Source: Candidatus Zhuqueibacterota bacterium (lineage in GTDB: Bacteria > Zhuqueibacterota > Zhuqueibacteria > Residuimicrobiales > Oceaniaggregativiventaceae). Taken from it: DNA of 36,997 nucleotides. The notes beneath the pieces were generated by a model, which was not told the origin of the DNA, ran no database searches, and saw nothing but the letters and a program-made list of their open reading frames with translations. The translations under genes were made by a program, and so were the position numbers. Positions 1 to 36,997 of this stretch are shown here, piece by piece (within the stretch, counting starts at the first letter, position 1; every line of letters begins with the position of its first letter). The stretch spans positions 1 through 36,997 of the forward strand of contig WJMF01000049.1 in NCBI GenBank assembly GCA_014728085.1, given 5' to 3'.

Positions 1-1
1 A

Positions 2-349
2 AAGCATGTACCGGTAATCGAATGTCCGGATTCGGTCGAATCAAATGAAAATTTTGACGTCAGGGTTGGTTTGGGCAAAGAAGTGGCTCATCCCAATACC
101 ACAGAGCACCATATTCGCTGGATTTCGCTCTTTTTCCATCCCGAAGGAGAAAAGTTCGCCTACCAAATCGGTCAGTTTGAATTCGGCGCTCACGGAGAAT
201 CAGCCGGCGGTGCCAATGAAGGACCGGTTTATACCCATCACGTTGTAACCGTCGCCATGAAAACCACCAAAGCGGGTGTGTTGCACGCCCTCGCCTTTTG
301 CAACATTCATGGACTGTGGGAGAACAGTAAAAAAATCGATATGAGGTAA
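2..349 (+). CDS. Superoxide reductase (desulfoferrodoxin / neelaredoxin family), 5' end outside window
   Basis: This frame is open from the left edge, so the start codon and perhaps an N-terminal desulforedoxin domain lie outside; 115 residues are visible. It should reduce superoxide to hydrogen peroxide in the cytoplasm without making oxygen, using a mononuclear iron centre. The expected iron ligands are present: His in KHVP at the very start (its Lys is the usual catalytic lysine), His in VAHP, His in TEHH, and Cys and His in the C-terminal CNIHGLWE motif. Spacing and length after KHVP match the family. Whether it is a one-iron or two-iron enzyme cannot be decided from what is visible. Assignment is firm from the motif set. 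Confidence 0.93.
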   Translation, partial: KHVPVIECPDSVESNENFDVRVGLGKEVAHPNTTEHHIRWISLFFHPEGEKFAYQIGQFEFGAHGESAGGANEGPVYTHHVVTVAMKTTKAGVLHALAFCNIHGLWENSKKIDMR

Positions 350-379
350 ACATTTTCTACCTCGTTAGGTTTTTTGAAT

Positions 380-1479
380 ATGGATATATTTAAAAAGATA
401 GAGATACCAATCATTGCAACAGAAAAATTGCAGAATGTGTTTATATCCCTGCTCATCATCGTGGCGGCAATTACAGCAGGATTCATTATTCACGCGATTT
501 TGATCAAAATTCTATCGAAATGGAAAAAGCGCAGAGAGGCCGGCGCCAGAGGCCTGAAGATAAACATCGGATATCTTAAAGCGCCATTGAGAGCGCTTGT
601 TCCGGCTTTATGTCTTGTTTTTGTCTCTCCGGTTCTGCAATTCTCAGACCCGGTTACGGACTTTGAATCGGATTTTAAGTATCTGGATTATACTAACAAT
701 GGCCTGGCTGGGTATCCGGATGATTGCACTCCTCAAAGAAAGGCTGCAGAGCCGTTATCAAATCGATGTGAAGGATAATCTAAGCCCGGCAAATTCATAC
801 CCAGTTAAGGGTCGCTCAGCGTGTGATAAATGCCATCATCATTATTCTGGCTCTGGCGACGATTTTAATGACCTTTGATAAAGTCAAACAAGTCGGCGTC
901 AGTATACTGGCATCGGCCGGTATCATTGGTGTCATAGTCGGATTTGCCGCGCAAAAGAGCATCACCACCATCTTTGCCGGTATCCAGATCGCCATCACCC
1001 AGCCCATCCGCATCGAAGATGTGGTTATCGTTGAAAATGAGTGGGGATGGATCGAGGAAATTACCCTGACCTATGTGGTCGTGCGAGTATGGGATCAAAG
1101 ACGACTGGTGGTGCCGATCACCTGTTTTATCGAAAAGCCCTTTCAAAACTGGATCCGCTCCAGTGCCTGGATGCTCGGTACGGTTTACATCTATACCGAT
1201 TATACCGTGCCGGTCGAAAAAATACGGCAAAAGTTGTACGAGATACTGGAAACATCCAGGTATTGGGATCATAAAGTAAAGGTTCTGCAGGTGACCAATA
1301 CCACCGAACGCACCATGGAACTCCGCGCTCTGATGAGCGCACCGGATTCTCCCACGGCCTGGAACCTGAGATGCCAGGTGCGAGAGTCGCTATTGGAGTT
1401 TTTACAAAGCAACTACCCCTCCGGTCTGCCCCGGGTAAGACTGGAAACGGAGATTCAAAAAGAATCTTCGCAATCCTGA
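380..1479 (+). pseudogene. MscS-family mechanosensitive channel split by two frameshifts
   Basis: Three frames together give one MscS-type channel. Frame 2 (from ATG 380 to about 665) supplies the start and two N-terminal membrane helices. Frame 3 (about 665-783) supplies a third helix (LSIWIILTMAWLGI) and a loop ending DVKDN. Frame 1 (784-1479) supplies the fourth helix, the pore helix (ASAGIIGVIVGFAAQ), the beta domain (IRIEDVVIVENEWGWIEEI) and the C-terminal alpha/beta domain. No frame alone covers the protein. The second shift lies near 776-784, where reading on in frame 1 restores AR-QIHTQLRVAQ directly before the next helix. Either the gene is dead or the assembly has two indel errors; the remaining sequence is well conserved, which leaves sequencing error possible. 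A TTG at 374 is an alternative start. Confidence 0.85.
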
Positions 1480-1502
1480 TCATAAAAGAAGGAGAATTTG
1501 TT

Positions 1503-2048
1503 ATGAAACATTTTTATTTACCCCTGTCGTTACTCGCTCTTTTGATTGTCTTTATTATGGGTACCGGCTTGATCTCGGGCGAGGAAAAAAAGATGCCGTT
1601 CGGCGGAGAAAAAGATGTTGCCTTTGCAGAAAATATCTGGATGGCAATGAAGGGATACGAACAATGGCCCATGAGATCGGGATTTTATCAAGGCTCCTCG
1701 CCGCATGGAAAGGTTCTGAGACTCTATTATAACATGGTCAACGTCGACGACCAACACTACCATGTTATCGTCAAAGACAACTTTGGCGGCGAAGAGGCAA
1801 CGGTTAATAATGTTGCAAAAACCCCGAATGAGTATCTCGCTGCGGTTACCATTATGGTACAGCGCCGTCCCGGTTATGATCCCGACAACAACAACTGGTT
1901 TTGGGCGAAATACCTCGCTGACGGCTCACTCGACAAAAATGCCAAAGATATGAAACTGGCCGGACGGGTGGCCAAAGGGATGAATGCCGGTTGCATTGCC
2001 TGTCATGCCAAGGCCGGAGACAATGATTATATTTTCACAAACGATTGA
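1503..2048 (+). CDS. Cytochrome P460-like secreted c-type haem protein
   Basis: A 181-residue protein with an N-terminal signal or anchor segment (about residues 5-25, hydrophobic LSLLALLIVFIMGTGLI) and a single c-haem motif CIACH at residues 164-168, near the C-terminus. The region WFWAKYLADG before it is typical of the cytochrome P460 family, which binds a modified haem and in ammonia oxidisers oxidises hydroxylamine or detoxifies N oxides. The start ATG at 1503 is chosen because AAGGAGAA lies 6-8 nt upstream; the frame is open further upstream into the MscS gene but without homology. The real substrate here is unknown, as many P460-like proteins occur in organisms that do not nitrify. It starts 23 nt after the channel pseudogene. 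Confidence 0.8.
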   Translation: MKHFYLPLSLLALLIVFIMGTGLISGEEKKMPFGGEKDVAFAENIWMAMKGYEQWPMRSGFYQGSSPHGKVLRLYYNMVNVDDQHYHVIVKDNFGGEEATVNNVAKTPNEYLAAVTIMVQRRPGYDPDNNNWFWAKYLADGSLDKNAKDMKLAGRVAKGMNAGCIACHAKAGDNDYIFTND

Positions 2049-2294
2049 ACCGAAAAAATACAGAGCCATCACTTAACATCCGAGAAACCGTACCAGGAGA
2101 TTCAATCGAACCGATTCAGCTGCAGCAACATCACATCAAACCGAAAAAATCGATCTACGCAGGAATCCCAAAACATACGTCATGGCTTGCCGGCTTGTCC
2201 TGATGCGGTTTCTCTTTTTTTCACAGACCCCTATGCACTGCTATGATATACTCTGCAAATTCTTTTTAAAGCATAGATTTTAGGAGTATCGAAA
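2049..2294 (+). other. Intergenic region upstream of the symporter
   Basis: No gene is seen. A 9-bp inverted repeat, GAGAAACCG near 2082 and CGGTTTCTC near 2206, ends in a run of T. It could close a long-loop terminator for the P460 gene, but the loop of more than 100 nt makes this weak. A TATGATATACT stretch near 2242-2252 could be a -10 region for the following gene; no convincing -35 was found. Confidence 0.3.
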
Positions 2295-3713
2295 ATGATA
2301 CCTGTAAAACGTCTCTATCCCAAACCTCTCAAACACCTGAGTTCGCATTTGCTCTCCCTGGTCAAGGGAAGACTGTGGTTAAAAGTGCTGGTTGGGCTGG
2401 CATCAGGCATTGGTGTCGGCCTCATTTTCGGCGATCCGGTCAATCTGGTCGACAGTAAAACCGCTTCCATTGTCGGCGACTGGCTGGCATTACCCGGCCA
2501 GATATTCCTCACTTTGATACAGATGATCGTCGTCCCTTTGGTATTCGCTTCGGTCATTCGCGGGCTGACCTCAAGTGAAGATATGGAACAGTTGAAAAAA
2601 CTCGGTTCCAGGATCGTTCTCTATTTTCTCTTTACCACAACCATCGCCATTACCATTGGTGTCGGTATTGCGACGTTGATTAAACCGGGGAAATATGTAC
2701 AAACTTCGACCACTGCGATGCTTGAAAAAGGTGCAGAAACCATAGAAATCGATCCTGAAATTTCAGCAATGGAAGAGGAGGCCAGTGTCCCTGAGCTCAT
2801 CGTCGATATTTTGCCGGAGAATCCGTTGGTTTCCATGGTGGAAAAAGAAATGCTGCAAGTGGTACTGTTCGCCATCATTCTGGGACTGGCGATCACCGTC
2901 ATGGCTCCGGAACAGGCAAAGGTTATACTCGAGCTCCTCGGTGCCATTCAGGAAATCTGTATGACAGTGGTGCGCTGGGCGATGTTGCTGGCGCCATTCG
3001 CTGTTTTCGGTTTAATGGCGCGAATAACCATCAAGATCGGGCTCGATGCTCTACTGGGTATGGTAGCCTATGTTGGCACCGTTGTCCTCGGACTCTTAAT
3101 TCTACTGTTGTTTTATATGATTATCGTTACCTCCGTGGGCAGAAGAAATCCCTTTACCTTTCTAAGAAACATACGAGATGTACAGCTTTTAGCCTTTTCA
3201 ACCTCGAGCTCGGCCGCGGTGATGCCTCTATCGATGAAGACCGCTGAAGAAAAACTGCATGTGCGGCCATCCATTTCCCAGTTCCTTATTCCTCTGGGGG
3301 CCACCATCAATATGGACGGAACCGCCCTCTACCAGGGTGCAGCCACGGTCTTTCTGGCCCAGGTTTATGGTATCGATCTCGGCATTACCGCACTGCTGCT
3401 CATCATCGCCACTGCCGTGGGTGCCTCTATTGGTTCTCCCGCGACCCCTGGTGTTGGAATCATTATCCTGGCCACCGTGTTAAAAAGCGTTGGCATACCG
3501 GCAACGGGTATCGCCCTCATCATCGGTGTTGATCGTATTCTGGATATGAGCAGAACCCTGCTTAATGTTACAGGTGACCTCACAGCTTGTACAGTCATGG
3601 ACAAAATTGTCGGTGGCAAAAAAAGCAGAGAAGACGAACAGGCAGAAGAAGAGGAAATAGAAGAGCATCGTCGTCAAACGCGCGAAGATGTCGTTATCAG
3701 CGACAAAAAATAA
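2295..3713 (+). CDS. Sodium/proton:dicarboxylate (glutamate/aspartate) symporter, SDF/DAACS family
   Basis: A 472-residue inner-membrane secondary transporter that imports acidic amino acids or C4-dicarboxylates with Na+ or H+. All family signatures are present: the serine-rich hairpin (STSSSAAVMP, near residue 302), NMDGT at 339-343 (cation and substrate site), the second hairpin GASIGSPATPGVG, and the last helix DMSRTLLNVTGD. In that helix D417, R420, N424 and D428 match the substrate- and cation-binding residues of GltPh. The Arg at 420 favours an acidic substrate (glutamate, aspartate or dicarboxylate) over a neutral amino acid. A loop of about 45 residues (near 135-175) and a strongly charged C-terminal tail of about 35 residues are extra. 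TAGGAG lies 8 nt before the ATG. It appears to be a single gene. Confidence 0.93.
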   Translation: MIPVKRLYPKPLKHLSSHLLSLVKGRLWLKVLVGLASGIGVGLIFGDPVNLVDSKTASIVGDWLALPGQIFLTLIQMIVVPLVFASVIRGLTSSEDMEQLKKLGSRIVLYFLFTTTIAITIGVGIATLIKPGKYVQTSTTAMLEKGAETIEIDPEISAMEEEASVPELIVDILPENPLVSMVEKEMLQVVLFAIILGLAITVMAPEQAKVILELLGAIQEICMTVVRWAMLLAPFAVFGLMARITIKIGLDALLGMVAYVGTVVLGLLILLLFYMIIVTSVGRRNPFTFLRNIRDVQLLAFSTSSSAAVMPLSMKTAEEKLHVRPSISQFLIPLGATINMDGTALYQGAATVFLAQVYGIDLGITALLLIIATAVGASIGSPATPGVGIIILATVLKSVGIPATGIALIIGVDRILDMSRTLLNVTGDLTACTVMDKIVGGKKSREDEQAEEEEIEEHRRQTREDVVISDKK

Positions 3714-3769
3714 GATCAAAAGTATTTTGTGATCAAATATATTGAATGAAAAATTAAAGGAGGCTAGTG

Positions 3770-4207
3770 ATGAAAATTTCGAGTCCGTCATTTAAACACA
3801 AAGAAAGAATTCCATCAAAATATACCTGTGATGGCCAGGACATCAATCCGCCCCTCTCCATTGAGGAAATACCCGATGGAACAAGAGAGCTGGCCCTGAT
3901 CGTCGATGATCCCGACGCCCCGGCAAAAACCTGGGTGCACTGGGTTGTTTATCAGATTCCGGTTACTGATAAAATATCCGAAAACAGCGTTCCCGGAACA
4001 GAAGGCAGAAATGATTTTGACAATATCGGATATGGCGGACCCTGTCCCCCATCGGGTCAACACCGTTACTATTTTAAAATTTATGCACTGGATACAAAGC
4101 TCGAGCTTGAAGAAGGAATCGATAAAAGAAAACTGGAAGAATCCATGGAAGGTCATATTCTTGAAGAAGCTGAATTAATCGGTCTTTATAAAAAGAGCGA
4201 GGTTTAG
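3770..4207 (+). CDS. YbhB/YbcL family PEBP (Raf kinase inhibitor-like) protein
   Basis: A 145-residue cytoplasmic protein of the phosphatidylethanolamine-binding protein family. Seen motifs are DGQDINPPLSIEEIP near the N-terminus, LIVDDPDAP, the ligand-site WVHWVVYQIP, and the C-terminal GGPCPPSGQHRYYFKIYALD. These anion-binding pocket motifs are the family hallmark. The bacterial role is not established. ATG 3770 is preferred over GTG 3767 because the strong AAAGGAGG at 3756-3763 then has a normal 6-nt spacing. It lies 56 nt after the symporter gene and may be co-transcribed. Confidence 0.93.
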   Translation: MKISSPSFKHKERIPSKYTCDGQDINPPLSIEEIPDGTRELALIVDDPDAPAKTWVHWVVYQIPVTDKISENSVPGTEGRNDFDNIGYGGPCPPSGQHRYYFKIYALDTKLELEEGIDKRKLEESMEGHILEEAELIGLYKKSEV

Positions 4208-4331
4208 CGAAACTCAATCGACAAGGGTCGATTACCATCTGCGTATAGATATTGAGAGCGGGGTATTTTGAGCTTATTTATAATACATTACAAAAAGAGA
4301 ACCAAATCACATCAACTATCAAGGAGAATTT

Positions 4332-5324
4332 ATGCTCGATACAACTGTCGAAGCATTGGACAGGGATAAAAAAAGCGTCATCACCAGCAATGGAGAGGTT
4401 AAATTCGATTCCCTGCTTATCGCCAGCGGGGCTACACCCCGCACTCTTGATGTGTCAGGGTCAGATCTTAACCAGGTCAAAACTCTGCGCTCGCTTGCGC
4501 AGGCGGATGAAATCATTAAAGTCAGTGAAAACGCAGAACATGTCGTCCTGGTCGGCGCCAGCTTTATCGCTATGGAAGCGGCGTTTAGTCTCAATTCGAG
4601 AGGTAAAGACGTCACCGTCATCGCGCCGGAATCGATACCCTTTGAACAACTCTTTGGACAGGATATCGGAAAATTGATTCAAAAACAACATGAAGATAAA
4701 GGGATCCAATTCAAGCTCGGACACGGTGTTAAAAAATTCAACGGCAATGGCAGCATAGAATCGGTGACTCTCGATAACGGGGAGAATATCGAGACTGATC
4801 TGGTTATTGTCGGTATCGGTGTCAAACCGGCGACAGAATTTGTTTCCGGCCTGGACATGGACGACGAGGGTGGTATCAGGGTTGATTCCTCTTTTCGCGC
4901 GGCAGAGAATATTTATGCGGCCGGAGATGTGGCGCTGTTCCCCTTTTCCCTCACCGGAGAATCAATTCGTATCGAACACTGGCGTACCGCAGAGCAGCAG
5001 GGACGTATTGCCGCCATCAATATGGCCGGCGGCAAGGCCACCTATGACAGCATGCCCTTCTTCTGGACCGCTCAGCCCAACTTAAAACTCGGCTATGTCG
5101 GCCATGCCAGAGAATGGGACGATATCATCGTTGACGGCAGTATAGAGGACAAATCCTTTATAGCTTTTTTCGTCAAAAATAACAAGGTCATTGCCGTGGC
5201 ATCGTCACAAAGGGCACAGGAATTTCTCTCCATCGAAGAACATATGCGCACCGGTAGCATGCCTAAGGTGGAAAAACTCGAAGGATATGATTGGCTGAAA
5301 AATATTCAGACAGCAGGTAAATGA
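4332..5324 (+). CDS. NAD(P)H-dependent flavin oxidoreductase lacking its N-terminal FAD-binding segment
   Basis: A 330-residue protein matching the C-terminal three quarters of AIF/rhodocoxin-reductase-type pyridine nucleotide-disulfide oxidoreductases. Present are the linker LLIASGATPRTL, the NAD-binding VGASFIAMEAAFSL (around residues 74-87), the second FAD-contact motif IYAAGDVALFP (D199) and the C-terminal dimer-type domain with WTAQPNLKLGYVG. Absent are the first GxGxxG FAD-binding motif, about 100 residues, and any Rieske domain that many relatives carry. Nothing resembling them is found in 4208-4331 in any frame. Yet AAGGAG at 4320-4325 sits at good distance from ATG 4332, so a protein could be made. 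Without the first Rossmann half it should not hold FAD normally. It is probably a truncated, non-functional gene. Confidence 0.8.
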   Translation: MLDTTVEALDRDKKSVITSNGEVKFDSLLIASGATPRTLDVSGSDLNQVKTLRSLAQADEIIKVSENAEHVVLVGASFIAMEAAFSLNSRGKDVTVIAPESIPFEQLFGQDIGKLIQKQHEDKGIQFKLGHGVKKFNGNGSIESVTLDNGENIETDLVIVGIGVKPATEFVSGLDMDDEGGIRVDSSFRAAENIYAAGDVALFPFSLTGESIRIEHWRTAEQQGRIAAINMAGGKATYDSMPFFWTAQPNLKLGYVGHAREWDDIIVDGSIEDKSFIAFFVKNNKVIAVASSQRAQEFLSIEEHMRTGSMPKVEKLEGYDWLKNIQTAGK

Positions 5325-5469
5325 ACAATTGAAAAAATAATACCTGGAGTTATATCAAAATTGAATTATATTTTCAATCTAGACCGTTCTGTTTCTCAGC
5401 ATTTCTTTGCAAGCTCGGCGTTTTAAAACATTCTCATATTTCAAATGATAACAAGTATCCATTTCAATG

Positions 5470-5498
5470 TTGATTTAAAAAATGTATTTGCATATTTT
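5470..5498 (+). promoter_or_regulatory. Candidate sigma70-like promoter of the NifX-like gene
   Basis: TTGATT at 5470-5475 and TATTTT at 5493-5498 are separated by 17 nt, in an AT-rich stretch 55 nt upstream of the start codon. The sequence fits but the background is AT-rich, so chance is possible. Confidence 0.4.
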
Positions 5499-5552
5499 AA
5501 ATAAAAGCACAAATAAACTTTAGAGTTAAGCAATGAAGGGGAGATTTATATT

Positions 5553-5873
5553 ATGAAAATCGCTGTAAGTGCTACGGGTGGATCAAAAGCCGCCAAAGTC
5601 GAGTCCCGTTTCGGACGCTGTGCTTATTTTGTTATCGTTGATTCTGAAACCATGAAATTCACCGCCTTTACCAATCCGGCCGGCAATGCGCCCGGCGGCG
5701 CCGGTCCGGCAGCGGTGCAGGAAATTCACAAACACGGCGCCGAGGTGGTGCTTACCGGCCAGGTTGGTCCTCAGGCGGAACGCGCCCTGCAGGCAGCGGA
5801 TATAAAAATTGTAACCAATGCCGGCGGCACGGTGGAAGAAGCGGTAAAAACATATCTGTCCACCGGTGCATAA
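5553..5873 (+). CDS. NifX/NifB C-terminal-like dinitrogenase iron-molybdenum cofactor family protein
   Basis: A complete 106-residue protein of the family that binds Fe-S or FeMo clusters (RNase H-like fold). Recognisable are the first strand MKIAVSATGG, VESRFGRCAYFVIVD, the NPAGNAPGGAGP loop, and VVLTGQVGPQAERALQAADIKIV with the closing GTVEEAV. Stand-alone members occur widely in anaerobes that do not fix nitrogen, and no nif gene is seen here, so a role in nitrogen fixation should not be assumed. AAGGGGAG lies about 9 nt before the ATG. Confidence 0.92.
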   Translation: MKIAVSATGGSKAAKVESRFGRCAYFVIVDSETMKFTAFTNPAGNAPGGAGPAAVQEIHKHGAEVVLTGQVGPQAERALQAADIKIVTNAGGTVEEAVKTYLSTGA

Positions 5874-6314
5874 ATCGCCTTGTGCAATAGCATCCCAAAA
5901 TGGCAGGGCAAAAGAGCCCTTACTAATGGCGCAATCTTGTTTATGAATAAGCTTTTGCATCCGGTTCAACAGCAAAGCGGCGGAATGGGTTCCGGCACAT
6001 ATCAAGCCGGCTATTCCCAGGCCGGCGCTTTTCTATACCTTTTTATGTTTGAATATTCTTACCTGACAGCAGCCGCTTGCTTGAAAATATCGAATTATCC
6101 TTTTTCACACTTTTGCCCTATTGCTCAAAAAATTGCGCTTTTGTCTTGAATTTAGAAACCAAGATTGCAACGTTGCATTATCAATCCAACGATACGAAAA
6201 ATTTCTTTCCCGAAATGACCCGGCCACGCTTTCAACAAAAGGACAGATCATGCAGAATTCATTCAAAATTGCGTATTCGGCGAAATCCTTACCCGGCTGC
6301 AGGAGGAGACAACG
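5874..6314 (+). other. Non-coding or decayed stretch after the NifX-like gene
   Basis: About 440 nt with only short overlapping frames and no recognisable protein. The frame read from about 6244 (DHAEFIQNC...) runs in register into the next open frame, which suggests that the following ORF is the 3' part of a longer, decayed gene. No RNA gene or repeat was recognised. Confidence 0.35.
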
Positions 6315-6662
6315 GTGTTAAATTCACTCTGCGACGGCAGCGGAGGCTATATCGGTTCGTTTAACGAATCGACCCTGATTATCGGCCATTCGATGATAAA
6401 AACACAGGTCAGTGCACGCGATCAGTCGGTATTGCTGGGATTGTTTTCCTCGTTTACCGATATGAAAATCAATGCTGATGAAAGCGCGATCATGCTCATA
6501 GCCAATACCTTGCGCCTTGCCGACCAACGAGCCCACAGCAAAGCGGCTATCATCGCATCCTGTGGAACGGTACCGATGCATAAAATCGAGCGCTGCCTGC
6601 CGGTATCTATTACAGCCGGCTGCACAGCAACGGCCTTGTTCGTATCATCAAACTGGTCATGA
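6315..6662 (+). CDS. Uncharacterised 115-residue ORF, possible 3' remnant of a decayed gene
   Basis: GTG 6315 is preceded by AGGAGG at 6301-6306, which looks like a good ribosome site. However, the same frame is open upstream and those bases also read as codons (LQEETTVLN). The N-terminal two thirds has a helical, amphipathic look (DMKINADESAIMLIANTLRLADQRA). The last 25 residues are odd and Cys/Thr-rich, while an alternative frame at the very end (GIYYSRLHSNGLVRI) looks more protein-like. This hints at a frameshift near 6600. I do not recognise a family. It converges on the minus-strand gene ending at 6686. Confidence 0.35.
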   Translation: MLNSLCDGSGGYIGSFNESTLIIGHSMIKTQVSARDQSVLLGLFSSFTDMKINADESAIMLIANTLRLADQRAHSKAAIIASCGTVPMHKIERCLPVSITAGCTATALFVSSNWS

Positions 6663-6685
6663 TTCACTAAAGAGAACCGTTGTTT

Positions 6686-8194
6686 TCACGGCACATTGCA
6701 TTTCCAGCCGGCCTCGGCACCAATACGCCATAATTGTGCATCCTCTTCCGCCACATCACCATCGAGTGATACATCCGCATGCGCATAACCCGGTCCGGAT
6801 TGCTGCCCGATATACCACACCACATAATCCCTGCTGGTGAGATGGCCATCACCGTTACAATCGCCTGCAATAGCGCCGTAAATACCGGCTTTAAGTTCAA
6901 TCTGACTTTTCGGGCCATAACTCTGCTCCGCAGCGCTGTAAAAATCATATACAAAGAGGGTGGAACAACTCAACGCCGCTGTTTGCCGGCTCATGATATC
7001 GAGGTGATTACGGCTTTTTACAACGATATGATAATCACCGTCCACGATACCGCTGAACACCAGGGTATCGGCGCCGTTCGAATCGCAGATGCTTCCATCC
7101 CTGCGCAAAAAAGCGCTCTTGTTGTCGACAACGGTCTGTCCATCGGATTGTCGCAGCTGTACCAGAACCCAATCGACAATATCGGCTGAATCAGCGGGAA
7201 AGGCGGATAAAGCATCGGGATCTTCGCCAAACGGGGAATCACAAGGTAACAGATCCTGATTCATGAGATCAGTACGCATGCTGTCACCATTGGCGTCATA
7301 GGGGCCTTGCAAAAAAGCGTTGACCTGCAGCTGTACCCCGTCAGCCGGCGGTCCGTTCCAGCCGCCGAGGCGGGCCCATAACCACCAGGCGGCATAGGCT
7401 TTTTGATTGGCATTGAGCGGCTGGCTGTGAGCCGATCCGCACGAATACCAATCCACACCCTCGGTATGGCTGTTTTGCCACTCGATAGCCCAGTTACCAC
7501 CGCTATAACTACAGTCATCATCGACGTACTGATCGCCAAAATAGGTACCATCCGGATCATAACACTCGATGTCATAAAAATCGTATAATACTTTGTTGTT
7601 CTCCCGACAAAAGTTGCGAATCTGCTGGTTTCGCTGGTGCAGAGTGCCGGACACCCCGGTGCCGTCAGCGTGACCGGTCATATAGACAAAGGTCACATCG
7701 GGATAATCCAGTTCCAGCTGCGCCATGGGATCGAGATAGCGATCGATCATCTGCTGTTCGCTATAGCCGGAAGCCTGTCCGCACCATGACCAGATAATGA
7801 CATTGACATCTGAATGCGATGGGTCATCCAGATAGATACGGGTTTCCTGTATCCAGTTGGGATAATAGCCACAATCGTGATCCAGCCAACCGCTGCCGTA
7901 TCCGTCTCCCTCTTCCAGATCGAGAGCACCGCCACTACCGCCGTTGTTGAATGCAAAAATATCATCCGGCAGGTCCAACCCTTTGCCGCCGTTGTTGGCA
8001 AACGCGATCAAACCCTGCATGCCGGTAATAAGCTGGCTGCCGTGTGAGGTATGGCCATAGCCAATGTGCAGAGATGCCCTGGCGTTTTCTATTGCGGATT
8101 GCGGGATTTGCGTAATGTCGGTACAATTGTGATCGATAATGATTTGGGAGAATGACAGAGTTGTTAAAATCAGGCAGAATAAAAAATATCGCAT
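6686..8194 (-). CDS. Secreted esterase-like protein with shared C-terminal module and dockerin-like repeats
   Basis: A 502-residue exported protein. GGAGGG just before ATG 8194 decides the start; an upstream in-frame TTG at 8215 is less likely. Residues 1-17 are a signal peptide (RYFLFCLILTTLSFS). Residues 20-285 form a domain with conserved-looking HIGYGHTSHGSQL, VIIWSWCGQASG and VYMTGHADGTG. These resemble an SGNH-type hydrolase arrangement (Ser in an early loop, Gly/Asn-rich blocks), but I could not assign the catalytic residues with certainty. From about 290 comes a ~150-residue beta module (FLQGPYDANGD..., VDWVLVQLR, VKSRNHLDIMS), then two EF-hand-like dockerin repeats (GDCNGDGHLTSRDYVVWY and DVSLDGDVAEEDAQLW, about 440-495). 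There is no NPFN sorting domain. It is the second gene of an operon with the upstream beta-helix gene (36-nt gap). Confidence 0.75.
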   Translation of the reverse strand: MRYFLFCLILTTLSFSQIIIDHNCTDITQIPQSAIENARASLHIGYGHTSHGSQLITGMQGLIAFANNGGKGLDLPDDIFAFNNGGSGGALDLEEGDGYGSGWLDHDCGYYPNWIQETRIYLDDPSHSDVNVIIWSWCGQASGYSEQQMIDRYLDPMAQLELDYPDVTFVYMTGHADGTGVSGTLHQRNQQIRNFCRENNKVLYDFYDIECYDPDGTYFGDQYVDDDCSYSGGNWAIEWQNSHTEGVDWYSCGSAHSQPLNANQKAYAAWWLWARLGGWNGPPADGVQLQVNAFLQGPYDANGDSMRTDLMNQDLLPCDSPFGEDPDALSAFPADSADIVDWVLVQLRQSDGQTVVDNKSAFLRRDGSICDSNGADTLVFSGIVDGDYHIVVKSRNHLDIMSRQTAALSCSTLFVYDFYSAAEQSYGPKSQIELKAGIYGAIAGDCNGDGHLTSRDYVVWYIGQQSGPGYAHADVSLDGDVAEEDAQLWRIGAEAGWKCNVP

Positions 8195-8230
8195 CGTCCC
8201 TCCGGTTTTTAACAAGATTTATTTTTTCTC

Positions 8231-10984
8231 TTAATGAATTTGCTGGTTTGCACACGCGTTCCGGCAATTGATCAGCCATGCTGCATAATCCTGAGTATCG
8301 ATTTCTCCGTCCAGATTCAAATCCGAAACCGCATAGGGCTTCGGATCGGACGTGCGTTCATTGTACCAATACACATAGTCGGCACTGGTAATGCTACCAT
8401 CCTGATTACAATCACCGGCGACCAGTCCCCAGACTCCGGTTGCAAGTTCCTTGCTGGCAGCCGGCGAAAAATATTGCCCGCGCCCGCTGCTAAAATCATA
8501 ACCACTTGTTTCTCCTCCCTCACAGGCCAAGAGCGACCGAGTCTGAACCGACAGGTGATTTCTATGCTGCAAAAAAAGCAAATACGATCCCGTCGCCAGC
8601 CCGGTCATGGCAATTTCCGTATTCGCGTGTTCGTCCATAATCATTCCGTCACTGTTCAGGAAAAGACTGGTATCCTTTACAGCGATATCACCGGAAGGGG
8701 ATTTAAATCCGACCAGTATCCAGTCGATGGCATTTTCGGGTATATCCTGAACTTGCCTCGGATTGGCTGCATAAGGAGATCGATTCGGCAGCGGGCCATA
8801 AGCGAGCCCTTTTTGCATGTTGCCGTCGGCCGGATCATAAGCGCCTTCCAGTACGGCGGTTATTTGAATAAAGGGATAAAGAGACGGATCAAACTCACAA
8901 GCGCCTACATCCACAGCTGCGGTACCGTCGCGGTCGCCATCCAGAGGCCGGGATCTGTTCTCGTAATCGAAATCAGGCGCATGTGCCGATCCTGCCGTGT
9001 CAATAGCTGCGGATGTGGCGAGCAGGGAAAAGTTGTGATTTTCAGCATCAAAAAATTCAGGGTCGCCAAAAACCGGAAAATCGCCGCTGATTTCATATGC
9101 ATCGGCTCCGACCAGATCATCGATCAAATTGAATTCGGCTATGAGATTATCCAGAGCGTCAGGGTGCGCCTTGAGTTGATAACCGATATTCTGGCTGAGC
9201 AAATTGTTGCTGATAATAATATCTTCATCTTCGGGTACTCTGCTTTCGAGATAGATGCCGCCACCGACTGGCCACGCCCCAACAAAATGACCGCAACCAT
9301 ACACTGTATTGTTTAGCACATAGATCCGCTTTTTGACACCTGTATAAGGGGATACCCAGTTTGTGATGCTGATACCGGTCGAATAACAATTGTAAACGAT
9401 ATTGTTATAAACATGAACATTTTCAACCGTACCGCCCTGTTCAGCACCGACAGCAATGCCGACAGGTGTGGATACGACATTATTATAGACATGAACATCA
9501 TAAAGATGATCAGGTGGTGAGGAACTATAGGCATCGATATAAATGCCCACCTCACCATCCTCATGGATGGCCGGATCGTAATTCCCGGGCAGATCGTAAA
9601 CGTGATTGTGATGAACCGATCCCGAATAGCAATGGGTTTTTACATCGATTCCCTCCCCCCCCAAAGCCAAACCAACACCGTCATGTACTTTATTATATGA
9701 CAATTCAAAATCATGACAATGAGAAACAGAGAGACACTCCTGGGTACCGCCGTTAACCGCTCTGCGTATATCATTGCCGTTGACCTCCATAAAAGCAGCG
9801 TCGGATATATAGATACCCGAAGAGCGCGTATCATAGGTGGTGCAGTTTAAAATATCGACATGTTCGCATCGGGTGCACATGATTCCGGCCCAGGTGGAAT
9901 TTTGAAACGCGAGTCCATCGAGCCGTATATGCTGTTTGCCATCTATGCGAAACAATCCACCCCAGCCATTCAAATCTATATCCGTGCCGTCGATTACCAC
10001 CTCGCCAATATCCGCTTCCGACTGATAGGTAACCGGAAGCGTCGCCTTGCCGCTGTATTGGGGGCGTACGGCTTCATTATAAATACCTGCTGCAATGTGA
10101 ACCACCGTTCCCGGCCCGGCGATATCAGCGGCAGCCTGAATGGACGCAAACGCCATTACCGGCGTGCGCCCGTCATTCTGGTCATTGCCCCCACTCTGAT
10201 TTACATATAAATGCGGAATGTCGGGAATCTGATAGGAAACAAGATCATAATACATGCGACCAGAAGGGGTAATCGTACTGTTCGAACCGGCTTTACCCAC
10301 TTCAACGATCGAGCCCGCAGCTTGGGTGTGTTGAACGTTGGTTATTTCGCGAACCAGAATGTCGTTTATCCTCACCCGCAATACGGTGTCTATTTCATAT
10401 TCGAGCGTAATCTTCTGCCAGTCATTGATGATACTGAATTCCCCGTCAGCATAGTCATACCGGGTGCCCGCTTGTGGATCACGCCATTCAAGAAAACCAT
10501 AGTAATTTCCCCCGCTCTGCCGGACACGAAGGGCTGCAATAATATGCCATGACGCACCACCCTTGATATCTGCTATACGAAAGGACTTGGCCGGTATCCA
10601 ATTGCCCTCGTCCGGTATGGTGACACTATTGGGATGAAACCAAAACCTTAAAGCGCCCGAATCAGCCGGCATCAAATCGCTCTGATACAAATAACTTTCC
10701 CCCGTACCGACCTCTACCCCCAATCCGGTCGAACCGGCCATCCCCTCAGCGGCGATGAGTTGAGGTTGAGCCGCCGGATTCGAAGCGGGCACTTTGTCCC
10801 AATCGGCCAGGGTTCCTTCAAAATCATCCTCGATAAGGGTCCAGGTCGCGGGTATAGAAGGTTGGGCATAAATCGATAAAAAGAAAAAGAGCAAAAAACA
10901 AACACACCTGTGGGTTACCTCTATATTTTGACTTTTTATTTGAGAGCCCTGCATGAAAATCCTGTTCAGGCAGCTTTTAAACAT
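8231..10984 (-). CDS. Secreted right-handed beta-helix (pectate lyase-like) protein with dockerin-like C-terminus
   Basis: About 917 residues. The signal peptide is RCVCFLLFFFLSIYAQ. ATG 10984 is chosen because AAGGATG lies upstream; the frame is open to 11065 and the start is not certain. After the signal comes a concanavalin-like domain (about 45-265, IEDDFEGTLADWDK to MYYDLVSY). A parallel beta-helix follows (about 265-690) with DUF1565-like start YVNQSGGNDQNDGRTP and rungs such as VYNNVVSTPVGIAVG and VYNNIVYNCYSTGI, then the usual post-helix block AVDVGACEFDPSLYP. The last ~215 residues repeat the module of the downstream gene (VLEGAYDPADGN, IDWILVGF, QHRNHLS) and end in dockerin-like GDCNQDGSITSADYVYWY. 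Likely role: binding or lysis of an acidic polysaccharide such as pectin. The catalytic residues were not identified. Confidence 0.82.
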   Translation of the reverse strand: MFKSCLNRIFMQGSQIKSQNIEVTHRCVCFLLFFFLSIYAQPSIPATWTLIEDDFEGTLADWDKVPASNPAAQPQLIAAEGMAGSTGLGVEVGTGESYLYQSDLMPADSGALRFWFHPNSVTIPDEGNWIPAKSFRIADIKGGASWHIIAALRVRQSGGNYYGFLEWRDPQAGTRYDYADGEFSIINDWQKITLEYEIDTVLRVRINDILVREITNVQHTQAAGSIVEVGKAGSNSTITPSGRMYYDLVSYQIPDIPHLYVNQSGGNDQNDGRTPVMAFASIQAAADIAGPGTVVHIAAGIYNEAVRPQYSGKATLPVTYQSEADIGEVVIDGTDIDLNGWGGLFRIDGKQHIRLDGLAFQNSTWAGIMCTRCEHVDILNCTTYDTRSSGIYISDAAFMEVNGNDIRRAVNGGTQECLSVSHCHDFELSYNKVHDGVGLALGGEGIDVKTHCYSGSVHHNHVYDLPGNYDPAIHEDGEVGIYIDAYSSSPPDHLYDVHVYNNVVSTPVGIAVGAEQGGTVENVHVYNNIVYNCYSTGISITNWVSPYTGVKKRIYVLNNTVYGCGHFVGAWPVGGGIYLESRVPEDEDIIISNNLLSQNIGYQLKAHPDALDNLIAEFNLIDDLVGADAYEISGDFPVFGDPEFFDAENHNFSLLATSAAIDTAGSAHAPDFDYENRSRPLDGDRDGTAAVDVGACEFDPSLYPFIQITAVLEGAYDPADGNMQKGLAYGPLPNRSPYAANPRQVQDIPENAIDWILVGFKSPSGDIAVKDTSLFLNSDGMIMDEHANTEIAMTGLATGSYLLFLQHRNHLSVQTRSLLACEGGETSGYDFSSGRGQYFSPAASKELATGVWGLVAGDCNQDGSITSADYVYWYNERTSDPKPYAVSDLNLDGEIDTQDYAAWLINCRNACANQQIH

Positions 10985-11207
10985 TTGTTCATCCTTTTCA
11001 TCTTTGTTTTTATGCAACGAGACATGCATTTGATTCCAATATAAATTTTTCGTATGCTCTATCATAATTAAATCGCTGTCATTTTGAATAAATGTGTTTC
11101 AGATCACAGTGCAGTGCCGGGATTTTCGATTTTCCTTGATTCATGCGCAAGGCTTGCTCGCTGTAGCGCCCGCGTCCGATGGCTGGGATGAACTTACCAA
11201 TTCACAC

Positions 11208-11236
11208 TTGTGATTGTATCCTGACTTTTGTATACT
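11208..11236 (+). promoter_or_regulatory. Sigma70-like promoter of the T9SS cargo gene at 11283
   Basis: TTGTGA at 11208-11213, a 17-nt spacer, and TATACT at 11231-11236, 46 nt before the start codon in the divergent intergenic region. This is one of the best hexamer matches in the window. The promoter for the divergent minus-strand operon was not identified. Confidence 0.55.
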
Positions 11237-11282
11237 GGAAAAGCAGGACCGAGTTAAAGAACTATGGTAGAGGGGAATTCGA

Positions 11283-12476
11283 ATGACAGCAACCCCAAAA
11301 AGATGGATGCTGCTGCTGGTTACCTTTGTACTCTTTGTGCAAACGCCCGCAGATTGTCAAAGCCGCAAAACCGCTTTGCCACAAACAACAGGACCGATAT
11401 CCCTGGATATCCCTGCCCGTTCCGACAGCGCCTGCGGCGGTGCCGAATTTGCCGACCGGATCGCCGGTTTAAACCTTAAAGAACGAGAAATCAAAATTAT
11501 CAATGAAATCTTGTCCGGCAATGTTCCCTCCTTCTGCCGCAACCTGCAGCCGGTAACCGTCAGGCAGAGCATTGATTCCAGGCTATACGAATTCACATAT
11601 TACACGGTTTGCGACTATATGGCGGTGGGCTCGGACCAGGATTACCTCTATGTACCTGTGACACCGTCGACAGCCCAATATGTGGCAGACCAGTTGAATT
11701 GCTCGCTTCCGACCGCAAAAATGGTAGACCAGATTTATGTCGCGGCAGTATTGAAACTGAGACCGCAACCTATTGCACCTTCCGATCAAATGACCACCGT
11801 ACCCGTATTCAAACATCACACCGATTCCATTCGGCAGCAAATCCGCAAAAGCGGTTATGAGCGCCTGCCTGACGCCATTCTTGCCGGCCATAAAAAGGAC
11901 ATTATTCTTTCGAACAAAATCTATAGCGGCGACAGATCGTATGATCGGGTGGTGATCTATGGCTGGCATAAAAGCGAAAACCGTCCCATACAGCCTGTAT
12001 ACAACGGCCATAATGCCCGCTATGCCGACTATTCGCACGGCGTTCGCCTGGTTTTCAAGCAGGCTGACCTGAGCGGCGATGCTTGCAAAATTGCCGACAT
12101 TCTCAAAGATGCCCGTCTCTCCGCCCTGATCAGCGGTGAAGGTGACATACAAAAATCGCGGTATCCGGCCCTGGCAATATCTTCTGTAAAAAAACAGATT
12201 GACCCGCGGCGGTTGCATTTCAAACTCTACCAAAATTTTCCCAATCCCTTTAATCCGCGGACAACCATAACCTATTTTTTGCTAAAGCCGGCGTTCGTTG
12301 AATTGAGCGTGCATAATTTGCTCGGTCGCAAGGTATCCAAGCTGATCGATAAATGCCAGGATGCGGGTGAACATTGTGTTCATTTTAACGGTATGCATCT
12401 TGCCAGCGGTGCATATTATTATAAACTGTCAACAGGTGATACTGAACAAACGAAAAAAATGCTCTTTATTCGCTAG
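11283..12476 (+). CDS. T9SS type A sorting-domain protein of unknown function
   Basis: A 397-residue secreted protein. Signal peptide in residues 1-27 (KRWMLLLVTFVLFVQTPADC). The central region (about 50-290) contains YLYVPVTPSTAQYVAD, VIYGWHKSENRPIQPVY and NARYADYSHGVRLV. The set GWH...PIQP...Y.DYSHG.R marks a family of exported bacterial proteins I know only as uncharacterised; the conserved His and Asp could be catalytic. The C-terminal ~80 residues (from about 315) are a T9SS sorting domain with YQNFPNPFNPRTTI and the closing ASGAYYYKL and KKMLFIR. GAGGGG precedes the ATG by 7 nt. It should be exported across the outer membrane and anchored or released. Confidence 0.82.
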   Translation: MTATPKRWMLLLVTFVLFVQTPADCQSRKTALPQTTGPISLDIPARSDSACGGAEFADRIAGLNLKEREIKIINEILSGNVPSFCRNLQPVTVRQSIDSRLYEFTYYTVCDYMAVGSDQDYLYVPVTPSTAQYVADQLNCSLPTAKMVDQIYVAAVLKLRPQPIAPSDQMTTVPVFKHHTDSIRQQIRKSGYERLPDAILAGHKKDIILSNKIYSGDRSYDRVVIYGWHKSENRPIQPVYNGHNARYADYSHGVRLVFKQADLSGDACKIADILKDARLSALISGEGDIQKSRYPALAISSVKKQIDPRRLHFKLYQNFPNPFNPRTTITYFLLKPAFVELSVHNLLGRKVSKLIDKCQDAGEHCVHFNGMHLASGAYYYKLSTGDTEQTKKMLFIR

Positions 12477-12534
12477 TAGAACGGGTAATCAACTGAAAAC
12501 GGTATCACTCGAAACAAAAACACGAGGTTTCTAG

Positions 12535-13242
12535 ATGCACATATTGATTACAGGAACCAGCTCAGGTATAGGCTATGGTCTGGGGCGGGAATTCGCCAAC
12601 CAGGGTGCCACCGTGTGGGGAATCAGCCGCAGATCAGCCGGTGACCTGGAACAGAAAGCGCTTTACCACCATCTACAGCTCGATCTGACCGACTATGAGA
12701 AGGTGCGGCAAAACCTGCCTTCCTTTATTAAGGATGCACAGGCGTTTGACCTGGTCATTCTCAACGCTGGCGTGCTGGGTGAGATCAAATGGATGCAGGA
12801 ACTGGATGTAGATGAAATGAAGCGGGTGATGGAGATCAATGTCTGGGCCAATAAGGTGTTGCTCGATCTGTTGTTTCATCATCCCGGCAAGATCAAACAG
12901 GTGATCGCCATGTCCACCAAAGCCTCCCTGCGCAGCTCGCCGGGATGGGGACCTTATTCTGTTTCCAAAGCTGCGCTGAATATGTTGATGAACGTTTATG
13001 CAAACGAACACCCAAAAACGCATTTCAATGCGTTTGCTCCCGGACTGGTCGACAGTGAAATCCAGGAAACCATCTATCAAATAAAAGAAACCGAAAAGTA
13101 CCCCACCATCAAAAAGCTGCAGCAGGCGCGCTATACCGAGACCATGCCCGACCCCGAAACAGCCGCGCCAATGCTGATCAAGAGCATGCAAAAGGCACTC
13201 GACTATGACAATGGCACATTTGTCGATGTCAGAGAGATGTAA
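12535..13242 (+). CDS. Short-chain dehydrogenase/reductase (SDR)
   Basis: A 235-residue cytoplasmic NAD(P)-dependent oxidoreductase with a complete classical SDR set: TGTSSGIG at residues 6-13 (cofactor binding), LNAG (helix-4 motif), catalytic Ser127 in AMSTKAS, and Tyr141 and Lys145 in YSVSK. The Arg-Arg after the second strand (GISRRSAG) suggests NADP(H) preference. Substrate unknown. It starts 58 nt after the preceding cargo gene on the same strand. No clear Shine-Dalgarno sequence (a weak CGAGG upstream). Confidence 0.93.
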   Translation: MHILITGTSSGIGYGLGREFANQGATVWGISRRSAGDLEQKALYHHLQLDLTDYEKVRQNLPSFIKDAQAFDLVILNAGVLGEIKWMQELDVDEMKRVMEINVWANKVLLDLLFHHPGKIKQVIAMSTKASLRSSPGWGPYSVSKAALNMLMNVYANEHPKTHFNAFAPGLVDSEIQETIYQIKETEKYPTIKKLQQARYTETMPDPETAAPMLIKSMQKALDYDNGTFVDVREM

Positions 13243-13343
13243 ACAGGGGCCTCGCTTGTTCAAGCAGGATTCGAATAAACAAGGCGTTTTGAAAAAATTT
13301 TGTTAAAGTTGTTGCACCTCTGTAAAAATATTTATATAATAAA

Positions 13344-15260
13344 ATGTCAGTAAAACAAATGAACCGAAAAACAGTGTTGTTGAATCACAACATATTATTT
13401 TTATTCATTTGCACCATAGTTATGGGGATATCAACTCTTGCGGCACAACCCGGCCGCGAGATCATTTATCAGGAAGATTTTCAAGACGGCAAGGCGCAAG
13501 ACTGGGACCTGGAAGCGCCCTGGCAGTTGCAAACAGAATCCGCCAATACATTTTTGCACGGAAAAAACCATACCTGGGCGATTTACACCAGGGGCAATGC
13601 ATGGACGAATTATGATCTGGAGTGCCAGATCAAATTTGCAGGCGATAGCGGTTTTCACATCAATCTTTTCCTCACGGACAATGATCGCTACTTTATCGCG
13701 TTTCATCCCAACAATCTCAATCTGTATAAAGAGAGTCCCTGGGGAACGGTTGACAAGCTGGCAGAGCACGAAGAGGATTTTTCCAAAAACACGTGGCATA
13801 TGGTGGAGATCAGCACCGCAAACGACAGTTTTAACATCACCATTGACGACAAGTCACTCATTCAATATCAGGAAACAAATGCACTGCGAATCGGTAGCAT
13901 AGGATTTGAAACCCTGGACAAATCCTCGGTCTATGTCGATAACATCATCGTTTCCCGGAAATCGAGTGCAGCCACATCCACCTTTCACGGTCTCGGTGAC
14001 TTGCCTGGCTGGGGAATCAATAGCAAGGCCTATGGAGTGTCTGCGGATGGTGCGGTTGTGGTGGGAGAGAGTTATTCTGAAAACGGCCCGGAAGCCTTTC
14101 GCTGGACCACGGGATCTCAAATGGTTGGTCTGGGAGATTTAAAGCCGGGCAGATTTTCATCATCAGCTCTGCAAGTCGCGGCCAGCGGCTCGGTTGCAGT
14201 CGGCAACAGTATTATCGACGATGAATGGGGTTATGAGGCGTTTCGCTGGTCAGCCGGCACCGGTATGACCGGACTGGACGATCTTGCCGGGGGCGACTTT
14301 TACAGCAGCGCCAACGATGTTTCGGCAGACGGATCGGTTATTGTTGGCGAGAGCAAATCGGCAACCAGCACTGAAGCGTTTCGCTGGACATCGGCCACCG
14401 GCATGGTGGCGCTGGGTATTCTGCCCGGCAGTGTCGAAAGCCATGCGCAAGCGGTTTCTGATGACGGATCGGTGGTGGTGGGATACACTGAACGCAGCGC
14501 TTTTTACTGGACCTCTACCGGCGGCTTGACCAACCTCGGCAATGGCTACCGGGCCTATGGCCTTAATCCGAATGGCTCTGTTATCGTCGGTATTCTACGG
14601 CAGGCGAGCGGCGACCAGCTGGTCAAATGGAATGCAGCGCATCAGGCCGATACCCTGGGGGTATTGCCGGACAAGGGCAATTATACCGCACAGCTCTACA
14701 AAACTTCAAAAAACGGCGATATTATTGTCGGCTATTACCTGGACAGTAACGCCAAAGAAAAAGCTTTTATATGGACCCCTGCGCATGGCCTGCTCGACCT
14801 GCAATATGCCATGGAAAGTATTTATGGCTTTGATTTAAACGGCTGGACCCTGGTTGCTGCCACGAACATTTCCGATGACGGTTCTACTATTGTCGGTTGG
14901 GGAACCAATCCGGCCGGAAATACCGAGGCCTGGATCGCCCGCCTTTCCGCGCAAACAGGGGTTGACACCATAAAGACCTCAAAGGTGAAAAGGCCCCGGG
15001 AATTCCAGTTGCATCAAAACCATCCCAATCCGTTCAATTCAGCCACTACCATACATTATGATCTTCGAATCAGTGGTCGTGTGGTTCTGAAAATCTACAA
15101 CCTGAGCGGCCAAACCGTGGCAACCCTGACCGATGCCATTCAATCTCCTGGTCGGCACACTATCACCTGGCAACCGAAGGCATTGCCTTCCGGCCTCTAT
15201 TTCTGCAGATTGCAGGTCGGTGATTACTCACAAACGCGAAAATTCATTTTGCAAAAATAA
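13344..15260 (+). CDS. Secreted HAF-repeat protein with LamG-like domain and T9SS sorting domain
   Basis: A 638-residue exported protein. The signal peptide ends near residue 34 (FLFICTIVMGISTLAAQ). Residues 40-205 form a concanavalin-like/DUF1080-type sandwich (EDFQDGKAQDWDL, VEISTANDSFNITID, VYVDNIIVSRK). Residues 210-530 hold about seven HAF-type repeats of the pattern A-x-x-VSADGSVVVGES...EAFRWT...GLGDL, which probably fold as a propeller-like surface domain. The C-terminal ~85 residues are a T9SS domain (HQNHPNPFNSATTI, closing SGLYFCRLQVG and RKFILQK). No enzyme motif is visible, so a binding or surface-structure role is likely. The start is at ATG 13344 or 13359 (MNRK); the upstream sequence is AT-rich with no Shine-Dalgarno. 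Confidence 0.85.
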   Translation: MSVKQMNRKTVLLNHNILFLFICTIVMGISTLAAQPGREIIYQEDFQDGKAQDWDLEAPWQLQTESANTFLHGKNHTWAIYTRGNAWTNYDLECQIKFAGDSGFHINLFLTDNDRYFIAFHPNNLNLYKESPWGTVDKLAEHEEDFSKNTWHMVEISTANDSFNITIDDKSLIQYQETNALRIGSIGFETLDKSSVYVDNIIVSRKSSAATSTFHGLGDLPGWGINSKAYGVSADGAVVVGESYSENGPEAFRWTTGSQMVGLGDLKPGRFSSSALQVAASGSVAVGNSIIDDEWGYEAFRWSAGTGMTGLDDLAGGDFYSSANDVSADGSVIVGESKSATSTEAFRWTSATGMVALGILPGSVESHAQAVSDDGSVVVGYTERSAFYWTSTGGLTNLGNGYRAYGLNPNGSVIVGILRQASGDQLVKWNAAHQADTLGVLPDKGNYTAQLYKTSKNGDIIVGYYLDSNAKEKAFIWTPAHGLLDLQYAMESIYGFDLNGWTLVAATNISDDGSTIVGWGTNPAGNTEAWIARLSAQTGVDTIKTSKVKRPREFQLHQNHPNPFNSATTIHYDLRISGRVVLKIYNLSGQTVATLTDAIQSPGRHTITWQPKALPSGLYFCRLQVGDYSQTRKFILQK

Positions 15261-15295
15261 CGGACTTGGTAAAAGGCCAAAATTGGAAAAGAATT

Positions 15296-15366
15296 CTCGC
15301 ACCAAGCCACAGAGCCTCAAAGAAAATGACAAGTAACCCCTTTGTGGCTTGGTGGCTCTGTGCGAG
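15296..15366 (+). repeat. Imperfect palindromic repeat of the CCAAGCCAC / GTGGCTTGG type
   Basis: CTCGCA at 15296-15301 is mirrored by TGCGAG at 15361-15366. Inside are ACCAAGCCAC (15301-15310) with GTGGCTTGGT (15344-15353), and CAGAGCC (15310-15316) with GGCTCTG (15354-15360). The inner pairs are in the order A, B, A', B' rather than nested, so alternative stems can form. It is in the position of a terminator behind the HAF-repeat gene but lacks a T-tract directly after the stem. The wording resembles the 'accaagccacaaag' palindromes scattered through many FCB and other genomes. Confidence 0.6.
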
Positions 15367-15710
15367 TGTTTTTGCCGAGAGGATTTTCTCTATATAAAAA
15401 AATCATCTGACATAAATCTCTCAAAAAATCATTAAAATTGAATGAAAATTATTTTATCGCGCCGTTAACGCAGTGAAAATAGGTGACCAATCGGGTCGCT
15501 GTTTTAAGCGGCAGATCAATATTTATTTTTGAAGGTATTATATTGTAGATATCCCCACAGAAATTTTTATCATCCTCGCAGGCAACCAAAGCAGAAACCA
15601 TATGTATGTAGAACAAATAAAAACGTTTGACTAAATTTTTATTTTACATTTTAATGACAAACTTGTATATTTCAGATTGATATACAGAAAACGTCATTCA
15701 GAGGGTTTAG
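15367..15710 (+). other. AT-rich leader region of the TonB receptor gene with a candidate promoter
   Basis: No gene is seen. TTGACT at 15627-15632 and TTTAAT at 15650-15655 with a 17-nt spacer form a plausible promoter 56 nt before the receptor start. The rest is AT-rich sequence in which I recognise no riboswitch or operator. Confidence 0.35.
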
Positions 15711-18068
15711 ATGAAATTTAAAATTATTATTACAATACTCGCTTTTGTTACCCTATCCATCGCTGCAGAGGACTTGACCCAAACGGTACGCGGTAGGGTC
15801 TATGATGCCACCACCTTACAGCCGCTCGTCGGCGCCAACGTGGTCATTCTCGACACTGATCCGCTCATGGGAGCCAGTACCAACCAGCAGGGAGAATTTC
15901 GCATCCCGAATGTTCCGGTCGGACGCATAACTGTCAAAGCGATGTACATCGGATATCATCCGGCTTTTGCCCGCAATGTGCTGGTCTATTCCGGTAAAGA
16001 GATGCATTTGCGCATCGAGCTTGAACAAAAGGTGATCGAAATGCAGGAAATCACCGTAGAGGCTCTGCCAAAGTACGAGGCGATCAATGACATGGCCGTA
16101 ACCAGTGCCCGTATGTTTACAGTAGAGGAAACAGACAAATACGCCGGCAGCCGCGGCGATGTGGCACGCATGGCTTCCAACTATGCCGGTGTTGCTTTTT
16201 CCAACGATTCCCGCAATGACATCGTTATTCGAGGTAACTCGCCGGCTGGTTTGCTCTGGCGTTTGAACGGTGTCGATATTCCCAATCCCAACCATTTCGC
16301 AATGGAAGGTACTACCGGTGGACCGGTGGGCATGCTGAACAATAACACGTTGGCCAATTCTGATTTCTTTACCGGCGCCTATCCGGCCGAATACGGCAAT
16401 GCCCTCTCCGGTGTGTTCGATCTGCGCCTGCGCAACGGCAATAATGACGAATATGAATACCTCGGACAGGTCGGATTCAACGGCTTTGAGATCGGTGCCG
16501 AAGGCCCGATCAGCCGAAAACAGGGCAGTTCCTTTCTCGGCAATTACCGTTATTCGACCCTCGATATGATGGATAAGCTCGGTATCGATTTCGGTGCCGC
16601 CGGCATTCCGCGTTATCAGGATTTTTCCGGCAAAATCGCCATTCCGCTCGAAAACGGCCGTATCGACTGGTTTGCCCTCTGGGGTACGAGCGAAATCGCC
16701 ATTCTCGATTCGGAAAGCGAAGACCAGGACTTTTATTCAGAAGAAGGACAGGACCTCTACAACGGCTCCACCATCGGCGCCAGCGGACTGAGCTATACCC
16801 GATTTCACAACAAAAACACCAGCTCCCGGTTTACCCTCTCCGGCACCTTTCAGAAAACCAATACCGACATTTTCAAACTGCAGGAGAATGAACGCCAGCG
16901 TGAACTGGATGACAATTATATCGAATACAAAGCTTCTTTTGATTATGTGCTCTCGCGACGGTTCAGCAATCGCTGGTCGGCCGAGAATGGCCTCAGCCTG
17001 GATCAGATGGGATTCGATCTCGATGGCCGGATTTATGATTTTGAGGATGAAGCGTTTTATCGATATTTTGACAATGAGCGCACTCTTGCAGATGGCCCCC
17101 TCTTTTCTCAGGTTTACAGCTCGTGGAAATTCAAACAAAGCGATGACCTGATCTACACCGCCGGTGGTAATCTATCTCACTTTGGCCTCAACGGCCATAC
17201 CGCACTCGATCCCCGGCTTGGGGTCTCCTATGCCTTGAATCCGTCACAGACGATGTCCCTGGCTTATGGCAAACACTCGCGGCTACAATGGTTATCCACC
17301 TATTATTTTACCGATGTGCTTGCCGGCAGGGCAGCCACAGCCACCAACACTGATCTCGATTTTACCAAAGCGCATCATCTCGTCCTTGGCTACGATCAGC
17401 TCTTTACCGAAAATCTGCGGCTGAAAGCCGAAGCTTATATCCAGTACCTCTATGATGTACCGGTAAGAAACATACCATCGAGCTATAGCATTTTAAATAC
17501 AGGAGCAGAATTCAACATCGATCTCTATGAAAATCTGGTCAATGCAGGAACCGGAAAAAATTACGGTCTTGAATTGACCCTGGAACGCTTTTACCATAAC
17601 GGCCTCTACTTTCTGATTACCTCCTCGCTGTTTGACTCGAAATACACGGGCAAAGACGGCATTGAGCGCAGCACCCAGTTTGATACCGATTTTGTCTCCA
17701 ATTTTTTACTGGGCAAAGAGTTTATCTTTAACGAGCGCAACACGCTTTTTTTCGATGTCAAGCTGGCCTGGGCCGGCGGCCGCCCCTATACGCCTATCGA
17801 CCTGGAGGCGAGCCGGGCGGCGAATGAGTTAAAATTCGATAACAGCAAAGCTTTCTCTGAACGGCATCCCAATTATTTGAAACTGGATTTCAAAGTCGGC
17901 TATCGCCTCAGTTCAGGGTCATATACCCAGGAATGGATGATCTATATCGAAAACCTGACCGATCACAAAAACGTGCTGGCCCAGTCCTTTGACAGTGTCT
18001 CAGGCGAAATCGAGACCGTCTATCAGCTCGGCGTTTTTCCGATGATGCAGTACAGGATATATTTTTAG
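15711..18068 (+). CDS. TonB-dependent outer-membrane receptor with N-terminal regulatory-like domain
   Basis: A 785-residue outer-membrane transporter. Signal peptide about 1-18. Residues 25-108 are a carboxypeptidase-regulatory-like domain (VRGRVYDATTLQPLVGANV, GEFRIPNVPVGR). EITVEA near 112 is a TonB-box-like stretch. The plug (about 125-260) contains IVIRGNSPAGLLWRLNGVD and ANSDFFTGAYPAEYGNALSG, and the rest is a beta barrel ending in aromatic YRIYF. It is smaller than typical SusC proteins (about 1000), and no SusD partner is encoded beside it, so it belongs to the broader FCB receptor group. The ligand is unknown; the neighbouring glycosidase-like cargo suggests an oligosaccharide, but this is inference. 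GAGGG lies 6-7 nt before the ATG. Confidence 0.92.
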   Translation: MKFKIIITILAFVTLSIAAEDLTQTVRGRVYDATTLQPLVGANVVILDTDPLMGASTNQQGEFRIPNVPVGRITVKAMYIGYHPAFARNVLVYSGKEMHLRIELEQKVIEMQEITVEALPKYEAINDMAVTSARMFTVEETDKYAGSRGDVARMASNYAGVAFSNDSRNDIVIRGNSPAGLLWRLNGVDIPNPNHFAMEGTTGGPVGMLNNNTLANSDFFTGAYPAEYGNALSGVFDLRLRNGNNDEYEYLGQVGFNGFEIGAEGPISRKQGSSFLGNYRYSTLDMMDKLGIDFGAAGIPRYQDFSGKIAIPLENGRIDWFALWGTSEIAILDSESEDQDFYSEEGQDLYNGSTIGASGLSYTRFHNKNTSSRFTLSGTFQKTNTDIFKLQENERQRELDDNYIEYKASFDYVLSRRFSNRWSAENGLSLDQMGFDLDGRIYDFEDEAFYRYFDNERTLADGPLFSQVYSSWKFKQSDDLIYTAGGNLSHFGLNGHTALDPRLGVSYALNPSQTMSLAYGKHSRLQWLSTYYFTDVLAGRAATATNTDLDFTKAHHLVLGYDQLFTENLRLKAEAYIQYLYDVPVRNIPSSYSILNTGAEFNIDLYENLVNAGTGKNYGLELTLERFYHNGLYFLITSSLFDSKYTGKDGIERSTQFDTDFVSNFLLGKEFIFNERNTLFFDVKLAWAGGRPYTPIDLEASRAANELKFDNSKAFSERHPNYLKLDFKVGYRLSSGSYTQEWMIYIENLTDHKNVLAQSFDSVSGEIETVYQLGVFPMMQYRIYF

Positions 18069-18080
18069 ACGTCCAGTCAA

Positions 18081-18210
18081 AAACCACGAAGAGAAAAATC
18101 AAATAAATTTTAAATCCCTCCTTATCGATAATAAATTACGAGTTTAAAATCATGGCTTTGATTATTTTTCTTCGCGTCTCTCCGCGATCTTTGTGGCTTG
18201 GGAGCTGCAA
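18081..18210 (+). repeat. Palindrome-type repeat with CTTCGCG and CTTTGTGGCTTGG core
   Basis: ACCACGAAGAGAAAAATC (from 18083) is partly mirrored by GATTATTTTTCTTCG (18160-18174), followed by CGCGTCTCTCCGCGATCTTTGTGGCTTGGGAG. The second part shares CTTTGTGGCTTGG with the repeat at 15340-15352. This is the second member of the same repeat type, again just 3' of a surface-protein gene. It may act as a bidirectional terminator or be a small mobile palindrome. Confidence 0.5.
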
Positions 18211-18644
18211 AATCTAAAAAAGGTGGTGTGTCGATGCATCGTTGGTACCGCTTATCATGCAAGTATTGCAAAACCACATTTTCCATATAATACAACCAAA
18301 CCTGTGAAAAAGTAACGTTGGATTTTACTTGCAATTTAAATGTAAAATCAATAAAATTAATAGAAAGGTGAATATTCTGATACCGACGTGCAAAAACACT
18401 GTTCAATAGTACAAACAAATAGGCCTGCAGAATTAAATAATAGCCAGCCTTTTTCGTTTGTGTCCCTTTTTCTGCAAAAGATGACAGCCCCGTTCTAATG
18501 ACCACGCTACCGTTAACCGTCATCTAAAAACCCTGCCACCGCATTCTGACAGGTGGAACGCAGCAGCAATTGAACCAACGCAGCCATGTTTTGAAAAAAT
18601 GCCTGGTTTAACCAATCGTTCATAAATCATTTGAGGGAATGAAG
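18211..18644 (+). other. Long leader region before the giant cargo gene
   Basis: About 430 nt without a convincing gene. The only long frame is on the minus strand and has a composition unlike its neighbours. TTGCAA near 18267 and TATAAT near 18287 could form a promoter with slightly short spacing. A long 5' leader for the giant gene would follow from that. No known riboswitch recognised. Confidence 0.3.
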
Positions 18645-21600
18645 ATGAATACTGCAATTCCGTCTCTTTTCTCGATTCGTAAATCATCAGCAATCTTTTT
18701 CTGTCTGATATTGCTTTTCTCTGTTTCCGCTTTTACACAACCGAGTTCGTATCTTTATGGCATTCACGATGCCGATCCGTCACCACAGGAGTTTCTCGAT
18801 CATCTCAACAGTGGTGAGGTCAGCGGTTGGGTGACGGCAACTGTTGCTATTGGAGATAACCCCGACGATTATGGCGGCTCTGATTTTACGGCGATTTCCG
18901 ATCAAGGTCATACCGTCATCTGTCGCCTGAATTACGGCTATTCCCCCAACGGAACCCTGCCGCCACCGGATCGTTATGACGAATTTGCCCAGCGCTGCGC
19001 CAATTTTGTCGCCGCCACACAGGGATGCTCCATTTTTATCATCGGCAATGAAACCAATCTGGCGCACGAGTGGCCCATCGTCAGCGGCAGACATCAATAT
19101 ATCTCCCCGCAAGACTATGCCGGCTGCTTTAACCAGTGCTATAGCGCCATTAAAACCGTCGCTCCGGAGGCTCAGGTGGTGACGCAGGCCCTGGCTCCCT
19201 TTGCCGGCCCCTACGGAGAAGGCGATATCAACGGTACACCTCACGATGCCAATCCATTGAACTGGGTCGATTATATGAACCAGATGCTCACCGCCATCGA
19301 ATCCAGCGGCAATGTCGACGGCATTGCTCTGCATATCAATTCCAGAGGGTACACTTGCGATAACATTCACAGTACGCAAAAAGTCAATGCCGCCGGCCAG
19401 GATCTCTATTTCAGTTTCTATGTTTACAAGGACTGGATAAATCATGGCATACCATCGAGCCTCTATGATTTGCCGCTTTACGCCACCGAGTGCAATGGCA
19501 TTTATTACTGGAAAGGCGGACACCCTGAAAATCCGGAGGCGCATTATGAATCCGGCTGGATCCAGGAAATCTATGCCGAAATCGATCGCTACAATCAACA
19601 GGCGATGACCGACGGCACCCCCCTCTTCAGATGTGTCAATCTATATCGATGGTGCCAGTGGTGCGACGACTGGAATATCGACGGCAATACCTATGAATCG
19701 CAGATGCTTGCCGATCTCGATCAGGCAGTTACCTATAAATACAGCTGGACGTCGGAAGGCCAGAATCCACCCTCTTCAGAACTGGTAAACGGTGACTTTG
19801 AAAACGGCGAACAGACAAATGGCATCGGCAATGGCTGGTCATCCTTTCAATCCACCGGCTATCCGGCTCTGTTTGAAATACAATCGGATCAGGTTGCCGG
19901 CGGAAGCTGGTCGCAAAAAATTATCTGCCCCCAGCCGCAAAGCAACTACAAATACGCCGGTGTTTATCAAGTCATTACCGTCACGCCGGGAGAAACCTAC
20001 GAAATCCAGGCGTCGAACCGGACTCAATTCGACGGTGGGGCGGCGTGGGATTATATTGCCCGTCTCGGTATCGACTTGACCGGTGGCAGCAACTTTGAAT
20101 CCGCTGATATCACATGGTATGAATTTAACTCTCAAAAAGATGTCTGGCACACATTGAACCAAACGGCGACAGCAACCCACAATTCCCTGACGATTTTTCT
20201 TCAGGTCTGGCGAAAATGGCCGGCCGACGGCGAGTCTTACGCCTGGTTCGATAATATCAGCATTGTGCCGGTAGCCGGACAAAACGCACCCCCTGTTGCT
20301 GCTTTTAATGCAAACCCTTCTACCGGTAATGCTCCGCTTACGGTCGATTTTGACGCCTCTGCATCATCCGATCCGGATGGTGATCCGCTGCTCTATACAT
20401 GGGATTTCGGCAACGGTAGCACCGCAAGCGGTGTAACCGCCTCCTGTACATACGAAAACGGCGGTACCTATACCGCAACACTCACTGTAGATGACCAGAA
20501 CGGTAATTCAGATGCGCAACAAGCAATTATAGAGGTTACAGAAACAAGCAACAACCTGATTGTAAACGGAGAGTTTAATGATCTGAATGGATGGACTTTA
20601 TGGCTGGAACGAGGTAATCTAACCCCGGTACTTGATAACGGCCGCGCCTGGTTAAAGAGCGAAGAACACAACGGCGGACTTTATCAGCAGTTTAACACCG
20701 GCGGTGCCGGCAACCAGTTGTCGGTATCCGGATTCTGGCAGAGCAATCCGACTCTGCAGGATTATCAATGGGCCGAGGTGATGATCATCAACAGCGACCG
20801 GCTTCCGGTGGACGGCCAGGATGTTTACGCAGGTCAGCCTGATGTTATAATGCTCTACAAAAATGACACCTGGACCACGTCATCCGGCTGGTCAGGCCAG
20901 ATGAGCGATACCGCGCCGGTATCCAATATCAGCTCATTTACCGCTGCTGCCGGTCAGGCCACCATCGTGTTGAAAAGCGGCAATCTGGGCCCCGCGCTTT
21001 CCGGCTGTATGTTCGACAATATTGCGGTTTCCCCGGCAGGTTCTTCGCCCGGAAATCAATTTCCCACAGCCCTCTTTTCAGCCACTCCGCAATCCGGTCG
21101 CGCACCGCTGGCGGTCACTCTGGATGCATCGGCATCCAGCGACCCTGACGGCGATGCTCTGACCTTTTCCTGGAACTTTGGCGACGGTAATCAGGGCACA
21201 GGTTCGCAATGCGTTCATACCTATCAGAGTGCCGGATCCTATTCCGTCACATTGACCGTCAATGACGGTCATGGTGGAACAGACCAGTCCAGTATATTAA
21301 TTTCCGTCACCCAACCGACAACCGGGCCTCTCGACTTTGCAGCTATTCGCGATTCGCTCAACCAGATCGGACTGGACTTGCAGTTTGTCAAAACCGGCTT
21401 TCACACTGCCGTTGGCGGTAATGCCCGCGGTATCGGAGACTATATGACCACGCTCGATCAGGCCGGCGTTCCGTTTTGTATCAAGAGTGTCGACGAGGCC
21501 GGCATCATACTGGAAGGCGCCATGATGCGCGAAAACAGCGGTGTACCGCATCAGCTGATCTACCGTCGCTGCGGTGACTATAATGGTTACTGGATGGATT

Positions 21601-24600
21601 GTCCCGATTACAACAAAACACCATACGATGCCGCCGTCGAACACTGGCAATATCACATGGACGTCTTCCCTCCTGAACTGCTCGATTATAAGCATCTCAT
21701 CTGGATCGAAACCGTCAATGAACTGAACAAACTGGCCTCCGACTGGATCGGTGAATTTTGCTATCACACCGCCCGGATGGCCATGGCCGAAGGATTCAGG
21801 TGGGCTGGCCCGAGCTGGTCGACCGGTGTTCCTGAATATGAACACTGGCTCGAACCGGGCATGATTCAGTTTTTACAACTGGCGGCGGACAATCCCGACC
21901 GCGTTTCCGTGGCATTGCACGAGTATAGCCTTTCACGAGATAATCTCGATAACATGTATCCACATCTGGTGGGACGCTTTCAGATGCTCTACCAAATTTG
22001 TGATTCTCTTGGCATTAATCGCCCCAAAATTCACATCACGGAATTCGGCTGGGACGGTGTCACTGTCGGTAACAGCATCGACCAGGCGATGAATGTCGAT
22101 ATCCCCTGGGCGGCAGAGCTGTATGGTAGCTACCGTAACGTCCTCAGTGCTGCCATCTGGTATCTCGGTCCCGGTTTCGGCGGTATCGCCGATCAGGCAC
22201 AAAAACTCATCGCCCCCATGACCGAGTATGCCACAAACACCTATTTCGTTATCCCGCTCGAGGAAAACAACATCAACCGGCCACCGGTGGCCGCACTCAA
22301 CGCTTACCCGACACAAGGCGTCGCACCCCTGACGGTCAATTTCGATGCCTCCGGATCGAGCGATCCCGACCAGGATCCATTAACGTTCAGCTGGGATTTC
22401 GGCGATCAAAATAGCGGAAACGGGCAGACGATTACGCATCAATTCGTTGATCAGGGCCTGTTTACCGTAACTCTGACCGTAAACGATGGTAATGGTCATA
22501 GCGATACCAGCCAGGTACAAATACATGTTCAGGATGAAGTTAATGATGATCCGGTTCTGGTGTTTACGGCCGATCCCACAGTTGGAGACGCTCCCCTGCA
22601 GGTTCAATTCGATGCATCGACTTGTTCGGATCCGGACGATGACCCGCTAACCTTTAGCTGGCACTTTGGAGACGGCGACTCCGCAACCACCGCTATCGTG
22701 AATCATACCTTTCAAGAAGAGGGTGTCTACACAACTCTTTTAGAAATCAGTGATAATCGCGGCGGCTCGGCGATTGACAGCGTTATCATTACGGTTAATC
22801 CAAACAGCCAGACAACCAACCTGATCGCCAACGGAACCTTTGAACAGGATCTCAATGGCTGGTCGACCTGGACGGAACGCGGAGCCCTGAATCTCTCGGT
22901 TCAAAATGGCAAGGCACACATTTCGAGCAGCAATCACAACGGAGGGCTTTATCAACAGTTCAGCACCGGCGGAGCAGGTACGGAAATCTATATCTCGGGA
23001 TTCTGGGCCAGCGCTCCGACACTGGCGGACGCACATTGGGGAGAGGTGCTGATCATCAACAGCGATCGCCTGCCCCAGAACGGTGTAGATTTAACCGGTC
23101 AGGAAAGCGACGTCAAGCTCATCTATAAAAATGATACCTTTGAAAGCAAAACCGGATGGAGCGGAAACCTCAGCCAAACCTCTTTAATATCAACGACCGG
23201 CGCGTTTATCGCCGATGGCGAGGTGGCCACCATTGTTCTAAAAAGCGGAAATGTTCCCGGTGCACTGACCGGATTGAAATTCGATAATATTCTGGTGGAA
23301 CCGGCAAGCTCCAATCCGGGCAACCACCATCCGGTGGCGTCTATTTCTGCTGCTCCGGTGAGCGGCAATGCCCCCCTGACGGTATCATTCGATGCTTCAG
23401 AGTCATCAGATCCGGATGGCGATGCCCTCACCGTTCACTGGGACTTTGGAGACGGCAATCAAAGCACAGAGTTGGCGACCGACCATACCTTTTCCGACCC
23501 GGGTGCCTACAATGTTGTCCTGACGGTTCATGACGGAAACGGTCTCTCTCACTCTAAAAGCACTACCATTAATGCTTATGATCCCACCAATCCTCCTGAT
23601 GACTGGGAACTTGTACTGGAAGAATACTGGGATACAATGGACGGCGATGATTGGTACGATCAGAACGTTGTGCAACAGGTCAGAAACGGCTGGACGCTGT
23701 GGAACAACAGCGGCCATAATCCCATCGGCAATCCCAACGGAGACGAACCCTGGAACGACTGGGGCATGTCGGAAACGCGCTTTGGCTGGGATGCGTTTTT
23801 GCCTCCACATGAATGGGATCTCTTTCTCAATGAGCGTGGATTCTGTTACAAGATCTTTGCCGGCTACCGTGCCTGGCATATCGAGCTCTCATCGCCGTCA
23901 ATCAGTCTTTCTCCGGGCACCTACCGGGTGACGCTGCACTATCACTGCGACTCGTACGTCGACTATCAGGACGGCAAAATACCTCCCGGCTGGCCGCAAG
24001 CCTTCCAGGCAAGGGTCAACCTGGCGAACCAGGAAGGAGAATGGCAAAACGCAGAATATTTAAGCGACAACACCGTGGTTAAAGAGTTCTATATCGGCCA
24101 GAGCGGAGACTATCCGGTGAGTTTTGAAATGCGCAATCCGTGGGCGATCAGAAATGGTTGTGCTTTTTGCAAGTACTTTGTTCTGGAAAAATCGACCGGG
24201 CAAAACACGGTGCCGCTTACGTATGAATTCAACCAACCGGGGTGGTACATGATTTCCGTTCCCGGCAACAGGAATGATATGACGGTTTCGTCGCTCTTTC
24301 CGGACGCACAGAACGGAACCGCCCTCTATTATTATATCGAGGATAACGACTATCTGGAGGTTCAAACGCTTGAACCCGGCAAGGCATACTGGATTTATAT
24401 TCAACAGCCGGTAAGCTATTCTTTCGACGTCACCCCGGTTCAGCATATCTTTTATCACTTTACCCGTCCGGGCTGGTATATGGTCGGCTGTCTTATCGAT
24501 GGTATTGATTATAACAATATCGTCGTCAATCCCGTGGACGGTGTTGTAACGCCTTTTTTGGCATACAACAACGAAAATTTTACCTATACGCCGTCGTCTC

Positions 24601-25064
24601 AGGTCGATGCCACCACCGGCTATTGGGTTTCAGTGTTAAAGGAATGCGATCTGGAAATACACAGCGGTGCAGCGCTGGGAAAAACAGCTGCCACCCGTAC
24701 ACCGGCCTGGTTTAGGGAAAAATATGGTAAATTGCCACCCCCACCTCCGGCTAAACCGGTCGCTGCATCCGCTCCGGAGATGCCGGATGGATTTTGTTTA
24801 TACCAAAACTATCCCAATCCCTTCAATCCCGAAACCAGAGTGGAATACGATCTGCCGGAATCGCAATGGACGACCCTGGAAATATTCAACCTTCAGGGAA
24901 AAAAGATCAGTACACTGGTGGATGAAATCAAGCAAAAGGGACATCACAGCGTCATCTGGAACGCGCGCAATCAGAACGGCATGCGGGTGGCCAGCGGTAT
25001 TTACTGGCTGGTGCTGCGGGCAGGCCCTTACTCTGCAGTGCAAAAGATGATCCTGCTCAAGTGA
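18645..25064 (+). CDS. Giant secreted multidomain glycosidase-like protein with two TIM-barrel domains, five PKD domains and T9SS sorting domain
   Basis: About 2139 residues. ATG 18645 is preferred to 18639 because GAGGG at 18633-18637 then has 7-nt spacing. Order: signal peptide (to about 32); glycosidase-like barrel 1 (about 35-370) with IIGNETN (E136, acid/base candidate) and YATECNG (E282, nucleophile candidate); beta-sandwich carbohydrate-binding-like module (about 380-545); PKD 1 (546-630); sandwich module A (637-800); PKD 2 (804-890); barrel 2 (895-1205) with ETVNELNK (E1026) and HITEFGWDG (E1133); PKD 3 and 4 (1209-1385); sandwich module B, a close repeat of A (1388-1560); PKD 5 (1562-1645); a Trp-rich domain (1650-1850); two ~70-residue repeats starting FNQPGWYMIS and FTRPGWYMVG; PPPPP linker near 2028; T9SS domain (YQNYPNPFNPETRVEY). 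The paired Glu motifs fit clan GH-A retaining glycosidases; family and substrate are not assigned. Confidence 0.87.
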   Translation: MNTAIPSLFSIRKSSAIFFCLILLFSVSAFTQPSSYLYGIHDADPSPQEFLDHLNSGEVSGWVTATVAIGDNPDDYGGSDFTAISDQGHTVICRLNYGYSPNGTLPPPDRYDEFAQRCANFVAATQGCSIFIIGNETNLAHEWPIVSGRHQYISPQDYAGCFNQCYSAIKTVAPEAQVVTQALAPFAGPYGEGDINGTPHDANPLNWVDYMNQMLTAIESSGNVDGIALHINSRGYTCDNIHSTQKVNAAGQDLYFSFYVYKDWINHGIPSSLYDLPLYATECNGIYYWKGGHPENPEAHYESGWIQEIYAEIDRYNQQAMTDGTPLFRCVNLYRWCQWCDDWNIDGNTYESQMLADLDQAVTYKYSWTSEGQNPPSSELVNGDFENGEQTNGIGNGWSSFQSTGYPALFEIQSDQVAGGSWSQKIICPQPQSNYKYAGVYQVITVTPGETYEIQASNRTQFDGGAAWDYIARLGIDLTGGSNFESADITWYEFNSQKDVWHTLNQTATATHNSLTIFLQVWRKWPADGESYAWFDNISIVPVAGQNAPPVAAFNANPSTGNAPLTVDFDASASSDPDGDPLLYTWDFGNGSTASGVTASCTYENGGTYTATLTVDDQNGNSDAQQAIIEVTETSNNLIVNGEFNDLNGWTLWLERGNLTPVLDNGRAWLKSEEHNGGLYQQFNTGGAGNQLSVSGFWQSNPTLQDYQWAEVMIINSDRLPVDGQDVYAGQPDVIMLYKNDTWTTSSGWSGQMSDTAPVSNISSFTAAAGQATIVLKSGNLGPALSGCMFDNIAVSPAGSSPGNQFPTALFSATPQSGRAPLAVTLDASASSDPDGDALTFSWNFGDGNQGTGSQCVHTYQSAGSYSVTLTVNDGHGGTDQSSILISVTQPTTGPLDFAAIRDSLNQIGLDLQFVKTGFHTAVGGNARGIGDYMTTLDQAGVPFCIKSVDEAGIILEGAMMRENSGVPHQLIYRRCGDYNGYWMDCPDYNKTPYDAAVEHWQYHMDVFPPELLDYKHLIWIETVNELNKLASDWIGEFCYHTARMAMAEGFRWAGPSWSTGVPEYEHWLEPGMIQFLQLAADNPDRVSVALHEYSLSRDNLDNMYPHLVGRFQMLYQICDSLGINRPKIHITEFGWDGVTVGNSIDQAMNVDIPWAAELYGSYRNVLSAAIWYLGPGFGGIADQAQKLIAPMTEYATNTYFVIPLEENNINRPPVAALNAYPTQGVAPLTVNFDASGSSDPDQDPLTFSWDFGDQNSGNGQTITHQFVDQGLFTVTLTVNDGNGHSDTSQVQIHVQDEVNDDPVLVFTADPTVGDAPLQVQFDASTCSDPDDDPLTFSWHFGDGDSATTAIVNHTFQEEGVYTTLLEISDNRGGSAIDSVIITVNPNSQTTNLIANGTFEQDLNGWSTWTERGALNLSVQNGKAHISSSNHNGGLYQQFSTGGAGTEIYISGFWASAPTLADAHWGEVLIINSDRLPQNGVDLTGQESDVKLIYKNDTFESKTGWSGNLSQTSLISTTGAFIADGEVATIVLKSGNVPGALTGLKFDNILVEPASSNPGNHHPVASISAAPVSGNAPLTVSFDASESSDPDGDALTVHWDFGDGNQSTELATDHTFSDPGAYNVVLTVHDGNGLSHSKSTTINAYDPTNPPDDWELVLEEYWDTMDGDDWYDQNVVQQVRNGWTLWNNSGHNPIGNPNGDEPWNDWGMSETRFGWDAFLPPHEWDLFLNERGFCYKIFAGYRAWHIELSSPSISLSPGTYRVTLHYHCDSYVDYQDGKIPPGWPQAFQARVNLANQEGEWQNAEYLSDNTVVKEFYIGQSGDYPVSFEMRNPWAIRNGCAFCKYFVLEKSTGQNTVPLTYEFNQPGWYMISVPGNRNDMTVSSLFPDAQNGTALYYYIEDNDYLEVQTLEPGKAYWIYIQQPVSYSFDVTPVQHIFYHFTRPGWYMVGCLIDGIDYNNIVVNPVDGVVTPFLAYNNENFTYTPSSQVDATTGYWVSVLKECDLEIHSGAALGKTAATRTPAWFREKYGKLPPPPPAKPVAASAPEMPDGFCLYQNYPNPFNPETRVEYDLPESQWTTLEIFNLQGKKISTLVDEIKQKGHHSVIWNARNQNGMRVASGIYWLVLRAGPYSAVQKMILLK

Positions 25065-25133
25065 TTTCATCGTTGATCGGTGGTGTGATGGTTTATGTCT
25101 TGAATCAGGAGTTGTATTAAAAGCAAAATAACC

Positions 25134-25162
25134 TTGCTAATCTGGATGAAAAAGTGTAAAAT
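25134..25162 (+). promoter_or_regulatory. Sigma70-like promoter of the lipoprotein gene
   Basis: TTGCTA (25134-25139), 17-nt spacer, TAAAAT (25157-25162), 40 nt before the start codon. The same arrangement is conserved in the diverged copy at 30619-30647, which supports its being functional. Confidence 0.65.
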
Positions 25163-25202
25163 TTTTATCAAAAAGATTGATGAACTATTTTGGTGAGGTA
25201 AA

Positions 25203-25673
25203 ATGAAACGGAAAACCACTCTCAGTGCACTGGGAATCATCTTTTTAGCCTTCTTTTTAACCTCCTGTGCGCCGAACAATGACATGTATCTTGCCAAACC
25301 AGCCGGATTCTGGGCCGGTCTATGGCACGGACTGATCATCATTATAACCTTTGTCATCAGTCTTTTTAGCGACAGCGTCGCCGTTTATGAGATTCACAAC
25401 AACGGCGGCTGGTATAACTTTGGCTTTGTTCTCGGCATTCTTGTCTCGCTGGGACACGGTGGTATCTGGCATCCGGTCAAACATAAACCCCGCTCAAAGA
25501 GTCAGAAAGAAAAAGAGTGGGAAGAAATCGGTGTCAAAGTGGAAGAAAAGGTCAAGAAAGGCATCCAAAACTGGCTCGATGAAGAGGACAAAGAAAAAAG
25601 CGAATGGCAGGAAATTGCCAAAAAAGTAGAAGAAAAAATCAAACGCGAACTGAGAAACTGGGCGGAAAAATAG
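25203..25673 (+). CDS. Small lipoprotein with membrane segment and charged coiled-coil tail
   Basis: A 156-residue protein with a lipobox FLTSC (lipidated Cys22), then AKPAGFWAGLWHGLI and a hydrophobic stretch IIIITFVISLFSDSVAVYEI, NNGGWYNFGFVLGILVSLGHGG, and a strongly charged tail (about 95-156). The tail holds two related blocks, EWEEIGVKVEEKVKKGIQNW and EWQEIAKKVEEKIKRELRNW, probably coiled coil. The PAGFWAGLWHG...NNGGWYNFGF core occurs in small uncharacterised proteins of many FCB bacteria. TGAGGT precedes the ATG. Its promoter and leader are duplicated at 30.6 kb. Confidence 0.8.
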   Translation: MKRKTTLSALGIIFLAFFLTSCAPNNDMYLAKPAGFWAGLWHGLIIIITFVISLFSDSVAVYEIHNNGGWYNFGFVLGILVSLGHGGIWHPVKHKPRSKSQKEKEWEEIGVKVEEKVKKGIQNWLDEEDKEKSEWQEIAKKVEEKIKRELRNWAEK

Positions 25674-25736
25674 CAGGTATTGTGATTGGGCAGGATCGGT
25701 CGAACAGTTTGAGGAGAAGCCGGTGTCGATTTTTCA

Positions 25737-26358
25737 ATGTATCCGGAGGAGTTGGATAACGATGTAGCGCTCTTATCCGATATCGCTGATTATGTACATA
25801 CCAACCATCCCCGGATAAAATTCGCCACTACACTTACGCTTACTTACGGCATAGAGAAAATGAAGATCTGGCACAAATGGATTTTCCGGTATATTGTCGG
25901 TAACCTGCTGGCCGTTACATTTCGATTTTACCGTCACGCCGACCGTACTCGACGATATCGATGATAAAATCGCTGCATGGCAAAAAGCTGCTGATGACAA
26001 GCCGGTTATTATCAAAAAAGCAGGTCTGCCCACCTCTCTTCGGTCAAACAACTCCGAACCGCTGCAGGCACAATTTGTTAAAGCGTTGTTTCTCCAAAGC
26101 AAAAGGATTGTTCAAACTCTGTCTTCTTCGAAACCTCTCTGCGGCCACCCCTTTTTTTTCTGTAAAAAACAATACTTTAAAAAAAACTGGCTTTATTGGC
26201 TTAAAGAGGGGCCAAATCATTTCGCACAATTCACTGCCAACAGCCGGAATACATTGGACATCACATTTGAGTTTTCTTATCCAATGTCATTTCTATATCC
26301 GGGTTGCCGTTCGAGTGCACTCTGCCTGGAAACGTGCAACCAATGCGAGATAAAATAG
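25737..26358 (+). pseudogene. Remnant of a glycoside-hydrolase-like gene, frameshifted and truncated
   Basis: Frame 3 from 25737 reads DIADYVHTNHPRIKFATTLT, which resembles the helix and strand before the catalytic strands of a TIM-barrel hydrolase. A shift to frame 1 near 25890 continues with WPLHFDFTVTP, then DDKIAAWQKAADDKPVIIKK and GLPTSLRSNNSEPLQAQFVK. This resembles the strand-7 Glu motif region (usually PVLLQEVGYPSS...SEE-QA-FV) of uncharacterised glycosidase-like proteins, with Lys where Glu is expected. After about 26090 the frame degrades and the C-terminus is not recognisable. No start or upstream half is left. Dead gene, by the frameshift, lost residue and truncation. Confidence 0.55.
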
Positions 26359-26429
26359 AGTTGCCAGCCGTGAAATTGAAAACAGAGCAGCAGGTATCAG
26401 CAGCAGTCTACCCGGACGATTAAAAATAC

Positions 26430-26509
26430 AATAAACGGGCAAAATGTACGTAATCCTGTATAGGTAAGGTCCCGGTTACGAAAAACAGCCGGGGAAGAAA
26501 CCGTTTATT
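26430..26509 (+). ncRNA. Candidate structured 5'-leader RNA (three-stem fold)
   Basis: An outer stem AATAAACGG (26430-26438) with CCGTTTATT (26501-26509) encloses two hairpins, CCT-GTAT-AGG (26455-26464) and CCCGG...CCGGG (26471-26475 with 26489-26493, 13-nt loop). The outer stem is followed by ATTTTC. The element lies 62 nt upstream of the hydrolase gene and is in the same direction. It matches no riboswitch class I can name. It could be a cis-regulator or a leader terminator; the structure was drawn by eye only. Confidence 0.35.
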
Positions 26510-26570
26510 ATTTTCAATCCTAAAGGCGAGTGATATGAACAGCCACACAACAGAATAGTGAGGTCAGGAA

Positions 26571-28892
26571 ATGAAAAGAGCTGTGTTGGTATCTGTTTTC
26601 GTCATTGTAACCGCAACATCCGTTTTTGCACAATTGCTGCAACATCAAATTTTACCGAATCAAACCGACAGCGAAATCAACGGCAATAATCCCGCACACC
26701 ATATTTATATCAACAAAGGCGTTGCCGCACTGGATAAACTGCTGCTTTTCTTTCCGGGCACTACCGGCACACCACGGGATTACCGCCTCTTTCAACGAAC
26801 CGCTGCGAATATGGGGTATCACGTTATCGGTTTGAGCTATGAGAATCTGGCATCGATCAATATTAATATTTGTCCCCGTACTTATGATAGCACCTGTCAC
26901 GGCCGTGCAAGATATGAAATCTGGTTTGGGGAGGATCAGCACCCCGCAATAGAGATATCACCTGCCAATTCGATACTGAACCGGCTGCTCAGGTTGTTGC
27001 AATATCTGCAAACAACTTATCCCGAGGAAAATTGGCAGCAGTTTCTCGACGGCTCTGTCATCAAATGGGAACGGATCGTTACCGCAGGCCATTCTCAGGG
27101 AGGCGGACATGCCGCCTTTGCAGCGAAATTATTTCCGGTAAACCGGGTCATCATGATATCCTGGACCGACTGGGCTCAACCGGGTAAAACCGCCTCCTGG
27201 ATCAGAGAGCCGGGCGTGACTCCGGATAGCGCCTATTTTGGCTTTATTCACACCGGAGATACCTGGATTTATGCCAAAATTCCAATCACCTGGTCTGATT
27301 TCCATATGCTCCAATTTGGCCCGATTGTGAATATCGATACCACAACCTCGCCATATCTCAATTCACATTCCCTGATTACGAGTGTGCCTATAGATACGGT
27401 CATGACCCAGGCCAACTTTCACAATGCAACCTGTGTCGACTGGGTCACGCCGATCGATCAAACCGCGAAAACGCCTCTGTTGCAACCGCTGTGGCAATAT
27501 CTTTTGGGCAAGGTTACCACCATTGACCCAAATGCACTCAGGATTTCACCTGAAGGCGCGAGTTATATCGATCCGGAACTGTTGAGCATAGACGATAAAC
27601 TGGCCTTTCAGAGCAGCGGCGGCACGGTTTATCTGAGCGACATCGATCCGCACACCGGTGCATTTGTCTCTGCCAGCGGCAAGGATCTGCTCATCGATAC
27701 CGGCGCCACCCCGTTGATCCATTCCTTCAACGGACCCGAGTTTGGTATCGATGCAAAGGGCTGGTCGCTCTTTTATACCAAAGACAACGGCGGTACACCA
27801 CAAATCTGGCGCGCTGATGTAAATGGATCCGATGTTACGCGAACCGCCCTGACCACCGGTCTCCTGCCAAAGCTCTCTACTCTGGCCTCCAAAGACGTCA
27901 CCGCCAACAGCATAAAATTGCTCTTTTCCAGAGGCGCGGTTCTTAAAACCGGTGTGGTCTGCTGGATCGATGAAGATCAACCGGAACGCGAAATCGTTGT
28001 CGACAGCATCGATACCGGAACCCGATGGGTAGATTCGAGCAACAGCTTTTTCTACGTCAAACAAACCGGTAAAAACGCCGGCCAGCTTTTTCTTTATCAT
28101 ACCGGGGAGATGACGGAAAAAAGGATTACCGATGATCCCGACCGCAAAAGCTACAGCTATGGCTGGTTTGCACCGGAATACGACGAACTGCTGGTTCTGG
28201 CGGTACTGAGCGATACGGCGATTGCGATATACCGCGATCATGGCGCAGAGTTTTGGCAAAAAATCGCCACCCTTACCGCGCCGCCCTCCTCTGAATACAA
28301 ATACATCGGATCGCCTGAACCTTTTGTTGCCGCCGGTAAATCCTATATCAGTTTTGTCTGCAAGAAATCGGCATCATCGAGTCAGTATGTCGATGCAGAG
28401 GTATGGGTCAGCGGCATTGAAACCGACAACAATACCCGTTTTATCAAACGCTGTGATTCGGGCTTGCCAAATACCATCCGAACCGATCCGGAGAGTTATA
28501 TTGGCGCAGATCAGGTCTTTATTTATTACAACGTTGTGACTGCAGCAGGAACCTTTGAAATCTGGCGCTATGCCAGCGGCATCTTAACCGCACAAACCGA
28601 TGTCAAAGGGGATCAGGTCGTTGTACCCGATGGATTTGCCCTGAAACAGAATTATCCCAATCCGTTTAATCCGGCAACGGTAATCGAATTCAACCTACCC
28701 GAAGCGTCTCAAATCGAGTTGAAAATATATGACCTCCTGGGACGGAAGGTCGCGACCCTTGTCGATACAGAGCTACAGGCGGGACGATACAAAAAGCGAT
28801 TCAATGCAGAAAACCTGGCAAACGGCCTCTATATCTACAGGCTCTCCAGTCCCTATGGAGAGCTGAGCAAAAAAATGCTTTATATAAAATAA
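26571..28892 (+). CDS. Secreted alpha/beta hydrolase (BPSS1187-like) with beta-propeller region and T9SS sorting domain
   Basis: A 773-residue exported protein. Signal peptide 1-20. Residues 25-315 are an alpha/beta hydrolase: LLLFFPGTTGTPRDYR (oxyanion-side loop), nucleophile elbow AGHSQGGGHAA (Ser175), with HNATCVDW near 285 as a possible catalytic His region. Residues 320-675 look like TolB/WD40-type propeller blades (SSGGTVYLSDIDP, GWSLFYTKDNGGTPQIWRAD, NSFFYVKQTGKNAGQLF). The C-terminus is a T9SS domain (KQNYPNPFNPATVIEF, ANGLYIYRL, KKMLYIK). The closest named family is the BPSS1187-type serine hydrolase group; substrate unknown. GTCAGGA lies 5 nt before the ATG. Confidence 0.83.
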   Translation: MKRAVLVSVFVIVTATSVFAQLLQHQILPNQTDSEINGNNPAHHIYINKGVAALDKLLLFFPGTTGTPRDYRLFQRTAANMGYHVIGLSYENLASININICPRTYDSTCHGRARYEIWFGEDQHPAIEISPANSILNRLLRLLQYLQTTYPEENWQQFLDGSVIKWERIVTAGHSQGGGHAAFAAKLFPVNRVIMISWTDWAQPGKTASWIREPGVTPDSAYFGFIHTGDTWIYAKIPITWSDFHMLQFGPIVNIDTTTSPYLNSHSLITSVPIDTVMTQANFHNATCVDWVTPIDQTAKTPLLQPLWQYLLGKVTTIDPNALRISPEGASYIDPELLSIDDKLAFQSSGGTVYLSDIDPHTGAFVSASGKDLLIDTGATPLIHSFNGPEFGIDAKGWSLFYTKDNGGTPQIWRADVNGSDVTRTALTTGLLPKLSTLASKDVTANSIKLLFSRGAVLKTGVVCWIDEDQPEREIVVDSIDTGTRWVDSSNSFFYVKQTGKNAGQLFLYHTGEMTEKRITDDPDRKSYSYGWFAPEYDELLVLAVLSDTAIAIYRDHGAEFWQKIATLTAPPSSEYKYIGSPEPFVAAGKSYISFVCKKSASSSQYVDAEVWVSGIETDNNTRFIKRCDSGLPNTIRTDPESYIGADQVFIYYNVVTAAGTFEIWRYASGILTAQTDVKGDQVVVPDGFALKQNYPNPFNPATVIEFNLPEASQIELKIYDLLGRKVATLVDTELQAGRYKKRFNAENLANGLYIYRLSSPYGELSKKMLYIK

Positions 28893-28945
28893 AATGCATT
28901 GCAGATTTACAGTTGAAGCAAAGATGTCGTATAAAAAGAGAAACA

Positions 28946-29260
28946 ATGGAAAAAATTTTGCACCCCCAGAAACTCGGCCTCTTCAAATCGCTTTTCATTT
29001 TCAGGTCCATATCTCTACTCCTGATCCTGGAAACCCGATTTCTGATCCCCTGGCTCGCTCGAATAACCGGCCTCGAGCCGGTGGTGTTCTGGTTCATCGT
29101 TGCCGGGCTCGGACTTTTTTCCCCTCTGCTGCTCTTGTCCCGGATATACCTCAAAGCGGAGGGACAAAAATACGACAGACAAACCTGGAAACAAAGATTG
29201 CGATTCAGCGACAATATAGATATTCATCTATATCAAAAACAAACGCTGCTACAAGCATAA
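28946..29260 (+). pseudogene. Truncated CPBP membrane protease, duplicate copy 1
   Basis: From ATG 28946 this encodes the N-terminal ~85 residues of the CPBP protease found whole at 31110, with mostly identical residues through ITGLEPVVFWFIVAGLGLF and LKAEGQK. After LRFS the frame joins sequence that corresponds to the spacer behind the complete copy (GATATTCA...CAAGCATAA). So about 470 bp carrying all three catalytic motifs were deleted, including the EExxxR, FxxxH and HxxxN blocks. It cannot be an active protease. The stop lies 12 nt before the hydrolase start. Confidence 0.85.
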
Positions 29261-29272
29261 AGAGGAATGAAC

Positions 29273-30376
29273 ATGATAAGAATCAATACGCATTGCTTCA
29301 CCTCACAGCGACTGCTGCTGACTGCTGTGATCATCATGATGGCGCTATCCGGCGGCGATGCACGGAATAACAAGAAAGAACAATCCCTTTACGCTGTCGG
29401 CTACAAGGTCATCGATATCGATTATCAAAAGAACGGCCATGCGCAAACGCTTACCGTGGCGGTATGGTATCCGACAGCAGAACAGCCTTCATCGCACCAC
29501 TACGGCGGCCCCACACGCGGAAACGTGGCGGTAAACGCTGAACCGCTCGACAGGGATAGAGCCTGTCCGTTCCTGCTCTTCTCACATGGATTCGGCGGCA
29601 GCGGTATTGCCGCTGTCTTTTTGACCGAAAAGCTGGCGGCCCGGGGCTGGATTGTCGCGGCCCCGGATCATCACGACAGCCATTCTGCGGTGCGCATTCA
29701 CAAGGGTATGAACAAATTCGACCGGCGTGGATTTTTCAAAGCAGCTAAAGCGATCGGTTCCTCCTCCCCGCAGGAGCGGCAGCAGTATCTCTACCGTCTC
29801 GATGAGATGCAGCTGGCTCTGGACGGCATGTTAAAGCACGCTCTGTTCGGACGATACATCGATGCGGAAAAAATTGCTGTCGGCGGTCACTCTTTCGGGG
29901 GATTTACCGCCATGGGATTATGCGGCACCATAGCGGAACGACACGATGAGCGCATTCGGGCGGTGCTGTTGTATTCTACAGGGGCAGCCGGCTATTTATA
30001 TACGGAAGAAGAGTTGCAAGACGTAGAAATCCCCTCCATGCTCTTTATGGGGGAACGTGAAAGAAAACAAAAAAGAGGCGATAAAACCATGGCAGAGCTG
30101 TCGGACAAAATCTACAGCAGCCTGGCGGTGCCCAAATATTTTGCCGAGGTCCGGGGAGGCACCCATCTGTCATTTAACAACCGCTTTAGCAACAGACCCG
30201 GAGCCCGCCTGATGAGCGGAAACGAGAAACAGTATGCGGTCATTCGTACCTACTCGATCGCCTTTTTACATAAATATGTTGATGATGATCATAATGCCGA
30301 CAAGGTATTGCAGCAGAACCATGCCATGCTAACGCGCTATGTTAAAGAGACCAAAAGCGACCAAATGGAACGGTGA
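29273..30376 (+). CDS. Exported alpha/beta hydrolase (PAF-acetylhydrolase/dienelactone-hydrolase-like)
   Basis: A 367-residue protein. ATG 29273 is chosen over 29267 because AGAGG then has 7-nt spacing and because only this ATG is kept in the duplicate at 31903. Residues 1-32 are a signal segment (LLLTAVIIMMALSGGDA). The hydrolase core has CPFLLFSHGFGG, WIVAAPDHHDSH, nucleophile elbow GGHSFGGFTA (Ser207) and GGTHLSF (His298). These fit lipases and PAF-acetylhydrolase-type esterases that act on small or oxidised esters. The last codons (MER, stop) lie at a deletion junction with a scrap of another gene. It is the intact partner of the stump at 31903-32077. Confidence 0.85.
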   Translation: MIRINTHCFTSQRLLLTAVIIMMALSGGDARNNKKEQSLYAVGYKVIDIDYQKNGHAQTLTVAVWYPTAEQPSSHHYGGPTRGNVAVNAEPLDRDRACPFLLFSHGFGGSGIAAVFLTEKLAARGWIVAAPDHHDSHSAVRIHKGMNKFDRRGFFKAAKAIGSSSPQERQQYLYRLDEMQLALDGMLKHALFGRYIDAEKIAVGGHSFGGFTAMGLCGTIAERHDERIRAVLLYSTGAAGYLYTEEELQDVEIPSMLFMGERERKQKRGDKTMAELSDKIYSSLAVPKYFAEVRGGTHLSFNNRFSNRPGARLMSGNEKQYAVIRTYSIAFLHKYVDDDHNADKVLQQNHAMLTRYVKETKSDQMER

Positions 30377-30480
30377 TCACCGGTGGCGGTTATGGCGGCA
30401 ATGGCCACAGTTTGTGTATCCCCCGGCGCTGCGTCAATGGGACCGCAGGAAGGCATAAAGCGGCGATCCTGGGGCAAGTG
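30373..30480 (-). pseudogene. 108-bp fragment of the T9SS gene at 32258-35485
   Basis: Read on the minus strand it gives LPQDRRFMPSCGPIDAAPGD and VAIAAITATGDHR, matching the internal part of the 1075-residue T9SS protein encoded at about 34275-34383. By eye there are about ten mismatches over about 107 bases. It has the same orientation relative to the hydrolase as the full gene has to the hydrolase stump, so it is the leftover of a duplicated T9SS gene after a deletion that fused it to the hydrolase end. Confidence 0.85.
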
Positions 30481-30618
30481 TCGGGCGTCAACCCTATCCT
30501 GGTCTCTGAGCTTTGTAAAAACACAAATTACCGCATATACATACGACGCACACCGTTTGTGCAAATTTCATATGAAATCCATGCCAGATTAAGCTCTGAC
30601 GACTTTTTAAAAATTAAC

Positions 30619-30738
30619 TTGCTTATCTGCCTGAAAAAGTGTAAAATTTTCACCAAAAGCATTCATTAATCATTATGGTGAGGCAAAATGAAACGAAAAT
30701 CTATTCTAATTTCTCCATCGATCGATTTACAAGCTTGA
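30619..30738 (+). pseudogene. Duplicate promoter and leader of the lipoprotein gene with a 16-residue truncated ORF
   Basis: TTGCTT (30619-30624), 17-nt spacer, TAAAAT (30642-30647), then GGTGAGGCAAAATG with ATG at 30688. The leader matches 25134-25203 at most positions. The ORF starts MKRKS like the lipoprotein (MKRKT) but stops after 16 codons, with no lipobox. The promoter is intact, so it may still drive transcription toward the protease gene at 31110. Confidence 0.75.
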
Positions 30739-30842
30739 GTAAAACAAATGCGGTATATTAAATGAGGAGAATTTTCCGATAGGTTTTTACCTGGATAGTG
30801 ATTATCTTTTCACTCGAAATGATAAAAATCAAGCAGGGCAAA

Positions 30843-31100
30843 ATGGTAAAGCCGTTGAAAAAATATCTGGCCGATCAGTTAAAAGAAAACAAACAAAAAA
30901 ATCTCCTACAGAAATCCCGGGGCAATTTTTCAGATCAATTCCGAATTTTTACAAAAATTAAAAGATATTAAACGGGACCCTGCACTCCTGTCCGGTGACT
31001 TGCACAAGCTTATCGACTATACGGCAGAAAAACTCTGTGAAGAGATTCAAAAAATAAATCAATACAATATGGTTTTTATTTTACCTAGATATTTCGAGCA
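30843..31100 (+). pseudogene. Decayed small gene of unknown family
   Basis: ATG 30843 opens MVKPLKKYLADQLKENKQK, then a frame change leads to SYRNPGAIFQINSEFLQKLK, DIKRDPALLSGDLHKLIDY and TAEKLCEEIQKIN, after which the frame runs into the start of the protease gene. The helical, charged composition is protein-like in two adjacent frames, which suggests one frameshifted gene of about 85 residues. I do not recognise the family, and it has no match in the equivalent place of copy 1. Confidence 0.4.
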
Positions 31101-31109
31101 GAGAGATAA

Positions 31110-31835
31110 ATGGAGGAAACTTTCTTGCAACCCAAAAAACTCGGCCTGTCCAAATCGCTGTTCATTTTTGGCTCCCTGTCTTTGCTGTTGATCCTGGAGA
31201 CTCGCTTTATCATCCCCTGGCTCGCTCGAATAACCGGCCTCGAGCCGGTGGTGTTCTGGTTCATCGTTGCCGGCCTCGGACTCTTTTTCCCTCTGCTGAT
31301 TTTGTCCCTTATTTTCCTCAAAGCTGAGGGACAAAAAATCGACAAAGAAACCTGGACCGGTCGATTGCGATTCAGGCAAATGAACCGCATGGACTGGCTC
31401 TGGAGTCTCGGAGCAGTTGTGGTCATTGGGATTCTGAGCGTAATTATTCTCAATGGTCTTAAACTGATAACCGGCCATGTTGAGAATCATCCCCCCTTTA
31501 TGGCTTATGAACCGCTCACCCCGGATCGTTACTGGATACTGTTGATATGGTTTCCCTACTGGCTGTTCAATATCATGGGAGAAGAGATATTCTGGCGCGG
31601 CGTGCTTTTGCCCGGACAGGAGCTCGCCTTTGGCAAAAATACCTGGATCATTCACGGCTTTTGCTGGGCCATTTTTCATATCGCCTTTGGCTGGAAAATG
31701 TTGCTGATCATGTTGCCCATCCTGTTCATCCAGTCTTTTGTCGTTCAGAAACGCAAAAACAGCTGGACAGGCGTGGTCATCCATGCGCTGGTAAACGGCC
31801 CCGGTTTTCTGGCTATCTCTTTTGGTTGGTTGTAA
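31110..31835 (+). CDS. CPBP family intramembrane metalloprotease, intact copy
   Basis: A 241-residue integral membrane protein of the CAAX-protease/bacteriocin-processing (CPBP) family with about six to seven membrane helices. The three catalytic motifs are present: MGEEIFWRG (E158, E159 and R163), FCWAIFHIAFG (H190) and VVIHALVNG (H225, N229). Function in this organism is unknown; the family processes membrane proteins or gives resistance to bacteriocins. GAGAGA precedes the ATG. It is the intact twin of 28946-29260 and shares a stretch of about 59 identical bases with it. Confidence 0.92.
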   Translation: MEETFLQPKKLGLSKSLFIFGSLSLLLILETRFIIPWLARITGLEPVVFWFIVAGLGLFFPLLILSLIFLKAEGQKIDKETWTGRLRFRQMNRMDWLWSLGAVVVIGILSVIILNGLKLITGHVENHPPFMAYEPLTPDRYWILLIWFPYWLFNIMGEEIFWRGVLLPGQELAFGKNTWIIHGFCWAIFHIAFGWKMLLIMLPILFIQSFVVQKRKNSWTGVVIHALVNGPGFLAISFGWL

Positions 31836-31902
31836 AATCGTAGACTATTGATATTCACATGTATCAGAAAAAACCCTGCGACAAGCATTAAGAGAAATCA
31901 AC

Positions 31903-32077
31903 ATGATAACGATCAATACTCAACGCTTCATGTCACAGTGACCGCTGCTGACCGCTGTGATAATAATGATTGCGCTATCCGGCAGCGAGGCAACAGGGGC
32001 ATACCATGCTGTCGCGTTATTTAAAGCAAACCGAAACAGAACGCTCTGATGACGGTAAAAAGCGTTTGGGGAATTGA
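31903..32077 (+). pseudogene. Stump of the exported alpha/beta hydrolase, duplicate copy 2
   Basis: ATG 31903 begins MITINTQRFMSQ and hits TGA where the intact gene has CGA (Arg). Beyond it the signal-segment codons remain (PLLTAVIIMIALSGSEA), then about 1 kb is missing, and the sequence resumes with the last residues (AMLTRYVKET in the intact copy, MLSRYLKQTETERSDD here). The C-terminus ends GN at 32077. It is the reciprocal loss to the protease copy 1 truncation. Confidence 0.85.
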
Positions 32078-32150
32078 TACCCTATAACCTTTCTTTCAGG
32101 AAATTTACCTAACCTGGTAGATTTTTATTGGGCGCAAAAACAGTATAAAG

Positions 32151-32164
32151 CCGGCTCTTGCCGG
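32151..32164. terminator. Weak GC-rich hairpin between convergent genes
   Basis: CCGGC-TCTT-GCCGG, with TTT runs within 15 nt on both sides. It lies between the hydrolase stump and the convergent T9SS gene end, a suitable place for a bidirectional terminator. Confidence 0.35.
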
Positions 32165-32257
32165 TGTTCATTTTGGCCGATTTAATAGGCGCTCTGCTAT
32201 TTGGATCCAAATTGGAAAATTTATCCTTATTCAAATAAGAGGTTTTATTTGCCAATT

Positions 32258-35200
32258 TCAGGGCAAAAGAACCATCTTTTTGTGCAGAATTTGATCGCCA
32301 ACCGTCAAACGGGCAAAATAGATACCGGCGGCGCAAAAGGCGCCCTCTTTTGTTTTTCCGTTCCAGACCTCGATATAGTGCCCCGCCACTCGTTGTCCAT
32401 CGACAAGGGTGGTGATATACTGTCCCAGCGCATTATAAATCTCGATTTTCATCCGTGCCGATGTGGCCAGGCGATAAAAGAGCTGTGTTGAGCGGTTGAA
32501 CGGATTGGGATAGTTTTGAAACAAGCGACTGGCGGCAGATTGCTCTGCCAGAGCCGGATCCTCAATCCGGTTGAGATAGTAAATTCCGAACGTATGGTCA
32601 TCCTTTTTGGCATAGACCCAGCCATCTTTTATGAACAGCGGCCCGGTTACGTTCCTCAGTACCGCTTGTATTTTCGGGTCATAGGGATCTGTAACATCAT
32701 AAAAAGTCAGTTGCTTGTCTATGATTGTCAGCACATTCTCCTGCAGCGAATAAGATAGCCATGGCATATAAAGTGTTTTAACCAAACCAGGAGGTTGTTG
32801 CGGATGGTGCAGATCCAGGGCATAAAGCTCAACCATTGATTTACCATAGAGACCCCCTTGTGGGCGCGTTTTGATTAGAAAGACATAACCGCCGTTAGCG
32901 ACGAGATATACGTTGGCAAACGGGTGCACCACCACCGTCGCTTTTTCGCCCTGGTCATCAATCTCTTCGATAACGACTTTTGTTGTTTGGATTGTACCGG
33001 TCGGACTTTTTCGTGCATAGACGATATAAGGATATACAAACATGAGACGGGAATTTACAGACTCTTCATACTGATACGCTTTCAAAAGAGAAGGTTCGGA
33101 CAGACTCTTCAGCGAATAAAGTAAAAGTTTGTCATTGCACTGATAGGCATATAACAGCCCGCCGCTCACCCCCAGGCGTGTGCATTCCCTCGTCAATTCA
33201 ATCTCATTAACCTTGCTCGCCTCTCTTCCATCAACATGATAAATATCTATCCGGCTGATCCACTCTTCATCCTGCCGGCCATAGAGAGAACAGTAGAAAT
33301 AATCACCCATGGCTGTCATGGCGGTGACGCGTAGAGAATCAAAATCCACTTTATCGAGATAAACCGGTAAAGAGGGATCACTCCTGTCATAATAATAAAG
33401 GTACGATCCATACATAGAGCCGGTTTGAACAAAAACATGTTTGTCTGTTGCAAATATTCTATCTATCGAATGCTGATCCTCGGGAATGGGAATGGAATTG
33501 ACCGCAAACGATGCATTCCAAAGGGAAAAATCAGCCAGCGATAGCGTACCCAGATCACTAAAGGTCTCAAAAATTCCATCAAAAGCGGAGACGCGATAGC
33601 GATAGAGCGAATCCGGCTGCAAAAAATGGCTGCCGTCGAACGGAAACCGGGTTTTTTCGCTTTCATAAAACGGCTCCTGTTGTCCCTGCCAATAAAACCG
33701 GTAAACAAGGGGATCGTTATCCGCATCAGCAGCAGCTGACCAGGTAAAAGTCGTTTCCGGTTTTTTCAGTATTACACCATCTGCAGGTGTATCGAGTTGC
33801 GGCGGTGTGGGTTTGTGATTGATGATCAGATCACTGAACCGGCTGCGTGCAATCACATTGCGATTTTCGGGATCGCTGGCCAGAGTAGCCGCCGACGTTA
33901 TGCCCACCCTCCCGGCGGCTTTGTCTTCTTCAATGGTGCCGTTGAGATAGAGAAGCGTATTCGAACCGGGCAGGCAGGGTGCAGCAAAATCAATATCAAT
34001 GCGGTAACTATTGTCACCGAGGTGTTGAAAATCAATCATTGCATCTTGCTCTTTTATAGCAGGCGTCACTCCCGTAAAGGCCATTCCTTCTGTTTCAAGC
34101 CGCAGGGAAAACGACACCGTCTGCAGCGGAAACAAATTGGAGAGCCGGACCGGCAGGGAAAAAGTTCGATCCAGCGGATCGACTGCCATAGGAGCGCTGT
34201 GAACGACCCCGGTAGAGTGATAGACCAGGTGAGCCAGATCGCAGGTCTCTTTCAAGCGAACAATTTCCTCAAAACGATGATCGCCGGTGGCGGTTATGGC
34301 GGCAATGGCCACGATTTGTGTATCCCCCGGCGCTGCATCAAAGGGACCGCAGGAAAGCATGAAACGGCGATCTTGAGGCAAGGTTTGTTCCAGCCAGCCG
34401 CTTTGGGTATAGGGATCACCGCTAAAAGCCCACCGTGATTGCTTACCGGTAATGGGATTGATCAGAGGATTGCCATCATAATCCAGTCCCTGCAGCCGGC
34501 GATAAGCGGCGGTAGCAAGATCCACATCCGGTAGACGATTGGGTACGAATTCCTGCCATTGACGAGGGCCGTGCTTATAAACGGGCGGTGAAAATATCCC
34601 GCAGCTCCGGAAACCGGTTTTTATGTTCTGTTTATAGCAAACTGTATCGCCGGCCGACGGCACGACGGCGGCTTGCACCAGGGCATAGCCCATGGACCGG
34701 TGTTCTTCCCCAATAATGGATTCCATAGCGCTATAGGCACCGTTATAAGCAAAAACCAAATTAAGCAGGCTATCGCTACCGACCTGATCATTCGCAGGAT
34801 CGACGAGCTCACAATCGGCAAAAATACCGATATAGGCGTTATGCCAATGGTTGTCGCTTTTGTTGATGATATCCCATTCAATAAAAACGATATCATCAAG
34901 AATTTCCAAACCAAATGTTTTCATGTGAATCTCGGCGCCGAGCGGATCGGTATGACCCAGGGTGTGCCCGATGGGCAGTGGGTACGCATCGGTAAAAGTG
35001 CAATAGAGCATCTGATCGCCGATAATCGATGGCGTGCCGTCCGCCTTGACGGGTGCGCCCTGCCAGGCGGGCCAGTCGCGATAATCCGGGTTATCCGCCT
35101 CTGTATCTCCGCGGTTGATCTTATAGATGCGAAAGGTAGGATCGTCCTTGCCGAGCGGCCGCCCGTTTTCATCGATCATTCCGGCAAGCGCATCCGATTC

Positions 35201-35485
35201 AAACTGATTGACCATGACCCGAATCGAGTCATCGATTTCCGCGCCCAGGATCAAACCGCTGGTTAAAGCCAGGACCGGTCCGGAAGGCTTGAGCAAAAAT
35301 CCGTCATGCTCTTCCCTGTCGGCAAAGCGGCCATTATTTCCAACATACATGAGCAGATTATTGGCGTCAAAAGCCTTGTATTCGGTAATGGCAGCGTTTT
35401 GTCCGGATTTGACACCGCTCTCTTTTGGTATGGCTGCGATCAAACCGATACAGATCAACACAAAAGGTAAAATTGTTCTTTTCAT
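32258..35485 (-). CDS. Large secreted protein with FN3-like and propeller regions and T9SS sorting domain
   Basis: A 1075-residue exported protein. Signal peptide 1-18 (RTILPFVLICIGLIAAI). Residues 25-470 form a domain rich in FDANNLLMYVGNNGRF, DIVFIEWDIINKSDNHW and YIGIFADCELVDPAND; this type is common at the start of large FCB surface proteins and has no assigned function. Residues 470-555 form a cohesin-like beta domain (VSFSLRLETEGMAFTGV, TLLYLNGTIEED). An FN3-like domain follows (about 557-655, PTPPQLDTPADG, LYRYRVSAFDG). Residues 670-960 are repeat strands of propeller (LVIVD-type) character. The T9SS domain starts near 987 (FQNYPNPFNRSTQLFY, closing AAGIYFARLTVGD and KKMVLLP). AGAGGT lies upstream of the ATG. 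An internal piece is duplicated at 30373-30480. Confidence 0.83.
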   Translation of the reverse strand: MKRTILPFVLICIGLIAAIPKESGVKSGQNAAITEYKAFDANNLLMYVGNNGRFADREEHDGFLLKPSGPVLALTSGLILGAEIDDSIRVMVNQFESDALAGMIDENGRPLGKDDPTFRIYKINRGDTEADNPDYRDWPAWQGAPVKADGTPSIIGDQMLYCTFTDAYPLPIGHTLGHTDPLGAEIHMKTFGLEILDDIVFIEWDIINKSDNHWHNAYIGIFADCELVDPANDQVGSDSLLNLVFAYNGAYSAMESIIGEEHRSMGYALVQAAVVPSAGDTVCYKQNIKTGFRSCGIFSPPVYKHGPRQWQEFVPNRLPDVDLATAAYRRLQGLDYDGNPLINPITGKQSRWAFSGDPYTQSGWLEQTLPQDRRFMLSCGPFDAAPGDTQIVAIAAITATGDHRFEEIVRLKETCDLAHLVYHSTGVVHSAPMAVDPLDRTFSLPVRLSNLFPLQTVSFSLRLETEGMAFTGVTPAIKEQDAMIDFQHLGDNSYRIDIDFAAPCLPGSNTLLYLNGTIEEDKAAGRVGITSAATLASDPENRNVIARSRFSDLIINHKPTPPQLDTPADGVILKKPETTFTWSAAADADNDPLVYRFYWQGQQEPFYESEKTRFPFDGSHFLQPDSLYRYRVSAFDGIFETFSDLGTLSLADFSLWNASFAVNSIPIPEDQHSIDRIFATDKHVFVQTGSMYGSYLYYYDRSDPSLPVYLDKVDFDSLRVTAMTAMGDYFYCSLYGRQDEEWISRIDIYHVDGREASKVNEIELTRECTRLGVSGGLLYAYQCNDKLLLYSLKSLSEPSLLKAYQYEESVNSRLMFVYPYIVYARKSPTGTIQTTKVVIEEIDDQGEKATVVVHPFANVYLVANGGYVFLIKTRPQGGLYGKSMVELYALDLHHPQQPPGLVKTLYMPWLSYSLQENVLTIIDKQLTFYDVTDPYDPKIQAVLRNVTGPLFIKDGWVYAKKDDHTFGIYYLNRIEDPALAEQSAASRLFQNYPNPFNRSTQLFYRLATSARMKIEIYNALGQYITTLVDGQRVAGHYIEVWNGKTKEGAFCAAGIYFARLTVGDQILHKKMVLLP

Positions 35486-35805
35486 TAAAAATGACCTCTT
35501 TTACGGTTTGCAATATAAGAGCGATGTAATTGGTCCAACGTGTTCGGTCGCGACAAGACAAAGGCTTGAATAAAATCTCCCGGCGGTTCAGCATCGATTT
35601 TGATCTGTTCCAGGAACGTAGCGGTTGCAAGGCAGGCGGGGTCTGCAGATGGTCTGTTTACTTTGTCGCAAACGTTCTACAAAAATATAATAGTCAGAAT
35701 CTCGATAAAATGCAAATAAATTTTTAAGGACAGCAGTTTTTTGGGGATTCCCGTTCATGGTTCGTCATATCAAACCTTTTATCTCTCTTTAATAGAGAAA
35801 AAAAA
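35486..35805 (+). other. Intergenic region without a recognised gene
   Basis: About 320 nt upstream of the minus-strand T9SS gene. It should contain that gene's promoter; I found no convincing hexamer pair. Nothing else recognised. Confidence 0.3.
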
Positions 35806-35828
35806 AGCCCCCATCAAAAATGAGGGCT
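35806..35828 (-). terminator. Rho-independent terminator on the minus strand
   Basis: On the minus strand AGCCCTCAT pairs with ATGGGGGCT (one mismatch, 5-nt loop) and is followed by nine T. This is a strong intrinsic terminator and lies 30 nt behind the stop of the outer-membrane-protein stump. Confidence 0.85.
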
Positions 35829-35857
35829 CGGGAGGAGTGAGGAGAAGAGAGCACAGA

Positions 35858-35911
35858 TTAATAAGCAACGCTCAGACCGACATTAAACGTTCCGGGCAGT
35901 TCAGAATCACA
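35858..35911 (-). pseudogene. 3' stump of an outer-membrane beta-barrel protein gene
   Basis: The minus-strand frame reads SELPGTFNVGLSVAY and stop at 35858-35860. The alternating hydrophobic residues and terminal aromatic Tyr are typical of a last barrel strand, and the terminator follows directly. Upstream in the same frame a stop occurs within 20 codons and no barrel is found, so only the end of the gene remains. Confidence 0.5.
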
Positions 35912-36139
35912 TCATCTGCAAGACACTCTTCAAGTTCTATACGTCATCGGGATAATTTCATCAACTCAAACGACCTGGTTAAAAAAACAGGCACATCAAA
36001 CCACGGTTGCTTCATAGACAAGGATTGGCCCGAATAATGAGCTGATTGAAAGAAACAACCGATTTTGCACGCTTTTTTTGCAGAAATCCATTACAGTGTT
36101 AAAACCATAGACATACAAGACAACCAAACGAGGGGACAA

Positions 36140-36601
36140 ATGAAAGAGAGATTTATTGAAAAAAACAAAGAGGATGCCTTTGATTTTATCATTGAAGAGT
36201 ATTTCAAGGCCGGCTTTGGCACTCTGAACAAAAGCGAAGTTGATCTGTTGTTTTTTTCAGCGTTGATGAAATACGGTGAGCTTGAAGACACCTCTGATTA
36301 TGCCATGAGCAAATTGTTGCAGATTACCCAAACGCGGGTACGAAATTTCAAAGTCAAGGACGGTCTGAAATATTCTCCGATCAGACAGGAAAAAGTAGAA
36401 AAGGAGTTCCTGCAAAAAGCGGAATACGCCCGGGTTGAAGATGACGAAAAAATCTCCATACCCATCTACGATCCCAATATCTACATCGAGCTGGAAAACC
36501 TGATCGAAAGAGAAAAAGGGTATGTGGAAGCGCAGCTCAATCCAAAAATATTTACCATACGCATCGATCAGTTTATCGGTCTCCTGACACCGGCTAAATG
36601 A
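36140..36601 (+). CDS. Uncharacterised 153-residue protein with HTH-like segment
   Basis: ATG 36140 is preceded by GAGGGG with 5-nt spacing. The N-terminal half is helical (AFDFIIEEYFKAGFGTLNKS, EVDLLFFSALMKYG) and is followed by SDYAMSKLLQITQTRVRNFK (about 52-71), which has the spacing of a helix-turn-helix. The second half is Glu/Lys-rich (EKVEKEFLQKAEY, NLIEREKGYVEAQLNPKIF). I have seen similar small proteins in scattered bacterial genomes but know no function. It stands alone between an OMP stump and a group II intron, and the following small ORF starts 15 nt later, so a truncated two-gene unit is possible. Confidence 0.7.
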   Translation: MKERFIEKNKEDAFDFIIEEYFKAGFGTLNKSEVDLLFFSALMKYGELEDTSDYAMSKLLQITQTRVRNFKVKDGLKYSPIRQEKVEKEFLQKAEYARVEDDEKISIPIYDPNIYIELENLIEREKGYVEAQLNPKIFTIRIDQFIGLLTPAK

Positions 36602-36616
36602 CACGGCAGAAACATT

Positions 36617-36715
36617 ATGAAAACCATTCATTACACCATCAAAGGGTTGTTGCTTTTAAGGACACAATTTGCCGGCAATGCCTGTTCACAGCAAAGCCGG
36701 TCCTCTTCATTTTAA
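36617..36715 (+). pseudogene. Short ORF directly after the HTH-like gene, perhaps a truncated partner
   Basis: ATG 36617 opens MKTIHYTIKGLLLLRTQFAG, which looks like the beginning of a membrane protein, then goes off into CSQQSRSSSF and stops after 32 residues. No clear Shine-Dalgarno. It may be the start of a partner gene cut by a deletion or mobile element. Low confidence. Confidence 0.25.
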
Positions 36716-36859
36716 CGATTGCGATCGTCCCTGGGGCATGAAACACAAAAAATGCTTTTGCTCAAATAGAAAAAATGTATCGCGCATGAACGGTCTGAGG
36801 CTGTGTGAAAACGAAAAATTTTATATCAAGAGGGTCTGGTAAAAAATATAACGAACCGG

Positions 36860-36997
36860 TAGAGTAGGAAAGGGGATGCATTGCATCCGCCTTTCCCCTC
36901 GTCGAACCGGACGTGCGGTTTTCCCGCATCCGGCTCTCACTGTAAACTTTCACCAAAGGATTTGACCTTATGGTAAAGAATTCGCCGCAGTCTGGAG
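36860..36997 (-). mobile_element. Group II intron, 3' end (domains V and VI), continuing beyond the window
   Basis: On the minus strand, 36904-36936 folds as domain V: GAGCCGGATGCGG, tetraloop GAAA, ACCGCACGTCCGGTTC, 33 nt, with the AGC triad and the two-nucleotide bulge. Domain VI follows (GGGGAAAGG...CCTTTCCTACTC, about 36862-36897), with a candidate branch-point A in CCTACTC and an end near CTCTAC at 36859-36864. The intron's reverse transcriptase (domain IV) would lie to the right of the window. Between domain V and the edge no long reading frame is visible. Domain V shape and the short domain VI suggest a bacterial class C or related lineage, but the class is not certain. Confidence 0.85.

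Follow-up and report, generated by a model that had tools for sequence, protein, structure and literature searches.

The window, i.e. the whole stretch of DNA that was analysed, consisted of one entire contig (C158; 36,997 bases, none of them N) of a 5.19 Mb genome in 244 contigs, which was 97.9% complete with an estimated contamination of 0.03%. It holds two neighboring stretches of related content, unit A on the left (its parts lying within 25125–30478) and unit B on the right (parts within 30610–35485). Read from left to right, unit A is composed of a lipoprotein gene, a 773-aa T9SS hydrolase gene, a protease stump, a hydrolase gene and the relic of a T9SS gene, and unit B of a lipoprotein relic, a protease gene, a hydrolase stump and a T9SS gene. 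The protease copies of units A and B are termed P1 and P2, and the hydrolase copies H1 and H2, respectively.

Protease and hydrolase copies

P1 (28946–29260, forward strand) is a truncated CPBP/Rce1-like protease of about 88 homologous residues, followed by about 16 out-of-family residues, with the catalytic part deleted. Approximately 470 nt of copy 2 (31376–31845) are missing after these 88 codons, and the frame continues through intergenic sequence to a total of 104 codons, its stop lying 6 nt upstream of the H1 start. No Pfam match was obtained for P1, and the catalytic motifs of Rce1-like/CPBP proteases are all gone. P2 (31110–31835, forward strand) encodes the full-length protein of 241 aa, matched PF02517 at 46.6 bits (cutoff 22.4) and carries the motifs EExxxR, (W)xxxH and HxxxN, present in the translation as GEEIFWRG, WAIFH and HALVN; judged by Pfam score, it is an ordinary member of the Rce1-like/CPBP intramembrane protease family. 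Over residues 3–88/90, P1 and P2 are 78–80% identical at the amino acid level.

H1 (29267–30376, forward strand) is an intact, exported alpha/beta hydrolase of 369 aa, resembling PAF-acetylhydrolases and PETases, with Pfam scores of 44.2 for PF03403 (cutoff 20) and 29 for PF12740 (cutoff 28). The nucleophile elbow reads GGHSFGG, and GHSxGG is conserved in H1 and 8 homologues; Pfam score and GxSxG elbow assign H1 to the PAF-AH/PETase-like family, of which it is an ordinary member by Pfam score. Its last codons and the stop codon are supplied by the joined T9SS relic, the homology of which begins at 30369. H2 (31897–32078, forward strand) is a stump with about 30 N-terminal codons, a TGA at 31939–31941 (CGA at the equivalent position of H1), a deletion of about 950 nt and a 3′ tail that is out of frame. 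The missing part is equivalent to about 29363–30312, has a length that is not a multiple of 3 and is flanked in copy 1 by GCA on either side. When translated in the other frame, the 3′ tail gives MLSRYLKQTE..., which matches the C-terminal MLTRY motif of the hydrolase family.

The original prediction, made from the letters of the window and their open reading frames, had described an intact hydrolase in copy 1, an intact protease in copy 2 and a copy 2 hydrolase reduced to a stump by a nonsense codon and a deletion of about 1 kb, all of which agrees with the full lengths, motifs, Pfam matches and recognisable 3′ tail given above. It had also described the copy 1 protease as cut to 85 residues; the truncation itself stands, and the figure is close to the 88 homologous residues.

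Flanking genes and extent of the duplicated unit

On the left, unit A retains an intact, small lipoprotein-like gene (25203–25673, forward strand; 156 aa) with homologues in relatives (68% identical in G003 and 63% in G002, both of the same family; 67–68% in G014 and G005 of the same order). The start of this gene is duplicated: its promoter/5′ region (25125–25222, forward strand) is 80.6% identical over 98 nt to a relic in unit B (30610–30707, forward strand), in which an ATG is found at 30688 and the frame is soon closed. A promoter-like element TTGCTA-17-TAAAAT is located at 25134–25162, such sites being not above chance frequency.

On the right, unit B retains an intact gene (32258–35485, reverse strand) for a secreted protein of 1075 aa with a T9SS-type C-terminal domain (Por_Secre_tail/FlgD_ig matches below the cutoff) and family homologues in relatives (partial-length identity of up to 43%). 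Its relic in unit A (30369–30478, reverse strand) comprises 110 nt that are 90% identical to 34273–34382 and represent about codons 369–404 of the intact gene. For both the 110-nt and the 98-nt relic, one other matching place each was found in the whole genome, and no transposase was found among the Pfam-scanned ORFs of the window; an origin of the relics from dispersed repeats or mobile elements was rejected on these grounds.

Between the lipoprotein gene and P1, unit A contains a gene (26571–28892, forward strand) for a secreted, alpha/beta hydrolase-like protein of 773 aa with a T9SS C-terminal sorting domain (Por_Secre_tail above cutoff, weak Abhydrolase_6 match). No counterpart was found in 30357–31110, and neither blastn nor tblastx revealed a relic of this gene in 30708–31101. 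Judged by its position between two duplicated blocks, this gene probably belongs to the duplicated unit, its copy in unit B having been wholly deleted. The stretch between the lipoprotein relic and P2 (30708–31101) is debris, in which a coding remnant with a frameshift lies at about 30840–31068. The debris gave no match in the window, its own genome or 59 other genomes, and the remnant gave no Pfam match above cutoff and no relative in the 59 other genomes. The GC content of 30479–31100 is 35%, vs. 48% for the window.

The unit can thus be outlined roughly as at least four, probably five genes, in the order lipoprotein, 773-aa T9SS alpha/beta hydrolase, protease, hydrolase and, on the reverse strand, T9SS gene. 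A duplication of the protease–hydrolase pair, as originally predicted, is real, but its extent was set too small, since the unit spans at least the region from lipoprotein to T9SS gene. Different genes were lost in each copy: protease and T9SS gene are broken in unit A, which keeps lipoprotein and hydrolase, whereas hydrolase and lipoprotein are broken in unit B, which keeps protease and T9SS gene.

Homology, divergence and occurrence in relatives

Five homologous blocks are repeated, namely lipoprotein start, protease 5′ part, hydrolase 5′ part, hydrolase 3′ tail and T9SS piece, all of them direct and colinear. Nucleotide alignment gave 82.5% identity over 275 columns for the protease block (28937–29208 with 31102–31375; E 4e-77), 82.4% over 148 columns for the hydrolase 5′ block (29215–29362 with 31846–31992; E 1e-38) and 79% over 38 columns for the hydrolase 3′ tail (30320–30356 with 32000–32036), the score of the latter being matched by none of 2000 dinucleotide shuffles. 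The starts of both genes are hence present twice in equal order and orientation, in line with the proposed double occurrence of the pair. Such an alignment had been set as the test of this proposal, with similarity confined to protein motifs as the outcome that would speak against it; since the homology runs on across intergenic sequence and the stop/start junction, it does not stem from protein motifs alone. No third copy of protease or hydrolase was found in a search of the whole 5.19 Mb genome.

For P1 and P2, dS was 0.45 with a dN/dS of 0.26 (with the identical tract described below excluded, dS was 0.67 and the ratio 0.24); for the N-terminal part of H1 and H2, dS was 0.33, calculated from few sites. 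Comparison of the T9SS relic with the intact gene gave 11 differences, 8 of which are at third codon positions (dS 0.37, dN 0.04). Synonymous differences per site are similar across the blocks (protease 21.5/64, hydrolase 5.5/20.5, T9SS 8/27.3), and the blocks are therefore of compatible age. As the divergence is mostly synonymous, decay was a late step: most of the divergence appears to have arisen while the copies still coded for constrained proteins, with the deletions following later. Either the copies stayed intact for long while diverging to 18%, or one of the units was acquired from a relative that had diverged.

A tract of 62 nt (29045–29106, forward strand) is identical between P1 and P2 (31212–31273), a run length that was reached in 1 of 20,000 column permutations. 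It was probably produced by gene conversion. Purifying selection as the cause of this identity was rejected, because third positions of the relatives are not more conserved there than elsewhere.

For comparison, 82 genomes of the phylum were used, the source genome among them; all others belong to other genera, so that absences there say little about a recent ancestor. The protease (counted at E ≤ 1e-30) is present in 14 of the 82, including the source, and is single-copy wherever it occurs in relatives, with homologues of P2 at 54–62% identity in G026, G079, G054, G052 and G001. A damaged copy was additionally found at a weaker E value in G077, where an internal deletion has removed the catalytic part, and the protease of G040 is interrupted by a stop; the gene therefore decays readily in the phylum. 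In the tree, P1 and P2 are sisters (support 99/98), which makes the duplication younger than the split from the other genera compared, and the branch of P1 is the longer one (0.29 vs. about 0 for P2).

The hydrolase is absent from all other genomes of the phylum that were compared (1/82, source only). Homologues with 54–60% identity were found in unrelated MAGs, the labels of which are Deltaproteobacteria, Armatimonadetes, Betaproteobacteria, Fermentibacteria, Lentisphaerae, Desulfobulbus, Planctomycetota and Desulfobacteraceae. Lateral transfer is suggested by so patchy an occurrence. The Betaproteobacteria assembly contains an intact hydrolase (L024) along with a stump stopped at about query residue 108 (L030), i.e. 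an independent decayed second copy. A single-copy, intact protease–hydrolase pair, which the original prediction had proposed to seek in related genomes, was not found in the available flanks of the 14 protease loci and 8 hydrolase loci; among the genomes compared, the adjacency of the two genes was met in the source genome only, and the synteny recurred in none of the others. The ancestral pair is therefore reconstructed from the two copies alone.

Origin of the arrangement

A single tandem duplication of a multi-gene segment in this lineage, followed by reciprocal loss, is considered the best explanation of all blocks and is held with fair, though by no means full, confidence. A segment of about 9 kb, comprising lipoprotein, T9SS-sorted alpha/beta hydrolase, CPBP protease, exported hydrolase and, encoded on the other strand, a T9SS-sorted secreted protein, would have been duplicated in tandem. 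Both copies would have been functional long enough for synonymous divergence and at least one small gene conversion, before the redundant copies were lost through large deletions (the two junctions inspected show little or no homology): protease and T9SS gene from unit A, and lipoprotein, T9SS hydrolase and exported hydrolase from unit B. The survivors would then stand in the new order lipoprotein, T9SS hydrolase, exported hydrolase, protease and T9SS gene, and, if they were needed and thus under selection, a collapse by recombination would cost one of them. The restriction of the hydrolase to this one genome of the phylum fits a single arrival before the duplication, and the 62-nt tract fits conversion between tandem copies. 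The repeated blocks with their order and orientation, the deletions and the lateness of decay are demonstrated by the data; a single duplication event in this lineage, membership of 26571–28892 in the unit, the unit's original length and selection on the retained genes are inferred.

Against this explanation stands the dS of about 0.35–0.67, which is large for tandem copies, as these normally collapse or homogenise. Moreover, a relic of the 773-aa gene was not detected in unit B, 30479–30609 and 30708–31101 are unaccounted for, and the ancestral order was not independently seen, the compared genomes being of other genera.

Duplication followed by complementary decay had been the core of the original prediction; it emerges as the best explanation and is strengthened by the further colinear relics. 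Its statement that the ancestral order had been inverted does not hold, as the protease precedes the hydrolase in both copies; the survivors are permuted because different genes were lost from each copy, and no inversion is involved. Its statement that either function survives in a single copy is correct, but would not by itself imply a need for them: general essentiality of protease or hydrolase is unlikely, given a protease in 14 of 82 genomes that is damaged in two and a hydrolase in 1 of 82.

The main rival, to which we assign a clearly lower but appreciable probability, derives one of the units from a related species: a homologous segment, about 15–20% diverged, would have integrated beside the native one, with reciprocal deletions thereafter. 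The high, mostly synonymous divergence between the units is what would be expected of functional orthologues evolving separately, as is the third-position bias of the T9SS relic, and tandem copies are normally unstable (PMC7055797). On the other hand, the GC3 values of the units overlap, so that composition, in itself a weak test, marks neither as foreign; P1 groups with P2 as its sister, and the genomes compared include no donor. A literature search for juxtaposed xenologues gave nothing pertinent. Either origin leads to identical reciprocal decay.

It is rather improbable that the pair alone was duplicated and that the T9SS and lipoprotein fragments arose independently of it, as small local duplications or as debris. 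Both relics are short, the lipoprotein relic is mainly promoter, unexplained debris surrounds them and overall divergence is lower for the T9SS relic (90% identity); yet both lie at the place and in the orientation predicted by a longer tandem unit, each has one other match in the genome, and, within small samples, T9SS relic and protease are similar in synonymous divergence.

Improbable to a greater degree is a retention of P1 as a small membrane protein, e.g. for translational coupling of H1, which could be read from its frame remaining open up to 6 nt before the H1 start and from the low dN/dS between P1 and P2. This ratio may however predate the truncation, the extra residues of P1 are intergenic sequence, its branch is the longer one, and the damage to the same gene in G077 and G040 looks like plain decay. 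Least credible is an assembly artefact in which metagenome alleles of two strains were joined in tandem, for although the genome is a draft and the window a whole contig, the latter is free of N and estimated contamination is minimal, copies that differ by 18% and carry complementary deletions are neither of them an intact allele and would require two independently damaged strains, and a chimera is not expected to place fragments of both neighbors colinearly between the copies.

Comparison with known gene-order changes

The single genes at the locus are ordinary, and the process itself is already known. In fractionation after segmental or whole-genome duplication, two homologous segments likewise lose duplicates reciprocally; the segments described here, in contrast, are adjacent on one molecule and comprise about five genes. 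In animal mitochondrial genomes, rearrangement by duplication and loss (TDRL/DRL; PMC3283314, PMC5745709) likewise proceeds by a tandem copy, loss of one copy per gene and a permuted order with relics in between, whereas the present locus is on a bacterial chromosome and its relics diverged mostly synonymously before decay.

For bacteria, the SNAP model (Selection during Niche Adaptation; Brandis and Hughes 2020, PMC7055797) was proposed as a path to changes in gene order without inversion or transposition. Its authors stated that direct empirical evidence in modern species was lacking so far and advised seeking intermediates, e.g. pseudogenes with matching active copies; natural isolates that carry duplications with an early inactivation were reported (PMC7055797). 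In a follow-up on the ribosomal operon cluster, segmental duplication with asymmetrical loss was likewise offered as a probable cause of the rearrangements, the steps of which could not be shown (PMC8046335). The locus resembles the model in its segmental duplication, the inactivation of different genes per copy, the putative locking in of the duplication and the new order; it differs in the small unit of about 9 kb, in genes that are not known to be essential and among which no selected one stands out, and in the long divergence before decay, where the model foresees rapid loss.

The locus is a good candidate for a natural intermediate. We see an even chance that it represents a natural, half-finished change of gene order by segmental tandem duplication and reciprocal loss, involving about five genes and locked by complementary deletions, the kind of intermediate that the SNAP paper calls missing. 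Finished rearrangements hide their origin, and intermediates with readable relics are the most direct evidence for duplication and loss over inversion or transposition. The locus further suggests that decay can begin long after duplication, or after the arrival of a diverged homologous segment, a timing at odds with a purely rapid process.

Damaged protease and hydrolase genes in other genomes

Independent damage to the CPBP/Rce1-like protease was found in two further members of the phylum: in G077 (locus L049, 9604-9903, minus strand) an internal deletion has removed the catalytic part, and in G040 (locus L045, 9822-10550, minus strand) an in-frame stop is accompanied by loss of a motif glutamate. 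For the exported alpha/beta hydrolase, one Betaproteobacteria MAG carries an intact family member at L024 (5001-6104) and, at L030 (approximately 4350-4580), a second, closely similar stump, the frame of which is terminated by a stop codon at about residue 108 of the query.

Oxidoreductase and PKD-rich T9SS protein

At 4284-5321 (plus strand), a pyridine nucleotide-disulphide oxidoreductase frame has a Pfam match that does not begin until position 66 of the profile, and the N-terminal part of the frame may therefore be absent or frame-shifted. The PKD-rich T9SS protein (2141 aa) contains an internal repeat (20667-21222 vs 22935-23490, plus strand; 64%), which is a domain-level duplication.

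A coding remnant and a probable gene remnant

A frameshifted coding remnant, with the translated pieces KMVKPLKKYLADQLKENKQ... and EFLQKLKDIKRDPALLSGDLHKLIDYTAEKLCEEIQK, is located at 30840-31068 (plus strand); it was without a relative elsewhere in its own genome or in the 59 other genomes searched. At 25737-26358 (plus strand), an open frame of about 75 aa overlaps another of about 154 aa, and a Pfam scan of the two gave nothing above cutoff. They read like shifted parts of a single bigger gene, and the region is probably a further gene remnant within the duplicated unit.
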